Source of the DNA: an uncultured Flavobacteriaceae bacterium
Lineage (GTDB): Bacteria > Bacteroidota > Bacteroidia > Flavobacteriales > Flavobacteriaceae
Length of the DNA: 64,000 nt
Assembly: GCA_947502495.1 (NCBI GenBank)
Contig: CANNAC010000002.1
Span: forward strand, 372,001 to 436,000
Reading direction: 5' to 3'
The notes beneath the pieces were generated by a model, which was not told the DNA's origin, searched no databases, and saw nothing but the letters and a program-made list of their open reading frames with translations. Position numbers and translations under genes: made by a program. Of this stretch, positions 1 through 64,000 are shown in pieces. Each line of letters starts with the position of its first letter. The stretch's first letter is position 1.

Positions 1-353
1 ATTTGAAATCCGAAAAAATCAGAAGTACCCAAATCATCTCGTGCTGTTAGTTGCTTGTTAATTTCCATTTTATTATCCACATGAAAAACGGCTAAAACAT
101 ACAAATAGCTTTCATCGTGAAGGATTGCAATTTCCGATTTACGCTTAGAAGGTTTTCCGTTATCTGGCCGTTGTTGTATAAAATTTCCTTCTTGTAGGTG
201 TTGCTTCCAAATTGCTTCAGTTGCTTCTCCATCTATTTTAATGGTTTCGGTAGTAGGATGAATAGTAATGGTGTTTTGTGCTTTTACCGAAACAATTCCG
301 AAGAAAATAAATAGAATAAAAAAGATACGGTTGTTTTTGTTGGAGAATTGCAT
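1..353 (-). CDS. Exported CBM9-like / DUF5916-type protein, N-terminal part only
   Basis: The frame opens at an ATG at 353 and runs off the left edge, so about 117 residues are visible. Residues 1-25 are a signal peptide: a short basic start, the hydrophobic run FFILFIFFGIVS, then a VKAQ cleavage region. The mature start (IKIDGEATEAIW, later ESYLYVLAVFHVDN) has the pattern of the carbohydrate-binding family 9-like sandwich that opens Bacteroidota DUF5916 proteins, which normally continue into an outer-membrane-like barrel. Substrate and function are unknown. It is divergent from the two-component system at 617, and operator-like repeats lie upstream of both. The family call rests on pattern memory of a short N-terminus. 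Confidence 0.7.
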   Translation of the reverse strand, partial: MQFSNKNNRIFFILFIFFGIVSVKAQNTITIHPTTETIKIDGEATEAIWKQHLQEGNFIQQRPDNGKPSKRKSEIAILHDESYLYVLAVFHVDNKMEINKQLTARDDLGTSDFFGFQ

Positions 354-405
354 GCTGGTTTGTTTTTTGATTTCGGAGACAAAGATGAAACAGACCAACA
401 GATAA

Positions 406-437
406 ACAGGTTAACCCAAAGTTAAACACAGGTTAAT
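406..437. promoter_or_regulatory. Three TTAA half-sites in 11-bp phase (operator array A)
   Basis: TTAA begins at 411, 422 and 433, exactly 11 bp apart. The outer two sites are identical over nine bases (ACAGGTTAA at 406 and 428). Direct repeats at one-helical-turn spacing are the usual binding pattern of OmpR/PhoB-family regulators, and one is encoded at 2024. The array lies about 55 bp upstream of the minus-strand DUF5916-type gene and just upstream of a near -7 box (CATCTTTG, 387 to 380 on the minus strand). Binding by that regulator is inference. Confidence 0.5.
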
Positions 438-516
438 GGTTTTTTGATGTGTTTTGTATTGCTATTAACCCAAGTGAAGAAAATGAGTATTGGTAGGAAA
501 CTCGCCCATTATTAAG

Positions 517-533
517 GTTAACGTTGGGTTAAC
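517..533. promoter_or_regulatory. Two GTTAAC half-sites in 11-bp phase (operator array B)
   Basis: GTTAAC occurs at 517-522 and again at 528-533, 11 bp apart, preceded by one more TTAA at 512. The sequence and spacing match array A at 406-437. It sits 37-53 bp upstream of the -7 box at 570, the position expected for an activating OmpR-family protein, so autoregulation of the kinase/regulator operon is plausible. Confidence 0.5.
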
Positions 534-569
534 GGCATGCAGTTATACCTCTTGAACTCACATATTTGC

Positions 570-577
570 TACATTTG
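570..577 (+). promoter_or_regulatory. Putative -7 box for the histidine kinase operon
   Basis: TACATTTG matches the Bacteroidota primary-sigma consensus TAnnTTTG and would give a leader of roughly 35 nt to the ATG at 617. There is no good TTG at -33 (the nearest, at 552, is too close), which fits a promoter needing an activator bound at 517-533. Confidence 0.45.
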
Positions 578-616
578 ACGTAATAAACCAAACAATCGAT
601 TTCTCATATAGTACAC

Positions 617-2011
617 ATGAAAAACAAAATAACCATATTAATACTAGCATCTGTTTTGGGCTTAATCGCCTTATCATCGATACAAGCTTATTTAATTAGT
701 AATACCTACGAGTTAAAAAAGAAAGCTTTTATTAAAGAAACAGATGATGCTTTAGAAGGTATTCATGAGAAAAACGAACTAGATTCTTTAGGTGATGTTT
801 GGAAAGAAGATTTACGCAACCATTTAAACGATTATAAAAATAATCGCATTAGTAAAGCCGAAGTATTAAGTCGTTTCTTTATAAAAACCGACAGCCTTAA
901 CACCCTACACAAAACCTATTACGAAAAAGAATTAGAAGCTATTAATCTGGATTACGATGTTAAATTTAAACAAGAATTAACGAGTATTGTTATTATTGAA
1001 GGGTCTAAATTAGACACCATTTATCCTGTAAAAAACGAAATAAGAACTAAGATTTTTGGTACAGATTTTAAAACGAAAGATGGCCATAAAACCAACACGT
1101 CTTCTTGGTACACAGAAAGTGAGTACATACATCAAAAAGATGGAGAGATAGTAACGGATACTTATGATTTAGAGGTGAAAACCATAAATTACATTCAAAT
1201 AAAAGATTGGAAACGTATTGTATATGGCAGAATGGCTGTCTTGTTTTTTGGTTCTTTATTACTGTTTTTATTTGTTATAGGATTACTTTATTATTCTATT
1301 AAAAACTTAATTACGCAGAAAAAAATTGCCGAGATTAAAACTGATTTCATTAACAACATCACCCACGAACTTAAAACACCTTTGGCAACGTTAAGCATTG
1401 CTACAAAGAGTTTAAAAAACGAAACGATTAAGGCAAATCCGGAAGCATTTAAAAACACCCTTAATATTGTAGATCGTCAAAATGAAAGGCTTCAAAAACT
1501 AATAGATCAAGTAATGACGAATAGTTTAAGTAATGAAGATATTGTGCTTAACAAGGAGCAAGTTGTAGATACTATCTATTTTAATAATATTATAGAAGAC
1601 TTCAAATTGTCTAAACAATACAATGGGTTAACGATTAAAAACGAAATTTATGCTTCGGAAATAGTATTACGCTTAGACAAGTTTCATTTTGCAACAGCCA
1701 TTTTAAACATTTTAGAAAATGCGATTAAATATAGCATAGAACCAACAATAATAACTTTTAAAACCGAATTCAAAAATGGTAATTATTGTCTCAAAATCAC
1801 AGATAATGGTATTGGTATTTCCGAAAAAAATCAAGCACATTTATTTGACAAATTCTATCGTGTAAGCGATGGCGATGTTCATGATGTAAAAGGCTTAGGA
1901 CTTGGATTATATTACACCAATCAAATTATTAAAGCACATCAAGGAAACATTACTATTCAAAGCGAATTGCAAAAAGGAAGCACATTTACAATTAAAATAC
2001 CAGTAAACTAA
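617..2011 (+). CDS. Membrane-bound sensor histidine kinase
   Basis: This 464-residue protein autophosphorylates and passes phosphate to a response regulator, presumably the product of the gene 12 bp downstream. Two membrane segments (about 5-27 and 204-227) enclose a periplasmic sensor region of about 175 residues that matches no sensor domain I can name. The dimerisation helix carries NNITHELKTPLATLS with His250 as the phosphoacceptor. The ATPase domain has an N box (NILENAIKYS), a G1 box (DNGIGIS), an F-box-like LFDKFYR and a G2 box (GLGLGLYYT), so it looks active. The stimulus is unknown. The secreted coiled-coil gene at 2814 suggests an envelope signal, but that is inference. Confidence 0.92.
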   Translation: MKNKITILILASVLGLIALSSIQAYLISNTYELKKKAFIKETDDALEGIHEKNELDSLGDVWKEDLRNHLNDYKNNRISKAEVLSRFFIKTDSLNTLHKTYYEKELEAINLDYDVKFKQELTSIVIIEGSKLDTIYPVKNEIRTKIFGTDFKTKDGHKTNTSSWYTESEYIHQKDGEIVTDTYDLEVKTINYIQIKDWKRIVYGRMAVLFFGSLLLFLFVIGLLYYSIKNLITQKKIAEIKTDFINNITHELKTPLATLSIATKSLKNETIKANPEAFKNTLNIVDRQNERLQKLIDQVMTNSLSNEDIVLNKEQVVDTIYFNNIIEDFKLSKQYNGLTIKNEIYASEIVLRLDKFHFATAILNILENAIKYSIEPTIITFKTEFKNGNYCLKITDNGIGISEKNQAHLFDKFYRVSDGDVHDVKGLGLGLYYTNQIIKAHQGNITIQSELQKGSTFTIKIPVN

Positions 2012-2023
2012 AGCCTCATTTAC

Positions 2024-2752
2024 ATGGCAAAAATTATGAAAAAAATACGTGTATTATTAGCAGAAGACGATTTTGACTTTGGAAGTATTTTAAAGCAATA
2101 CTTAGAGATTCATGATTTTGATGTCACTTGGGCAAACGATGGCAAAGAAGCTTTAGTTGTTTTTAAATCGGAAACAGAAAACCCTTTTGACATTTGTGTA
2201 TTGGATGTGATGATGCCAAAAATGGATGGTTTTGCATTAGCCGAAAAAGTAATAGAAATAAACCCCGAAATTCCTTTTGTATTCTTGACTGCTAAGAAAA
2301 TGAAAGAAGACAGAATTAAAGGATTAAAACTTGGCGCAGACGATTATATCGTAAAGCCATTTGAAGCAGACATACTAGTATTACGATTACAAAACATATT
2401 AAAACGAAGCCTAAAAAGCACGAATACACCGCACAATAAATCAAAAAACGAAAGCAGTTATAACATAGGACGCTATGTTTTTAATGCACAAAACTACCAA
2501 CTAAAATTAGACGAGAACATTCGACGTCTAACAGAAAAAGAAGCACAACTCATCGCTTACTTTTTTGAAAACAAGAACCAAATGATTAAAAGAGATGATC
2601 TTTTAACAGCCGTTTGGGGAAGCGATGATTTTTTCTCTGGCAGAAGTATGGATGTTTTTATTAGTAGACTGCGCAAATATTTTAAACAAGATAGCAACAT
2701 TTCTATAGAAAGCGCACGTGGTGTTGGATTGACTTTTAAAATTGAAGCGTAA
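2024..2752 (+). CDS. OmpR/PhoB-family response regulator
   Basis: It has an N-terminal receiver domain and a C-terminal winged-helix DNA-binding domain (about residues 150-240, ending in the recognition region MDVFISRLRKYF). The acidic pair is in LLAEDDFDFG, the phosphoacceptor Asp61 is in CVLDVMMPKMDGF, and the conserved Lys is in DDYIVKPFEAD. It lies 12 bp after the kinase gene and is surely its partner. An alternative ATG at 2036 (MKKIRVLL) is equally plausible because no strong Shine-Dalgarno separates the two. The 11-bp-phased TTAA arrays upstream of the operon are candidate binding sites. Confidence 0.93.
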   Translation: MAKIMKKIRVLLAEDDFDFGSILKQYLEIHDFDVTWANDGKEALVVFKSETENPFDICVLDVMMPKMDGFALAEKVIEINPEIPFVFLTAKKMKEDRIKGLKLGADDYIVKPFEADILVLRLQNILKRSLKSTNTPHNKSKNESSYNIGRYVFNAQNYQLKLDENIRRLTEKEAQLIAYFFENKNQMIKRDDLLTAVWGSDDFFSGRSMDVFISRLRKYFKQDSNISIESARGVGLTFKIEA

Positions 2753-2813
2753 AAAATCAAGAATCAAAAAACGAACAGTTTCCAATAATCAAGGAAATCA
2801 AAAAACTTAAATT

Positions 2814-4169
2814 ATGAAATCTTTAGAAAAAAATAACGAAATCAAAAACAGCAATAGCATTGGTGTGCGTAAAGCAATGGTAAAAATAGCTACAAGCATA
2901 CTATTGTTGTTAATCACAGTAACATTACAAGCGCAAACAACCACAACGTCTACAAGTAAATCATCCACAACAAGCAGCGCAACACATAGCGATAGCGATG
3001 CAGATAATTCTTCGTATTCGTATAGTCATTCCTCTAATGAAAACAACAAGAACGTTTCTGTTTCTATAAGTAATTCAGAGGATTCGTATTCGTTTAAAGC
3101 AAAGTTTCCTTCGGAAAACCACCAGGAAATTAAAGCTATTCTAACTCAGGAAATGAGTAGCAAAAACCATACGACTTCTAAAGGAAAAGATACTTGGAAC
3201 TTGGATTCTAATGATGACGAAGTATATAAAGTAAGCTTAAGCAGCACCAAATTATCTATGTATTTAGATAAAGAAATTGCTTCTTCTAGTTTAGCCGAAA
3301 AAATGGAAGCTTTAGGTATAAGCATTCGTACTGTAATTGTTGGTGAACAAAATGAAGCAAGACGTGATGCCGAACGTTTACAACGTGAAGCAGATCGATT
3401 AGGTAGAGACGCCGAACGTATGCAACGTGAAGCAGACAGAATACAACGTGAAGCACAAAGGCAAGCTGCAACCACTTCTAATTCATACAGAGATGATGCC
3501 TTAAGAATTGCCGAAGAAGCAAGACGTCTAGCAGATGAAGCTTCTGGTTTAAATATAGAAGCAGCTCATAAAGGAAGTATTAGTTCTGTAGTTAAACAGC
3601 TTTTGGGAGACGCTAAAACAACCTATAAAGAAACTACAAAAAACAGTTTTAACTGGACTTGGCCAAATGCACAAAAGGAATTATTGGTTGCTTTTAAAAA
3701 GGACAACTTAATCGATACTGAGAATGCTATTGTATTTGTAAAAGACAAAACAGGAATGCACGTGAATGGCAAACATGTATCCAAAAGTCAAACCTCAAAG
3801 TATCATGATATTTTAGCAAAACAAGATATTTCAAGCACAAATTATTTTACTTTTTACAAAACGAACCAGCATATTGTTTTAGTTAATGATAATGCGAATT
3901 TAAACGGATTTATAGATGCTCTCGTTTCTAAAAACGTCCTAGCATCTGCAAGCAAAAAAATAAAATTAGAATTGAATGGAAGCAACGCTTACCTAAACGG
4001 AAACGAAGTATCTACAGAAACTTTAAGCACACTAAACACCCTATTATTACAAAATAAAATTATTCCAGCTCCGGGAAAGATTTTTGAAATTATGAAACCT
4101 GGAAATTATAAGTTAGGTTATGCTTTAGATAAAAATAGCCATTTAGGTACTTGGCAAATGCGTAATTAA
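2814..4169 (+). CDS. Secreted Ser/Thr-rich coiled-coil protein of unknown function
   Basis: I do not recognise a named family. A signal peptide (hydrophobic TSILLLLITVTLQAQ) follows an unusually long basic leader; an in-frame ATG at 2877 would give a standard one. The mature protein begins with a Ser/Thr-rich, probably disordered stretch, then a small globular part. Residues about 176-245 form a heptad-like coiled coil built from the repeats DAERLQREADR. The C-terminal half contains two similar units around VNGKHVSKS and LNGNEVSTE, a pattern I associate with C-terminal tails of BlaR1-like proteins, though no peptidase domain is present. It lies 61 bp after the regulator gene with no terminator between, so it is probably co-transcribed with the two-component system. 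Confidence 0.75.
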   Translation: MKSLEKNNEIKNSNSIGVRKAMVKIATSILLLLITVTLQAQTTTTSTSKSSTTSSATHSDSDADNSSYSYSHSSNENNKNVSVSISNSEDSYSFKAKFPSENHQEIKAILTQEMSSKNHTTSKGKDTWNLDSNDDEVYKVSLSSTKLSMYLDKEIASSSLAEKMEALGISIRTVIVGEQNEARRDAERLQREADRLGRDAERMQREADRIQREAQRQAATTSNSYRDDALRIAEEARRLADEASGLNIEAAHKGSISSVVKQLLGDAKTTYKETTKNSFNWTWPNAQKELLVAFKKDNLIDTENAIVFVKDKTGMHVNGKHVSKSQTSKYHDILAKQDISSTNYFTFYKTNQHIVLVNDNANLNGFIDALVSKNVLASASKKIKLELNGSNAYLNGNEVSTETLSTLNTLLLQNKIIPAPGKIFEIMKPGNYKLGYALDKNSHLGTWQMRN

Positions 4170-4229
4170 AATTGACCAAATAATTTTAAAGATGCGAAAT
4201 CAAGTTCAGTATGGCAAAAAAGGGCAAAA

Positions 4230-4261
4230 AAAAATCCCAAACGTAAAGGTTTGGGATTTTT
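4230..4261. terminator. Bidirectional hairpin terminator
   Basis: The arms ATCCCAAAC (4234-4242) and GTTTGGGAT (4249-4257) pair perfectly, with A-runs before and T-runs after. It serves the plus-strand gene ending at 4169 and the minus-strand hflX ending at 4294. Confidence 0.8.
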
Positions 4262-4269
4262 GATTTTGA

Positions 4270-4291
4270 GATTCCTGCCTTCGTAGGAATT
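4270..4291. repeat. Small palindrome resembling a dispersed flavobacterial repeat
   Basis: ATTCCTGCCTTCGTAGGAAT is an imperfect palindrome between a terminator and hflX. I have the impression that very similar units occur many times in flavobacterial genomes, as REP-like elements. Only one copy is visible here. Confidence 0.35.
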
Positions 4292-4293
4292 TA

Positions 4294-5511
4294 TTACTCT
4301 TCTTCTTCGTTATAATCTGGATACAGAAAATGATTGTATGGAAAACGAGTGACGTGAATTTCACGAACTTCGTCATAGATTCGTTTTTTAAAATCTTCTA
4401 AATTTTGTTTGTTTAAAGCAGAAATAAATAAGGCATTATCCTTACCAACTCTATGCATCCAAGTTTTTTTCCATTCGTCTAAAGAATAATGCTCTTCAGT
4501 ACGTTCTGTAATTAAATCGGTTTCATCATAAGGCTCTGCTTCATAAGCATCAATCTTATTAAAAACCATAATCATTGGTTTGTCTGTACTATCGATTTCC
4601 CCTAGAATTTTATTTACAGATTCTATGTGTTCTTCAAAATTAGGATGCGAAATATCTACAACATGTAGTAATAAATCCGCTTCTCTTACTTCGTCTAAGG
4701 TACTTTTAAAACTTTCTACTAATTGGGTTGGCAGCTTGCGTATAAAACCTACGGTATCACTTAATAAAAATGGTAAATTCTGGATGACTACTTTACGTAC
4801 TGTGGTGTCAAGCGTTGCAAAGAGCTTGTTTTCGGCAAACACTTTACTTTTACTAACCACATTCATTAAAGTCGATTTACCAACGTTGGTATATCCTACA
4901 AGCGCGACTCTTACCATTTGACCACGATTACCTCGCTGTACAGACATTTGTTTGTCTATGGTCTTTATTTTGGCTTTAAGTAAGGTTATTCTTTCTCTTA
5001 CAATACGTCTATCGGTTTCAATTTCTGTTTCTCCAGGTCCGCGCATTCCAATTCCACCCTTTTGTCTTTCTAGGTGCGTCCACATTCCTTTTAGTCGTGG
5101 AAGTAAATATTCGCATTGTGCCAATTCTACTTGCGTTCTTGCATAACTGGTTTGTGCTCTTTGTGCAAATATATCTAGAATAAGATTGGTTCTATCTAGC
5201 ACTTTACATCCTAGTATTTTACTAATATTACGTTCTTGTGCCGAAGATAATTCGTCATCAAAAATGGCTGTCCCTACTTCGTTTTCTTCAATAAATCGAC
5301 GTACATCTTCAATCTTTCCGGTACCAATAAAGGTTTTAGGATTTGGCGAATCTAGTTTTTGGGTAAAGCGTTTTAAAACTTCTCCTCCTGCGGTATAGGT
5401 TAAAAACTCCAACTCGTCTAAATACTCTTTAGACTTGTCTTCGTTTTGACTTTTAGTTACTACGCCAATTAAAACTGCTTTTTCAAGTTCTATATCTTTC
5501 TTTTCTATCAT
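4294..5511 (-). CDS. hflX: Ribosome-associated GTPase HflX
   Basis: HflX binds the 50S subunit and splits or rescues stalled ribosomes, especially after stress. The 405-residue protein has the HflX N-terminal domain and the linker motif GGIGMRGPGETEIETDRR, followed by the GTPase domain: G1 GYTNVGKST at residues 206-214, G3 DTVGFIRKLP and G4 NKID. The C-terminus is acidic (EEEE). Length and domain order are normal. It is a single gene between two terminator or intergenic regions. A TAnnTTTG -7 box (TAACTTTG on the minus strand, 5535 to 5528) would give a leader of about ten bases. Confidence 0.96.
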   Translation of the reverse strand: MIEKKDIELEKAVLIGVVTKSQNEDKSKEYLDELEFLTYTAGGEVLKRFTQKLDSPNPKTFIGTGKIEDVRRFIEENEVGTAIFDDELSSAQERNISKILGCKVLDRTNLILDIFAQRAQTSYARTQVELAQCEYLLPRLKGMWTHLERQKGGIGMRGPGETEIETDRRIVRERITLLKAKIKTIDKQMSVQRGNRGQMVRVALVGYTNVGKSTLMNVVSKSKVFAENKLFATLDTTVRKVVIQNLPFLLSDTVGFIRKLPTQLVESFKSTLDEVREADLLLHVVDISHPNFEEHIESVNKILGEIDSTDKPMIMVFNKIDAYEAEPYDETDLITERTEEHYSLDEWKKTWMHRVGKDNALFISALNKQNLEDFKKRIYDEVREIHVTRFPYNHFLYPDYNEEEE

Positions 5512-5818
5512 AAATTCAATTAAAATACAAAGTTATACCATTTCTATTTGTAAAACACTATAAAATAAAATGATGATTTTTTTCTTTATACAAAATAGAG
5601 AAATAAAGCGTAGCCTGAGCTATAGTTTCCTTTTATGTTGCAGTAAAGAGGAAAAAAGGCTGTTTTATTATGGTTATTGGAAAGGAGATATAGTATTCGT
5701 AATAGTAAGCCGTTTAATTTTTATATTTTTGAGGAAAGACAAAAGATCGGGTTACTGTTCCTATTAAGCGTTCAAACTTAGCTATTTCACATACACCTAT
5801 TTTAAAACACACTATTTA
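5512..5818. other. 307-bp intergenic region, divergent hflX / nuclease
   Basis: It holds the probable hflX -7 box at 5528-5535 and otherwise AT-rich sequence. A 65-codon open frame at 5570-5767 has implausible composition and no recognisable family, so I do not call it a gene. I see no hairpin terminator or RNA gene. Confidence 0.5.
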
Positions 5819-6790
5819 ATGATTGATTATTCTGAAATCCCTGTGCACCCGAGTTTACATACTGTAGCTTTTTATAATGTCGAAAATTTATTTGATATTT
5901 TTGATGATAAAACAACATATGACAACGATTATTTACCTAGAGCAGATAAGCGTTGGACTGCAAAACGATATAAGAATAAACTTAGAAAATTAGGCTATGT
6001 AATTTCTAATATAGGAAGAAAGGAAAACGGGAAACACCCGGCACTTGTTGGTTTAGCTGAAGTAGAGAACGCTAAGGTTTTAAAAGATTTAATTGCTTCA
6101 AAACATCTAGAAGATAGCCATTACAACTATGTACATTACGATTCTAAAGATGAACGCGGTATTGATGTCGCTTTACTTTATGACCAAACGGTTTTTACTG
6201 TAGAAGCTTCCGAAAATTTTTCATTAGAATTATATAATGATGCAGGTTTACCAGATTATACAAGAGATGTTTTACTGGTTTCTGGGGTGTTAGATGGTTT
6301 TAAAACACATGTAATTGTAAATCATTGGTCTTCTAGACGTGAAGGAGAAAGAGAAACAGAACACAAAAGAATGGCGGGATCGAATAAAGTTGGTGAAATT
6401 ATTTCCAATTTAAAACTAAATGATCCGGATGCTAAAATTATAGTCATTGGCGATTTCAATGATGATCCTTCCAGTACTAGTATTAAACGTTTGGTTAGTG
6501 GTTTTGATTTATTTAATCCTATGGAAACCTTACGTTCTTTTACTAGAGGAACTTCAAAACACCGAAGACAATGGTTTTTGTTTGACCAAATATTTATTTC
6601 GAGAAACTTTTCGGAGACAAAAGAGAATGGCTTAGCTTTTGAAAAAGCAAACATTTTTGATGAAGATTTTTTAAAACTCGCTACCGGAAAATATAAAGGT
6701 TCGCCTTTTAGAACTTACGTTGGCAAAAAATACCAAGGTGGCTATAGTGACCACTTTCCAGTATATGTTGTTTTGAAAAAGGAAGATTAA
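5819..6790 (+). CDS. Endonuclease/exonuclease/phosphatase family protein without signal peptide
   Basis: This 323-residue protein belongs to the metal-dependent DNase I-like superfamily, which cleaves phosphodiester or phosphomonoester bonds. Diagnostic segments are VAFYNVENLFD near the start (metal and substrate Asn), GLAEVEN with the catalytic Glu, VNHWSSRREGE, VIGDFNDDP with the catalytic Asp and Asn, and the C-terminal SDHFPV with the general-base His. It lacks an export signal, unlike its paralogue at 11794, and may act in the cytoplasm. The ATG at 5819 follows about 50 bp without a Shine-Dalgarno. The substrate cannot be told from sequence. Confidence 0.9.
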   Translation: MIDYSEIPVHPSLHTVAFYNVENLFDIFDDKTTYDNDYLPRADKRWTAKRYKNKLRKLGYVISNIGRKENGKHPALVGLAEVENAKVLKDLIASKHLEDSHYNYVHYDSKDERGIDVALLYDQTVFTVEASENFSLELYNDAGLPDYTRDVLLVSGVLDGFKTHVIVNHWSSRREGERETEHKRMAGSNKVGEIISNLKLNDPDAKIIVIGDFNDDPSSTSIKRLVSGFDLFNPMETLRSFTRGTSKHRRQWFLFDQIFISRNFSETKENGLAFEKANIFDEDFLKLATGKYKGSPFRTYVGKKYQGGYSDHFPVYVVLKKED

Positions 6791-6817
6791 ATAAGTTAAA
6801 AGAGATTACAGGAAATA

Positions 6818-6878
6818 ACTGATGACTGATGACTGATGACTGATGACTGATGACTGATGACTGATGACTGATGACTGA
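6818..6878. repeat. Tandem 7-bp repeat, about 8.7 copies
   Basis: The unit ACTGATG is repeated eight times without error from 6818 to 6873, followed by ACTGA. Seven is not a multiple of three, and the array lies between convergent genes, so it is non-coding. It is a typical slippage-prone locus likely to vary in copy number between strains. Confidence 0.95.
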
Positions 6879-6884
6879 AACGTA

Positions 6885-6914
6885 TGTCATTTCGAGCATG
6901 TCGAGAAATCTCTC
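6885..6914. repeat. REP-like imperfect inverted repeat
   Basis: ATTTCGAGCATGTCGAGAAAT forms a hairpin with one bulge, directly after the 7-bp array. Sequences of the form TCATTTCGAGC...TCGAGAAATCTC are, as far as I recall, among the commonest dispersed intergenic repeats of flavobacteria. Only one copy is seen here. Confidence 0.4.
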
Positions 6915-6936
6915 CATATTTTATTTCACAAATTTT

Positions 6937-7314
6937 TTAAACCGCTTGATAAATAACTACCGCCAAACCTACGCAGGCAACGGGAATTAACCAAAGCATA
7001 AAAATACTGTACCCAGCAGATTTCTTATTTAGCATTTTAGCGTTTAGTACTTTTCGTTTTCTACCGGCATATTGCATCCAGTTTTTGAAAAAAATAAATA
7101 TACCTGCTAATATAAATAAGACTATTGCTTTGTCTTGCGACATGGTTGTCATATTCATTTGTTTAAAAAAACCTGCAAAGAACACACCAAAAAGCAATAA
7201 TAAAGCACATTGCAACACCGAAATATAAACGGTTGCTAGTTGGTTTGCTTTTTTACTTTTAGCATCCTTATAATGCTTAAATACGCTAAAGAACAAAGTA
7301 TCGAAAAGTGTCAT
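6937..7314 (-). CDS. Small membrane protein of unknown function
   Basis: The 125-residue protein has three predicted membrane segments (about 27-48, 63-77 and 100-122) separated by short basic loops such as YAGRKRKVLNAKMLNKKS. I do not recognise the family. It has its own start 69 bp after the DUF5689 gene, and a strong hairpin (7333-7362) separates the two, so it is probably transcribed alone. Hydropathy and good codon use support a real gene. Confidence 0.75.
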   Translation of the reverse strand: MTLFDTLFFSVFKHYKDAKSKKANQLATVYISVLQCALLLLFGVFFAGFFKQMNMTTMSQDKAIVLFILAGIFIFFKNWMQYAGRKRKVLNAKMLNKKSAGYSIFMLWLIPVACVGLAVVIYQAV

Positions 7315-7332
7315 ATTTTGGGATTAAAAAAT

Positions 7333-7362
7333 AAAACCTGCTAATATAAATTAGCAGGTTTT
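7333..7362 (-). terminator. Terminator of the TonB receptor / DUF5689 operon
   Basis: There is a perfect 12-bp stem (AAAACCTGCTAA, six-base loop, TTAGCAGGTTTT) just after the minus-strand gene that stops at 7384. Confidence 0.85.
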
Positions 7363-7383
7363 AGTATAAAATTATTTTACTTC

Positions 7384-8799
7384 TTATAGACCAGAAACAG
7401 CAATATTATCTACTCTTAAAGTCATGTTTTCGTTATTGGTATCACTACCAGTATAAACAAAAGCAATATAAGCTGTACCTGCGTAAGATGATAAATCGAT
7501 ATCTCCAGAATCTTTAAAACTATTCCAACTATCTGAATCTATATCATAACTAGCTAAGAAATCTAAAGACGTCCATGTAGCCGTTCCAATATTGGCAGAA
7601 TTTCCATCAAAATCTGTAGAAATCATAACCGTTAAAGGTGTATGACCTGCATCTGGGTAAGCATGTGCTGTTTGAAAAGTTAATGTTTCTTGCGTTTGCG
7701 CATCCATATCAAGACCTGGTGTAATTAACCAAGTAATGTTACTTGAATCTCCAGATCCAAAAGGGTTAAACTCAGCATAACCATCTCCATTATATACTTC
7801 TTCTCTCCATACACGAGATCCTGCTTCAGAAAAATTAATCCAACCTGTTAAATCTAAATCTGTACCGTCAACAGCAGTATCAAATCTTTCTTGAAAAATA
7901 GTTGCTGCTAATGCACATCTTGCACCTTCCATAACCACATCTTCCACATCGTTTAAAGCTAAAATACGTGTACTACCATCAAACGTTTTATTTACAATAG
8001 CTTTTATAGAACCATTACCTGTTGGTAATAAGTGTTCTTTAAAATTAGCAAAAGAACTAGTCTCTAATGACATTGTAGTATAATTAGCACCACTACAAGC
8101 TTGTAACGTTCTTTGTGTATCATATACTTGAACAGCATCAAAATAACGCTCACCATCTAAGTTATCTGCAAACTCTACTCCATTAATTTGAACATAAACA
8201 CCTACATGAGCATCTGTTAATGATCCAAAAGTCACCTCTAAAGGTATAATTTCTTCTGTTACATCTGAACGTAAGATATTGTCTCTAATTTGGTTTTCGT
8301 TAATTCTAAGAACCGTACCACCATATTGATCGAATTCTGTATCTCCACCAATAGTAATAATTCCGTTACCAACTCTTTCTTCTCCAATATAAAGTCCTTT
8401 TAAGCTGATATAAATTTCACGACCTTGATTATATTGGTTATAAGTATCTACTTGATCAATAGTAATTTTTAAAGCTCCTGTTGGGTTAGAGGGTGCATCT
8501 TGAAGAAAAAATTCTTTAAAGAAGTTTCCTGATTTATCACTTGAAGAAGCGTAACCTTTTACGTAGATATCATTTTCTACATAAAAAGGAACTGTTTCTG
8601 CTCCATTTTCGATATATAATGCTTTTACATAAGCCATATCTACTTCTGTTGCTGTTGCTAACATAGCAGTTAAAGCTTCGTTTTCATCCTGTCCTAAACT
8701 ACTAGGAATCGTATAATCATCATCTTGCACACAAGATGTGATAGCTATTGCAGCTACCATTGTTAGTATTAACGTTAAAAATTTATTCGTTCTTTTCAT
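7384..8799 (-). CDS. DUF5689 domain lipoprotein with C-terminal jelly-roll domain
   Basis: I take the start at 8799 (MKRTNKFLTL), which places the lipobox ITSC correctly with Cys23; a longer frame from 8847 would bury the signal. The Asp-rich residues after Cys (VQDDD) are a typical Bacteroidota surface-export signature. Residues about 60-280 are DUF5689, which begins with an OB-fold-like stretch (YVKGYASSSD, FFLQDA) like the nucleic-acid-binding fold seen in extracellular nucleases. The C-terminal part (FQERFD... to LRVDNIAVSGL) resembles a choice-of-anchor J / MAM-like sandwich. It lies 83 bp after the TonB receptor gene. I infer a surface ligand-binding partner of that receptor. Confidence 0.85.
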   Translation of the reverse strand: MKRTNKFLTLILTMVAAIAITSCVQDDDYTIPSSLGQDENEALTAMLATATEVDMAYVKALYIENGAETVPFYVENDIYVKGYASSSDKSGNFFKEFFLQDAPSNPTGALKITIDQVDTYNQYNQGREIYISLKGLYIGEERVGNGIITIGGDTEFDQYGGTVLRINENQIRDNILRSDVTEEIIPLEVTFGSLTDAHVGVYVQINGVEFADNLDGERYFDAVQVYDTQRTLQACSGANYTTMSLETSSFANFKEHLLPTGNGSIKAIVNKTFDGSTRILALNDVEDVVMEGARCALAATIFQERFDTAVDGTDLDLTGWINFSEAGSRVWREEVYNGDGYAEFNPFGSGDSSNITWLITPGLDMDAQTQETLTFQTAHAYPDAGHTPLTVMISTDFDGNSANIGTATWTSLDFLASYDIDSDSWNSFKDSGDIDLSSYAGTAYIAFVYTGSDTNNENMTLRVDNIAVSGL

Positions 8800-8882
8800 G
8801 GCGTATTTATTTTTAATTTTTGAATTCGTGAATGTTCTACATTTCATAATTCGTAATATTATTATAATTAATTTTTCTTTTT

Positions 8883-11654
8883 TTAGAATCTAAAGTACAC
8901 ATTTACAAAGTAATTTGCACCACGACCATACCAATATTTTGCTCCAAACACACGTGATGGATTTGCATTATCGTCTCTTAACTCTCTGTAATTTGCATTT
9001 CTACCTTGTTCAAAACCACCAGTTTTGTACTCTTTATCTAGTACATTACCTACACTAGCAAAAAAGCCAATATAGTACTGATCTATTTTCCAAGATTTAC
9101 CACCAACAAGATTTACAACCATATAGTTGTCAAATTCTTCTTGTTTTAATAATTCTGTAGCTACTTCTGGATCGTAATCATTGAACGGTAATCCATCTGC
9201 ATCTAAATAAAAGTTTTCGGTTCTTGTTAATGCATTCACATCTGTATATGCATTAGAGAAAAAGTTAGCTGTTGCACCAAACCACCAGTATTTAGGATCA
9301 CGGTATTCAAAACCAACAGAAGCCGCACGTTGTGGTCCTCCTGCTACTTTATAATCTTTAAGATTTGCTTGTCCGTAAGAAATAGAACCATCTGCAGAAT
9401 CGAAACCAGCTGAAGTTAAGTATAAGTCTGGGTTGTTATCATACACATACTCACCTATAGAACCTGCTGCTTTAAGTTTAATCGTTGGTGTTACTTGTGC
9501 TTCAATACCAAATTCTACACCAATATTTCTTTTGTTGATTCCTGTTAAAACTTCTTGTACAAACGCTGAAGTTTCATTTTCTGCAATTGCATCACCACTT
9601 AATCCGTCTGCGTAGTAGAAACCTACTTCGTTAGCATCTTTAATAGTTGAATAGAATCCTGTTAATCTCGCTTTTATAATTGGAGATCTAAAAATATAAC
9701 TAGCATCAAAAGAAGTTACTTTCTCTTCTTCAATACCTCTTACTACATTGTGATTTTCTCTAGAGTTAGAGAACGTATTACGCAAAGAAGGTGCTCTTTC
9801 AATATAACCAGCATTCGCATCAAATAAATGCTTTCCAGTTATTTTATATGTAAATCCTGCTTTAGCACCAAGACCATTAAAGGTAAGCTCTTCTCCTTTT
9901 CCGTAAGAATTATCTTGAAAATTACTATGTTGCCATAATCCTTCTCTTTGGTATGTTGTACTTGATAGGCTACCAGAAACGAAAAAGTCTATTTTATTAT
10001 ATTTAAACTGTGCTTGTGCATATCCAGAAAGTACATCTGCATATAAGTTATAGTTGTATCTATATTTATCACCTTCCCCAACTAATCTATCTGGGTTTTG
10101 GTTATCATATTGAAAATTATCAAAAGAATCTACATTTAAAGCTCCTACATTAGAACCTAATAAATCGATTATTTCACCAAAGTTTTCTGATTTTAATTTC
10201 TTATAATTAAGAGATGCATTAATTAAAATGTTCTCGTTAATTTCGGAACTTAAGATAGAATTTAAAGTAAGCTGCTTATCGTCTGCACGATCTTCATATA
10301 ATACATATGCTGCAGGATCACTACCATTCGTTTCTATATTATTGTTTTGGTTTGCTGTAAGGATAGACTCCCAATCAATTTGACCATCATTTAAAAAGTT
10401 TTGTTCCGCTAAATACGCTCCTGCATAATCCGGACCATCATCATCTGCTAAATAATAACTTGGTAAGTTTTGGTAGTACGATGGACTTGGGTTTGAACCT
10501 CCAGAATAATCTAAACGACTATTTCCTAGTTTACCAAACTGGTAACCAACGTTTGTATTTAATGAAGTTTTAGATGAAATATCCCAATAGTGATTTAACA
10601 TAAGGATTGGTTCTTCTACTTCTTTAATACGTGAATTTCTTTTATCCCCATCTAAATATCCCCAATACTCATTATACTTAATCCCTTTAAGGTCGTATAC
10701 TTCTTGTGTATTTGGTGAAGATTTACCTCTTCTATTTGGTGCATAGATTGATGTAAAGTTTAAGCTATGTTTGTCTCCAAATTGTTTTTCAACCGATGCG
10801 AAAAAAGAATTAGAGTCATATAATGAAGCATCTTGATATCCTTCATTTCCCCAACGTCTTCCTGCCATAACAGTATATGCCCAACCACCTTCTAATGCTC
10901 CAGAAGCATAGCTAGCCATTAAACGATTTGTATAACTTCTGTTAGAAGAAGAATACGTTACACGTCCACCTTCTCTATAACTAGATGCTCTTACGTTAAC
11001 ATTAGAAGTTCCTAAGATACCTCCAAAGTTATACGCCGATGGTGTTAAACCAGAAGTTAATTCTTGGTTACGCATTACATCATTAAGCCCACCCCAATTG
11101 TTCCATTGTGGTCTTCCGTTGTATAGCTTGTTCATTTCAATTCCATTAATTAAAACAGAACCGTTATCAGAATCTAATCCTCTTACTTTAAAGAAAGAAG
11201 AACTAAACTCGAAAGCCGCTGTACGTTGAAAAATGTCTTGTGATGAAGAAAGTAAACCAGAAATATTATCTGCTCCAGTAGTATCATCATTTAGCTCATC
11301 ATCTGAAAGAGTAATGGTAAATAAATCATTTCCTGATAAGTCTCTTTCCATAACCATATCATTTATGGTCAATGTTTTACCTTCATTAACAACAATAGGA
11401 TAACGTTGTGGAACGAAAGCCTCTTTAGTTAATCTTAAAACTTGCTCGCCTAAAGGCAAATCACTGCTAAACGTAAACACTCCTAGCGCATTGGTAAGCG
11501 TAGAGATGTTTGTTCCTTCAATAGTAACAGTAACATCTGAAATAGGCTCGAGAGAAATTGGTTGTTTCACACTTCCTGTTACCATAGTTTGCTGCGCAAA
11601 CGTGGTAAAGCCTGATAAAATTCCGAAGAAAAGAATTAGTAATCTTTTTTGCAT
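8883..11654 (-). CDS. TonB-dependent outer-membrane receptor (nuclease locus)
   Basis: This 923-residue receptor has a signal peptide (MQKRLLILFFGILSGFTTFAQ), an N-terminal carboxypeptidase-like regulatory domain (TVTIEGTNISTLTNALGVF), a plug domain (FKVRGLDSDNGSVLINGIEMN) and a long barrel ending in an aromatic terminus (FVNVYFRF) for BAM insertion. It imports a substrate using the proton-motive force via TonB. It is followed by the DUF5689 lipoprotein and is divergent from a secreted nuclease, so nucleic-acid fragments or phosphate esters are the most reasonable guess. No SusD partner is present. Confidence 0.93.
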   Translation of the reverse strand: MQKRLLILFFGILSGFTTFAQQTMVTGSVKQPISLEPISDVTVTIEGTNISTLTNALGVFTFSSDLPLGEQVLRLTKEAFVPQRYPIVVNEGKTLTINDMVMERDLSGNDLFTITLSDDELNDDTTGADNISGLLSSSQDIFQRTAAFEFSSSFFKVRGLDSDNGSVLINGIEMNKLYNGRPQWNNWGGLNDVMRNQELTSGLTPSAYNFGGILGTSNVNVRASSYREGGRVTYSSSNRSYTNRLMASYASGALEGGWAYTVMAGRRWGNEGYQDASLYDSNSFFASVEKQFGDKHSLNFTSIYAPNRRGKSSPNTQEVYDLKGIKYNEYWGYLDGDKRNSRIKEVEEPILMLNHYWDISSKTSLNTNVGYQFGKLGNSRLDYSGGSNPSPSYYQNLPSYYLADDDGPDYAGAYLAEQNFLNDGQIDWESILTANQNNNIETNGSDPAAYVLYEDRADDKQLTLNSILSSEINENILINASLNYKKLKSENFGEIIDLLGSNVGALNVDSFDNFQYDNQNPDRLVGEGDKYRYNYNLYADVLSGYAQAQFKYNKIDFFVSGSLSSTTYQREGLWQHSNFQDNSYGKGEELTFNGLGAKAGFTYKITGKHLFDANAGYIERAPSLRNTFSNSRENHNVVRGIEEEKVTSFDASYIFRSPIIKARLTGFYSTIKDANEVGFYYADGLSGDAIAENETSAFVQEVLTGINKRNIGVEFGIEAQVTPTIKLKAAGSIGEYVYDNNPDLYLTSAGFDSADGSISYGQANLKDYKVAGGPQRAASVGFEYRDPKYWWFGATANFFSNAYTDVNALTRTENFYLDADGLPFNDYDPEVATELLKQEEFDNYMVVNLVGGKSWKIDQYYIGFFASVGNVLDKEYKTGGFEQGRNANYRELRDDNANPSRVFGAKYWYGRGANYFVNVYFRF

Positions 11655-11712
11655 ACTTAAATTTATAGTTAGTAAACTCTTATTACATTAAATAATTATT
11701 ATTTAAAGCAGA

Positions 11713-11720
11713 CAAATTTA
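11713..11720 (-). promoter_or_regulatory. Putative -7 box for the TonB receptor / DUF5689 operon
   Basis: CAAATTTA on the plus strand reads TAAATTTG on the minus strand, a TAnnTTTG match about 60 bp before the receptor start at 11654. No clear -33 TTTG is found. Confidence 0.4.
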
Positions 11721-11740
11721 CATTATTTATAATAAATATC

Positions 11741-11748
11741 TACATTTG
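11741..11748 (+). promoter_or_regulatory. Putative -7 box for the secreted nuclease
   Basis: TACATTTG matches TAnnTTTG 45 bp before the ATG at 11794. With the minus-strand box at 11713 it makes back-to-back promoters in a 139-bp divergent region, which would suit joint control. Confidence 0.42.
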
Positions 11749-11793
11749 GCAGGAGTTTTGTATTAACATAACTATAACATAACATTCACATTC

Positions 11794-12852
11794 ATGAAAA
11801 ATTTAAAATTCTGGTTGGCAGCACTGTGTTTAACAGCCGTTCTCACTGCAGAAGCTCAAGAAAAGAAAAAATTTAAAATCCATACTGTCGGGTTTTATAA
11901 CCTTGAAAATTTATTTGACACGATTAATGACCCAAGTAAATTTGACGAAAGAAGCCCTATAATGGAAATGAAAACGAAACAGTTTGAAGTTTACCAAAAG
12001 AAGGTTAAAAACATGGCTCGTGTTATTTCTGAAATAGGAAAAGACGTTACCAACAACTCGCCTGTAATATTGGGTGTATCTGAAGTTGAAAATAGAGAAG
12101 TATTAGAAGATCTTGTAAATGATCCTGCTTTAATAAATCTAGATTATGGTATTGTTCATTATAATTCTCCAGATGTTAGAAGTATTGATGTTGCTCTTAT
12201 ATACCAAAAGAAATATTTCACACCTTTATCTACTAGCAGCCATGAATTAAAAATTTATGACGATAAGACAAAGGAACCTAAATACACAAGAGACCAATTA
12301 TTGGTTAGTGGTAAATTAGATGACGAAATGATTCATGTAATTGTAAATCACTGGCCTTCTCGTAGTGGTGGAGAAGCACGTAGTAGACCTAAACGTGTTG
12401 CAGCAGCTAAGCTGACTAAGAAACTTTTGGACTCTTTACAATCTAATGATCCTTATGCTAAAGTATTTATCATGGGAGATTTAAATGACGACCCAACAAA
12501 TGCAAGTGTTACCGATGTTTTACAAGCACAAAGTGACAAAGAAAAAGTTGGTTTTAAAGGACTTTACAATCCGTATTATAATATGTTTAAAAAGGAAGGA
12601 TTAGGAACCACGGCATATAGAGATGCATGGAGTTTATTTGATCAAATTTTGGTAACAAAGCCATTAATTGAAAAAGACTATTCTTCTTTCACCTTATATA
12701 AAGCTGGAATCTTTAATAAAAACTACTTAGTAAACAAACGCGGTCGTTATAAAGGATATCCTAAACGTAGTTTTGCCGATGGTGGATTTACGGATGGATT
12801 TAGTGATCACTTTCCTGTGTACAATTTTATAGTTAAAGAAATTACAGAATAA
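11794..12852 (+). CDS. Secreted endonuclease/exonuclease/phosphatase family protein
   Basis: The 352-residue protein is a paralogue of the one at 5819, with the same motifs: VGFYNLENLFDT, GVSEVEN with the catalytic Glu, VNHWPSRSGGEARS, IMGDLNDDP, and SDHFPVYNF with the catalytic His. The difference is a signal peptide (MKNLKFWLAALCLTAVLTAEAQ), so this one acts in the periplasm or outside. It is divergent from the TonB receptor / DUF5689 operon. Extracellular DNA breakdown or phosphoester scavenging is a sensible inference; phosphatase or sphingomyelinase-like activity cannot be excluded. A terminator follows at 12912. Confidence 0.92.
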   Translation: MKNLKFWLAALCLTAVLTAEAQEKKKFKIHTVGFYNLENLFDTINDPSKFDERSPIMEMKTKQFEVYQKKVKNMARVISEIGKDVTNNSPVILGVSEVENREVLEDLVNDPALINLDYGIVHYNSPDVRSIDVALIYQKKYFTPLSTSSHELKIYDDKTKEPKYTRDQLLVSGKLDDEMIHVIVNHWPSRSGGEARSRPKRVAAAKLTKKLLDSLQSNDPYAKVFIMGDLNDDPTNASVTDVLQAQSDKEKVGFKGLYNPYYNMFKKEGLGTTAYRDAWSLFDQILVTKPLIEKDYSSFTLYKAGIFNKNYLVNKRGRYKGYPKRSFADGGFTDGFSDHFPVYNFIVKEITE

Positions 12853-12911
12853 AAACCTCTTCCTGTTGAAAAAAAGAGGAGCGTTTTAAAACGATACAAA
12901 TGCAACAAACA

Positions 12912-12947
12912 AAAAAAAGGCTTCCATAGATGTGGAAGCCTTTTTTT
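12912..12947 (+). terminator. Strong rho-independent terminator
   Basis: The stem GGCTTCCA / TGGAAGCC is extended by seven A-T pairs and ends in T7. It terminates the nuclease gene. Confidence 0.88.
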
Positions 12948-13062
12948 ATTATACGATCTTTTTTAATGCCTTTTGGAATAACTTTTAAGCCTAGTCCAAG
13001 CATATCATTAAGATTACAAAGACTTCTCCTTTTAGTTTTTTAGTCTACATGACAAAGCGATT

Positions 13063-13500
13063 TTAACCTAACCAAACACCCCAAGGTATTCTAGACAAAA
13101 CCAATAACAATGCTATAGTATAAAAGATAGCAATGGTTTTATTTTTAGGCTTAGAAGTTAGTTTCTTTTTATGTTTTGAGTATCCAATAGTAATAAAAGT
13201 AACTGCTAAAACACCTACAAAAGGATGTTCTACAGCTAATAATCTAGCAAAAGGAGACAATCCACCCATACCGTTTGCTGTGATACTATGAAAACCGTTT
13301 GGCGAAGTGAAATACAACACCAATCCAATTAACAGCTGAATGTGCGAAACAATAAGTGTAAACAACGCAATTCTAAAATCTTTAGGTGCATACTCTTTAT
13401 TAGAAAAGGTTTTATATAAGCTGTTTGCTACTGCAATTATTAATACTAAAAGCACTAAATAAGCCCAATAAGAATGAAGGTTTTTTACAATACTATACAT
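13063..13500 (-). CDS. Four-helix membrane protein, cytochrome b-like, unknown function
   Basis: I start it at 13500 (MYSIVKNLHSYWAYL) rather than 13542, because a -7 box lies at 13530-13537 and the longer frame would begin inside the promoter. The 145-residue product has four membrane segments, with His residues in the first helix (LHSYW), second helix (IVSHIQLLIG), and before the third (AVEHPFVG), spaced as in small b-type cytochromes or related heme-handling proteins. Flavobacterial homologues are usually left as hypothetical proteins, so the heme idea is inference. It lies after the TonB receptor at 13611 but behind a terminator. Confidence 0.8.
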   Translation of the reverse strand: MYSIVKNLHSYWAYLVLLVLIIAVANSLYKTFSNKEYAPKDFRIALFTLIVSHIQLLIGLVLYFTSPNGFHSITANGMGGLSPFARLLAVEHPFVGVLAVTFITIGYSKHKKKLTSKPKNKTIAIFYTIALLLVLSRIPWGVWLG

Positions 13501-13529
13501 ATAATTTAAGTTTGAATTAGTTATAAAAA

Positions 13530-13537
13530 CAAAGGTA
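13530..13537 (-). promoter_or_regulatory. Putative -7 box deciding the start of the 145-residue membrane protein
   Basis: CAAAGGTA reads TACCTTTG on the minus strand, an exact TAnnTTTG match. Transcription would begin near 13523, downstream of the ATG at 13542, so the ATG at 13500 is the usable start. Confidence 0.45.
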
Positions 13538-13555
13538 CTCATTTTTGTATATAAA

Positions 13556-13585
13556 AAAACCTCTTCAAATAAATGAAGAGGTTTT
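13556..13585. terminator. Bidirectional terminator after the second TonB receptor
   Basis: A perfect 12-bp stem (AAAACCTCTTCA, six-base loop, TGAAGAGGTTTT) lies 25 bp past the receptor stop at 13611. Confidence 0.85.
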
Positions 13586-13610
13586 AAAAGTATTTTAAGT
13601 TTCTAAAGAA

Positions 13611-16217
13611 TTAGAACTTATATCTAATTCCGAAGTTCCAAGTTCTTCCGTTTCCAAAGTATACTTGGTTATTTTGGTTCACACCTAAATAAGTAGCATC
13701 TCCAGCTTCTGCTTGAATTGCTGTACTAGATGTAGAGAAATATTCTTCATCTAATAAGTTGTTAATGTTGAATCTTAAGTTTACAGAATTTGATTTGTCT
13801 TTTCCTACTAACATTTTGTAAGATAGTCCCATATCCATTAAACCAAAACTTGGTAATTCTAAGTTTTCTTTAATTGCACCTACATCCGCATATAATTTGT
13901 CATAATGTCTGTAATCTACATCTATAGAAAATCTTTCTACCATTTCGAAGTCTAAACCTAAACCTAATGTTGTTTGTGCAGCTCCACCAACTTTACCTCC
14001 GTCAACGTCATCTGTTATTACAGATAATGTTTCAAGATCTTCATTTCTAGTTGTTGTTTGTGCATCTCCAACATATTCCCAGTTACCAACTGAAGCAAAA
14101 CCTTTAATTCTTAAAGAATTGATTGGCTTATATTGTAATTGTAATTCAGCACCAGTATGTAATTGTTCAACAGCTTCATCCGTTTCAAAAATTAAAGCAT
14201 TTGATCCATCTGTATAAGAAGAAGATTCTACACGATCTTTCCAGTTTGTTCTATATAAATCTAAAGCTGCAGAAAACACAGAAGAAGTATAAGAATATCC
14301 AACTTCTAAACCTAATATTGTTTCGTTTTGAGTTATTGGATTAACATCATTTGTAAAGTTTAAGTAGATGTTATCATGGTAAGGTTGACGTGAATAGTAA
14401 CCTCCATTAACATATACTTTGCTATTATCACTAATTGCATAGCTACCACCAGCTTTAATATTATAACCAGTATTGTTTACTTTTTCAGATTCTTCGTTTG
14501 CTTTAGTATAGTTGAATCTATCCCATCTTACGTGACTTTGTGTTGAAACAGCTCCTTGAAAGAATGTAGAAAATTTATCTTTAGTATATTCTAATTGTCC
14601 AAATACACCACCATAGTTAATACGCTCATCATAATCGTAAGCAATTCTTTCATCTTCATCTGCATAATTAAATAATGTAGACCAAGGATTAATCGTATTT
14701 GTAGAAGAAACTACATAAGGATCTGAGTATTGTTCACTAATTCCACCTTCATTAAAACCATTAAGACCTAATAAATTAACTAATTGTCTAAAGTGAGTTC
14801 CTTTATATGTACGTAAATCTGCACCAAAGTTTAAACTTAAGTTATCTGATAATTCATGTTGGAAGTTTGTTACTAAACCATACCATGCGTGATTATTCAT
14901 AGAAGCACGGATTGCAGATCCTGTATAAGAACCAGCATTACCAATTCCGTCTGTAACTGTATTGTTATATTGTTGTACAGCATTCCAGTTAACAAGACCG
15001 TCTTCTGTTACACCATTATCAATATAAGTATTTCCGTTTCCGTAACCACCTGTTCCTCCTCCACGTCCCCATGAAGCATAAACTACAGTTGATAAACTTG
15101 ATTTATCATTGATTGTCCAATCCCAGTTTAAGTTAGCAACTGGTTTGTGGTAAAAGTTTGTTCTTAAACTAAGGTATTCACCATTAAGGTAACCATAGTT
15201 ATAGTTGTACTTTTTACCATATTCTAAATAATCAGATATTTTTTTGCTATAGTTTTGGTCATGTTGTTGCGGCGCTCCTGTAACTAAAAAGTTTAAGTTG
15301 TGCTTCTCGTTTACTTTATATCCAAAAGAGATAAAATAAGTTTGTCCTTCCCCTTTAGTACCAAAGTTGTAACCATCACCTTGCCAGTGAGACATCATAA
15401 TAGTAGCACCAAATCCTTTTTCATTCATTCCAGTACTATAACCAGCAGCAGTTTTTAAGTAATTGTTATATCCTGTAGATAAAGCTACAAAACCACCTTC
15501 TCTTTTATCTGTAGATCTAGTTACAAAGTTAACTGTACCACCAACAGATGAAATAGCTAGTTTAGAAGAACCTAAACCTCTTTGTATTTGAACAGCACTT
15601 GCGATATCTGAAATACCAGACCAGTTAGACCAGTACATTTTACCGTCTTCCATACCGTTAATTGGTTGTCCGTTTAATAAGAAAGCAGTGTTGTCTTGAT
15701 CAAAACCACGAACACGCATATTAGTATCTCCAAAACCTCCAGCTTGACCAGAAACATAAACAGAAGGAGTGTTTACTAAAGTAGCAGTTACATCTTGTGT
15801 TCCAATTTTTTGTTGGATTTCGGCAGCTTTAATAGTAGATACAGCTACAGGTGTATTTCTACCGCCAGCTAAATCAATAACTCCAGCACCAATAACAACT
15901 ACTTCTTCTAAAGAGTTATCACTAGATAAAGTGATGCTTCCTAAGTTAGTGTTACCATTAAAGGATACGGTTACAGATGTGTAACCTACGTAAGAAATTA
16001 CTACTTCTCCTGAGTTTGCTTGTGTAGTAATTGTGAAATTACCATCAAAGTCTGTAGATACTCCATTTGTAGTACCTTTTTCAATAATGTTTGCAGCCGG
16101 AAGTGGCCCATTCATTTCGGCATCCATAATAGTACCTGAAACAGTACTTTGTGCCATAGCTCCTGTAGTTAACAAAAGCATTACTACTAAAAATAAAAAT
16201 CTTGAAATTTTCTTCAT
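13611..16217 (-). CDS. TonB-dependent outer-membrane receptor
   Basis: The start at 16217 (MKKISRFLFLVVMLLLTTGAMAQ) gives a clean signal peptide; an upstream ATG at 16262 lies beyond the likely promoter. The 868-residue product has an N-terminal carboxypeptidase-like domain (VSGTIMDAEMNGPLPAANI), a linker with LEEVVVIGAG, a plug domain (MRVRGFDQDNTAFLLNGQP, VQIQRGLGSSK), and a barrel ending WNFGIRYKF. It is a single-gene unit with its own terminator and no SusD neighbour, so the ligand is unknown. Its promoter region is rich in TTAA sites resembling those at 406-533. Confidence 0.94.
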   Translation of the reverse strand: MKKISRFLFLVVMLLLTTGAMAQSTVSGTIMDAEMNGPLPAANIIEKGTTNGVSTDFDGNFTITTQANSGEVVISYVGYTSVTVSFNGNTNLGSITLSSDNSLEEVVVIGAGVIDLAGGRNTPVAVSTIKAAEIQQKIGTQDVTATLVNTPSVYVSGQAGGFGDTNMRVRGFDQDNTAFLLNGQPINGMEDGKMYWSNWSGISDIASAVQIQRGLGSSKLAISSVGGTVNFVTRSTDKREGGFVALSTGYNNYLKTAAGYSTGMNEKGFGATIMMSHWQGDGYNFGTKGEGQTYFISFGYKVNEKHNLNFLVTGAPQQHDQNYSKKISDYLEYGKKYNYNYGYLNGEYLSLRTNFYHKPVANLNWDWTINDKSSLSTVVYASWGRGGGTGGYGNGNTYIDNGVTEDGLVNWNAVQQYNNTVTDGIGNAGSYTGSAIRASMNNHAWYGLVTNFQHELSDNLSLNFGADLRTYKGTHFRQLVNLLGLNGFNEGGISEQYSDPYVVSSTNTINPWSTLFNYADEDERIAYDYDERINYGGVFGQLEYTKDKFSTFFQGAVSTQSHVRWDRFNYTKANEESEKVNNTGYNIKAGGSYAISDNSKVYVNGGYYSRQPYHDNIYLNFTNDVNPITQNETILGLEVGYSYTSSVFSAALDLYRTNWKDRVESSSYTDGSNALIFETDEAVEQLHTGAELQLQYKPINSLRIKGFASVGNWEYVGDAQTTTRNEDLETLSVITDDVDGGKVGGAAQTTLGLGLDFEMVERFSIDVDYRHYDKLYADVGAIKENLELPSFGLMDMGLSYKMLVGKDKSNSVNLRFNINNLLDEEYFSTSSTAIQAEAGDATYLGVNQNNQVYFGNGRTWNFGIRYKF

Positions 16218-16251
16218 TTTAATGAATTTAATATTTGGTTTATTTTTTTTG

Positions 16252-16296
16252 CAAAAATACACTGAATTAATGGTTAAACATTAACTTAATGTTAAC
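16252..16296 (-). promoter_or_regulatory. Receptor promoter: -7 box plus cluster of TTAAC-like sites
   Basis: CAAAAATA at 16252-16259 reads TATTTTTG on the minus strand, a TAnnTTTG match 35 bp before the ATG. Immediately upstream, TTAA begins at 16267, 16274, 16281, 16286 and 16292, including GTTAAC at 16291 and a pair 11 bp apart (16281 and 16292). This could be a target of the regulator at 2024, but TTAA is common in such AT-rich DNA. Confidence 0.35.
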
Positions 16297-16379
16297 AAAT
16301 TTTTCACTTTTGAAGATAATACATTTTTGTATGTTTTTATTTATTCATTCTTTAAAAATATAAACATACTTTTTAACAA

Positions 16380-18002
16380 TTAATTTGTTAATTTTTTATA
16401 ATGTCGTAATAAATTTAAGGTAGAATTATCATGATTGGTAAAATCATCCTTTTTAAATTCTTTTAAAATTTTTCCGGCTAGTTGCTTACCAAGCTCTACA
16501 CCAAACTGGTCATAACTAAAAATATTCCAGATAATTCCCTGTACAAATATCTTATGCTCATACATAGCGATCAGTTTCCCTAAACTTTCTGGCGAGAGTT
16601 TATCCACAAAAATAGTGTTGGTTGGCTTATTCCCTGAAAACACTTTAAAAGGTATTAATGCTTCTTCGGTACCTTCTGCGATAACTTCACTTTTATCTTT
16701 TCCGTTTAAAAGCGCTTCTGTTTGCGCAAAGAAATTAGACATCAGCTTGTCTTGATGATCTTTATTACCGTGTAACGATTGAGCAAATCCAATAAAATCT
16801 GCTGGTATAATTTTTGTTCCTTGATGTATTAGTTGAAAAAATGCGTGTTGTGCATTTGTTCCTGGTTCGCCCCAAATAATGGTTCCTGTTTGGTAATTTA
16901 CCAAATCCCCGTTTCTATCTACACTTTTCCCATTGCTTTCCATGATACCTTGTTGTAAATAGGTAGCAAATTGATTTAGGTATTGTGAATACGGAATTAC
17001 AGCTTCACTTTCGGCTTTAAAAAAGTTATTATACCAAACGCTAATTAGTGCAAGTACTACTGGAATGTTACTTTTAAAATCTTCATTTTTAAAATGGGTA
17101 TCCATTTTGTTCGCTCCTAGAAGTAAGCTTTCAAAATTCTCATTTCCAACAGAAAGACTAATGGTTAAACCCACTGCACTCCAAAGAGAGAAACGGCCTC
17201 CAACCCAGTTCCACATTGGAAAAATATTATTGGCATCTACACCAAAGCCTTCTACTTTTTCGATATTAGTGGAAACAGCAACAAAATGCTTAGCAATATC
17301 TTCTTGTTTCGCCCTTTTTAAAAACCAGTCTTTTAATGTCGTTGCATTCGATAAGGTTTCTTGTGTTGTAAATGTTTTAGAAACGATTACGAATAGCGTA
17401 GTCTCGGGGTTTAGTTTTTTTATGACTTCATTTACATGGTCTCCATCTACATTACTTACAAAGTGGGTCGTTAAATGATTTTTGTAATACTGAAGTGCAT
17501 CTACAACCATTGCAGGACCAAGATCGGATCCTCCAATACCAATATTTACAACATCTGTAAAGGCTTTATTAGTATATCCTTTTTTATTTCCAGAAATAAT
17601 AGTTTCTGAAAAATCTTTTATTTTTTGTTTTACCGAAAATATTTCCGGCATTACATTCACACCTTCCACTTTAATATTCGCATCTTTAGGTGCTCTTAAT
17701 GCGGTATGTAAAACTTCTCTTTTTTCGGTTTCGTTAATTACTTCCCCAGAAAAATAGGCTTGCATTGCTTCTTTTAATTGTACTTCATCTGCTAATTTTA
17801 ATAGCAGTTCGAAAGTTTCTTCTGTGATTCTATTTTTTGAAAAGTCAACATAAAAATCTTCCCAAGAAATGGTGAATTTGTCTGCTCTTTTTTCATCTTG
17901 AGCAAATAAATTTTTCATTTCAAAATCTTGCACATTTTTAAAGTGTTTTTCAAGATTTTTCCAAGCTGTAGTAGTGGTTGGGTTAATTTTTGGTAAGGCC
18001 AT
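16380..18002 (-). CDS. pgi: Glucose-6-phosphate isomerase
   Basis: It interconverts glucose 6-phosphate and fructose 6-phosphate in glycolysis and gluconeogenesis. I use the ATG at 18002 ([14 protein letters not shown]), giving 540 residues, 4 bp after the M23 peptidase stop; a longer frame would overlap that gene. Family signatures are intact: [40 protein letters not shown] and [18 protein letters not shown]. The gene is at the 3' end of the aromatic amino acid degradation run. It has no strong terminator, only a loose GTATGTTT/AAACATAC inverted repeat at 16329-16369. Confidence 0.97.
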
Positions 18003-18006
18003 AAGG

Positions 18007-19335
18007 TTAATTGTTAACTTGCGTAATTGCATTTGTATTATCAAATACTTCTTCTAATTTCTCTTCTATTTCTGGAATTTTATATTGAATATTATCCAAT
18101 TGCACTTTTAGAGGTTTAATAAACTCAAGATATTTCACTTTTAAGCTATCTGAAATCGGCTCCGCTTCCGGAAGTTTTTGCTTGAAAGGATCTACTTCTT
18201 TTCCGTTTTTCCAGAAACGGTAACACACGTGAGGTCCACCAGTATTTCCGGTCATACCAATCCAACCAATCACATCTCCTTGTTTTACAAACTGTCCTTT
18301 TTTAACCTTTTGGGCTTTCATGTGAAGGTATTGCGTTTCGTAAGTGGCGTTATGTCTAATTTTCACAAACTTTCCATTACCTCCACGTCTGGTAGATTCT
18401 ATAACGGTTCCGTTTGCGGTTGCAAGAATTGGCGTTCCAATAGCTGCAGCAAAGTCGGTTCCTCGATGCGGACGTAATTTATTACCATAATATGCAATAC
18501 GTCGTTTTAAATTATAACGGGATGAAATTCGGCTAAATTGAACAGGCGCTTGTAAGAAAGCACGACGCAAGTTTTTTGCTTCTTCATTAAAATAATCGGA
18601 AACTCCTGTTACGCTATCGGTTTCAAACTCAAAAGCATAAAAAGGTTCTTTATTATGTTCAAAATATGCAGCTTTAACCTCTGCTATTCCGGCATAAATA
18701 CTATCATCAATATACTTATCGGTATAAATTACTTTAAAAGCATCTCCTTTTTGAAGACGTCTAAAATCGATAGTCCAAGGATAAATTTCATCTGCTAGTT
18801 TATAGGCTAAACGTACACTTACACCTTGATCACTTAAGGCTTCAGAAATATTAGAAGTAATGACTCCTGCAACTTCCTTTTCCACATACTTTATAGGTTT
18901 TCTACTAGTATATGCATGAATAGAATCTTGAAAGTTTATAACTACGTATTCTTCTTTATTTGGTTGGTAGATAAAGCAGTTTGGCTTTTGCAGCGAATCT
19001 CCTTTGGTACATAAAAGCGTGTATGGTTTACCAACTTGTAGTTTTCGGATATCGAAAGTATCCTTTGTTTTTTCTGCTATTTGAAAGATATGCGAAAAGC
19101 TGATGCTATTTCTCTGTAATATTTCACCAAAACTATCTCCTTTTTGAATGGTATCTCTTTTAACGATGTAGTCATCCAGGTTGAATCCAAATTCTATAGT
19201 TTCTTCTGGTTCTACAATTGCTATTTCTTCAGATATGACTTCTTTTGGTTCTGGTTTACAGCTGTAAAATAAGCCAATTGCTGCAAAGGCAATTATACAT
19301 CTGTTCCCCAATCTTTTAATTCTTGCTCGCTCCAT
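18007..19335 (-). CDS. M23 (LytM-type) peptidoglycan endopeptidase, putative lipoprotein
   Basis: The 442-residue protein should cut peptide cross-links of the cell wall. The N-terminus ([16 protein letters not shown]) looks like a lipoprotein signal with Cys26. The middle ([20 protein letters not shown]) resembles the OapA/LysM-like prodomain of MepM and Csd3 relatives. In the C-terminal M23 domain the zinc motif HxxxD is intact (His290, Asp294 in HRGTD). The usual HxH reads HVC: His369 is present but the third residue is Cys371. Cys could still bind zinc, and I believe this variant is widespread in the lineage. The start overlaps the kynA 3' end by 43 bp, implying translational coupling. 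Confidence 0.92.
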
Positions 19336-20210
19336 AGTTCCGGAAAAAATATTCTTCTTTGGTATTTAGGATGCATATACTTAACCCATTCACTTCCTCC
19401 TGTAGCTTCAGCCGTTTTACCTCCAATATTTAGGTAATGATTTGCTGTATTATAATGAGCCATAACCCATTTAATATTCACAGTATGGTCATAATGACGC
19501 ATTGCATCTATTAATTGTTTGTCATCTTTAACACTTTGCGGTAATGCTTTAAACTTTGTGTAAAGATTATGTGTGTTATAAAATTTTGTAAATCTAATAA
19601 ATTCGTCTTTATATCTATCTTCAAAAACTGTTAATAAATAGCTTTTCTTACCTGTTTTGTAGTCTTTTCCTGCCGCTTGCCAATATAAATGATCGAAAGC
19701 ATGTTCATACGGCGTATTTCTATCGATAGTATCTCTAAATCGGTTATCGATTAGATTAATTAGTTCTGTAGAAGCGAATTCAATTTTTCTGTATTGTGCA
19801 CTTTGAAATCCACTTGCAGGCGTTAATGTGTTTCTAAATTTATTGTATTGTTCGACATCCATTCCGTCTTTCATGATTACAAAAGAAGAAGTAAGCATAT
19901 CAAAATAGCGACTTATGCGCATTATTTTTTCTGTGAAAAACGCAGCATCAATATCTTCTTTATTTGCTACTTGATCGATCTCCCAAAGGATCATTTTAAA
20001 TAACAGTTCATTAATTTGATGATACATGATAAACACCATTTCATCTGGTAAAACAGAGCGTTGTGTTTGAAGATCTAATAATGCATCTGTTTGTATATAA
20101 TCCCAATAATTTATAGGCTTACTGTATAACAAACCTTGTAAATGCACGTCTAAATCTTGACCTATATTATCGAATTTTTCTTTGAGTTGGTTGGTTATGT
20201 CTTTTTCCAT
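19293..20210 (-). CDS. kynA: Tryptophan 2,3-dioxygenase
   Basis: This heme enzyme opens the indole ring of tryptophan to N-formylkynurenine, the first step of the kynurenine route. I use the ATG at 20210 (MEKDITNQLKEKF), giving 305 residues. Conserved segments include ELLFKMILWEIDQ, FRNTLTPASGFQSAQYRKIE, and WVMAHYNTANHYLNIGGKTAEATGGSEW near the C-terminus. The gene starts 7 bp after the DUF3108 stop and overlaps the M23 gene at its other end. None of the other kynurenine enzymes is in the window, so the rest of the pathway must lie elsewhere. Confidence 0.95.
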   Translation of the reverse strand: MEKDITNQLKEKFDNIGQDLDVHLQGLLYSKPINYWDYIQTDALLDLQTQRSVLPDEMVFIMYHQINELLFKMILWEIDQVANKEDIDAAFFTEKIMRISRYFDMLTSSFVIMKDGMDVEQYNKFRNTLTPASGFQSAQYRKIEFASTELINLIDNRFRDTIDRNTPYEHAFDHLYWQAAGKDYKTGKKSYLLTVFEDRYKDEFIRFTKFYNTHNLYTKFKALPQSVKDDKQLIDAMRHYDHTVNIKWVMAHYNTANHYLNIGGKTAEATGGSEWVKYMHPKYQRRIFFPELWSEQELKDWGTDV

Positions 20211-20217
20211 CAATAAT

Positions 20218-21000
20218 TTAGTTATCTGCAATAATTTTAAAAGGGTGTTTTAGGCCTTTAAAAGCATCTAGATCTGCTCGAAGTGAGCCTACTGCTAAAT
20301 CTGCCTGAATACGTAAAGGTACTTTATTTTTGTCTTTTGAAACCCAAAGCGTCAAACTTTCTTCTTCTTTAAAAACACGTCCTGCCAATACATATGGTCT
20401 AAATTTTAGTGTTTTTACTTTTCCGAATTCTGTATCTAAAATTTCTTCTCCTAAATACTTTATTTTAAAACCATAGTTTTCATCATCAAAAAACATATCT
20501 GTTTTAATTTCGTCACCCGGTTTTAGTGTCGCAATTTTTATTTTATTTCTTAAATAATAATACATAGAAACCATGTCTTGTACGTTTGGTTTGGTATCTA
20601 CTACGCTTTTTCTATTTTTCCTTTTATTATTTACATGTGCCCTTCTGTTTACTTGATCAAAGTCTATTTCAATGTCTTTTTTATGACCACCTTCATCTAT
20701 ATCTCTAATAAACTTATACGGCAATAATGTTGTTTTATCAAAGTAGCTCTCGTATCTATCTTTTACTTTAAAAAACCATTTAATAGCTCCTGTGGTCCAA
20801 CCTTTACCAACAACGTGATATACTGGCTTTCCATCTATAGTATCGTCTTTTACGGTTAATGTTGCATTTCCTGCCTTTAAGAAACCGCTATAGCTCATTT
20901 CAAAACGAAACCATTCTCCCGCTTGAAAAGCGCTATCTTCTTGTGCTTTAGCAGTACTCATAGTAACTATTGCGAGTAATATTATTAATATTTTTTTCAT
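20218..21000 (-). CDS. DUF3108 domain periplasmic protein
   Basis: The 260-residue protein has a signal peptide (MKKILIILLAIVTMSTAKAQ) and matches DUF3108 throughout: FRFEMSYSGFLKAGNATLTV at the start, KDRYESYFDKTTLLPYKFIRDIDEGG in the middle and GRVFKEEESLTLWVSKD near the end. The predicted fold is an all-beta envelope-associated barrel; the molecular role is unknown. It is followed closely by kynA and the M23 peptidase, which suggests a cell-envelope job shared with the latter rather than a role in tryptophan breakdown. Confidence 0.9.
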   Translation of the reverse strand: MKKILIILLAIVTMSTAKAQEDSAFQAGEWFRFEMSYSGFLKAGNATLTVKDDTIDGKPVYHVVGKGWTTGAIKWFFKVKDRYESYFDKTTLLPYKFIRDIDEGGHKKDIEIDFDQVNRRAHVNNKRKNRKSVVDTKPNVQDMVSMYYYLRNKIKIATLKPGDEIKTDMFFDDENYGFKIKYLGEEILDTEFGKVKTLKFRPYVLAGRVFKEEESLTLWVSKDKNKVPLRIQADLAVGSLRADLDAFKGLKHPFKIIADN

Positions 21001-21090
21001 ATTCTTATTGGTTGTAAATGCAACTTACTATCTCACATTATATTGTTATGCTTTGCTAATTACAATTACTATTCCAAAAGTAGAAAACAA

Positions 21091-21123
21091 AAAAACTCTA
21101 ACAATGAAAATGTTAGAGTTTTT
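21091..21123. terminator. Terminator after hpd
   Basis: A perfect 13-bp stem (AAAAACTCTAACA, seven-base loop, TGTTAGAGTTTTT) lies between the hpd stop at 21148 and the DUF3108 start at 21000. It makes hpd the last gene of its transcript and suggests a separate start for the DUF3108-kynA-M23-pgi run. Confidence 0.85.
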
Positions 21124-21147
21124 AAATTACCAGATGTTAAATCTTTG

Positions 21148-22308
21148 TTATAAAGTACCTCTTTTTGCTTGTTCTCTTTCAATAGACTCAAAAAGTGCTT
21201 TAAAATTTCCTGCTCCAAAACCTTTAGCTCCCATTCTTTGAATAATCTCAAAAAATAAGGTTGGCCTATCTTCGACTGGTTTTGTAAAGATTTGTAGTAA
21301 ATAGCCTTCTTCATCTGCATCAATCATGATACCTAAACCTTTTAACTTTTCGATATCTTCTCTTAATTCGTGGCTAAATTCTTCTAGTCTTCCCGGTACA
21401 GATCTATAATATTCGTCTGGTGGTGTGGATAGAAATTCTACACCATTCGCTCTTAATTGCGAAACGGTTTTAATAATATCGTCTGTTGCAACCGCTATAT
21501 GTTGTACTCCTGCGCCTTCGTAAAAGTCTAAATACTCTTCAATTTGCGAGCGTTTTTTTCCTTCTGCAGGTTCGTTAATTGGAAATTTAATTCTACCGTT
21601 TCCGTTAGACATTACTTTACTCATTAATGCCGAATATTCGGTGTGTATTTGTTTATCATCAAAGGATAAGAAATTTTCAAATCCCATCACATCTTCATAC
21701 CATTTTACCCAAACATCCATTTGGTTCCAACCTACATTACCAACCATGTGGTCAATATATTTTAATCCAGCAGCTGGCGGATTGTAATCGGATTCCCACT
21801 TCTCGAAACCTGGTAAAAATGCACCATTGTAATTTTTACGCTCTACAAACATGTGTACCGTTTCGCCGTAGGTATAAATTCCTGCACGAATAACTTCACC
21901 ATGCTCATCTGTTTCCACGGTTGGTTCCATATAGGATTTTGCGCCTCTAGACATGGTTTCTTCATAGGCACTTTTTGCATCTTCTACCCAAAGCGCAACT
22001 ATTTTCACACCATCACCATGTTTTACAATATGATCGTTTATTGGAGACTTGCTATTTAAAGGTGTGGTTAGCATCAACTTGATTTTGTCTTGTGTTAACA
22101 CATAGCTTACCGAATCTTTAGATCCTGTTTCTAAACCTTTGTATGCATGCGATTGAAAACCGAATGCTGTTTTATAAAAGTGTGCAGCTTGTTTTGCATT
22201 ACCAACGTAAAACTCTACATAATCTGTTCCTAGAAGTGGAAGGAAGTCTTGTGCTCCTTCAAATATTTTTTCTAAACCGTAGTTTACTGATTTTATTTCT
22301 TTTGCCAT
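21148..22308 (-). CDS. hpd: 4-hydroxyphenylpyruvate dioxygenase
   Basis: This Fe(II) enzyme converts 4-hydroxyphenylpyruvate to homogentisate in tyrosine breakdown. The 386-residue protein has two vicinal-oxygen-chelate halves. Iron-binding His and Glu residues fall in KYIDHMVGNV, GVQHIAVATDDI and LFFEIIQRMGAKGFGAGNFKALFESIEREQ, the last being the family's C-terminal signature. hmgA, the next step, lies 625 bp upstream on the same strand, with one small membrane-protein gene and an RNA-like element between. Confidence 0.96.
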   Translation of the reverse strand: MAKEIKSVNYGLEKIFEGAQDFLPLLGTDYVEFYVGNAKQAAHFYKTAFGFQSHAYKGLETGSKDSVSYVLTQDKIKLMLTTPLNSKSPINDHIVKHGDGVKIVALWVEDAKSAYEETMSRGAKSYMEPTVETDEHGEVIRAGIYTYGETVHMFVERKNYNGAFLPGFEKWESDYNPPAAGLKYIDHMVGNVGWNQMDVWVKWYEDVMGFENFLSFDDKQIHTEYSALMSKVMSNGNGRIKFPINEPAEGKKRSQIEEYLDFYEGAGVQHIAVATDDIIKTVSQLRANGVEFLSTPPDEYYRSVPGRLEEFSHELREDIEKLKGLGIMIDADEEGYLLQIFTKPVEDRPTLFFEIIQRMGAKGFGAGNFKALFESIEREQAKRGTL

Positions 22309-22358
22309 TCTTAGATAATTTTAATGTTTGTTTAAGCTATTTGCTTGTATAAATGTTT

Positions 22359-22428
22359 AGCCCTGATTGCAGTGACATCCTTTTTTGTTTTTTTTCAAAA
22401 AAGATATAACGGAAAGCAGGAAATAGCT
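22359..22428 (+). ncRNA. Flavo-1-like structured RNA (strand uncertain)
   Basis: A compact two-stem structure fills the hpd upstream region. The outer stem pairs AGC (22359-22361) with GCT (22426-22428) and CCTG (22362-22365) with CAGG (22417-22420). The inner stem pairs CTTTTTTG (22380-22387) with CAAAAAAG (22396-22403), extended by AT/AT across a bulged C. Between the stems are the purine-rich strands ATTGCAGTGAC and ATAACGGAAAG, which I recall as the conserved core of the Flavo-1 RNA family, of unknown function. I chose the plus strand from memory of that consensus; on it, the RNA is antisense to the neighbouring gene direction. Confidence 0.6.
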
Positions 22429-22442
22429 TCTAATACTTATTT

Positions 22443-22919
22443 TTAGTCTTCTGTTCTGACTATTTCTTTATACTTTTTTATCGAAACGGAATCTATTATA
22501 ATAGAATCGGTTTCTATTTCGAACAAATCTTCTTCTTGATAATTTAAAGAATCGTTTTCCCATTCGTAATACGAATCGTCTTCTTTATCACCATAAGCAT
22601 CCATTAAGATGGTAGAGATAAGCACGCCATAAATCATGAAATATGCTACATATAACATAGTAATGATTCCGCTTACCGCTACAGCCACGATATTTAAAAT
22701 TTTAGCGTTATTTACATTGGTGTAACTGAAGCTAGAATATACGTCTGGATTTTCTCTAAATAGGCGTATACTTTTGTTTGCCGAAACTAAACCTATAATA
22801 CTTAAGGCTAAGGAAACTATGGAAAAAAACCCACAGCAGCAACCTAAAAATAAAACAACTAGCGCTATAATTCCTAATGTCATTGCAGATGAATCTGCGG
22901 GTAATCTATTTTGATTCAT
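22443..22919 (-). CDS. CCC-motif small membrane protein (DUF4190/CD225-like)
   Basis: The 158-residue protein has a first membrane segment with a triple cysteine (GCCCG, Cys27-29), a cytoplasmic loop ending in a conserved-looking NNAKILNIVAVAVSGI, and a second segment to about residue 93. The tail is very acidic (DAYGDKEDDSYYEW, then EEDLFEIETDS). The layout matches the DUF4190 / dispanin-like proteins common in Bacteroidota, whose function is not established. It starts 14 bp after the hmgA stop, so it is transcribed with it. Confidence 0.82.
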   Translation of the reverse strand: MNQNRLPADSSAMTLGIIALVVLFLGCCCGFFSIVSLALSIIGLVSANKSIRLFRENPDVYSSFSYTNVNNAKILNIVAVAVSGIITMLYVAYFMIYGVLISTILMDAYGDKEDDSYYEWENDSLNYQEEDLFEIETDSIIIDSVSIKKYKEIVRTED

Positions 22920-22933
22920 TAATTTTCAATGTT

Positions 22934-24091
22934 TTACTCTAACCAGGATTTTAGGTATTCTTCGTCGGCAATTTCCATTGCTTCTTGGGTAACCATTAAT
23001 GGTTTAAAAGTATCTACCATTACTGCAAGCTCATCGGTTTTTGTTTTACCAATACTACGTTCTGTTGCTCCTGGGTGCGGACCGTGAGGTATTCCTGCTG
23101 GGTGTAAACTTATATGTCCGGCATCGATATCATTACGACTCATAAAATCGCCATCGACATAGTATAAAACCTCATCACTATCTATATTACTATGATTGTA
23201 AGGTGCTGGAATAGAATCCGGATGATAGTCATACAATCTAGGCACAAAACTACAAACTACAAATGCGTCTGTTTCAAAAGTTTGATGCACTGGAGGCGGT
23301 TGATGAATACGCCCGGTAATGGGTTCAAAATCATGAATAGAAAGCGCATACGGATAATTATAGCCGTCATAGCCGACCACATCAAAAGGATGTGTTGCGT
23401 AGACCATTTCGAAAATATCGTCTTGCTTTTTCACCTTAATGATAAAATCTCCTTTTTCATTATGTGTTTCCAATTCTTGTGGCTGACGAATATCACGCTC
23501 ACAAAACGGCGAATGCTCTAATAGTTGTCCGAACCAATTTCTATATCGTTTTGGCGTATAAATAGGTCTTTTAGATTCTACGATAAACAATCTATTATCT
23601 TCGGTATCGAAGTCCATTTTATAAATAACACCTCGTGGCACTAAGAGATAATCTCCATATTTAAAATCTAGATTACCAAGATGTGTTCTTAGTTTCCCGG
23701 TTCCTTTATGAATAAAAATTAACTCGTCTGCATCTGTATTTTTATAAAAATAATCTTGTGTAGCTTGTTTTGGTGCAGCAAGAATTATGGTACAATCGCT
23801 ATTGGTAAGTACTGCTTTTCGACTTTCTAAATAGTCCATTTCTGGTTTTATTTGAAACCCTCGAAAACGATACGATTGTATATGATTGGCCTTTGCTATT
23901 TTTGGCGCAACGCTGTATTGCTTTCTTATTTCTTTTACCTGTGTTGGTCTATGTTCGTGGTATGAATTTGTAGACATACCGTCAAAACCGATGGTACCAA
24001 ATAATTGTTCGGCATATAAAGACCCATCTGGTTTTCTAAATTGCGTGTGTCTTTTAGGTGGAATTTTTCCTAGTTTATGATAAAATGGCAT
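22934..24091 (-). CDS. hmgA: Homogentisate 1,2-dioxygenase
   Basis: It opens homogentisate to maleylacetoacetate, the ring-cleaving step of tyrosine catabolism, using Fe(II) in a cupin fold. I use the ATG at 24091 (MPFYHKLGKIPPKRHTQFRKPDG), giving 385 residues. Characteristic stretches are AEQLFGTIGFDGMSTNSYHEHRP, YLLVPRGVIYKMDFD and ISLHPAGIPHGPHPG, which holds metal-binding and active-site His residues. It heads the hmgA / CCC-protein / hpd group. Fumarylacetoacetate hydrolase is not in the window. Confidence 0.94.
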   Translation of the reverse strand: MPFYHKLGKIPPKRHTQFRKPDGSLYAEQLFGTIGFDGMSTNSYHEHRPTQVKEIRKQYSVAPKIAKANHIQSYRFRGFQIKPEMDYLESRKAVLTNSDCTIILAAPKQATQDYFYKNTDADELIFIHKGTGKLRTHLGNLDFKYGDYLLVPRGVIYKMDFDTEDNRLFIVESKRPIYTPKRYRNWFGQLLEHSPFCERDIRQPQELETHNEKGDFIIKVKKQDDIFEMVYATHPFDVVGYDGYNYPYALSIHDFEPITGRIHQPPPVHQTFETDAFVVCSFVPRLYDYHPDSIPAPYNHSNIDSDEVLYYVDGDFMSRNDIDAGHISLHPAGIPHGPHPGATERSIGKTKTDELAVMVDTFKPLMVTQEAMEIADEEYLKSWLE

Positions 24092-24321
24092 TCTTTTAAA
24101 ATTTAAAGTTATTACTACTTCTTTTAAAATGGAATAAAACAATGCACGATCATTCTGGATTTCTTTTCTGAAGAAATTTTAAAAAGATTAATATGTCTTG
24201 CCAAAATGGTTTCATACTTATTGTTTTTCAATGCTCACATGTAACATACATTTCCTCAGTATCGAAACTTTGTTATGAATGGTTCATGTATTACAAATAT
24301 CGTGAAAATTTTTGAGACTTC

Positions 24322-26553
24322 TTAAAACCAAAAACCAACGTTAAAAAACCACATTCCTTCTTTGGTTTCTGGTGACCAAGAGTACTTTGCTTCTATTGGT
24401 CCGAAAAAAGTATCTAAGGAATAACCCACAGCATAACCGGAATAATCTGGTGCTGTAAACCAATCACCAGAGTCGAAAATATTATCTCCTATATTTGCGT
24501 AGTTTGCAGCAAAGTTAACATGGTTCTTTTTAAAAATTTCGTAGTCTACATTTAATGTTCCTTTTACAAAACTATCTCCTACTAAAGATAAAAAATCATA
24601 GCCATAGAAGGATTTGTAGTTATTAATAAAGTTATTTCCATAACCTCCAATGACAAAATCTAAAGATCTATTGGTGTTTTCCCCAATTTTAAAACCGCCT
24701 TCTGTTGTAATATTTGCAGTAATATTACTATTAAAACTCTTGGTATATCCGATGGTTGCTTTTCCGATAGAAAATTCTGAAAAATCGCTATGAAAATCGG
24801 AAGAATACAAGTATAAATGAAAATCACCCTCAAAGAATACACCTTCATTTGGAAAGTATTTATTATCAAAAGTATCTAGTTTTAAGTTTCCGAAGAGACT
24901 AAAATAACTACTATTATCAAAAACAGTTTCCTCTTGATTTGCATTGGTAAGTATCGTTTCTGTTTTTATTTTTAAGTGTTTATGCTCAGCTCCTAATGTC
25001 AGTGAAAAATCTTTTCTAAATAAGGTTTGCAAATAAAACTGATTGGTTAAATCGACTAGCTTTACATCTAGTTTATTGACATTAACAGCAAGTAGTTGCT
25101 CGTCTGTTAAAATAGTTTGTGCTTGTATATTTTGTTTAAACTGGTTGTATCTTGAATGCACACCAACACTCCAATAAAAACCTTTATCTACATAATAGTC
25201 TAAATTATATCTAATATTATCTCCAACTACAAAATCGAATGAAGCTACATCACTATTAAAAAGAATCTTTTTTTGCGTGACATTAATTAGTACACCACTT
25301 TTATATAAGTCGTCATAATGAAGTCCTAATTTTAGCAAGGTATTCAACTTGCTTTCTTTTAAGTTAACATCCATAACATAACCGTCTTTATCTAAAGATG
25401 GTGTTAGTTTATAACTTACGTTTTCAAAATTATTAGTGGCTGCAAGGTTATTTACACCTTCTTGAAATGTGTTATAGCTGATTTCTTCTTCGGGTTTAAA
25501 TTTTAATTTACCAAGCACATAAGCTCTAGAGTACTTATCTAACCCATTAACACTAATCCCATTAATTCTTAAACTATCTATTGGTGTTATTTTCGCTAAT
25601 TCTGGTTTCTTTTTTATTTGTTTAGCAACTATCTTTTTAAGCGCTTCTATGTGTTTATTTGTTTCTACTACGCCATTATCTATAATCGTTTTACCCTCAC
25701 CAAAAGACACCACACTAAAATTTGTTATATCTGGTTTAATATAAACATCTGTCTTTTTAGACTTGATTTTCATATCATTTATGGTTCGATAATTATTTAT
25801 TTGAAGTAATATTTTCGTTGCAGATTGTAGTTGATCTCTAGTTTCTAAATCGTCTTGTACATCTACTCCAATAATGATATCTACTCCTTTGGCCTTTAGC
25901 TCATCTATTGGATAATTATTAACAACGCCACCATCTATTAAAACCTTATCGTCTATTCGTACCGGTTGAAACAAGGAAGGAAAAGCACCACTTGCCAGAA
26001 TAGATTGCGGTAAACTTCCAGATTCTAAATATACGGCTTCTCCGTTTTCAATATTCGTTGCAACACAGAAAAACGGAATTGGCAGTTTACTAAAATCCTC
26101 AATATCACTTACATGCAAGGTTAACTTTGTAAGTAAGCTTAATGTATTTTGTCCTCTAGATAATGCTCTAGGTAATTTTACTTTAAATTTTTTAAACGGA
26201 AGTGTTACGGCATACTTTTCAGAATTATCACGTTCATAAAACGTTTTTGCTTTACGTGGTAAGTTGTCACTAATAATATCATCAAAATTTACATCTTTAA
26301 AAATGGAATCTATTTCTTTACCAGAATAACCGGAAGCATATAAAGAACCAATAATTGCTCCCATACTTGTACCAGCAACATAATCTACTCGAATACCTAA
26401 ACTGTCAATAACTTTAAGCGTACCAATATGCGCAAGACCTTTGGCGCCACCACCACTTAAGACCAAACCCACTTTTAAATCCTCTTGTTCTAGTTCTTGT
26501 GAAAAACTAAAAAGACTAAAAAGAAGAAATATGAAGACTAATGCTTTGTTCAT
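24322..26553 (-). CDS. Patatin-like phospholipase fused to an outer-membrane barrel
   Basis: The 743-residue protein has a signal peptide, then a patatin domain with the oxyanion motif GLVLSGGGAKGLAHIG, the nucleophile Ser63 in GTSMG and the catalytic Asp207 in LIDGGVVNNYP. A POTRA-like segment follows (INGISVNGLDKYSRAYVLGKL), then a 16-strand BamA/TamA-type barrel ending WFFNVGFWF. This is the PlpD/FplA-like type Vd autotransporter layout, in which the lipase is delivered to the surface or periplasmic face. It abuts uvrC with no gap, so expression is probably coupled. Lipid substrate unknown. Confidence 0.93.
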   Translation of the reverse strand: MNKALVFIFLLFSLFSFSQELEQEDLKVGLVLSGGGAKGLAHIGTLKVIDSLGIRVDYVAGTSMGAIIGSLYASGYSGKEIDSIFKDVNFDDIISDNLPRKAKTFYERDNSEKYAVTLPFKKFKVKLPRALSRGQNTLSLLTKLTLHVSDIEDFSKLPIPFFCVATNIENGEAVYLESGSLPQSILASGAFPSLFQPVRIDDKVLIDGGVVNNYPIDELKAKGVDIIIGVDVQDDLETRDQLQSATKILLQINNYRTINDMKIKSKKTDVYIKPDITNFSVVSFGEGKTIIDNGVVETNKHIEALKKIVAKQIKKKPELAKITPIDSLRINGISVNGLDKYSRAYVLGKLKFKPEEEISYNTFQEGVNNLAATNNFENVSYKLTPSLDKDGYVMDVNLKESKLNTLLKLGLHYDDLYKSGVLINVTQKKILFNSDVASFDFVVGDNIRYNLDYYVDKGFYWSVGVHSRYNQFKQNIQAQTILTDEQLLAVNVNKLDVKLVDLTNQFYLQTLFRKDFSLTLGAEHKHLKIKTETILTNANQEETVFDNSSYFSLFGNLKLDTFDNKYFPNEGVFFEGDFHLYLYSSDFHSDFSEFSIGKATIGYTKSFNSNITANITTEGGFKIGENTNRSLDFVIGGYGNNFINNYKSFYGYDFLSLVGDSFVKGTLNVDYEIFKKNHVNFAANYANIGDNIFDSGDWFTAPDYSGYAVGYSLDTFFGPIEAKYSWSPETKEGMWFFNVGFWF

Positions 26554-28347
26554 TTATTTGTTATGATAATAATTATATATTTTTGCTGCTCTGGATACGC
26601 CAACAACAGCTTCTAATTCATCTAATTTTGCATTGGCAATTCGCTTTACAGATTTGAATATTTTTAATAGTTCTACTATTGTTTTATCTCCAATTCCTGG
26701 AATACCTTCCAATTCTGTATTTAAAGCTGTTTTACTTCGTTTATTTCGGTGATGTTCAATACCAAAACGATGTGCTTCATTACGCAATTGCTGTATAATT
26801 TTAAGCGTTTCGCTTTTTTTATCTAAATATAGTGGAATTGGATCATCTGGGTAAAATAATTCTTCCAAACGCTTCGCAATTCCGATAATCGCAATTGTTC
26901 CTCTTAAACCTAATGCATCTAAACTTTTTAATGCGGAAGAAAGTTGTCCTTTTCCTCCATCGATGATAATCAGTTGTGGCAAAGGTTCTTTTTCCTCTAA
27001 CAAACGTTTGTAGCGTCTGTAAACCACTTCTTCCATAGAAGCAAAATCATCTGGACCAACTACCGTTTTAATATTAAAATGTCTGTAATCCTTTTTACTT
27101 GGTTTCCCATTTTTAAAAACAACACAAGCAGCAACGGGATGCGTCCCTTGAATGTTTGAGTTATCAAAACACTCTATATGTCTTGGCTCTTCGCTCAAAT
27201 GCAAATCTGCCTTCATTTGCGCCATGATCCTTTTAACATGTCTGTCTGGATCTGTTATTTTAATTTGCTTAAAACGGTCCATTCTAAAATACTTGGCATT
27301 TCGAACAGACAAGTCTAGAATATGCTTTTTATCGCCCAATTGAGGTACCGTAATTTTAAGGTCTTCTCCAACATGCACCTCAAAAGGTACATAAAGTTCT
27401 TTGGAGTTAGAGTTAAAACGTTGTCTTATCTCGGTAATTGCTAATTCTAAAAGTTGCTGATCCGACTCATCCAGCTTTTTCTTAATTTCTAAAGTATGTG
27501 ATCGTATTATGGAACCATAAGAGATTTGTAAAAAATTTACATAACCAAAGCTTTCATCGCTAACAATACTAAACACATCTACATTGCTAATTTTAGGATT
27601 TATAATCGTAGATTTTGATTGGTAGTTTTCTAGGACTTCAACTTTTTCTTTTATTTTTTGCGCTTCTTCAAATTGCATTTCTTCTGCAAATTGCTTCATT
27701 TGCTGTTTAAATTGCGAAAGCGAATCTTTAAAGTTTCCTTTTAAAATTTCTCGAATGGCTATAATATTTTCATTATATGCTTGTGCTGTTTCCAAACCTT
27801 CACAGGCACCTTTACAGTTTCCTAAATGATACTCTAAACAAACTTTATATTTGCCTGTTGCCACTTTTTCTGGAGACAAATCGTATTTACAAGTCCGTAA
27901 TTGGTATAACCCTTTTATTAAATCTAAAAGCGTATACACGGTTTTCATACTGGTATAAGGTCCAAAATACTCACTACCATCTTTAAAAACTCTTCTGGTA
28001 GAAAACACTCTAGGAAACCGTTCTTTTTTTATGCAAATCCAAGGATAAGTTTTATCATCCTTTAGCAATACATTATAACGTGGCTTGTTCTTTTTAATTA
28101 AGTTGTTTTCTAACAGTAAGGCATCTGTTTCTGTGGCTACCACAATATGTTTTATGCTTGCAATTTTTTTTACCAGCACTCTAGTTTTACCATTTTCATG
28201 TGTTTTGGTAAAGTAGGAGCTTACTCTCTTTTTTAAATTCTTAGCTTTACCTACATAAATAAGAGTATCTTCTACATCAAAGTATTGATATACTCCAGGT
28301 GCATTTGGTAAGGTTTTAAGTTGTATTTTTAAAGCAGATTCGCCCAT
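26554..28347 (-). CDS. uvrC: Excinuclease ABC subunit C
   Basis: UvrC makes both incisions of nucleotide excision repair. The 597-residue protein has the N-terminal GIY-YIG nuclease (GVYQYFDVEDTLIYVGKAKNLKKR), a Cys-containing linker (CLEYHLGNCKGACEG), the UVR motif that binds UvrB (FAEEMQFEEAQKIKEKVEVLE), the RNase H-like second nuclease (ECFDNSNIQG, LIIIDGGKGQL) and a C-terminal helix-hairpin-helix pair (LEGIPGIGDKTIVELL). All expected parts are present at the usual length. It is the first gene of a two-gene unit with the patatin protein. Confidence 0.97.
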   Translation of the reverse strand: MGESALKIQLKTLPNAPGVYQYFDVEDTLIYVGKAKNLKKRVSSYFTKTHENGKTRVLVKKIASIKHIVVATETDALLLENNLIKKNKPRYNVLLKDDKTYPWICIKKERFPRVFSTRRVFKDGSEYFGPYTSMKTVYTLLDLIKGLYQLRTCKYDLSPEKVATGKYKVCLEYHLGNCKGACEGLETAQAYNENIIAIREILKGNFKDSLSQFKQQMKQFAEEMQFEEAQKIKEKVEVLENYQSKSTIINPKISNVDVFSIVSDESFGYVNFLQISYGSIIRSHTLEIKKKLDESDQQLLELAITEIRQRFNSNSKELYVPFEVHVGEDLKITVPQLGDKKHILDLSVRNAKYFRMDRFKQIKITDPDRHVKRIMAQMKADLHLSEEPRHIECFDNSNIQGTHPVAACVVFKNGKPSKKDYRHFNIKTVVGPDDFASMEEVVYRRYKRLLEEKEPLPQLIIIDGGKGQLSSALKSLDALGLRGTIAIIGIAKRLEELFYPDDPIPLYLDKKSETLKIIQQLRNEAHRFGIEHHRNKRSKTALNTELEGIPGIGDKTIVELLKIFKSVKRIANAKLDELEAVVGVSRAAKIYNYYHNK

Positions 28348-28479
28348 CTTGTAAATGTACTTATTTTAATTTTTTATAAAGAAAAAATACCTTGATTTTA
28401 ACGTATAATTTTTTAATAAAAAAGAAGGTTTTTACAAATACTTAATTATTACATTGCGCCACTTTTTGAAATAGAATAA

Positions 28480-28905
28480 ATGATTAAAAAAACAATAGGA
28501 AGAGTAGACAAAATAGACTTTCCTAAACTAGATTTATACAACATAGATGTTAAGATAGATACAGGCGCTTATACGTCTGCAATACACTGTTCGCAAATTA
28601 TTGTGGATGGTGAAAGTTTAAAATGCACTTTTTACAGTAAAGGACATCCCAACTTTAGCGGAAAGGAAGTAATTTTTGAAAACTTCACAAAAACAAATGT
28701 AAAAAGCAGCAATGGTTTCAAGGAAAACAGATTTAAAGTAAAATCGGAAGTCGTTTTTTTTGGAAAAACATATAAGATTAACTTAACTTTAAGCACCAGA
28801 GAGGAAATGAGATTCCCAGTCCTTATTGGTAGACAATTTTTAAAACGCAAATTTTTGGTTGATGTAGACCAAGAAAATATATCACACAATTTAAAAACAT
28901 TATGA
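28480..28905 (+). CDS. RimB-like retropepsin (ATP-dependent zinc protease family)
   Basis: The 141-residue protein has the single-domain aspartic-protease fold of this family: [14 protein letters not shown] carries the catalytic Asp, and [10 protein letters not shown] the second hallmark loop. It would act as a dimer. In other bacteria this family is encoded beside rimK and removes or processes glutamate-extended tails. Here it overlaps the start of the rimK-like gene by 4 bp (ATGA), so the two are translationally coupled. The historical family name implies zinc and ATP, but the sequence shows neither site. Confidence 0.88.
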
Positions 28906-29774
28906 ACATAGTTATTTTATCGCGTAACGCAAATTTATATTCTACAAACAGACTAGTAGAAGAAGGCGAAAAACGCGGTCACCAAGTAGAGGTTATAGAC
29001 CCTTTAAAGTGTGATATTATTATTGAACAACACAAACCAACCATTTTCTACAAAGACAGATATCTAGATTATGTAGACGCTATTATTCCTAGAATTGGAG
29101 CATCTATAACTTTTTATGGCTGTGCTGTTGTTAGACAATTTGAAGAAATGGGTGTTTTCACTATTGTAACCTCCGATGCTATACAACGCTCTAGAGATAA
29201 ACTGCGTAGTTTACAGCGCTTAAGTAAAGCGGGAATTGGTATGCCAAAAACCGTTTTCACGAATTACTCGAGAGATGTAGAAGAAGTTATAGAACATGTT
29301 GGTGGCGTTCCTGTAATTATAAAATTACTAGAAGGAACACAAGGACTTGGAGTAGTTTTAGCTGAAACCAAAAACGCTGCAGAATCGGTATTAGAAGCCT
29401 TTAACGGACTAGAAGCAAGAGTCATTGTTCAAGAGTTTATTGGTGAAGCAAAAGGAGCAGATCTACGTGCTTTAATTGTAGACGGACAAGTGGTTGGCGC
29501 AATGAAAAGACAAGGAAAAGAAGGTGAGTTTAGATCTAATTTACATAGAGGCGGAAGCGCAAATGTGATTAAACTTAGCGAACCAGAATTAAAATTAGCA
29601 CTCAATGCTTCTCGCGCATTAAAACTTCCTGTTTGTGGTGTAGATATGCTACAATCTAGTAGAGGTCCATTAATTTTAGAAGTAAACTCTACACCTGGAT
29701 TAGAAGGAATTGAAAGAGCTACCGAAAAAAATATTGCAAAAAGTATTATTACTTATATTGAGAAAAATAGATAG
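28902..29774 (+). CDS. rimK: RimK-family ATP-grasp amino acid ligase
   Basis: RimK-type ligases add glutamate residues to a protein C-terminus, classically ribosomal protein S6, using ATP. The 290-residue protein has an N-terminal preATP-grasp fold ([25 protein letters not shown]), the conserved [21 protein letters not shown], the ATP-binding [19 protein letters not shown], and the Mg-binding end [13 protein letters not shown]. It sits between a retropepsin and an aspartoacylase-like peptidase, suggesting that its tag can be removed. Whether S6 is the substrate here is not shown by sequence. Confidence 0.92.
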
Positions 29775-29781
29775 TTAATTC

Positions 29782-30750
29782 ATGACAAACCATAATGAAA
29801 CCATTACCATTCTTGGTGAAAGTATAAAACTTGGAGAAAGTAAAGAGCTCTCTTTTGAAGTTGCCAAACTACACACCTCCAATTCTGTAGATGTCCCGGT
29901 ACTTATTTCGCGTGCAAAAAAACCAGGACCAACGGTTTTACTAACCGCAGGAATTCATGGTGACGAAGTAAATGGTGTTGAAATTATACGTCAGGTAATT
30001 GCAAAAGGGATTAACATTCCTAAAAAAGGAACTATTATTTGTATTCCTATTATTAACGTTTTTGGATTTATAAACCTCTCTAGAGATTTTCCAGATGGAA
30101 GAGATTTAAACCGTGTTTTCCCTGGTACTTTAAAAGGTTCTTTGGCAAGTAGAGTTGCTTACAAACTAATACATGAAATTGTACAAGAAGTAGACTTTAT
30201 CATGGACTTTCATACTGGTGGTTCTGGACGTTTTAATGCGCCACAAATTAGAATCATTAAAGACGATAAAGTCTTAGATGATTTGTCTAAAAAATTTGGT
30301 GCTCCTTTTATTATATACTCTAAAAATATCAATAAATCTTTTAGAAGTACTTGTCAGAAATTAGGCAAACCAATACTTCTTTTTGAAGGTGGAAAATCTT
30401 CTCATATAGATACTACAATCACTAATCACGGTGTAAATGGTATTAAAAGAGTATTGCATAGCTTAGGGATGCTTTCTGCTAAATTTAAAGTTTCTAAACC
30501 TAAAACAGACTGTGTTTTCATTAACGAAAGTAGATGGATTAGAGCGAAATATTCTGGTATGTTTAAAGCAACCATAGAAATAAACAGCATGGTTAAAAAA
30601 GGGGATGTTATTGGTAATATCACAGATCCTTACGGCAAGTCTAACCATTTTGTAAAAGCAGATAATGCTGGATATATCATTAACGTCAACGAATTACCAA
30701 TTGTCTATCAAGGAGATGCTTTGTTTCATATATCTACAGAATTATTATGA
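29782..30750 (+). CDS. Succinylglutamate desuccinylase / aspartoacylase family metallohydrolase
   Basis: The 322-residue zinc carboxypeptidase-fold protein has metal ligands in GIHGDEVNGVE (His and Glu) and VDFIMDFHTGG (His), substrate-binding RDLNRVFPG, and the catalytic Glu in ILLFEGG. Family members cleave amide bonds of N-acylated or gamma-linked acidic amino acids. A C-terminal beta domain (MVKKGDVIGNITDPYGKSNHFVKA) is typical. It begins 7 bp after the rimK-like gene, and its stop overlaps the next gene by 4 bp. It is a reasonable candidate for recycling the glutamate tag, which is inference. Confidence 0.92.
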   Translation: MTNHNETITILGESIKLGESKELSFEVAKLHTSNSVDVPVLISRAKKPGPTVLLTAGIHGDEVNGVEIIRQVIAKGINIPKKGTIICIPIINVFGFINLSRDFPDGRDLNRVFPGTLKGSLASRVAYKLIHEIVQEVDFIMDFHTGGSGRFNAPQIRIIKDDKVLDDLSKKFGAPFIIYSKNINKSFRSTCQKLGKPILLFEGGKSSHIDTTITNHGVNGIKRVLHSLGMLSAKFKVSKPKTDCVFINESRWIRAKYSGMFKATIEINSMVKKGDVIGNITDPYGKSNHFVKADNAGYIINVNELPIVYQGDALFHISTELL

Positions 30751-31316
30751 CAAAAGCCGAGTTACGAATAGCCTATAGATCACAACGCAGAAAACAAAGC
30801 GAAACGCAATTAGACGATGCCAGTTTAGAAATTGCGAATCAATTGTTGCAACTAGATATTTGGAACTTTTCTTTTTACCATATTTTTTTAACGATTACAG
30901 AACAACACGAAGTAAACACCGATTATATTTTAAACATCTTATCTGGAAAAGATAAAAACATCGTGCTTTCTAAAAGCGATTTTAAAACCGGTTTGCTGAA
31001 ACACTTTTTACTTACCGATAATACCATAATTAAAAAGAACAAGTACAACATACCAGAACCTGTAGACGGAATTCCTATTCCTGCGGAAAGTATGGAAGTT
31101 GTATTTGTACCTCTTTTAGCATTTGACATTAAAGGAAACCGAGTTGGTTACGGTAAAGGTTTTTATGACACCTTTTTAGCTTCTTGTAAACCAGAAACTA
31201 TAAAAATCGGACTTTCCTTTTTTGAAGCAGCCGATGAAATTACAGATGTTTTTGAAGGAGATATCGCTTTAGATTACTGCGTTACGCCAAAGCAAGTTTA
31301 CCATTTTACTCCTTAG
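30747..31316 (+). CDS. 5-formyltetrahydrofolate cyclo-ligase
   Basis: The enzyme converts 5-formyl-THF to 5,10-methenyl-THF with ATP. The 189-residue protein shows the N-terminal basic segment (RIAYRSQRRKQSETQ), IPVP-type middle (YNIPEPVDGIPIPAE), and the diagnostic FDIKGNRVGYGKGFYDTFL. It overlaps the aspartoacylase-like gene by 4 bp and so belongs to the rimK operon. Its 3' end overlaps convergent lspA by 11 bp, an unusually tight end with no room for a separate terminator. Confidence 0.93.
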   Translation: MTKAELRIAYRSQRRKQSETQLDDASLEIANQLLQLDIWNFSFYHIFLTITEQHEVNTDYILNILSGKDKNIVLSKSDFKTGLLKHFLLTDNTIIKKNKYNIPEPVDGIPIPAESMEVVFVPLLAFDIKGNRVGYGKGFYDTFLASCKPETIKIGLSFFEAADEITDVFEGDIALDYCVTPKQVYHFTP

Positions 31317-31926
31317 AAAAAGCTTTCTTATTAAATACAATAAGCATTATAAAACCAGCGCTTATTGCCATATCTGCTACATTAAAAACAGGTTCGAAAA
31401 ACGTAAAATACTTACCACCATAAAACGGTAACCATTCTGGTAAATACCCTTTCCATAGTGGGAAATATAGCATATCTACTACTTTACCATGTAATATACT
31501 ATCATAACCTCCGCCTTCTGGTAAAAAGGAAGCTACTTGGTGGTAACTATCGCTAAACAGTAAACTATAAAAAGTAGAATCTATAATATTTCCTAAAGCA
31601 CCTGCAAAAATTAAAGCAATAGCAATAACTAGCACATTTGGACTTTGTTTTTTAATTGCAGAAACCAGCCAATAACCAATACCTACAATGGCAACAATTC
31701 TAAAAAGGGTAAGGGCCACTTTTCCTGTTCTGTCACTAACAAAAGAAACAAAATCACTAATCTTGGTTCCCCAAGCCATGCCATCATTTTCTATAAAGTA
31801 GATTTTAAACCAGTCAAAAACTTCCACACTTTCCCCTAATAGGAAATGTGTTTTTATATAAACTTTACTAATTTGATCGATTAGTAAAATAAGAATGATG
31901 AGTATTATCGATTTTTTTAATGACAT
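31306..31926 (-). CDS. lspA: Lipoprotein signal peptidase (signal peptidase II)
   Basis: LspA cleaves signal peptides of prolipoproteins in the inner membrane. The 206-residue protein has four membrane segments and the conserved regions IDQISKVYIK near the N-terminus, GALGNIIDSTFYSLLF, GKVVDMLYFPLW (first catalytic Asp) and FNVADMAISAGFIML (second catalytic Asp). It is longer than the proteobacterial form because of an extended periplasmic loop (residues about 125-170), which is normal in Bacteroidota. The window encodes several lipoproteins that would be its substrates. Confidence 0.95.
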   Translation of the reverse strand: MSLKKSIILIILILLIDQISKVYIKTHFLLGESVEVFDWFKIYFIENDGMAWGTKISDFVSFVSDRTGKVALTLFRIVAIVGIGYWLVSAIKKQSPNVLVIAIALIFAGALGNIIDSTFYSLLFSDSYHQVASFLPEGGGYDSILHGKVVDMLYFPLWKGYLPEWLPFYGGKYFTFFEPVFNVADMAISAGFIMLIVFNKKAFSKE

Positions 31927-32017
31927 AAATTTGTCTTCTTGTTTCTATTTAAACACACGCAGATACGCTTCGTGTGGCAAACTCTTAATTAGAGGGTTCT
32001 TAGCAAAAATAGGAATA

Positions 32018-32638
32018 TTATTGACTTTTAGTTATAGTTACATTCCCATTTATGGTTTTAATTAACACTTCCTGGTTTCCGGCATCTATTTCTTCCTTTT
32101 TAATATAGCCGTTTTTAGAGGCTGCAATAACCTTTGCGTGGTTTGTTTGCATGGCAACATTACCATTTCTTGTATCTATTCTAGCACTGCCTTGAAAGGC
32201 TGTAAAAATACAATTCCCTGTATCGGAATGTACGCGTACCTTACCATATGCTCCTTTTACAATCAAATCACTTTCATATAAATCGATACCCATACTTAAA
32301 TGTTCTGGTATCACTACATTAATTTCAACAGAAATCACCTTGTGCGCACTTAACTTATCGTTTGCATCTACAAATAATGGTTGTTGTTTTACTGCTATAT
32401 ATAAATGATTGTTTTTAGCTTCGGTGACCAAAACGATGTTCTCGTTATTTTCTCCTTCTACTCTAGAGCGCACGGTAATTTCAGAAACAGGCTTTGCATC
32501 TACGGTAATCTTAAATACATATTCACCATGAATACTAATACTTGAAATAGCTTCTTTAGAAAACGTCTTTTGCGTTATGTGCTGGGCATGAGAATAGAAA
32601 TTAAAAACCAGAAAGGATAGGAAGAGTATGTATTTCAT
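32018..32638 (-). CDS. Secreted adhesin-like beta-helix protein (DUF4097/GIN-type)
   Basis: The 206-residue protein has a signal peptide (MKYILFLSFLVFNFYSHAQ) and repeated short beta strands with the rhythm of DUF4097 or head-GIN domains: IDLYESDLIVKGAYGKVRVHSDTG, then SARIDTRNGNVAMQTNH, then IKTINGNVTITKSQ. Such domains form right-handed beta-helices on the cell surface or in the periplasm; function unknown. It is 91 bp from lspA and 379 nt from the next gene, with its own terminator-like hairpin region upstream, so it may be a single gene. Confidence 0.8.
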   Translation of the reverse strand: MKYILFLSFLVFNFYSHAQHITQKTFSKEAISSISIHGEYVFKITVDAKPVSEITVRSRVEGENNENIVLVTEAKNNHLYIAVKQQPLFVDANDKLSAHKVISVEINVVIPEHLSMGIDLYESDLIVKGAYGKVRVHSDTGNCIFTAFQGSARIDTRNGNVAMQTNHAKVIAASKNGYIKKEEIDAGNQEVLIKTINGNVTITKSQ

Positions 32639-32685
32639 TTATTAAAGCACTTCGACTGCGGCCGTGTTACAATAGGATTAAAATA

Positions 32686-32716
32686 ATAAACGCTTCCATT
32701 AAATGGAAGCGTTTTA
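32686..32716 (-). terminator. Terminator of the ileS-dksA unit
   Basis: The stem CGCTTCCAT / ATGGAAGCG (32691-32711) with a three-base loop is flanked by A and T runs, about 75 bp past the DksA-like stop at 32788. Confidence 0.75.
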
Positions 32717-32787
32717 TTGTTTATTTATAATGCGATTTCTGTTTTTAAAACTTCACCTATGTTTTGTAAAACAAAGGCGTAGGAATG

Positions 32788-33168
32788 TTACTGCATGTTT
32801 TTAGCTTCAATACTTAAAGTAGCATGAGGCACTAATTTTAAACGTTCTTTAGCAATCAGTTTTTTGGTTACACGACAAACGCCGTAGGTTTTATTTTCGA
32901 TTCTAATAAGTGCATTTTTTAAATCGCGAATAAATTTCTCTTGTCTAATCGCTAGTTGCGAGTTAGACTCTTTACTCATTACCGCACTTCCTTCATCAAA
33001 AGCTTTAAATGTTGGCGAAGTATCTTCTGTACCATTGGTATGGTTATTCATATACGCACTCTTAATAAGCTCTAAATCGTGTTGTGCTTTTTGTATTTTT
33101 TCTTGAATTAGCGTTTTAAATTCTGCTAAATCTTTATCTGGAAATCTTACATTTATATCTGTTGCCAT
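32788..33168 (-). CDS. DksA/TraR-family protein with degenerate zinc finger
   Basis: The 126-residue protein has a coiled-coil N-terminal half (DKDLAEFKTLIQEKIQKAQHDLELIKS) and the C-terminal fold of DksA. The four-Cys finger is reduced to one Cys: GVCRVTKKLIAKERLKLVPHATLSIE. Family members bind the RNA polymerase secondary channel and alter initiation with ppGpp. The single-Cys form is, to my knowledge, usual in Bacteroidota. It starts 4 bp after the ileS stop, an association I recall as conserved in this phylum. Confidence 0.9.
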   Translation of the reverse strand: MATDINVRFPDKDLAEFKTLIQEKIQKAQHDLELIKSAYMNNHTNGTEDTSPTFKAFDEGSAVMSKESNSQLAIRQEKFIRDLKNALIRIENKTYGVCRVTKKLIAKERLKLVPHATLSIEAKNMQ

Positions 33169-33172
33169 AATT

Positions 33173-36100
33173 TTAATGTTTTGTAATAAATAATTTGGTA
33201 TTTATAGCATCAAAAGCAATCTCTATACCACTATCTATTTGTTCTACAATCTCTAACGTTTCGGTTAAGGTTTCGGTTTTAATATACTCGATATTCGCTT
33301 CAACAGCCTTAACAATTTGGTCGTCTTTTTGAATCTTCACATCTATTCGATCTGTAACTTCAAAACCAGAATCTTTACGTAAGTTTTGAATCCTATTTAC
33401 TAACTCACGAGCAATTCCTTCTTCACGTAATTCTTCCGATATGGTAACATCTAAGGCAACGGTTAAGTTTCCTTCATTTGCTACAAGCCAACCTTCTATA
33501 TCTTGCGATGTTATCTCTACATCACTAAGTTCTAAAGTAATACTTTTTTCGTTTACTTCAACATCTAAAACACCGTTTTGCTCGATTTTTTTTATATCGT
33601 CTGCTGTAAACTTCTGAATTTGTCCTGCAATAGCCTTCATATCCTTACCAAAACGCGGTCCTAAGGTTTTAAAATTAGGCTTTATTTGTTTCACTAAAAT
33701 ATCGGAAGCATCCTCTAAAAGCTCAATCTCTTTAATGTTTACTTCATGTTTTATTAAATCGGCTACTGCTAAAATGTCTTCCTTTTGTTCTGCAGAATCC
33801 ACAGGAATCATAATTTTTTGCAATGGCTGACGTACTTTTATTTTTTCTTTAGCTCGTAACGATAACACTAGCGATGATATAGTTTGTGCTGCTTCCATTT
33901 TACGCTCTAAAGCTTTATCTATAAAAGTCTTATCACTCTTTGGAAACTCTGCCAAATGTACACTTTCAAACGTTTCTGTTTGTGTTGTTTTTGTTAAGTC
34001 TAGGTAAAGTTTATCCATGAAAAATGGTGCAATTGGCGCCCCAAGTTTCGCTATGGTTAACATACAAGTATATAAGGTTTGGTATGCCGATATTTTATCG
34101 GTTTGATAATCGCCTTTCCAGAAACGTCTTCTGCTTAAACGCACGTACCAGTTACTTAAATATTCTTGTGTAAATTCTGAAATTTCTCTAGCTGCTTTTG
34201 TTGGTTCGTAAGCGGCATAGAAATCGTCTACTTTTTGAATTAAGGTGTTTAATTCGGAAAGAATCCAACGATCAATTTCTGGTCTTTCATTTAACGGAAT
34301 ACCTGCTTCCGCATAACTAAACTTATCAATATTTGTATATAAGGTAAAGAAAGAATAGGTGTTATAAAGTGTTCCGAAGAACTTACGTTTCACCTCTTCA
34401 ATACCATCGACATCAAACTTTAAATTATCCCATGGGTTTGCATTTGCAATCATGTACCAACGTGTAGCATCTGCGCCGTAGGTTGCTAACGTTTCAAAAG
34501 GATCTGTTGCGTTTCCTAAACGCTTCGACATTTTTTGTCCGTTTTTATCTAAAACTAATCCGTTAGAAACTACATTTTTATAGGCTACAGAATCGAAAAC
34601 CATAGTCGCAATAGCATGCAACGTATAGAACCAACCACGAGTTTGATCTACTCCTTCTGCAATAAAATCTGCTGGAAAGGATTCGTTATTATCAATTTTC
34701 TCTTTATTTTCAAAAGGGTAATGCCATTGTGCATACGGCATAGAACCAGAATCGAACCAAACATCTATTAAATCGCTTTCGCGTTTCATTGGTTGTCCGC
34801 TTGCAGAAACTAATACAATTTCATCTACAATATTTTTATGTAAATCTATTTTAGCGTAGTTTTCTTCGGAGTTGTTTCCAACTTCAAAATCTTCGTAAAT
34901 AGCTGCATGCATAACACCAGCGGCAACGGCTTTTGCCATTTCTGCTTTCAACTCGCCAACAGAACCAATACATATTTCCTCTTTACCATCTTCTGTTCTC
35001 CAGATAGGCAATGGGATTCCCCAATAACGAGAACGCGATAAATTCCAATCGTTTGCATTTGCAATCCAGTTTCCAAAACGACCTTCTCCAGTCGATTTTG
35101 GTTTCCAGTTAATGGTAGTATTTAACTCATGCATTCTTCCTTTTACATCGGTGATTTTAATAAACCAAGAATCTAATGGGTAATATAGAATTGGTTTATC
35201 TGTACGCCAGCAATGTGGATAGCTATGCTTATATTTTTCAACTTTAAAAGCTCTATTTTCTTCTTTTAACTTAATCGCTAACTCGACATCCATAGAACGT
35301 TCTGGAGCTTCGCCATCGTTATAATATTCGTTTTTCACATACTTACCACCAAACTCTTTCATTTCTGGTCTAAAACGACCTTGCAAATCTACAAGTGGTA
35401 CTAAGCTGTCATTTTCATCTTTTACTAAAAGCGGTGGGATTTCTGGAGTTGCTTGCTTTGCAACCAAGGCATCATCTGCTCCAAAAGTTGGTGCTGTATG
35501 TACGATTCCTGTACCGTCTTCTGTGGTAACAAAATCTCCTGCAATAATTCTAAAAGCATCTTGTGGATTATCGTTTGGTAAAGCGTACGGTAATAATTGT
35601 TCGTATTTTATTCCAACTAAATCCTTTCCTATAAATTCTTTTACTACGTAATATGGTATTTTTTTATCTCCAGATTTATAGTCTAATAATTCTGGTTTTG
35701 TTTGTACCTGTACATTGTTTTTTCCTGCAAACTGCTTGCTTACTAAAGCTTTTGCTAAAACCACATTAATTGGCTCAAAAGTATATTGATTATAGGTTTC
35801 TACTAAAACATAATCTATTTTCGGACCAACAGTTAACGCGGTATTACTTGGCAATGTCCAAGGTGTTGTAGTCCAAGCCATGAAATAAATATCGCCTTCG
35901 TTTTGTAAAAAGTCTGGTAATGTTTCTTCTAAGGCTTTAAACTGTGCAACAATGGTTGTGTCTGTTACATCTTGATATGCTCCAGGTTGGTTTACCTCAT
36001 GCGAGCTAAGTCCGGTTCCGGCTTTTGGCGAATACGGCTGAATGGTATAGCCTTTATACATCAAATTCTTAGAATAAATCTCTTTAAGCAACCACCAAAC

Positions 36101-36580
36101 GGTTTCCATATATTTAGGTTCATAGGTAATATATGGATCATCCATATTTACCCAATATCCCATTTTATTGGTAAGGTCATGCCAAATATCGGTATAACGC
36201 ATTACTGCTTTACGGCATGCTGCGTTGTAATCTTCTACAGAAATAGTTTTACCAATATCTTCTTTAGTAATACCTAATTCTTTTTCTACGCCAAGTTCTA
36301 TTGGTAAACCATGCGTATCCCAACCAGCTTTACGCTTTACCTGGAACCCTTTCATGGTTTTGTAACGCGGAAAAATATCTTTAATAGAACGAGCTAATAC
36401 GTGGTGTACACCAGGTAATCCGTTTGCGGAAGGAGGTCCTTCAAAAAACACATAAGGTTCTGCACCTTCTCTAGTAGTTACACTTTTTTCGAAGATGTTA
36501 TTTTCTTGCCAATAGCTTAAGATTTCGTCTGCAACTTTTGGTAAGTTAAGTCCTTTATATTCAGGAAATGTCGTGCTCAT
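33173..36580 (-). CDS. ileS: Isoleucine-tRNA ligase
   Basis: This 1135-residue class I synthetase charges tRNA-Ile. The first signature reads [14 protein letters not shown] (HIGH replaced by VHHV at about 58-61), and the second is the intact KMSKR in [14 protein letters not shown]. The editing domain carries [16 protein letters not shown]. The length and this HIGH variant fit the eukaryotic-like IleRS group, which in other bacteria is linked to natural mupirocin tolerance. Its C-terminal tail ([28 protein letters not shown]) is of the same type. It is co-transcribed with the DksA-like gene. Confidence 0.97.
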   Translation of the reverse strand: [1135 protein letters not shown]

Positions 36581-36647
36581 TATATCGTTTACTTTTAAGA
36601 GTTGCGAAATTAATGAATTTCGGTGAAATGGTTGTTTTTTAAAACAA

Positions 36648-36680
36648 AAAAAGCCAAAACATACGTTTTGACTTTTTTTA
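36648..36680 (-). terminator. Terminator of the T9SS cargo gene
   Basis: On the minus strand, AGTCAAAAC and GTTTTGGCT form a nine-pair stem with one G-U wobble, followed by a T run. It lies 20 bp past the stop at 36700. Confidence 0.75.
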
Positions 36681-36699
36681 GTTACAGATTAATAGCCAA

Positions 36700-39600
36700 C
36701 TACTCAATAACTATCTTTTTATCTAGGGTTTGATTTCCTTGTGTCTGGATGCTTACAATATAAATTCCGGTTGCTAGTTTGTTTATTGCTATTCCGTTTT
36801 CTAAAGTATTGTTAGACATATTTATTTTTGTATACACCGTTTGTCCTAACATATTAGTTAAAGCGATTTTACTTGCATCACTGTTTAATCCTTTTACATA
36901 TAACAAGTCACTATTATTGTTATAATAAATTACAGTACTATTATTCGCTGTAATTTCTTCGGTACTTAACCTTGCTCCTTCAAAAACGATTTCAAATCTT
37001 TCATTAAATTCTCCTGCTTCCGATGTAAATGTATGCGCTATATCTTGACGTAAATCGAAATACCCACCAGTAAGATTATCTTTTAAATAAATCTCTTGGT
37101 CTTCCGCTATATTATCTGTTTCGGTTAACTTAATACTGTAGCTATTGTTTCCTGAAGTTTTTAAAGCTAACGGCACTACTTTATCATTTGTGATTGCTGC
37201 ATAAGATTGAATAGTCATTTTTTCTCCGTCTAACAACAGGCTTAAATCATCATGATTATCGTCTGTGTTTTTTGCTTCGTAACCATAATCATATGCATCT
37301 GTTGTTAGATCACTAAAACCTAATAACAATTCTCTTCGTGTTGCTTGTCCGTCTATAGCTTGAAACTCAATTCGCATTTTTTGTAGTACATCTTCTTCTC
37401 TTTGAGAATCTTCTGAATTATTAGAAGCTGCTTCTCTAAAAAACACAGAACCCATATCATCATCTCCATTCGCATCTGCTTCTTTAATAAAAACACGTTG
37501 ACTATTCTTAAATACTACAGAACCAGTACTTGCTATTTCCGCAATAAAACTTTGTCCTACTGGTAAATATTTTGTCGGTTTCATGGTACCATCTTGCGAA
37601 CCATTATTAGCTCCAAGCGCTCCTACAAACTGATACGCCATAACACTTCCTGTTTTGTTTATATGCGCATATCCTCCTTCGTACTCTGTTGTTGTGTGTG
37701 ATGCACCAGCCCATTGTTGCCAAAGTTGAATACTTCCACCTCCACCTAAAACAGATTGGTTATCATCTATAAATTTATGTACATCTATTGCCGATGCATA
37801 CGGGTTACCTAATAAATACTCTGTTTTAGATACTCCCGAAACCGATCCTGCACCTCCAGCGTCTGTTACACTAATTTTTATAGTTCCATTGTTTGGTTTT
37901 CCTTCAAATAAATATTGTTGTTCTGTACCAACACCCATTCCTTTATGAATATAACCAACTCCTGGATTAATCGTAGTTGTTGGTGTTACCGTTCCCCAAT
38001 CGTAATAAGTCACGCCATTTTCATAGGTATACATCCATCTTGTACTTAACTTGTCACTTTGATTATAAGCACTTGTAAATTGAATTGCACTACCATCACC
38101 TTTTTTAAGCATGTCTAGGCTAAATGCTGTATTATTTAAATTATTAGAAGCACTATTGTTGTCAGATAAAGCAGTAGCGTCCGGCGTTCCTACTGGAGAG
38201 CTCCAGTAATTATACCAATAGTAACTAGATGCACCTTCTTGGCGTCTTAATATTTTCCCTGTTGCAGAGGTTACTAAATCACTATGAATACCTTGTATTA
38301 ATTGTGAATCATTTTCTAAATCTATTGTTCCGTTTAGTTCTAAATACCAAGAATTTTTTACTTGATTACTCCCTTTTGTAGCCAAGGTTTTACTTGCATC
38401 TACAAATAAACCTAAATTCTTTACGGGATGATTTGCATCCACATTATCCTCTATTTTCACGATACTCCAATCTTTATTCGTTGCAGTATCTGTAATATCC
38501 CAAACATCACCATGTAACCATGTGTTTTCTGTTGTCCAATTTCCATTAGATTTAGAAACATAAGGCATAGGTGCCGTTTGCTCAACAATAGTTTTTATAT
38601 TATGAAGTTTTAAATCATTATTATTTGAAGAATAATCAGACGTTGTACTATTAACGATATTAGACATTGGGTAATATCCTTTTAAATTACCCCAAGACAC
38701 TTTTGCTGAAGTACCTAAATCCTGAATATCTTTAGGTATGATCGTACCTCTTAAAACTCCTGAATTATTTTCAATTTCTTGGTAGACCATTTGTTGTACT
38801 TGCTCATCCGTTAAAGCAGCATCAAAAACTCTTACTTCATCTATATCTCCTTTAAAATGTCCAAAACCAGCAGCGCTTGTATTTGTTGGATATCTTCCTA
38901 CTGTAAATTCTCTTTGTGAATAAATATGCGGAGTTCCATTAAAGTTTTTAGTTAATAATTCGGAATTTAATCTAGAATCTGTTGTAGTTCCAACTAATTC
39001 CCCATTAAGATACAACTTAACCGTTTGATCTGCAGAATTAAATACACCAGCGATGTGGTACCATAAATCATTTTTAAGTTTCACATTAAACGAAGGATCT
39101 GGTTGTACAGAAATACTATTTGAAGGGTAATTACTAGAAGCCGTTACCTGGTCTTGTGTAATCACATAAAATGCAGGTGTTCTTCCATTAGTTATATACA
39201 ACCTCATGTTTTCTTGACCAGCTATACTATATAAGTTTGGTAGGTTTCCATCTGAAGTGTGCTCAATTTTAGCCCAACTCATGATAGTACCATTTGTCCA
39301 GTTTGTAATATAAGGGTCTGTATCTAAATAATCATCTTCACCATCAAAATCTAAAGTTGCAGATTCGATAAAAATATCGATATCATCTCTATAATCTAAA
39401 TCTCCTCCAGCGAATAAATCCCCATCTGTATCTGGTAAAATAGAAAGGTTAGTAGGATCGTTTATTTCATCATTTACATCGTAATAATCATTTACTGAAC
39501 CACCTTCAAAAATATTATCTAAACCATCTTTATCCGTATCCGTATTAGAAATAGCATTTGCCATCCCGTTCTCTTGAATATCTGGAATACCATCATTGTC

Positions 39601-40716
39601 TGAATCTAAATCTAAATAATCTGGTAAGTCCGTTCCATCTGTATTTACCGGCGTAATTCCTGTTCCGTAATTATCCCATAAACCAGCATAAGGACCAGTA
39701 GTATTAACGGTACCGCTTGGCGCAATATAACCTACTGTAGGTTGCGCTTCAATATTATCTGGAATACCATCATTATCATCATCCAAATCTATTTGACTAG
39801 CACATAAAAAGCTATATGCAAGAGTATCTAATCCATGAGGGTCATGCGTTCCGGAAGCTAGACCACCTGAAATAACAATATGTTTTACAGAAACTTTACT
39901 GATCATGTTTTCGGTAGCAAAACCAATCGTGTTTTCTATATTTTGACCAGCAGTTAAATTAGCTTTCAAAATACCATCTGCATCATATAAATTAATAGTT
40001 CCTGTTGCATCATTTCCAAAATAGGAATCACTGAAATAGGCAATCAAAACATCATCTGCATAAATCTCATAGTTAACCACAGCAGTATCTGTATTGGTAT
40101 CATATATATCTACCAGATCAAAACTAAAAGAAGCAACTGGTTCTGTAAAATTAATATTAACGGTATAATAATCTCCTGTTTGATTTCCAACTTCTGGGTA
40201 TACATAGATCCCAGTACCCACATTAGCAGAAACAAATCCACCAGAAGCGGTTGCTCTAAACTCATCGATTTCATAAGATCTATATACATAGTTATCTTCA
40301 AAATCTAAAGTCCCATTTGCAAAAGTACCGATACTTTCTGATCCAGACCCATTTACCTGAGAACTAGCTGGAAACAAATAATCATTGGCACCATTTAAAA
40401 CAGTTAACACTTGTCCTTTATTATAAACTTCTTCTTGAAAACCGGACTCTTGATACCCTAATCCGTTGGTATTATTACCAATAACAAAAACATCGTATTC
40501 GTTTTTAGACCAACTTACAGCATCCGATTTTGGAGAAGCTGCGCCAGAAATTGCTGGACATTCTATAGTGTCTAAAACACCATCATTGTCATCGTCAACA
40601 TCTACACTATTTAAGACACCATCATTGTCAATATCTTTTAGATTTTGAGAATAGGTAACTAAACTGCAAGTGAATAAGCTTAAAAAAAGCGCAAAGAATC
40701 GTAGTTGATTTTTCAT
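36700..40716 (-). CDS. Large type IX secreted surface protein with TSP3 repeats and LamG domain
   Basis: The 1338-residue protein starts with a signal peptide ([20 protein letters not shown]) and a thrombospondin type 3-like calcium repeat ([19 protein letters not shown]). Further Asp-rich repeats occur around residues 310-440 ([30 protein letters not shown]). A LamG/concanavalin-like domain spans about 455-650 ([14 protein letters not shown] to [12 protein letters not shown]). A large uncharacterised region follows, then a C-terminal sorting domain: [36 protein letters not shown]. The last marks export by the type IX system and attachment to the cell surface. Ligand unknown; adhesion or polysaccharide binding is likely. 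Confidence 0.92.
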
Positions 40717-40877
40717 AAGTAGGTAATCATTTTAAATATACTAGCATAAAATCCATATCAATGCCAGATATTTAGGTTTGGGTTTAAGTTTTAATAGTTT
40801 GGGACTATTTAATCTAAATCTTAAAATCTTGAGGGAAGACTTCTAAAAAATAAAACGAAACAATTTTTAACTGTTAA

Positions 40878-40885
40878 CAAATTTA
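40878..40885 (-). promoter_or_regulatory. Putative -7 box for the T9SS cargo gene
   Basis: CAAATTTA reads TAAATTTG on the minus strand, an exact TAnnTTTG match that would give a leader of about 155 nt. GTTAAC at 40873-40878 overlaps its downstream end. The rest of the 286-bp region from 40717 to 41002 shows nothing else I can name. Confidence 0.3.
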
Positions 40886-41002
40886 TCCTTTAGAGGCACA
40901 AACATCTTACTTTACTTTTGACTAAATAAATAAACTCGATTATCGGTAAGAAAAATTCTTTAAAGTGCGTTTTTTAGACATAAAAAACTAATTATTAGGC
41001 TT

Positions 41003-42364
41003 TTAAAAAGATATTAAAGCTACTAAATCTTCGATTTTGGAGACTAATTGAATCTTGATTCCTTTTGGTTTGATCGCTATTTTATTATATTTTGATACAA
41101 AAATAGTTGAAAAACCGAGTTTCTCAGCTTCTAAAATACGCTGTTCCACACGTTGCACTGGGCGAATTTCACCAGACAAACCAACTTCTGCCGCAAAACA
41201 ATAATCTTTTGGTAGCGCCTCATCTTCATTAGAAGATAAAATAGCTGCTACAACCGCTAAATCTATAGCTGGATCATCTACAGATATTCCGCCAGTAATA
41301 TTTAAAAAAACATCTTTTGCGCCTAAACGGAAACCTGCTCGTTTCTCTAAAACGGCTAAAAGCATGTTTAATCTTTTTGCATTAAACCCAGTCGCACTGC
41401 GCTGTGGTGTACCATAAACCGCTGTACTTACCAATGCCTGCACTTCAATCATAAGTGGCCTTAAGCCTTCAATTGTAGAAGCAACGGCGTTACCAGATAA
41501 TTCTTCGTCTTTTTTGGAGATTAATATCTCACTAGGGTTAGAGACTTCTTTTAAACCAGAGCCCTGCATTTCATAAATACCAATTTCATTAGTAGATCCG
41601 AAACGGTTTTTATTAGCACGTAGAATTCTAAATATATGATTTCTATCGCCTTCAAATTGCAAAACAGTATCTACCATATGTTCTAATATTTTTGGCCCTG
41701 CAATGTTTCCATCTTTAGTTATATGACCAATTAAAATAACAGGTGTTGCCGTTTCTTTAGCAAATTTTATAAGTTCTGTAGTACATTCTTTTATTTGCGA
41801 AATACTACCAGAAGACGATTCTATATAGTCGCTATGAAGGGTTTGTATCGAATCTATAACCACAATATCTGGTTCTAGTGCTTCAATTTGTTTAAATATA
41901 TTTTGGGTTTTGGTTTCTGTAAGAATAAAGCAGGTATCATTATTTGCATGAATACGTTCTGCTCGCATTTTTATTTGTTTCTGACTCTCTTCTCCAGAAA
42001 CATATAAGGTTCTATATGGAAGTTTTAATGCTATTTGAAGGAGTAATGTACTTTTACCAATTCCTGGTTCTCCGCCTAAAAGGATTAAAGATCCTGGTAC
42101 AATACCACCACCAAGCACTCTATTAAACTCTTCATCTTGGGTGTTTAACCTTGCATCTTCAGAGCCATCTATCGCATTAATGGTTAACGGTTTTGAAACG
42201 CGTTTACTTGCAGATGTTGGTGTTTTCCAATCGCTTTTTTCTGGTTTTTGAATCACCTCTTCTACTATAGTATTCCACTCTTTACAAGAAGTACATTGCC
42301 CTTGCCATTTGGCATATTGGGATCCACAGTTTTGACAAAAAAAAGTCGTTTTTACTTTAGCCAT
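41003..42364 (-). CDS. radA: DNA repair ATPase RadA (Sms)
   Basis: RadA promotes branch migration during recombination. The 453-residue protein has an N-terminal zinc finger (Cys10, Cys13, Cys24, Cys27), the RecA-like core with Walker A GGEPGIGKST at about 96-105, the RadA signature KNRFG within ANKNRFGSTNEIGIYEM, and a C-terminal Lon-protease-like domain (LDLAVVAAILSS, FAAEVGLSGEIRPV). It is complete and of normal length. An 18-bp perfect hairpin lies 6 bp upstream of its ATG, and the same 18 bases occur upstream of the umuD-like gene. Confidence 0.97.
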   Translation of the reverse strand: MAKVKTTFFCQNCGSQYAKWQGQCTSCKEWNTIVEEVIQKPEKSDWKTPTSASKRVSKPLTINAIDGSEDARLNTQDEEFNRVLGGGIVPGSLILLGGEPGIGKSTLLLQIALKLPYRTLYVSGEESQKQIKMRAERIHANNDTCFILTETKTQNIFKQIEALEPDIVVIDSIQTLHSDYIESSSGSISQIKECTTELIKFAKETATPVILIGHITKDGNIAGPKILEHMVDTVLQFEGDRNHIFRILRANKNRFGSTNEIGIYEMQGSGLKEVSNPSEILISKKDEELSGNAVASTIEGLRPLMIEVQALVSTAVYGTPQRSATGFNAKRLNMLLAVLEKRAGFRLGAKDVFLNITGGISVDDPAIDLAVVAAILSSNEDEALPKDYCFAAEVGLSGEIRPVQRVEQRILEAEKLGFSTIFVSKYNKIAIKPKGIKIQLVSKIEDLVALISF

Positions 42365-42370
42365 GTTTAC

Positions 42371-42388
42371 TTTCCGTGAAAACGGAAA
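42371..42388. repeat. 18-bp hairpin upstream of radA (copy 1 of 2)
   Basis: TTTCCGTGAAAACGGAAA is a perfect 7-bp stem closed by a GAAA tetraloop. An identical 18-mer is at 56680-56697, before the umuD-like gene. A second small palindrome, CCGAAATCGG, lies nearby at 42429-42438. It has no T-run, so it is not a simple terminator. Confidence 0.75.
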
Positions 42389-42448
42389 CTTTTTAATTAC
42401 TGATACAATTATTCTAGTATAAAACCTTCCGAAATCGGGAACACCTAT

Positions 42449-43597
42449 TTAATATCCGAAATCGGCTTTAATCTCGTCCGATTTTTCAAGCATTAAATCC
42501 TTAGTCAACCCTGCTATTTCTTCTAACATAAATGCGGTTTGATATGTTTTCATTGCTTTTTTAGGTTCATTAGTTTCTTCGTAAAAACGCGCTAAATAAT
42601 AATTTCCTAGCATGGTTTCTGGATATTGCTTACGTGCTAACTTTCCTAATTCTTCGTAATAATTGAATTGTTCGGTTTTATTTATTGCTGCAGATATCGC
42701 TTTAAAATCGTTCACTAATATTTGTTTTTTTATTCCGAATAAATCCTCAATAGTTTGGTATTTATCTAACAAATAAGTTACTGGTGAACCTTCTAATTTA
42801 AGAATCGTCTCTCTGTATTCCTTTTTACTAATTGGTTGAAAAACCAAGAAAATACTTTCTAATGCTTTTGGAATAGCGTGTGCTGGTAAGGCATAATGTG
42901 AAGGACCTTCAAAAGCATTAAAGTTATATAATACATTTTTATTATCTACCGTTGCTATACTTGTATTTAGTGTTTCAGTTTTTTCTTTTATAGATTTCAC
43001 ATCATTTGTAGATGTTGCTAAATAATAAAAGAGTTTCGTCTCAAAACTTTTTAACCTTTCCGCAATATAGGTAGACATCGCTGGCGCTAGATCTGGACTA
43101 ATACTAATATACGCTTGAAATAATGGCAAGGGTTTTAGCATATAATAGTTAATAAAATTCGCGGTATCTCCATGACCAACTGCGACTTTAAAGTTTTCTG
43201 TTCTGTATTTTTTTTCTAAATGCGGAACAAGCTCCATACCAACAAACTCAAAAAATGCGGCTCCAGAATCTATAGGTAAAGAGCTTGACTCAGAATAGTT
43301 AGTATCATCTCTACGTTTTTCTATTTGATTAATACCAACGACAATTGCTTCTGGCATGTCTTCCCAATAGGAATAATAATCTACGTTTCCTGCAACGATT
43401 TCAAACATATAATCCCCATCAAAAACCACAATTAACGGATAGCTTTTACTGGTGTTTTCATCATAACCTCTTGGCAATTGCACTTTTATTTCTCGAGTAT
43501 CATTTAATTTTTGCGAATCAAAAGTCTCGTATTGTACTTGAGCGTAAGAAAATTGGAATGTAAAAAGTAAAACTATCGCGTAGATTAATGCTTTCAT
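42449..43597 (-). CDS. Esterase-like alpha/beta hydrolase fold protein lacking the nucleophile Ser
   Basis: The 382-residue protein has a signal peptide and the D-type esterase (Fes/IroE-like) fold: VQLPRGYDENTSKSYPLIVVFDGDYMFE, then AIVVGINQIEKRRDDTNY. The nucleophile elbow, normally GHSxGG, reads VGHGDTANF, with Gly143 (codon at 43169-43171) in place of Ser, so classical esterase activity is not expected. The acid and His positions are not obvious either, although SHYALPAHAIPKAL could carry the His. The C-terminal 90 residues are helical and TPR-like. A binding or regulatory role is possible. The gene stands alone between panD and radA. Confidence 0.82.
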   Translation of the reverse strand: MKALIYAIVLLFTFQFSYAQVQYETFDSQKLNDTREIKVQLPRGYDENTSKSYPLIVVFDGDYMFEIVAGNVDYYSYWEDMPEAIVVGINQIEKRRDDTNYSESSSLPIDSGAAFFEFVGMELVPHLEKKYRTENFKVAVGHGDTANFINYYMLKPLPLFQAYISISPDLAPAMSTYIAERLKSFETKLFYYLATSTNDVKSIKEKTETLNTSIATVDNKNVLYNFNAFEGPSHYALPAHAIPKALESIFLVFQPISKKEYRETILKLEGSPVTYLLDKYQTIEDLFGIKKQILVNDFKAISAAINKTEQFNYYEELGKLARKQYPETMLGNYYLARFYEETNEPKKAMKTYQTAFMLEEIAGLTKDLMLEKSDEIKADFGY

Positions 43598-43672
43598 TTT
43601 TTAAGTATTTGAGAATTGAAAATGCAAGTTACAAATTATTTTCTTCTATTTTCCAATAGAAAAAACAATAAA

Positions 43673-43698
43673 AAAACCCCCAATAAATTGAGAGTTTC
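43673..43698 (-). terminator. Terminator after panD
   Basis: On the minus strand, AAACTCTCAAT and ATTGGGGGTTT pair over 11 positions using G-U wobbles, followed by a T run. It lies just past the panD stop at 43725. Confidence 0.65.
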
Positions 43699-43724
43699 TA
43701 GATACTAATATCGTTTTATTCGCC

Positions 43725-44075
43725 TTATTTTAAAAGGTTAGTTGCTTCATCTGGAAAAACTAACGAAGGTTTAAATGTTTTCGCTTTTTTAAGTTTCATA
43801 AAAGCATACGTAATTAAGATAAGCACATCTCCTGGAGATACTAACCTAGCGGCAGCACCATTTAATGTGATTTCACCAGAATTTCGTGGACCTGGAATGG
43901 CATATGTTTCTAAACGAGCTCCATTGTTATTATTTACAATTTGCACTTTTTCACCTTGAATAATATTTGCAGCATCCATTAAATCTTCATCAATAGTGAT
44001 ACTACCAATATAATTTAGGTCTGCTCCTGTTACTTTTACTCTGTGAATTTTAGATTTTACTACTTGTATTTGCAT
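43725..44075 (-). CDS. panD: Aspartate 1-decarboxylase
   Basis: PanD makes beta-alanine for pantothenate. The 116-residue proenzyme self-cleaves between Gly24 and Ser25 in YIGSITID, giving the pyruvoyl cofactor. The rest is typical: [32 protein letters not shown] and [19 protein letters not shown]. It lies 174 bp from panC, which uses its product. A -7 box match (TATCTTTG on the minus strand, 44087 to 44080) ends only 4 bp before the ATG, so the mRNA may be leaderless; another match at 44128-44135 could give a normal leader. Confidence 0.96.
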
Positions 44076-44079
44076 GTGG

Positions 44080-44087
44080 CAAAGATA
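44080..44087 (-). promoter_or_regulatory. Putative -7 box next to the panD start (leaderless candidate)
   Basis: CAAAGATA reads TATCTTTG on the minus strand, followed by CCAC and then the ATG. Transcription would start at or within a base or two of the start codon. Confidence 0.35.
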
Positions 44088-44249
44088 ATTAATTAAGTGA
44101 AGTGATTTAAACTTTTTCTTTTTGCTGCAAATTTATCTTATTTTAATTGGACTTTGACTTTTTTTCAACCTTAACTAGTGCTATGCTCAAAAAAAGGCTT
44201 CATCGAATTAAAAAATTTATGATTTTCGATACAAAACAAAAAACCCAAA

Positions 44250-45098
44250 TTACTTCAGTGCGATATTGTCTATTAATCTAATGTCATCTGCATAGACAGC
44301 AATAAACGCTCTATAGTTTTTTTTATTTGATTTTCTTTTTACTGTTTTCAAGGTTTCTATATCGGCTATAATGAAGTATTCTAATTCTAATAAATCATGT
44401 TTAGCAAATGTTTGATAAACCCATTCTGTAACTTTATTAGCACTTTTTGTGCCAAACTTTTCATTGGCAGTCTGTAATGTTTCATAAATAAAAGGAGCTG
44501 CATTCCTATACGCTGTCTTTAACCTTGTATTTCTAGAACTCATAGCTAAACCATTAGCTTCTCTATGTATTTTACATCCATTTATAGTAACAGGTATATG
44601 ATATTTTTCAACTAGTTTTTTAATGATTGCTAATTGCTGAAAATCTTTCTCTCCAAAATATGCGTTATCTGGAGTTACAATTTCAAACAAACGCTTTACA
44701 ATAGTACCAACGCCATCAAAATGTCCGTTTCTAAATTTACCTTCCATTTCATGCTCTAAACCATCAAAACTAAAATGTTCTGCCTCTACTTTAGTGGCAT
44801 AAATATCTGCTACAGAAGGTGCGTATATTAAAATATCCTCCGACAAGGTTTTTAATAAATCTGCATCTTTTTCTAAAGTTCTAGGGTATTTTTCTAAATC
44901 TTCGGCATTATCAAATTGCGTCGGATTCACAAAAATGCTAACCACAGCAACATCATTATTCGCTAGCGCTTCTGCAACTAAAGATAAATGTCCTTGATGC
45001 AGTGCTCCCATAGTTGGCACAAAACCAACCGTTTGATTTTCGTCCTTTAATTGGCTAATAAATTTCTGAATTTGTTTTATTTCGGAAAAAATCTTCAT
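44250..45098 (-). CDS. panC: Pantothenate synthetase
   Basis: It joins pantoate and beta-alanine using ATP. The 282-residue protein has the ATP-binding HxGH-type motif in FVPTMGALHQGHLSL (His34, His37), SIFVNPTQFDNAEDLEKYPR, and the KMSKS-like loop region MSSRNTRL. The C-terminal dimer part is complete. It is divergent from the glycogen-synthase-like gene at 45292. A TAnnTTTG match (TAAGTTTG on the minus strand, 45128 to 45121) lies 23 bp before the ATG. Confidence 0.96.
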   Translation of the reverse strand: MKIFSEIKQIQKFISQLKDENQTVGFVPTMGALHQGHLSLVAEALANNDVAVVSIFVNPTQFDNAEDLEKYPRTLEKDADLLKTLSEDILIYAPSVADIYATKVEAEHFSFDGLEHEMEGKFRNGHFDGVGTIVKRLFEIVTPDNAYFGEKDFQQLAIIKKLVEKYHIPVTINGCKIHREANGLAMSSRNTRLKTAYRNAAPFIYETLQTANEKFGTKSANKVTEWVYQTFAKHDLLELEYFIIADIETLKTVKRKSNKKNYRAFIAVYADDIRLIDNIALK

Positions 45099-45120
45099 TT
45101 TTATTAAAAATTAACGTTTG

Positions 45121-45128
45121 CAAACTTA
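45121..45128 (-). promoter_or_regulatory. Putative -7 box for panC
   Basis: CAAACTTA reads TAAGTTTG on the minus strand, an exact TAnnTTTG match 23 bp upstream of the start. It overlaps the small palindrome GTTTGCAAAC. Confidence 0.38.
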
Positions 45129-45159
45129 ATATTTTACTGGCAAACTGCATAAAATTTTG

Positions 45160-45167
45160 TACTTTTG
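45160..45167 (+). promoter_or_regulatory. Putative -7 box for the 45292 operon
   Basis: TACTTTTG matches TAnnTTTG on the plus strand, giving a leader of about 120 nt before the ATG at 45292. Confidence 0.38.
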
Positions 45168-45291
45168 CGTGTTTTTTATTTTGAATTTTCAAAAGCAACA
45201 AGTATATATAACAAGCTTATTGCCATTTATTAAAACAATAAAAGTCAACTGCGAGTAAAATATTACATTAAAAAACATTAAAAACAGCTAT

Positions 45292-46101
45292 ATGAAAGAT
45301 AAGAGGATATTGTATGTATCATCTGAGGTAGTACCTTATTTGCCAGAAACCGAAATTTCTTCAATGTCGTTTGAAACACCTCGAATGGTAAACCAACAAG
45401 GTGGTCAGATTAGAATATTCATGCCTAGATATGGAAATATTAACGAAAGAAGACATCAATTACATGAAGTAATTAGACTTTCTGGAATTAATTTAGTGAT
45501 TAATGATTTAGACATGCCGCTTATTATCAAAGTTGCATCGATTCCAAAAGAACGTATTCAAGTTTATTTTATAGATAATGATGAGTACTTTAAACGTAAA
45601 GCAACGTTAACAGACGAAGATGGAAAACTGTTTCCAGATAATGATGAGCGTGCTATTTTCTTTGCAAAAGGAGTTATAGAAACGGTTAAAAAATTAAATT
45701 GGTCTCCAGATATTATTCATGTTCATGGTTGGTTAGCATCTTTATTGCCTTTATACCTTAAAGAATACTATAAAAACGAACCGTTATTTAATGAAAGTAA
45801 AATAGTTACCTCTATATACAATCAAAACTTTGAAGGAACGTTAAACAAAGACATGTCTAACAAAGTGAAATTTGATAACATTGAAGGTGATGCTATAGAA
45901 ACACTTAAAAAACCAACTTTTGTTAACTTAATGAAAGTTGCTATTGACTATTCCGATGCATTAATTATTGGATCAGAAGAACTACCAAAAGATATTGAAA
46001 AACATTTAGAAGCATCTAAAAAACCAGTATTAGAGTACAAAAACAAAGATGAATTCAGTGAAGCTTACACCAATTTTTACAACACAGAAGTTTTAAGCTA
46101 A
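45292..46101 (+). CDS. Glycogen/starch synthase N-domain-only homologue, probably non-catalytic
   Basis: The 269-residue protein matches the N-terminal domain of GT5 glycogen synthase: RILYVSSEVVPY, GGQIRIFMPRYGNI, FAKGVIETVKKLNWSPDIIHVHGWLASLLPLYLK. It stops before the second Rossmann domain that binds the nucleotide-sugar donor. The substrate loop KTGGLADV after SSEVVPY is replaced by PETEISSMSF. Full GlgA is about 470-500 residues. Catalysis is therefore unlikely, and a regulatory or scaffold role is possible. It lies 15 bp before a DUF4270 gene and upstream of glmS, an order I recall as conserved in flavobacteria, so it is unlikely to be a random truncation. Confidence 0.88.
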   Translation: MKDKRILYVSSEVVPYLPETEISSMSFETPRMVNQQGGQIRIFMPRYGNINERRHQLHEVIRLSGINLVINDLDMPLIIKVASIPKERIQVYFIDNDEYFKRKATLTDEDGKLFPDNDERAIFFAKGVIETVKKLNWSPDIIHVHGWLASLLPLYLKEYYKNEPLFNESKIVTSIYNQNFEGTLNKDMSNKVKFDNIEGDAIETLKKPTFVNLMKVAIDYSDALIIGSEELPKDIEKHLEASKKPVLEYKNKDEFSEAYTNFYNTEVLS

Positions 46102-46116
46102 CTGTATCCAATTACT

Positions 46117-47742
46117 ATGAAAAAGACAATTAAAGCCCTTAAAGTAACAAGTTTACTTTCGTTTATTACATTAGCGTTTGTAGCTTGTGACAAAGATTTT
46201 TCTACACTAGAAAGTGACATCCAAGGATCTCAAAATTTTAGCACAGATTCAGAAAAACTTGCTGTAATCACATATAATCAAAAATTTGCACCCGTTCAAA
46301 CTAATGGTCTATCTTCTAATTTACTAGGAGCTTATAAAGACCCTGTATACGGTTTAACTACAGCAAGTATTGTAACGCAAGCTGCACTTCCAGTAGGTTC
46401 TTATGACCCTGATTTTGGTGACTCACCAGAACTTGTATCTGTTATTTTAACGATCCCTTATTTTTCAACATTGGAAAGTACAACAGATGGAGAATCTATC
46501 TATTCCATGACCGCTAAAGATTCTTTATATAATGGTGATTCTGAAATAAAACTATCTATTTATGAAAACGGTTATTTCTTAAAAGATTTTGACTCTGAAA
46601 ATGTAGAGGAATTTCAAAAATACTATTCCAATGCAAATACAACCATAAATTTTGACAGTCACATAGAAGCAACTTTGCTTGAAACAGAAGGGACGATAGA
46701 AAACCCGCATTTCAAACCAAGTCCTGCTGAAATAACTATAACCACAGGTGAAGGTGATGACGAAGAGGAAGAAAAACTAACACCAAGATTTAGAAGAGAG
46801 CTAAATATATCAACCAATTACTGGCAAAATAAATTTTTCGCTAAAGAAGGAATGTCAGAATTGAGTAATGCAAACAATTTCAAAAACTACTTTAGAGGTC
46901 TTTACTTTAAAGCGGAAGCTGTTAATGAAGACGGTAATTTGATCCTGCTCGATTTTAGTAGCGCCACTATTGAGCTTAATTACACAAACGATACTGGTGA
47001 GGTAGATGACGAGCTTAATCCGATTCTAGAAGATCAAACACTTCAAATAAACCTAACAGGAAACCGAGTAAATATATTTGAAAATGTAGATGACGACAAT
47101 ACAATAATCACTGCAGATGCTGCAGCGAATACGGTAGATGGTGATCATAAATTATATTTAAAAGGAGGAGAAGGTGCAATGGCTGTTGTGGATTTATTTG
47201 ACACTGCAGATACCGACAATAACGGTATGTTTGATGCCTATGAAGACTTTATAGCTACGTATAAAGACCAACGTCTTATTAATGAAGCAAACTTGGTTTT
47301 TTATGTAGATCAAGAAGCAACTGCAGCTTTCACAAAAGATCAAGAACCTAACAGAGTAATTATCTATGATTTAAAAAACAACATTCCTGTTGTCGATTAT
47401 TTCTTGGATCTTACCAATTCCATCGAACCTGAAGAATCTAGAGATTACCACTCTACCATCTTAGAAAGAGATAGCGATGGTCATGGTGTGAAATACAAAA
47501 TTAGATTAACAGAACATTTAAATAATATTCTTCTAAGAGATTCTATGAACCTTAAATTAGGGTTAATGGTTACAACTAACGCTAATGAGATCTTACAATT
47601 CAGTACTTTTGAAAGTGACGATAAGGTAACATCTGGAACCGTAATGTCACCAAAAGGAACGGTGTTACATGGTGGAAATTCCAATGTAGCAGAAGAAAAC
47701 AGAGTACAATTAGAAATTTTTTACACAGAACCAAAAAACTAA
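46117..47742 (+). CDS. DUF4270 domain lipoprotein
   Basis: The 541-residue protein has a lipoprotein signal (LLSFITLAFVACDKDF, Cys24), and the acidic residues after Cys suggest surface export. The remainder matches DUF4270, a Bacteroidota family of secreted beta-rich proteins: LLGAYKDPVYGLTTASIVTQAALP near the start, FKNYFRGLYFKAEAV in the middle, and a long C-terminal beta region. Function is not known. It lies between the glycogen-synthase-like gene (15 bp) and glmS (7 bp), clearly in one operon. Confidence 0.9.
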   Translation: MKKTIKALKVTSLLSFITLAFVACDKDFSTLESDIQGSQNFSTDSEKLAVITYNQKFAPVQTNGLSSNLLGAYKDPVYGLTTASIVTQAALPVGSYDPDFGDSPELVSVILTIPYFSTLESTTDGESIYSMTAKDSLYNGDSEIKLSIYENGYFLKDFDSENVEEFQKYYSNANTTINFDSHIEATLLETEGTIENPHFKPSPAEITITTGEGDDEEEEKLTPRFRRELNISTNYWQNKFFAKEGMSELSNANNFKNYFRGLYFKAEAVNEDGNLILLDFSSATIELNYTNDTGEVDDELNPILEDQTLQINLTGNRVNIFENVDDDNTIITADAAANTVDGDHKLYLKGGEGAMAVVDLFDTADTDNNGMFDAYEDFIATYKDQRLINEANLVFYVDQEATAAFTKDQEPNRVIIYDLKNNIPVVDYFLDLTNSIEPEESRDYHSTILERDSDGHGVKYKIRLTEHLNNILLRDSMNLKLGLMVTTNANEILQFSTFESDDKVTSGTVMSPKGTVLHGGNSNVAEENRVQLEIFYTEPKN

Positions 47743-47749
47743 ATATTTT

Positions 47750-49597
47750 ATGTGTGGTATCGTAGGTTACATAGGTCATAGAGAAGCATATCCAATCGTT
47801 TTAGAAGGATTAAAACGTCTAGAATACAGAGGATATGACAGTGCTGGAATCGCTATTTTTGATGGCGAAAACTTAAAACTATCTAAAACCAAAGGTAAAG
47901 TAGCCGATTTACAAAAAAAATTAGAAGAAGAAATATCTACTAATGGTAATCTAGCTATTGGTCATACACGTTGGGCAACCCATGGTATTCCTAATGATGT
48001 AAACTCACATCCACACTATTCAAACTCTGGAGATTTAGTAATTATTCATAATGGTATTATAGAAAATTACGCTGCTCTTAAAACAGAGTTAACCAAAAGA
48101 GGCTACACCTTTAAATCAGATACAGACACAGAAGTGTTAATCAATCTTATTGAAGATGTAAAAATCAAACAAAAAGTAAAACTTGGTAAAGCGGTACAAA
48201 TTGCATTAAACCAAGTAGTAGGAGCTTATGCTATTGCTGTTTTTGATAAAAATAAACCAGACGAAATAGTAATCGCTCGTCTAGGAAGTCCATTAGCAAT
48301 AGGTGTTGGTGAAGACGAATATTTTATAGCTAGTGATGCTTCTCCTTTTTTAGAATACACTAAAAATGCCATCTATTTAGAAGATGAAGAAATGGCTATT
48401 ATTAGAATAAATAAAGGGATAAAGATTAGAAAAATTAAAGATGATTCTATCGTAGCACCATACATTCAAGAGCTTCAAATGAATTTAGAGCAAATTGAAA
48501 AAGGTGGTTATGAACACTTTATGCTTAAAGAAATTCATGAGCAACCAGATGCTATTAGAGATACCTATAGAGGACGCCTTTTAGCAAAAGAAGGTATCAT
48601 CAAAATGGCCGGAATAGATGATAATCTAGACAAATTCCTTCAAGCAGACAAAATAACGATTGTGGCTTGCGGTACCTCATGGCACGCAGGATTAGTTGCA
48701 GAATACATTTTTGAAGACTTAGCAAGAATACCTGTTGAAGTAGAATACGCTTCCGAATTTAGATATAGAAACCCAGTAATTAGCAATAAAGATATAGTGA
48801 TCGCTATTTCCCAATCTGGTGAAACAGCAGATACTTTAGCAGCCATTAAACTAGCCAAACAAAACGGAGCATTCGTCTTTGGTGTATGTAATGTTGTGGG
48901 TTCCTCTATTGCTAGAGAAACAGATGCAGGTGCATACACGCATGCTGGACCAGAAATTGGTGTAGCATCTACAAAAGCATTTACAACACAAATTACCGTA
49001 TTAACCTTAATTGCTTTAAAGTTAGCAAAAGCAAAAGGAAAAATATCGAATTCTAATTACCACTACCACTTACAAGAGTTAGAGCTAATTCCTGAAAAAG
49101 TAGAAAGAGCATTACAATCTGACGCACATATTCAATCGGTTGCAAAAATATACAAAGACGCAAAGAACTGTTTATATCTAGGAAGAGGTTATAATTTCCC
49201 AGTAGCTTTAGAAGGCGCTTTAAAATTAAAAGAAATTTCATACATCCACGCAGAAGGATATCCTGCTGCAGAAATGAAGCATGGACCAATTGCTTTAATA
49301 GATGAACAAATGCCTGTTTTTGTTATAGCAACAAAAAAAGGTCATTATGAAAAAGTGGTAAGTAATATAGAAGAAATTAAATCTAGAGCAGGAAAAATAA
49401 TTGGTATAGTAACAGAAGGAGATACCAATGTTAAAAATCTTGCAGATCACGTTATTGAGGTTCCAGAAACATTAGAATCTTTAACACCTTTACTTACTAC
49501 AATTCCACTTCAATTACTGTCTTACCATATTGCAGTAATGTTAGAGAAAAATGTAGATCAACCTAGAAATTTAGCAAAATCTGTAACTGTAGAGTAA
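47750..49597 (+). CDS. glmS: Glutamine-fructose-6-phosphate aminotransferase (isomerizing)
   Basis: GlmS makes glucosamine 6-phosphate, the entry to amino-sugar and peptidoglycan synthesis. The 615-residue protein begins MCGIVGYIG, with Cys1 exposed after Met removal as the glutaminase nucleophile. RLEYRGYDSAGIA, TRWATHG and HNGIIENY are intact. Two SIS domains follow (VACGTSWHAGLVAEYIFEDLARIPVEVE and LGRGYNFPVALEGALKLKEISYIHAEG), and the end DQPRNLAKSVTVE is the invariant C-tail. It is last in the 45292 operon. No glmS ribozyme is seen upstream, as expected outside Firmicutes. Confidence 0.98.
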   Translation: MCGIVGYIGHREAYPIVLEGLKRLEYRGYDSAGIAIFDGENLKLSKTKGKVADLQKKLEEEISTNGNLAIGHTRWATHGIPNDVNSHPHYSNSGDLVIIHNGIIENYAALKTELTKRGYTFKSDTDTEVLINLIEDVKIKQKVKLGKAVQIALNQVVGAYAIAVFDKNKPDEIVIARLGSPLAIGVGEDEYFIASDASPFLEYTKNAIYLEDEEMAIIRINKGIKIRKIKDDSIVAPYIQELQMNLEQIEKGGYEHFMLKEIHEQPDAIRDTYRGRLLAKEGIIKMAGIDDNLDKFLQADKITIVACGTSWHAGLVAEYIFEDLARIPVEVEYASEFRYRNPVISNKDIVIAISQSGETADTLAAIKLAKQNGAFVFGVCNVVGSSIARETDAGAYTHAGPEIGVASTKAFTTQITVLTLIALKLAKAKGKISNSNYHYHLQELELIPEKVERALQSDAHIQSVAKIYKDAKNCLYLGRGYNFPVALEGALKLKEISYIHAEGYPAAEMKHGPIALIDEQMPVFVIATKKGHYEKVVSNIEEIKSRAGKIIGIVTEGDTNVKNLADHVIEVPETLESLTPLLTTIPLQLLSYHIAVMLEKNVDQPRNLAKSVTVE

Positions 49598-49610
49598 AAA
49601 ACAGCTTTTT

Positions 49611-49640
49611 GCAGAAACCGTATTCTGCCAATATTTTTTT
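49611..49640 (+). terminator. Weak terminator after glmS
   Basis: GCAGAA (49611) and TTCTGC (49623) form a six-pair stem with a six-base loop, followed within a few bases by a T run. The stem is short but well placed. Confidence 0.5.
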
Positions 49641-49771
49641 AAGAATTTCTCAAATTTTAACCACTAGAATTGAGAAAATAATACTATGCACGCATAATTT
49701 TTAAAAAAACATCTTAAAGTTTTCATAATATTTAATTATATTGGCTCAAATAATTTAACTAAAACTAAAAA

Positions 49772-52513
49772 ATGAGAACAATTCTTTCAATTCTATTGTT
49801 GTTTTTTTGTGGATTAACCTATGCACAAACAACAATAACAGGAACAGTAGTTGACGATAACAACTTACCAATTCCTAGTGCAAACATTATTGTTGTTGGT
49901 GCCGCTGTTGGTACTGTTACCGATTTTGATGGTAATTTCACATTAACAGTGAATCAAAACCCTCCATTTACTTTACAAGCAAGTAGTATTGGTTTTGAAC
50001 CTACATCACAAGATGTAACGGCAAACAACCAAACTCTTAACTTTATTTTAGCAGAAGGAACTTCTTTAGATGAAGTGGTAATCTCAGCTTCTAGAACGCC
50101 GGAGCGTATTTTCGAATCTCCAGTAACTGTAGAGCGTTTTGGTTTAAAAGAAATAAAAAATACCGCTTCTGCCGATTTCTACGGTGGTTTAGAAAACCTA
50201 AAAGGAGTAGATGTTAACACAAACAGTTTAACATTCAAATCTGTAAACACTAGAGGTTTTGCTTCTTTTGCAAATACTCGTTTCATGCAATTAGTAGATG
50301 GGATGGATAATTCAACACCAGCCTTAAACTTCCCTATTGGAAACCTTGTTGGTATGGTAGAGACCGATGTACAGAGTGTAGAATTACTACCTGGTGCATC
50401 TTCTGCTTTATATGGAGCAAATGCTTTTAATGGTATTCTTTTTATGCGTAGTAAAAATCCTTTCGATCATCAAGGGATTAGAGCTTCCTTTAAAAGAGGA
50501 ATTACTTCTCAAAAAGCTTCAGGAGATAACCCTTACACAGATTTAGGTGTAAGTATGGCATACAAATTTTCAGATAAATTTGCTGCAAAAGTAAACTTCG
50601 GTTACTTAAAAGGAACCGATTGGGCTGCTACCAGTGAAGTAGATATGGATATGTATGGTGGAACAAGAGCAACCAACAGAAACTATAACGGTATTAATGT
50701 GTATGGAGATGAAGTATCTGCAAACCTTAATGATTTATCCGGAGGAACAGGAGTTGTTCCAGATGTATTTGTAAGTAGAACAGGATATAACGAAAGTGAC
50801 TTAACAGAGAATAATGCGGAAAGTGTTAAAGCCGATTGGGGTTTATATTATCGCCCAATTACAGATAGCAATTTTGAAGTATCTTATGTAGGTAAAGTAG
50901 GAACTGGTACAACAATCTACCAAGGATCTAACAGATATAACATTGATAACTTCTTTCAACAACAACATAAATTAGAATTAAAAAATGATAATTACTTCTT
51001 AAGAGGTTATATCGTAGCAGATAAAGCTGGTGATTCTTATGATATGGGAGTAACTGGTATTCAAATTAACAGAGCTTGGAAAAGTGATGCAGATTGGTTT
51101 GGAGATTATATAGGAACTTATGTTGCTGCGTCTTTAGTTGCTGGTACAACAAGTGAACAAGCACATGCTGCTGCAAGAGCTGCCGCAGAAGAAGGTAGAT
51201 ATGAGCCAGGTTCGGCATTATTTAACGCTGCAAAGAAAAGAAGTATTAATGACCCGAATTTAGTTACAGGATCTAAATTTCAAGATGCATCTAAATACTA
51301 CCATGCAGATGGTAACTATAACTTTAGTCATTTAATTGATTTCGCAGATATTCAAGTTGGTGGTTCTTTTAGACAATACGCCTTAAATTCTGGTGGAACA
51401 ATATATACAGATACAGATGGTGAAATAAGTTACTCTGAATTTGGTATCTACACACAAATACAAAAAGACTTAGAGCTAAACGAAAACATGGATTTAAAAA
51501 TAACTGGTTCTGCTCGTTATGATAAATCCGAATTTTTTGATGGTTTCGTTTCTCCTAGATTATCTTTAGGTTTAACCGTTAATAGAGACCATAACATTAG
51601 AGCTTCTGTGCAAACAGGTTTTAGAAACCCAACGACACAAGATTTATTCATTGGTTTAGATTCTAGTAGAAACATTTTAATTGGTTCTGCTCCAGATAAC
51701 TTAGATCGTTATTCTCGTGACTACACAACCAATAACCCTGCACAAGGTTCGATTACGCAAACTGGTGCTGCTGCATATGCAAACTCCTATAGTGAAACAT
51801 CTGTTGGTATCTACCAAAGATCTGGAGATATCAATGACTTAGTAATATCTAATCCAAACATTGTAAAACCAGAAAAGGTAACATCAGGAGAAATTGGATA
51901 TAGAGGGAAATTTGGTAAATTAGTAGTAGACTTTAGTACATACTACAACAAATACCAAGATTTCATATCTCAAGAAGTTGTTGTTGCTCCATTATATGGT
52001 GTTGTAGGTGACGGCGGACTTTCTGTAGATGCTATTGATTTTAATGATACGGTGGAATATAGTACCTATACTAATTCTGATATTGACGTAAACTCTTATG
52101 GTGCTTCTATTGGTCTTTCTACTAAAATATTTGGAGATTATGATTTAGGAGGTAGTTACACATTTACAAAACAAGATTTCGATAGAGCTGCAAATCCAGA
52201 TTTTGAAACAAACTTCAATACTCCGGAACATAAATTCAAAGCTTCTTTTGGTAATACAGAGTTATTTAAAAACTTCGGATTTAACCTAGCGTATAGATTT
52301 AGTGATGATTACTTTTGGGAAGCAACATTTGGAGATGGTGTAGTGCCAGAATTCCATACTGTAGATGCTCAAATAAACTACAAAATTCCTAGCTTAAAAT
52401 CTTTAATTAAAGTTGGTGGAACGAATATAGGTGGAAAAGAATATTTCACAGCCTTCGGTTCTGGATTTATTGGATCTATGTACTATGTTTCATGGACAAT
52501 TAATAACTTATAA
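49772..52513 (+). CDS. TonB-dependent outer-membrane receptor paired with SGNH lipoprotein
   Basis: The 913-residue receptor has a signal peptide (MRTILSILLLFFCGLTYAQ), a carboxypeptidase-like N-terminal domain (ITGTVVDDNNLPIPSANI), a TonB-box-like region (LDEVVISASRTPERIFESPVTVER), a plug (VNTRGFASFANTRFMQLVDG, VELLPGASSALYGANAFNGIL) and a barrel. The C-terminus SMYYVSWTINNL lacks the usual final aromatic residue. The stop at 52513 is one base before the next ATG, so expression with the SGNH lipoprotein is tightly coupled. The two probably act on the same, unknown substrate. Confidence 0.94.
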   Translation: MRTILSILLLFFCGLTYAQTTITGTVVDDNNLPIPSANIIVVGAAVGTVTDFDGNFTLTVNQNPPFTLQASSIGFEPTSQDVTANNQTLNFILAEGTSLDEVVISASRTPERIFESPVTVERFGLKEIKNTASADFYGGLENLKGVDVNTNSLTFKSVNTRGFASFANTRFMQLVDGMDNSTPALNFPIGNLVGMVETDVQSVELLPGASSALYGANAFNGILFMRSKNPFDHQGIRASFKRGITSQKASGDNPYTDLGVSMAYKFSDKFAAKVNFGYLKGTDWAATSEVDMDMYGGTRATNRNYNGINVYGDEVSANLNDLSGGTGVVPDVFVSRTGYNESDLTENNAESVKADWGLYYRPITDSNFEVSYVGKVGTGTTIYQGSNRYNIDNFFQQQHKLELKNDNYFLRGYIVADKAGDSYDMGVTGIQINRAWKSDADWFGDYIGTYVAASLVAGTTSEQAHAAARAAAEEGRYEPGSALFNAAKKRSINDPNLVTGSKFQDASKYYHADGNYNFSHLIDFADIQVGGSFRQYALNSGGTIYTDTDGEISYSEFGIYTQIQKDLELNENMDLKITGSARYDKSEFFDGFVSPRLSLGLTVNRDHNIRASVQTGFRNPTTQDLFIGLDSSRNILIGSAPDNLDRYSRDYTTNNPAQGSITQTGAAAYANSYSETSVGIYQRSGDINDLVISNPNIVKPEKVTSGEIGYRGKFGKLVVDFSTYYNKYQDFISQEVVVAPLYGVVGDGGLSVDAIDFNDTVEYSTYTNSDIDVNSYGASIGLSTKIFGDYDLGGSYTFTKQDFDRAANPDFETNFNTPEHKFKASFGNTELFKNFGFNLAYRFSDDYFWEATFGDGVVPEFHTVDAQINYKIPSLKSLIKVGGTNIGGKEYFTAFGSGFIGSMYYVSWTINNL

Positions 52514-52514
52514 A

Positions 52515-54056
52515 ATGACCAAAATGAAAAATATAAAATATATATTACTATCTGCTGTTCTTATTGGTTTTACAGCTTGTAATGACGAAGAAGATTATGA
52601 AAAATTCTTAGATAATCCTGTAGAAGAAGAAGTACTTCCTGCTTTAACAGCTGGTTCTGCTAATTTCACGAACTACGTATCTATTGGTAATTCATTAACT
52701 GCAGGATTTACAGATAATGCTTTATTTATTGCAGGACAAGAAAATTCTTTTCCTAATATGTTATCCCAAAGATTCGCCTTAGCTGGCGGTGGTGGTTTTA
52801 GCATACCATTAATGGACGACAATATTGGTGGTTTATTATTTGGAGGAGCACAAAATGTAGACGGAAGCTTTGGCCCAAGATTATATTTCAACGGTGTAGG
52901 ACCAACTAGTTTACCAGCAACTTCAACAACGGAAGCTTTTGCTCCATCAATAGGTAGCCATAACAATATGGGAGTTCCTGGTGCTGCAAGTTTTCATTTA
53001 TTATATGATGGATATGGAAATCCTGGGAACCTATTAACTACTCCAGCAACTGCAAATCCGTATTATGTACGTATGGCATCTGCACCAAATGCAACGATTT
53101 TAGGTGATGCTTTAGCACAAGGACCATCTTTCGTTTCTTTATGGATAGGTAATAATGATATCTTAGGATATGCTACTGCTGGTGGTGATGCTACAATAGG
53201 AGCTATTACACCACAACCTACTTTTGATTTCTCTATTAGCACTATCGTTGGTGCTTTACAAGCTGCGCAAGTGCAAGGAGTAATGGCTAACATTCCTTAT
53301 GTTACTACAATACCTCATTTTACAACTGTACCTCATAACCCAGTTCCTTTAGATGCTGGAACTGCTTCATTTTTAAATAGTGCGACTGTATATGGTGGTT
53401 ATAACGCAGGTATTCAAGGAGCATTCGCTTACTTAGTAAGTTTAAATGCAATTTCACAATCTGATGCAGACGCAGAAATACTAAAAAGAACCATTACCTT
53501 TCAAGCTGGAGAAGGAAATGCTGTGGTTATCATGGACGAAAGCCTAACGGACTTAACAGGTATAAATCCTGGTTTAGTAAACATGAGACAAGCTACTGCT
53601 GAAGATTTATTAGTACTACCTGCATCTAGTTTTATTGGTACAGAAGCTATTCCTGGTAACTCAGCAACTGTAAATGGTGTTGCAATACCATTAGCAGATA
53701 AATGGGTTTTAACTCCAGAAGAACAATTGGAAATAAAAACAGCAACAGATACTTTTAATGCAATCTTAGAATCTGCAGCATCTTCTGCTGGTTTCGCTTT
53801 TGTAGATGCTAATTCTTTAATGCAACAATTACATGATGGTGGTTTTGCAGATGGTGAATTTATATTAACTTCTAGTCTTGTAACAGGTGGTGCTTTCTCT
53901 TTAGATGGTGTTCATCCAACAGCAAGAGGTTATGCATTACTAGCAAACCAATTCATGAAAGCAATAGATACTACATATGGATCTAACTTTGAAGCTTCAG
54001 GAAATTTAGTAGACATTGGAACATACCCAACAAACTATCCTCCTTCCCTTCAATAA
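52515..54056 (+). CDS. SGNH/GDSL-family surface lipoprotein
   Basis: I start at 52515 (MTKMKNIKYILLSAVLIGFTACNDEED); an ATG at 52524 is also possible. The lipobox FTAC and the following acidic NDEED suggest an outer-surface lipoprotein of about 513 residues. SGNH blocks are visible: block I YVSIGNSLTAGF (Ser nucleophile, Asp replaced by Asn as is common in Bacteroidota), block III SLWIGNND, and block V DGVHPTARGYALLANQF with the catalytic Asp and His. The enzyme is probably an esterase acting on an acylated polymer or lipid outside the cell. It is translationally coupled to the receptor. Confidence 0.9.
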   Translation: MTKMKNIKYILLSAVLIGFTACNDEEDYEKFLDNPVEEEVLPALTAGSANFTNYVSIGNSLTAGFTDNALFIAGQENSFPNMLSQRFALAGGGGFSIPLMDDNIGGLLFGGAQNVDGSFGPRLYFNGVGPTSLPATSTTEAFAPSIGSHNNMGVPGAASFHLLYDGYGNPGNLLTTPATANPYYVRMASAPNATILGDALAQGPSFVSLWIGNNDILGYATAGGDATIGAITPQPTFDFSISTIVGALQAAQVQGVMANIPYVTTIPHFTTVPHNPVPLDAGTASFLNSATVYGGYNAGIQGAFAYLVSLNAISQSDADAEILKRTITFQAGEGNAVVIMDESLTDLTGINPGLVNMRQATAEDLLVLPASSFIGTEAIPGNSATVNGVAIPLADKWVLTPEEQLEIKTATDTFNAILESAASSAGFAFVDANSLMQQLHDGGFADGEFILTSSLVTGGAFSLDGVHPTARGYALLANQFMKAIDTTYGSNFEASGNLVDIGTYPTNYPPSLQ

Positions 54057-54079
54057 TATACATTAAATTATTATACTTA

Positions 54080-54107
54080 AACGCCTTCCAACCGAAGGCG
54101 TTTTTTT
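54080..54107 (+). terminator. Terminator of the receptor/SGNH operon
   Basis: The stem AACGCCTTC (54080-54088) / GAAGGCGTT (54094-54102) with a five-base loop is followed by T6. Confidence 0.88.
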
Positions 54108-54155
54108 ATGCTTAAAAATCTCAGGAATTTGATATATTTTTTAAATTAAAACCAC

Positions 54156-54163
54156 TATATTTG
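54156..54163 (+). promoter_or_regulatory. Putative promoter of atpD
   Basis: TATATTTG matches TAnnTTTG, with a TTTG at 54128-54131 upstream at slightly long spacing (24 bp). The leader to the ATG at 54249 would be about 80 nt. Confidence 0.5.
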
Positions 54164-54221
54164 CAGCGCGAAAAAACCGTATACTCCTCTTTATTGGATA
54201 AACTACTTTTCGTATTAATAA

Positions 54222-55757
<1,536 letters not shown>

Positions 55758-55807
55758 GCCGAAGCAAGTGCTGAATTTATTTCAGCATCTGATTAATATA
55801 AATGAGA

Positions 55808-55829
55808 CTTCCGTTTGCACGGAAGCTTT
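55808..55829 (+). terminator. Hairpin between atpD and atpC (attenuator candidate)
   Basis: CTTCCGT (55808-55814), loop TTGC, ACGGAAG (55819-55825), then CTTTT. The T-run is short, so partial termination that lowers epsilon relative to beta is plausible; it could also be a processing site. Confidence 0.5.
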
Positions 55830-55846
55830 TAAATAAAATTTAAAAG

Positions 55847-56125
55847 ATGTATTTAGAAATTGTATCACCAGAAGCAACTTTATTTAAAGGAGAAGTAACA
55901 AGTATTGCACTTCCTGGAATAAACGGAGAATTCGAATTATTAAAAGATCACGCTCCTATTGTTTCTCTTTTAAAAGAAGGAAACGTTAAAATTTATGGCG
56001 ATATTTCTTTAGAAGAAGAAGTAAAAGATAAATTTACTAAAGGAAAAGATAAAGGAACTTGGTTAGCGATTAACTCGGGTACTTTAGAAATCAATAACAA
56101 TAAAGTGATTGTATTAGCAGACTAA
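55847..56125 (+). CDS. atpC: ATP synthase F1 subunit epsilon
   Basis: The 92-residue protein is the epsilon beta-sandwich domain only: MYLEIVSPEATLFKGEVTSIALPGINGEFELLKDHAPIVSLL. The C-terminal helical hairpin that inhibits hydrolysis in E. coli is absent, which is common in Bacteroidota. A short insertion (EEEVKDKFTKGKDKGTW) is of the type seen in relatives. It lies 89 bp after atpD, with a hairpin between. Confidence 0.95.
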   Translation: MYLEIVSPEATLFKGEVTSIALPGINGEFELLKDHAPIVSLLKEGNVKIYGDISLEEEVKDKFTKGKDKGTWLAINSGTLEINNNKVIVLAD

Positions 56126-56144
56126 TTACAAACACCTAGTATAT

Positions 56145-56180
56145 AAAAAAAAAGCTTCAGAAATTCTGAAGCTTTTTTTA
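56145..56180. terminator. Terminator after atpC
   Basis: AGCTTCAGAA and TTCTGAAGCT (56153-56173) pair around a single base, extended by A and T runs on both sides. It serves atpC and probably also the convergent umuD-like gene. Confidence 0.88.
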
Positions 56181-56222
56181 TGTTTTATAGCGATTCGTTT
56201 TCGTTAAAAATATATAGAAAAA

Positions 56223-56663
56223 CTAAACCTTCTTAATCACATTCGTAACTATTCCCCAAATAACAAAATCGTTAGCATCGGTAATTCTAATAATAGGGTA
56301 ATTCGGATTTTCTGGTTGTAACCAAAGTCCTTCCTCATCTATTTTTAAACGCTTTACCGTAAATTCACCATCTAACAAACAAACCGCAATTTTATTGTGT
56401 GTTGGTTCTATACTTCGATCTATAACCAATAAATCTTTATCATCTAGTCCTGCTCCAATCATAGATTGCCCGCTAACTTTAGCATAAAACGTAGTTTCCT
56501 TATTTTTTATAAGCTCCCGATCTAGACTTATTCTTTGTTCCTGAAAATCTTCGGTTGGGGCCGGAAAACCAGCAGAAATTCCTGTGTCACAAAAAACAGC
56601 ACCAGAATTTTCAATAACCTCTGGAGTAAAAAACGTTAGGGATTCAGATGTGTGTTGTAGCAT
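56223..56663 (-). CDS. umuD: UmuD-like S24 autoprotease without adjacent umuC
   Basis: The 146-residue protein resembles UmuD, which self-cleaves and then activates the translesion polymerase UmuC. The likely cleavage site is Ala31-Gly32 in ISAGFPAP; the Ser67/Lys104 dyad lies in KVSGQSMIGAG and GEFTVKRL. It has no DNA-binding domain, so it is not LexA. No umuC lies next to it: atpC is downstream and an M61 peptidase upstream. In many Bacteroidota umuDC are adjacent, so the partner may be elsewhere or lost. An 18-bp hairpin shared with radA lies 16 bp before its ATG. Confidence 0.9.
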   Translation of the reverse strand: MLQHTSESLTFFTPEVIENSGAVFCDTGISAGFPAPTEDFQEQRISLDRELIKNKETTFYAKVSGQSMIGAGLDDKDLLVIDRSIEPTHNKIAVCLLDGEFTVKRLKIDEEGLWLQPENPNYPIIRITDANDFVIWGIVTNVIKKV

Positions 56664-56679
56664 AAGGCAACTTGTTTTT

Positions 56680-56697
56680 TTTCCGTGAAAACGGAAA
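56680..56697. repeat. 18-bp hairpin upstream of the umuD-like gene (copy 2 of 2)
   Basis: TTTCCGTGAAAACGGAAA is identical to 42371-42388, in the same position relative to a minus-strand DNA-repair gene. Confidence 0.75.
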
Positions 56698-56763
56698 TCT
56701 ATAATTTATGTTTTAAATATACGTAATTAAAAGGTTTATAATACTTGTCTTTTTATAATATCC

Positions 56764-58581
56764 TTATTTAGCACCTAACCAAGCAGCTCTAGCCTTCTTC
56801 TGATTGGTACGTAACTTTTGTCCTTTGGCTTCTATTGTCGCAATAGAATAGCTAGGATTCGCTACAAAGGTCATGGTTGCTTCCCTTTTATGACCGAAAC
56901 GTTCGTAAACCACTTTAGTCACATCCTTTGGTTTAAAATGCTTTAAAATCGTGTCTAGTTCTAAAGTATCGGAAAGTACATATGCTCCAATTTGAAGAAT
57001 GGTATCTCCATTTTCTAATCCGGCATGATATGCAGACAATCCAATAGTAGTATTGCTAGTAATAACTCCTTTTCTAACCTGTGCACCAAATCCGATTTCA
57101 GAAGTGTCTTGTGTTAGATGCACACCAACCATATCGAATAATCGTTTATAACTTGGCATCCCGCTTTTATGGATATAGTCGTTGAAGAACTGATCTCCAA
57201 AGTCATTTTCTGCATAACTATTTAAAGTCTGCTGTAAATCTTTAATAGTATACGGCTGTTCTACTTTTCCGAAGGTAGTCCACACCAATTGCATATAATC
57301 ATCTAAGTTTAACCCTTTTTCTCTAAGCGATAAGTCTAATGCTAGCCCTAGCATACTTCCGTAGGAATAATAAGAAATAAAAGTGTTGCCTCTATTTACA
57401 GGATCTACCGAACGCGCTGCATCTACAAATGGCGCTTGATAACTCATCTCAATCGGATTAAAAAATTGGCGTCCTGGTGAAGTCCACACATAATTAAAGG
57501 TTCCTGTTAATCCGTTTATATATTCTTCTTCTGGAATTAATCCTGCACGACAAAGCGTTAAATCGTCATAATAACTAGTAAAACCTTCGGCAAACCATAG
57601 TTCACCACTCATGTTTGCTTCTTCAAAATCAAAAGGTTCTAAAGATTGCGGACGAATACGTTCGACATTCCAACAATGAAAAAATTCATGAGAAACCGTA
57701 CCTATATTTCCTTCTAAACCACCATTTCCTAAAGATCGTGTACTAGTTACAACCGTTGAATTTCGATGTTCCATACCATCACCGGAAGCATTAGGTATAT
57801 AACATGCTAAAAACGAATACGCACCATAATCGAATTGTGGTAACTCGCCAAAAACGGCTTTTTGTTGTAGTACGGTTTTCTTTACTTTTTCAAAATACGT
57901 ATCCAGTTCTGCTTCGGTACCATTATGATGCAATACAAAATTAATGGTTTGTCCGTCTACCTCAAAAGAACGTGTGCTATGGTCACTTATTTCTGTTGGG
58001 CTATCCATAAAATACTGTAAGTCCTTAGCGAAATAGGTGTTTCCTTGCAGGTGTTTTAATTGTGTAGCGACTTTCCAATTTAAATCTTCACGCACATTAA
58101 AAGTGACTTCCAATCCTTGATTAGCCAAGCTAGGTGCATACATAAATGTTGCTGGAATATTAAGATGTGCGTGCGTTTCATCTATTTGTGCGTAGGTTCC
58201 GCCACCGCGATTCGCAAATAAAGTATAGCTTAGTTTAATGGTACCATCGTGTCCGGAGATATTCCAAGAATATGGATCTGGACGCTCTATTTCTAAAGGG
58301 TTTCCTTTTCCATCGGTAGCTTTTACCTGATATGCATTTTTCATAAACTCATGCAAAGCATAACGACCAGGTGATGTTCTACTCATTCTCACTTCGGTAT
58401 CACCAGCTTTTAAATCCCTAAAAACAGCTTCTATATGTGCCTCATGATGCGCTGCATTTTCAAAGGAAATAGCATAGCTTGTGGATACTTCTGGATTAGA
58501 AAATATATTTTCACTAACGGTTTGTGCTTCCGCGAAAGCGAATGTAAAAACAAGCATTACGAGGAATAGAACTTTTTTCAT
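56764..58581 (-). CDS. M61 family metallopeptidase with PDZ domain
   Basis: The 605-residue protein has a signal peptide (FLVMLVFTFAFAEAQ), the N-terminal beta domain of glycyl aminopeptidases (HEAHIEAVFRDLKAGDTEVRMSRTSPGRYALHEF), and a thermolysin-like domain with the zinc motif HEFFH at 298-302 plus the downstream Glu in LWFAEGFTSYYDD. A C-terminal PDZ domain follows (GVITSNTTIGLSAYHAGLENGDTILQIG). It should be a periplasmic or exported peptidase with a preference for small N-terminal residues. It is a single gene. Confidence 0.95.
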   Translation of the reverse strand: MKKVLFLVMLVFTFAFAEAQTVSENIFSNPEVSTSYAISFENAAHHEAHIEAVFRDLKAGDTEVRMSRTSPGRYALHEFMKNAYQVKATDGKGNPLEIERPDPYSWNISGHDGTIKLSYTLFANRGGGTYAQIDETHAHLNIPATFMYAPSLANQGLEVTFNVREDLNWKVATQLKHLQGNTYFAKDLQYFMDSPTEISDHSTRSFEVDGQTINFVLHHNGTEAELDTYFEKVKKTVLQQKAVFGELPQFDYGAYSFLACYIPNASGDGMEHRNSTVVTSTRSLGNGGLEGNIGTVSHEFFHCWNVERIRPQSLEPFDFEEANMSGELWFAEGFTSYYDDLTLCRAGLIPEEEYINGLTGTFNYVWTSPGRQFFNPIEMSYQAPFVDAARSVDPVNRGNTFISYYSYGSMLGLALDLSLREKGLNLDDYMQLVWTTFGKVEQPYTIKDLQQTLNSYAENDFGDQFFNDYIHKSGMPSYKRLFDMVGVHLTQDTSEIGFGAQVRKGVITSNTTIGLSAYHAGLENGDTILQIGAYVLSDTLELDTILKHFKPKDVTKVVYERFGHKREATMTFVANPSYSIATIEAKGQKLRTNQKKARAAWLGAK

Positions 58582-58666
58582 AAGGAATAATTTAAAGCTC
58601 GAAGATAGTATTTTTAGTCTTCTTTAATAAAACATTCTAAAACATAAAGAATATAATAGTTATAAT

Positions 58667-58674
58667 TATATTTG
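58667..58674 (+). promoter_or_regulatory. Putative -7 box directly before the 58679 start (leaderless candidate)
   Basis: TATATTTG matches TAnnTTTG and is followed by ATTT and then the ATG. The 4-bp spacing equals that at panD. Confidence 0.38.
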
Positions 58675-58678
58675 ATTT

Positions 58679-59206
58679 ATGAATTCACAAATTAAACACC
58701 TTAAAAAGGTACCTGTTTGGAAAACTATTCTAGGAATTATAATTGCACTTTTAAGTCTTTATTTTGTCTTTTCAGGAGTTCTTTTTGGTATTGTTCCAAT
58801 TGCTTATAGTGTCTTGTTATTACAAACTAAAGGAACAGAAATCAACCTAGAAAATAAAACTTATAGAAAAATATACGCTATCTTAGGTTTAAGTTTTGGA
58901 AAATGGCAACCATTGCCAGAAACAGAATACGTTTCCATATTTGCTACAACAGAAACAACAAAAGTTTGGGCAAGTTCTGCAAATGCTAATGTAAAAGATG
59001 ATATCTATATGATTAACATTTTCCATAACACCAATCAAAAAATTGAGGTCTGTACTGCCTATTCTCGCAAAGAAGCTTTTGATATTGGTTCTAATATTGC
59101 GTATGCTTTAAACATTGATTTGCTCGATGCCACAGAAAACAGAAACTTTAAATGGATGAATAGAGACCTATATATAAAAACTGGAAAAACGGTTTATGTA
59201 GATTAA
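58679..59206 (+). CDS. Membrane protein of unknown function
   Basis: The 175-residue protein has a short basic N-terminus, one or two membrane segments (about 15-50) and a soluble remainder with a bacterial PH-like feel (TEINLENKTYRKIYAILGLSFGKWQPLPETEYVSIF). I do not recognise the family with confidence. It lies 30 bp before the DUF2007 gene, so the two are probably co-transcribed. The start is followed immediately by good coding sequence and preceded by a -7 box. Confidence 0.78.
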   Translation: MNSQIKHLKKVPVWKTILGIIIALLSLYFVFSGVLFGIVPIAYSVLLLQTKGTEINLENKTYRKIYAILGLSFGKWQPLPETEYVSIFATTETTKVWASSANANVKDDIYMINIFHNTNQKIEVCTAYSRKEAFDIGSNIAYALNIDLLDATENRNFKWMNRDLYIKTGKTVYVD

Positions 59207-59236
59207 ATTTAAAGGGTTTAATTTCCACAGAAAAAA

Positions 59237-59650
59237 ATGAGCGACATATTTAAAACCATAGCAAAATACCAATACTCTACAGAAGCGCAAATAATAAAAG
59301 GACGTTTAGAATCGGAAGGTATTCCTGTGTTTTTAAGTGATAATTTCACCATTGAAACCGATCCTTTGGTAAGTAACGCTATTGGTGGAATAAAACTAAA
59401 AGTATATGTTGAAGATGCACTTCAAGCACAACATATTCTGGATACCATTCAAAAGTATTCTGTAGATGATGACGGCAATGCGATAAAATGTACAAACTGT
59501 AACAGTAATCATATCGCTATGGTTTCTACGATTACCGATTTTAAATCCTTCTTTTCTTTTCTGGTAGGCTTCCTTTTTGGTACGCTTCCGTTTTACACCA
59601 AAGACAAATATAAATGTGAAGATTGTAATACCGAATTCGATATTAAATAA
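59237..59650 (+). CDS. DUF2007 protein with membrane hairpin and zinc ribbon
   Basis: The first 70 residues are DUF2007 (IAKYQYSTEAQIIKGRLESEGIPVFL, then VYVEDALQAQHILDTI), a ferredoxin-like putative signal-transducing domain. Then comes Cys85-x2-Cys88, a hydrophobic stretch at 104-120, and Cys127-x2-Cys130, which together could close one zinc ribbon. The order is unusual because the zinc knuckles flank the hydrophobic part. Function unknown. It is preceded at 30 bp by a membrane-protein gene. Confidence 0.85.
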   Translation: MSDIFKTIAKYQYSTEAQIIKGRLESEGIPVFLSDNFTIETDPLVSNAIGGIKLKVYVEDALQAQHILDTIQKYSVDDDGNAIKCTNCNSNHIAMVSTITDFKSFFSFLVGFLFGTLPFYTKDKYKCEDCNTEFDIK

Positions 59651-59830
59651 TATTCTGTAACAAATCTATCCAATATGCTACATATATATATGTGCGTATA
59701 CTATTGGAAGCTTCCAGTATGCAAAACATAAAAGAAGCGTACCTACATTTCTATGCTTCTATCTAAATAAAATTGTAAGGCACCTATAAAGGTCTTATAT
59801 TTCAAACTTAATCTTTAATCTCTACTCACT
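59651..59830. promoter_or_regulatory. 180-bp intergenic region with long inverted repeat
   Basis: It contains the perfect palindrome TGGAAGCTTCCA at 59705-59716. The flanks extend the symmetry, GCGTATACT on the left against AGTATGC on the right, with a small bulge. It lies upstream of the NfeD-flotillin operon. No T run follows, so it may be an operator or a hairpin in the leader rather than a terminator. Confidence 0.4.
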
Positions 59831-60457
59831 ATGGAATGGTTTTCTGCTTTAGATTCTTTTGCGCAATTCTTTTGGATTATTGCAGGTATTGGATCCTTGG
59901 TATTCACTTTTATCATCATAACTACTTTTACAGGTGTGGATGGTGGTGATGACTTTGACGATATAGAGGATTTGGATTCTGGTATAGAATTTCAATTTAT
60001 CACTTTCAAGAATCTAGTTGGATTTTTTACCATTTTTGGTTGGATAGGTATTGCATGTATCAATGCAGGATTTTCAAAACCTATAACTGTAATTACTGCT
60101 CTAGGTTGCGGTTTACTTATGATGGCAATTATGGCTACCATGTTTTATTCCATGAAAAAATTAACAGATAGCGGTACTTTAGATTATAAAAATGCCATCA
60201 ACACCATTGGTGAAGTGTATTTAACTATTGGTGCAAACCGAACCAGAATGGGAAAAGTAAGCGTAAGAGTACAAGGTACTTTACGAGAACTAGAAGCACT
60301 TTCCGATTCTTTTACCGATTTAAAATCCGGAACACTTATTCAAGTTGTAGATGTCACTAGCAATGGTATCTTAATAGTAAACGAAACTAAAAAACCCATA
60401 GAACCAATTAAACAAGAAACATATGAGCAACTACCTTCTAACACAGGAAGCCTTTAA
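59831..60457 (+). CDS. NfeD-like membrane protein
   Basis: The 208-residue protein has an N-terminal membrane segment, an acidic loop (DGGDDFDDIEDLDSG), two further membrane segments (about 55-110), and a C-terminal OB-fold-like domain from about 130 (NTIGEVYLTIGANRTRMGKVSVRVQGTLREL). This is the layout of NfeD partners of flotillins. Its last 35 bp overlap the flotillin gene, so the two are translationally coupled and probably form one membrane-microdomain complex. Confidence 0.87.
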   Translation: MEWFSALDSFAQFFWIIAGIGSLVFTFIIITTFTGVDGGDDFDDIEDLDSGIEFQFITFKNLVGFFTIFGWIGIACINAGFSKPITVITALGCGLLMMAIMATMFYSMKKLTDSGTLDYKNAINTIGEVYLTIGANRTRMGKVSVRVQGTLRELEALSDSFTDLKSGTLIQVVDVTSNGILIVNETKKPIEPIKQETYEQLPSNTGSL

Positions 60458-61844
60458 TTTAGGATTTCCTATTGCTGTAATTTTTGCAGTATTATTTATT
60501 TTTATCTTTTTTATTATTTTAGTAAAACGCTATAAACGCTGTCCTTCCGACAGAATTCTAGTAGTTTACGGTAAAGTTGGTGGCGGACAATCGGCAAAAT
60601 GTATTCATGGTGGCGCCGCTTTTATTTATCCGGTAATTCAAGATTATCAATTTCTAGATTTAACACCTATCTCTATTGAGGTGAATCTAGTGAACGCATT
60701 ATCTAAACAAAACATTCGTGTAAATGTACCATCTCGTTTTACGATTGGTGTTTCTACAGAACCTGGAATTATGCAAAATGCTGCGGAAAGACTTTTAGGT
60801 TTAAATCAAGATAGCATTCAAGAACTAGCACAAGAAATCATTTTTGGTCAGTTGCGTTTAGTAGTTGCTTCTATGGATATTGAAGAAATCAATAACGATA
60901 GAGATAAGTTTTTAACCAACATTTCACAAAGTGTAGAATCGGAACTTAAAAAAGTAGGTCTGAAACTAATCAACGTAAACATTACAGATATTGTTGATGA
61001 GTCTGGATATATTGAAGCATTAGGAAAAGAAGCTGCTGCACATGCCATTAACGCCGCTAGAAAATCGGTAGCCGAAAAAACCAGAGATGGATCTATTGGG
61101 GAAGCAAATGCTGTACAAGATGAAAGAACGCAAGTAGCTGCTGCAAATGCACAAGCTGTGGAAGGAGAAAATACAGCAAAAATTGCCGTTGCTAATTCCG
61201 ATTCTTTACGTCGTCAAAGGGAAGCAGAAGCAGAACGTGTAGCGATTGCATCCGAAAAAGTACAAACAGCAAAAGCGTTACAAGAATCATATGCTGCTGA
61301 AAAAGAAGCAGAAACAGCGAGAGCAGATAGAGAACGTTCTTCTCAAGAAGCAGATATTATTGTACCTGCAGAAATTGATAAACGCAAAGTAGAAATTGAT
61401 GCCGAAGCAGAAGCAGAACAAATTAGAAGAAGAGCAAAAGGGGAAGCAGATGCAATCCTTTTTAAAGCACAAGCCGAAGCACAAGGTCAGTTTGAAATAC
61501 TAACCAAACAAGCTGCTGGTATGGAGCAAATAGTAAAAGCTGCAGGTAATAATTCTAAAGATGCTGTACTTTTATTAATTGCAGATAAATTACCAGAATT
61601 AGTAAAAATGCAATCCGAAGCAATCAAAAATATTAAGATTGATAAAGTTACGGTTTGGGAAAACGGAGGTAATAAAGATGGAAAATCTTCTACCGCTAAT
61701 TTCCTTTCCGGAATGTATAAATCGGTACCACCTTTACAGGAAATGTTTAATATGGCTGGAATGGAATTACCAGAATATTTAAAAGGTAAAGATCCTAAAG
61801 CAGACGGAACTTCTGCGGAAGTCATTGAAGACAAACCAGAATAA
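60423..61844 (+). CDS. Flotillin-family SPFH protein
   Basis: The 473-residue protein has one N-terminal membrane segment (about 16-34), an SPFH domain (RILVVYGKVGGGQSAKCIHGGAAFIYPVIQDYQFLDLTPISIEV), a long Ala/Glu/Gln-rich coiled coil (about 205-350) and a C-terminal region with GMEQIVKAAGNNSKDAVLLLIADKLPEL. Flotillins oligomerise at the inner membrane and organise protein clusters. It overlaps the nfeD-like gene by 35 bp. It is close to YuaG/FloT in layout. A terminator follows at 61863. Confidence 0.95.
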   Translation: MSNYLLTQEAFNLGFPIAVIFAVLFIFIFFIILVKRYKRCPSDRILVVYGKVGGGQSAKCIHGGAAFIYPVIQDYQFLDLTPISIEVNLVNALSKQNIRVNVPSRFTIGVSTEPGIMQNAAERLLGLNQDSIQELAQEIIFGQLRLVVASMDIEEINNDRDKFLTNISQSVESELKKVGLKLINVNITDIVDESGYIEALGKEAAAHAINAARKSVAEKTRDGSIGEANAVQDERTQVAAANAQAVEGENTAKIAVANSDSLRRQREAEAERVAIASEKVQTAKALQESYAAEKEAETARADRERSSQEADIIVPAEIDKRKVEIDAEAEAEQIRRRAKGEADAILFKAQAEAQGQFEILTKQAAGMEQIVKAAGNNSKDAVLLLIADKLPELVKMQSEAIKNIKIDKVTVWENGGNKDGKSSTANFLSGMYKSVPPLQEMFNMAGMELPEYLKGKDPKADGTSAEVIEDKPE

Positions 61845-61862
61845 TAAAAACCACTAGTTTTA

Positions 61863-61890
61863 AAAATCCGCTTTTATAGCGGATTTTTTT
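61863..61890 (+). terminator. Terminator of the NfeD-flotillin operon
   Basis: The stem AAAATCCGCT (61863-61872) / AGCGGATTTT (61878-61887) with a five-base loop ends in a T run. Confidence 0.88.
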
Positions 61891-61941
61891 ATGCCCTACT
61901 ATTTTCAATTAATGCCTATATTTACATAAACCCTATTTTTC

Positions 61942-62907
61942 ATGAAGACGCTACTAAAACTATTAAGTATTATCCTATTATTAGCAACTGCAACGATTTC
62001 CGCACAACAAGACCCAGAAATATTTGAGAAATTTGAATCCAAATTCTATACCATGGATGGCTATCAAATTAATGTAGAAGTTTTAGGTTCTGGAGATCCT
62101 ATTTTCTTTCTTCCTGGCGGACCAGGAAACTCGCACGATTATATGCAAGGAAACTTTGGGCAATACTACAAAACCAATACGGTAGTATTTTTCGATTGGT
62201 TAGGTCGCGGTAAAAGTGATGATGCAAAAAATGCTTCTGAGTATTCTGTAGAAGCAGATGTAGCACTTATAGAGAAACTTCGAATCCTTTTAAAATATGA
62301 TAAAATATCACTAGTTGGCCATTCGTACGGAACCGTTCCTGCGCAAGCATACGCCATAAAATATAAAGATAATGTAGATAAAATGGTATTGATAAACGGT
62401 TTTCATTCTGGTGCGATGTGGCAAGCCAATTGCGATAGTTACAACCATTATGCAAAAACCCATTTTCCTGAAAAATGGAAACAAGTAGATTCGCTTCGTG
62501 CTTTGGGATATATATCTAGTCAAGAACCACTAAAAACCGTGTATGGCAACTTTCCAACCAAATACATTTACTATCACAATACCAGCTTAAAGCAAAATGC
62601 ACCAAAATATAAACATAGAGGTTGGGCAAATGATGTGTATACTACTATTATTGGGAGCGATGGCGATTTTGATGTTTCTGGAAGTATGATTAACCAAGAT
62701 TACAGACAACAATTAAAAGATGTAAAAGCGAAAACACTTATTGTTGCAGGACGTTATGATGGTGTTTCTACTCCAGAATTTGCGGTACAATACAAAACCT
62801 TTATGCCACAAGCGCAATTTGAAATGTTTGAGCAAAGCGGACATAATCCGTATTTAGAAGAACCAGAGAAATTTTTCAAGCTGTTTACCAATTTTATGAA
62901 GGAATAA
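61942..62907 (+). CDS. Secreted alpha/beta hydrolase (proline iminopeptidase-like)
   Basis: The 321-residue protein has a signal peptide (LLKLLSIILLLATATISAQ) and an intact catalytic set: oxyanion loop FLPGGPGNSHDYM, nucleophile Ser128 in VGHSYG, Asp in VAGRYDGVSTPE and His in EQSGHNPYLEEPE. The PGGPG loop and overall layout resemble S33 peptidases (proline iminopeptidase), but many such proteins are esterases. It is convergent with the MocR-like gene, whose stop is 22 bp beyond its own. A single-gene unit. Confidence 0.9.
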   Translation: MKTLLKLLSIILLLATATISAQQDPEIFEKFESKFYTMDGYQINVEVLGSGDPIFFLPGGPGNSHDYMQGNFGQYYKTNTVVFFDWLGRGKSDDAKNASEYSVEADVALIEKLRILLKYDKISLVGHSYGTVPAQAYAIKYKDNVDKMVLINGFHSGAMWQANCDSYNHYAKTHFPEKWKQVDSLRALGYISSQEPLKTVYGNFPTKYIYYHNTSLKQNAPKYKHRGWANDVYTTIIGSDGDFDVSGSMINQDYRQQLKDVKAKTLIVAGRYDGVSTPEFAVQYKTFMPQAQFEMFEQSGHNPYLEEPEKFFKLFTNFMKE

Positions 62908-62929
62908 AACAGCGTATCAAAAAAAGAAC

Positions 62930-64000
62930 TTAGTGAATATGCTGCACTACTTGATCCAAAGATTGCTTTAGAATTTGAATAACAATTTCGATTTCTTCCT
63001 CGTTTAAATGTCCGAAACCTAAACGTATCGCACAAATATTTTTGTTTTGATACAGTATCGTTTTGGGTAAAACCAAATCGTTTGCTTTTGCTTTTTCGGC
63101 AAGTTGAACAAGGGATATTCCAGGTGTAAAACACAACCAAACGGCTAAACCTCCTGCAGGAACTTGCCAAGTGGCATGCGCTTTAAAATGTGTTTCTAAG
63201 CAGCCACATAAATAATCTCGTCGTTGCTTGTATACCGTAATGTTCTTTTTAATTAATCGATGTATTTCGCCTTCATCAATAAGCTCGGTAAGTATTTGTT
63301 TCTGAATTAAATCGCCTTGCTTATCGAGTATTTGCAAATAGTTTTTGGCTTCCTTAATAATATTTTCAGGAGCTACTACAAATCCGATTTGAAAACTAGG
63401 AAAAAAAGATTGGCCTAATCGTCCTAAATAAATAACAACACCTTCACTATCTGCACTTGCCATTGGTAACATCGCAGAACCGTCAAACTGAAAATCATAA
63501 TCAAAATCATCTTCTATAATCGCAAATTTATAGGCTTTTGCTAATTGTAATAACTTTAAACGTCGTTCGGCAGTAAGCGTTACTGCTGTTGGATATTGCC
63601 GATGTGCACAAACATAAACACAACGAATACTTCCTTTCGTGAAGTTTTGTTCTATAAAATCCACATTCATGCCATGCGCATCTACAGGAATGGTTTTTAT
63701 ATTCGCTCCTGCCTGTTGAAAAATCATATTCGATTTATAGTGGCTCAAATCACCAACAAGAACCACATCATTTTTTTGAATGAGAAGCTGCGATACAATA
63801 TATAAACTCATTTCGGTACTTCGCGTACTCACAATATTATTCGGTTTGATATAAAAACCGCGTGTAGCATTTAAATAATTACACAACTGTTTGCTAAAAG
63901 TAGTATAGGATTGCTCTTGCCTTTGATTCCATTTTGAAATTAAAGAGGCGCGTTTCATAGAAGCACTATACCAACGTGAAAACTGGTGTGTAGGATGTAA
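62930..64000 (-). CDS. MocR/PdxR-type regulator, C-terminal part, PLP-lysine replaced
   Basis: The frame enters from the right edge and stops at 62930, giving about 356 residues of the aminotransferase-fold part; the N-terminal GntR-type DNA-binding domain would lie beyond the window. Family landmarks are VSTRSTEMSLYIVSQLLIQKNDVVLVGD, VCAHRQYPTAVTLTAERRL, IIEDDFDYDFQFDG and LRLGFGHLNEEEI-like end (IRLGFGHLNEEEI). The lysine that holds PLP, normally in FSKTLFP, is absent: LGRLGQSFFPSFQIG has Gln, codon 63410-63412. The protein may bind PLP non-covalently or a different ligand. Confidence 0.88.
   Translation of the reverse strand, partial: LHPTHQFSRWYSASMKRASLISKWNQRQEQSYTTFSKQLCNYLNATRGFYIKPNNIVSTRSTEMSLYIVSQLLIQKNDVVLVGDLSHYKSNMIFQQAGANIKTIPVDAHGMNVDFIEQNFTKGSIRCVYVCAHRQYPTAVTLTAERRLKLLQLAKAYKFAIIEDDFDYDFQFDGSAMLPMASADSEGVVIYLGRLGQSFFPSFQIGFVVAPENIIKEAKNYLQILDKQGDLIQKQILTELIDEGEIHRLIKKNITVYKQRRDYLCGCLETHFKAHATWQVPAGGLAVWLCFTPGISLVQLAEKAKANDLVLPKTILYQNKNICAIRLGFGHLNEEEIEIVIQILKQSLDQVVQHIH

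Follow-up and report, generated by a model that had tools for sequence, protein, structure and literature searches.

Flavo-1 upstream of hpd as one core of a modular hairpin repeat of flavobacteria that probably evolves by core replacement

Does a structured element beside a gene of tyrosine degradation encode an RNA that serves this gene, or is it a local copy of something that belongs to the genome at large? We studied this question in a stretch of 64,000 nt (the window) from an uncultured Flavobacteriaceae bacterium, for which an initial annotation had guessed a Flavo-1-like RNA at 22359-22428, between hpd and the gene of a CCC-motif protein. Among all families of Rfam release 15, Flavo-1 (RF01705) yields the sole gathering-threshold match across the whole window (22355-22427, plus strand, 72.7 bits vs. 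a cut-off of 42, E 4.5e-14), with the full model (1-76) aligned and both internal loops and consensus pairs kept. That is, by covariance-model score the element is a member of RF01705: the family was guessed correctly, the covariance-model search that the annotation had proposed finds it on the plus strand, and the guessed span is only a few bases off. Its position between two minus-strand genes is also right. The start codon of hpd (4-hydroxyphenylpyruvate dioxygenase, 21148-22308, minus strand; TIGR01263, 450.4 bits) adjoins the element, and so does, on its 3' side, the end of the gene of the CCC-motif membrane protein (22443-22919, minus strand; NF040945, 74.1 bits). Beyond the latter lies a diverged gene of the homogentisate 1,2-dioxygenase (hmgA) family (22934-24142, minus strand; PF20510, 52.5 bits), for which the TIGR01015 score of 74.1 bits is far under the cut-off of 510.75.

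The fold differs from the annotated one, i.e., instead of two separate stems the Rfam model describes a single long hairpin with several internal loops. For the 73 bases of the plus strand, the folding energy hardly beats that of shuffled sequences (z -0.70), while the minus strand reaches z -2.23, such that minimum energy prefers the minus strand and folding energy alone would have missed the element. In the minus-strand fold, a 9-bp inverted repeat around the element is paired, namely AAGCTATTT (22334-22342) with AAATAGCTT (22421-22429, both given on the plus strand).

We then asked how often such elements occur. The window's genome (G000, 4.07 Mb) contains at least 46 scattered Flavo-1 matches (E <= 0.001), of which 39 exceed the cut-off; among its six congeners (G001-G006) the numbers are at least 41, 45, 30, 42, 25 and 9. 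Flavo-1 is present in 20 of the 31 genomes searched (own genome included) and is patchy within a sample of the phylum, where 22/148 genomes, again including the own one, carry it under stricter filters. Like REP sequences, Flavo-1 is a mostly extragenic hairpin dispersed in many copies.

Reading these copies, we find a modular anatomy: conserved outer arms surround an inner hairpin, the core, for which we distinguish at least three types; type I is Rfam's Flavo-1. Cores of type II follow approximately TTTGTTKGAGCTC...GAGCGA, those of the rarer type III approximately GTTAGCTTTTGG...CCAAAACTAGTAG (few copies: L161, L132, L156, L346). In copies read from G000 and G001, the unit of the genus consists of GCGTTA, a hairpin, a second hairpin of variable sequence and TAACGC. 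Judging by sequence, GCGTTA and TAACGC can close such a unit to a three-way junction. Most copies read of the window's genus have these arms; the window copy and few others, together with copies printed from four other genomes, have arms of a class A instead (TAGCC...GGAAATAGCTTC). The closing pairs of the hairpin covary (AGG/CCT, GCG/CGC, GGG/CCC, GTG/CAC), as do the N pairs of its internal loop GATNG/GANAGC, and in nearly all of 68 copies the first internal loop places GNA opposite GNA.

Type II cores at the hpd loci of G001, G002, G004, G005, G011 and G012 give no Rfam match at E 0.01. We built a type II covariance model (R1) from 24 copies, which matches 25 times in G000, 24-30 times in five congeners and 10 times in the sixth. 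In G000, the genome covered by the overlap comparison, none of the 25 R1 matches overlaps any of the 46 Flavo-1 matches. An exception elsewhere is L213, which is of type II, has a long T/A stem and also scores 49 bits as Flavo-1. Within the phylum sample, R1 is found in 9/148 genomes and 8 of these 9 also carry Flavo-1 (Fisher 6e-7); since core typing was done by regular expression and by eye and the Rfam model scores L213, this co-occurrence may in genomes with few copies partly be one element counted twice. The pattern GAGGNACGA, run over seven genomes, also matches outside the fetched elements, and no element count was taken from it.

Further small repeats were seen in and around the elements. 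On contig C3 of G000, the loop pattern occurs three times within 1 kb (478519-479485) adjoining element L160, and self-matches suggest a tandem repeat. A palindrome GTTCGAGTG...GTATCGAGAAC, or one close to it, is nested in the core loops of several type I copies (L003, L014, L022, L024, L149, L167). Furthermore, a 20-bp palindrome, CCTGCCTGCCGGCAGGCAGG or a close variant, occurs within hairpin elements in one species, whereas the orthologous copy lacks it (present/absent pairs L141/L178, L166/L189, L350/L016, L353/L146 and L142/L401), where its absence is clean or nearly so and no obvious target duplication is visible. This palindrome may represent a second micro-element with these hairpins as its insertion sites; the window holds none of its type.

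What happens to a given element over time can be read from orthologous sites. Matching of flanks pairs 45 sites between G000 and G001. For the 37 of these with both flanks matched (eight pairs matched on one flank only are left out), we observe 21 sites with type I on both sides, 6 with type II, 1 with type III, 1 with type I vs. an unclear core and 8 with type I vs. type II. Gene order located 10 of the 15 unpaired G000 elements in G001, while the other five stay outside the count. Among these ten sites, six have the same type (in one of them the loop alone is replaced), three differ in type (I-II, I-III and III-I, G000 vs. G001) and one is element-free in G001. In total, the core type differs at 11/47 orthologous sites. 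At one and the same orthologous site, the same arms can enclose different core types in different genomes. For the closer pair G004/G001, 1/21 sites typed on both sides differs; of the 32 elements examined, 3 lacked a flank match and 8 escaped the regular expression in G001. The loop variant GAGGYACGA, found in seven G000 copies and one G001 copy of the fetched stretches, behaves alike: for six of the seven, the G001 counterpart is of type II (3), of type III (1) or of type I with another loop (2). At the L010 site, we find type I in G000, type II in G004 (one flank matched) and no element in G001, and the second hairpin is identical in the type II copy of G004 and the type I copy of G000.

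The hpd site itself is a case of this kind. By comparison of the site among species, the 5' outer arm TAGCCCTGATTG (22358-22369, plus strand) is the same in the congeners' type II elements, with types taken from the models, and the 3' outer arm GAAAGCAGGAAATAGCTTCTAATA (22412-22435, plus strand) is, by eye, common to G001, G002, G004 and G005. Between these arms, which are identical in G000 and these four genomes, the inner hairpin differs (22370-22411, plus strand; read by eye): the window and G003 have a type I core here, G001, G002, G004 and G005 one of type II. The hpd copies of G002, G004 and G005 belong to the R1 training set, such that the independent basis of this typing is the reading by eye and the missing Flavo-1 match; G011 and G012, from other genera and outside the training set, have type II as well. 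G006, the seventh genome of the genus, has neither core at its hpd locus.

Among 80 named hpd loci, the models find an upstream element in 20, always on the antisense strand, and neither model finds one upstream in the other 60. Twelve of the 20 are of type I and seven of type II; L206, L229 and L238 either belong to the R1 training set or are identical to copies in it. Both models match L213, which we read as type II. Distances to hpd reach about 1.5 kb (L209) and about 0.6 kb (L225, L240). We placed these states on an hpd tree of 74 rows, which comprise the window, ten loci from genome search and 63 of the 80 named ones, with G003 and G004 entered twice each; the 17 omitted loci have no upstream model match, and L209, whose Flavo-1 match lies 1.5 kb upstream, is labelled as having no element. 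On this tree, which comes from a short search and has 27 open forks, the group of window and G003 (96) is nested within type II relatives. The 27 rows with an element require at least seven changes between types I and II, and the tree as a whole requires at least 16 gains or losses. Given the nesting, the window copy is most simply explained by replacement of a type II core by type I in an ancestor common to the window and G003.

Gene order at the locus also varies. In the window and in G003, the CCC-motif gene (22443-22919) separates hpd from the hmgA-like gene, while in G001, G002, G004 and G005 the end of the hmgA-like gene directly adjoins the element. The clade in which the CCC-motif gene lies there is also the one with the type I core.

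Can an RNA that serves hpd account for these data? The annotation had favoured an independent RNA in antisense orientation beside the tyrosine-degradation genes, and a small RNA of this kind could control hpd or its pathway. The constant antisense strand of the 20 upstream elements would fit such a role. With at least 46 matches scattered over G000, a core that is not kept at the hpd site and three quarters of the named loci devoid of an upstream element, this tie is unsupported, and the element is not conserved at the locus as a gene would be. Furthermore, a pattern scan of 22200-22600 with E. coli-type consensus finds neither a promoter-like nor a terminator-like site on the plus strand and one promoter-like site on the minus strand, a weak criterion given that promoters of Bacteroidota differ. 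In addition, in the accessible part of a transcript map of Flavobacterium psychrophilum, Flavo-1 matches lie sense and antisense to transcribed regions alike and many lie outside them (PMC9723704). Taken together, we regard control of hpd by an antisense RNA as highly improbable, and no role for hpd is needed to explain the element.

Deviating base pairs are informative on the question which strand folds. Over 131 distinct type I copies from the fetched loci, with six variable pairs each, we count 765/786 Watson-Crick pairs, 13 G-T, 1 A-C and 7 others; as only copies with at least 4/6 Watson-Crick pairs were kept and the best parse was taken, the Watson-Crick figure is inflated, while the balance of G-T and A-C is not shifted towards G-T by this procedure. 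For type II, we counted four pairs in 28 copies and obtained 101 Watson-Crick pairs, 3 G-T, 0 A-C and 8 others. Pooling both types results in 16 G-T vs. 1 A-C (p 0.0003, which is optimistic because the copies are related and not independent). On the other side stand the minimum-energy preference for the minus strand and the 24-copy type II alignment, whose 13 predicted pairs include 3 A-C cells next to 19 G-U cells (12 of them at one pair). Since deviating pairs are mostly G-T and rarely A-C, the Flavo-1 strand is the likelier folding strand, be it as RNA or as single-stranded DNA.

The 97% pairing could alternatively mean selection on an RNA. It would then be a cis-acting structured RNA of untranslated regions or intergenic stretches, e.g., a protein-binding or mRNA-stability element, with the core types as alternative versions of one binding site. 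Such an RNA would explain the near-perfect covariation and the tolerance of G-T on one strand; the GNA/GNA loop would suit sheared G-A pairs on the folding strand, many copies of the window's genus lie near stop codons, and several 5' transcribed regions of F. psychrophilum coincide with Flavo-1 matches in the part of the transcript map at hand (PMC9723704). The orientation of the copies argues against it. For the 113 elements of G000 and G001, relative to the Flavo-1 strand, 58 have both neighbours antisense, 22 are convergent, 19 have both sense, 3 are divergent, 8 lie inside ORFs and 3 have no neighbour, counted with simple ORF calling and with many sites common to both genomes; in G000 alone, 28 both-antisense copies face 11 both-sense ones (p 0.009). 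In this genus, the folding strand is mostly antisense to the gene whose stop adjoins. Orientation is mixed in 60 copies from four other genomes (25 both-antisense, 14 both-sense, 11 divergent, 7 convergent, 3 inside ORFs; loci above 3,200 bases, i.e., two of G097 and one of G022, are omitted), where the gene on the 3' side is antisense to 34 and sense to 26 copies (p 0.37). Considering also that the E. coli-type scan shows no terminator pattern at the window copy, we consider a structured RNA in cis unlikely. At the same time, the bias within the genus is more than a neutral repeat would need and counts against such a repeat. A replication-strand bias on G001 was also considered and dropped, as skew is confounded with gene direction.

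If the repeat is a DNA element, what moves it? A non-autonomous element whose hairpin is recognised by a dedicated transposase, be it HUH/RAYT or a different enzyme, would be in line with dispersed copies, patchy distribution, REP-like hairpin anatomy and the presence/absence difference at the L010 site. For a comparison with MITEs, which have terminal inverted repeats and a target-site duplication, the observations are inverted GCGTTA/TAACGC ends and, at the one empty site read closely, that of L010 in G001, diverged flanks. The enzyme side speaks against a transposase. Eight of the 20 genomes with Flavo-1 that we searched give no PF01797 match at E 0.001. Among 55 Y1 matches (2 in G000, 53 elsewhere) we examined 32 loci with 1.5 kb on either side: no Flavo-1 appears in the 20 of them scanned with Rfam, and a regular-expression scan of all 32 gives three halves, one of type II and two degenerate. 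A Y1/RAYT partnership is thus unsupported by both the PF01797 distribution and the locus scans. Orphan 5' halves, as expected from split autonomous elements, are not in excess in G000 (5 unplaced out of 37 vs. 6 in a reversed-pattern control), no target duplication was seen, and most paired sites occur in more than one species. We accordingly hold movement by a dedicated transposase to be quite unlikely. An integron attC reading, prompted by the GCGTTA ends, was dropped because the core sites in the element presumably point the wrong way.

The Y1 loci of G000 show features of their own. Near both Y1 genes lie palindromic repeats that differ from each other and, by eye, are unlike Flavo-1 (L031 700-1300 and 1920-2100; L032 1300-1950). 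In L032, a type II copy lies at a distance of about 1.4 kb from the Y1 gene; we attribute this to chance. In the same locus (352-1866, minus strand, contig C3), the Y1 transposase-like domain runs on in one open frame into sequence that we take to resemble coproporphyrinogen oxidase HemF; a fusion or an overlooked start could explain this.

On balance, the element is probably one copy of a dispersed, mostly intergenic flavobacterial hairpin repeat that acts at the DNA level and evolves by core replacement. Since no mobilising enzyme was found within the family searched (PF01797/Y1), conversion-like copying via the common arms is our preferred mechanism. Once single-stranded during replication or repair, the Flavo-1 strand would fold; the folded hairpin may stall the fork or may be cut, and repair could then copy a core from another genomic copy via the short common arms. 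In this way, cores would spread by replacement at sites that stay in place and keep their orientation. We infer such copying between sites from sequence comparison; a base-for-base donor match was obtained for none of the replaced cores. A related scheme, in which hairpin slots are fixed and a dedicated arm-reading enzyme actively exchanges single-stranded cores, with Flavo-1 as one of several cassettes, seems very doubtful to us.

The distinction matters for how Flavo-1 is used. Rfam catalogues it as a small-RNA gene, and the sources searched, as far as their text is accessible, give no function. If Flavo-1 is instead the core of an exchangeable DNA hairpin repeat, Flavo-1 counts do not number RNA genes, the catalogue has missed a sibling core, and looking for ligands or mRNA targets is misdirected. 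Core swaps at fixed sites would moreover provide a natural assay for the copying of hairpin DNA between genomic places.

Finally, we compared the repeat with known systems. Over the full model, the window copy matches Flavo-1 (Weinberg et al. 2010) in sequence and structure, and differs from the catalogued family in that Flavo-1 is here one core type of a larger repeat and is exchanged at hpd loci with a core that Rfam does not match. In the accessible text of the respective sources, a table lists Flavo-1 as RNA (y) and as cis-regulatory (n) (PMC2864571), and a review counts it among abundant sRNA families (PMC9029176). In the openly searchable literature on Flavo-1/RF01705 and on flavobacterial intergenic repeats, we came across no description of core exchange or of a type II core. 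By score, the element is Flavo-1; in kind, it is a core of a modular hairpin repeat of flavobacteria. Gene conversion in the evolution of REP sequences was reportedly raised in a 1988 review by Higgins et al., in the form of a question in its title. REP/RAYT palindromes are, as far as the accessible text describes them, short dispersed extragenic hairpins with patchy occurrence among species as well (PMC3733652, PMC6006769). In contrast to REP, the Flavo-1 repeat is longer and has conserved internal loops, swappable cores and, in this genus, a three-way junction as a possible fold; we do not file it under REP/RAYT because a Y1 transposase partner was tested for and not found in the genomes and loci examined. 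Pneumococcal BOX is, according to the accessible portion of its description, also a modular dispersed repeat with a predicted stem-loop and variable inner modules, varies chiefly in the number of boxB units and reportedly causes target duplications (PMC3049150). Unlike BOX, the Flavo-1 repeat swaps one core for another and shows no duplication. By analogy, it would nevertheless work most like REP or BOX repeats.
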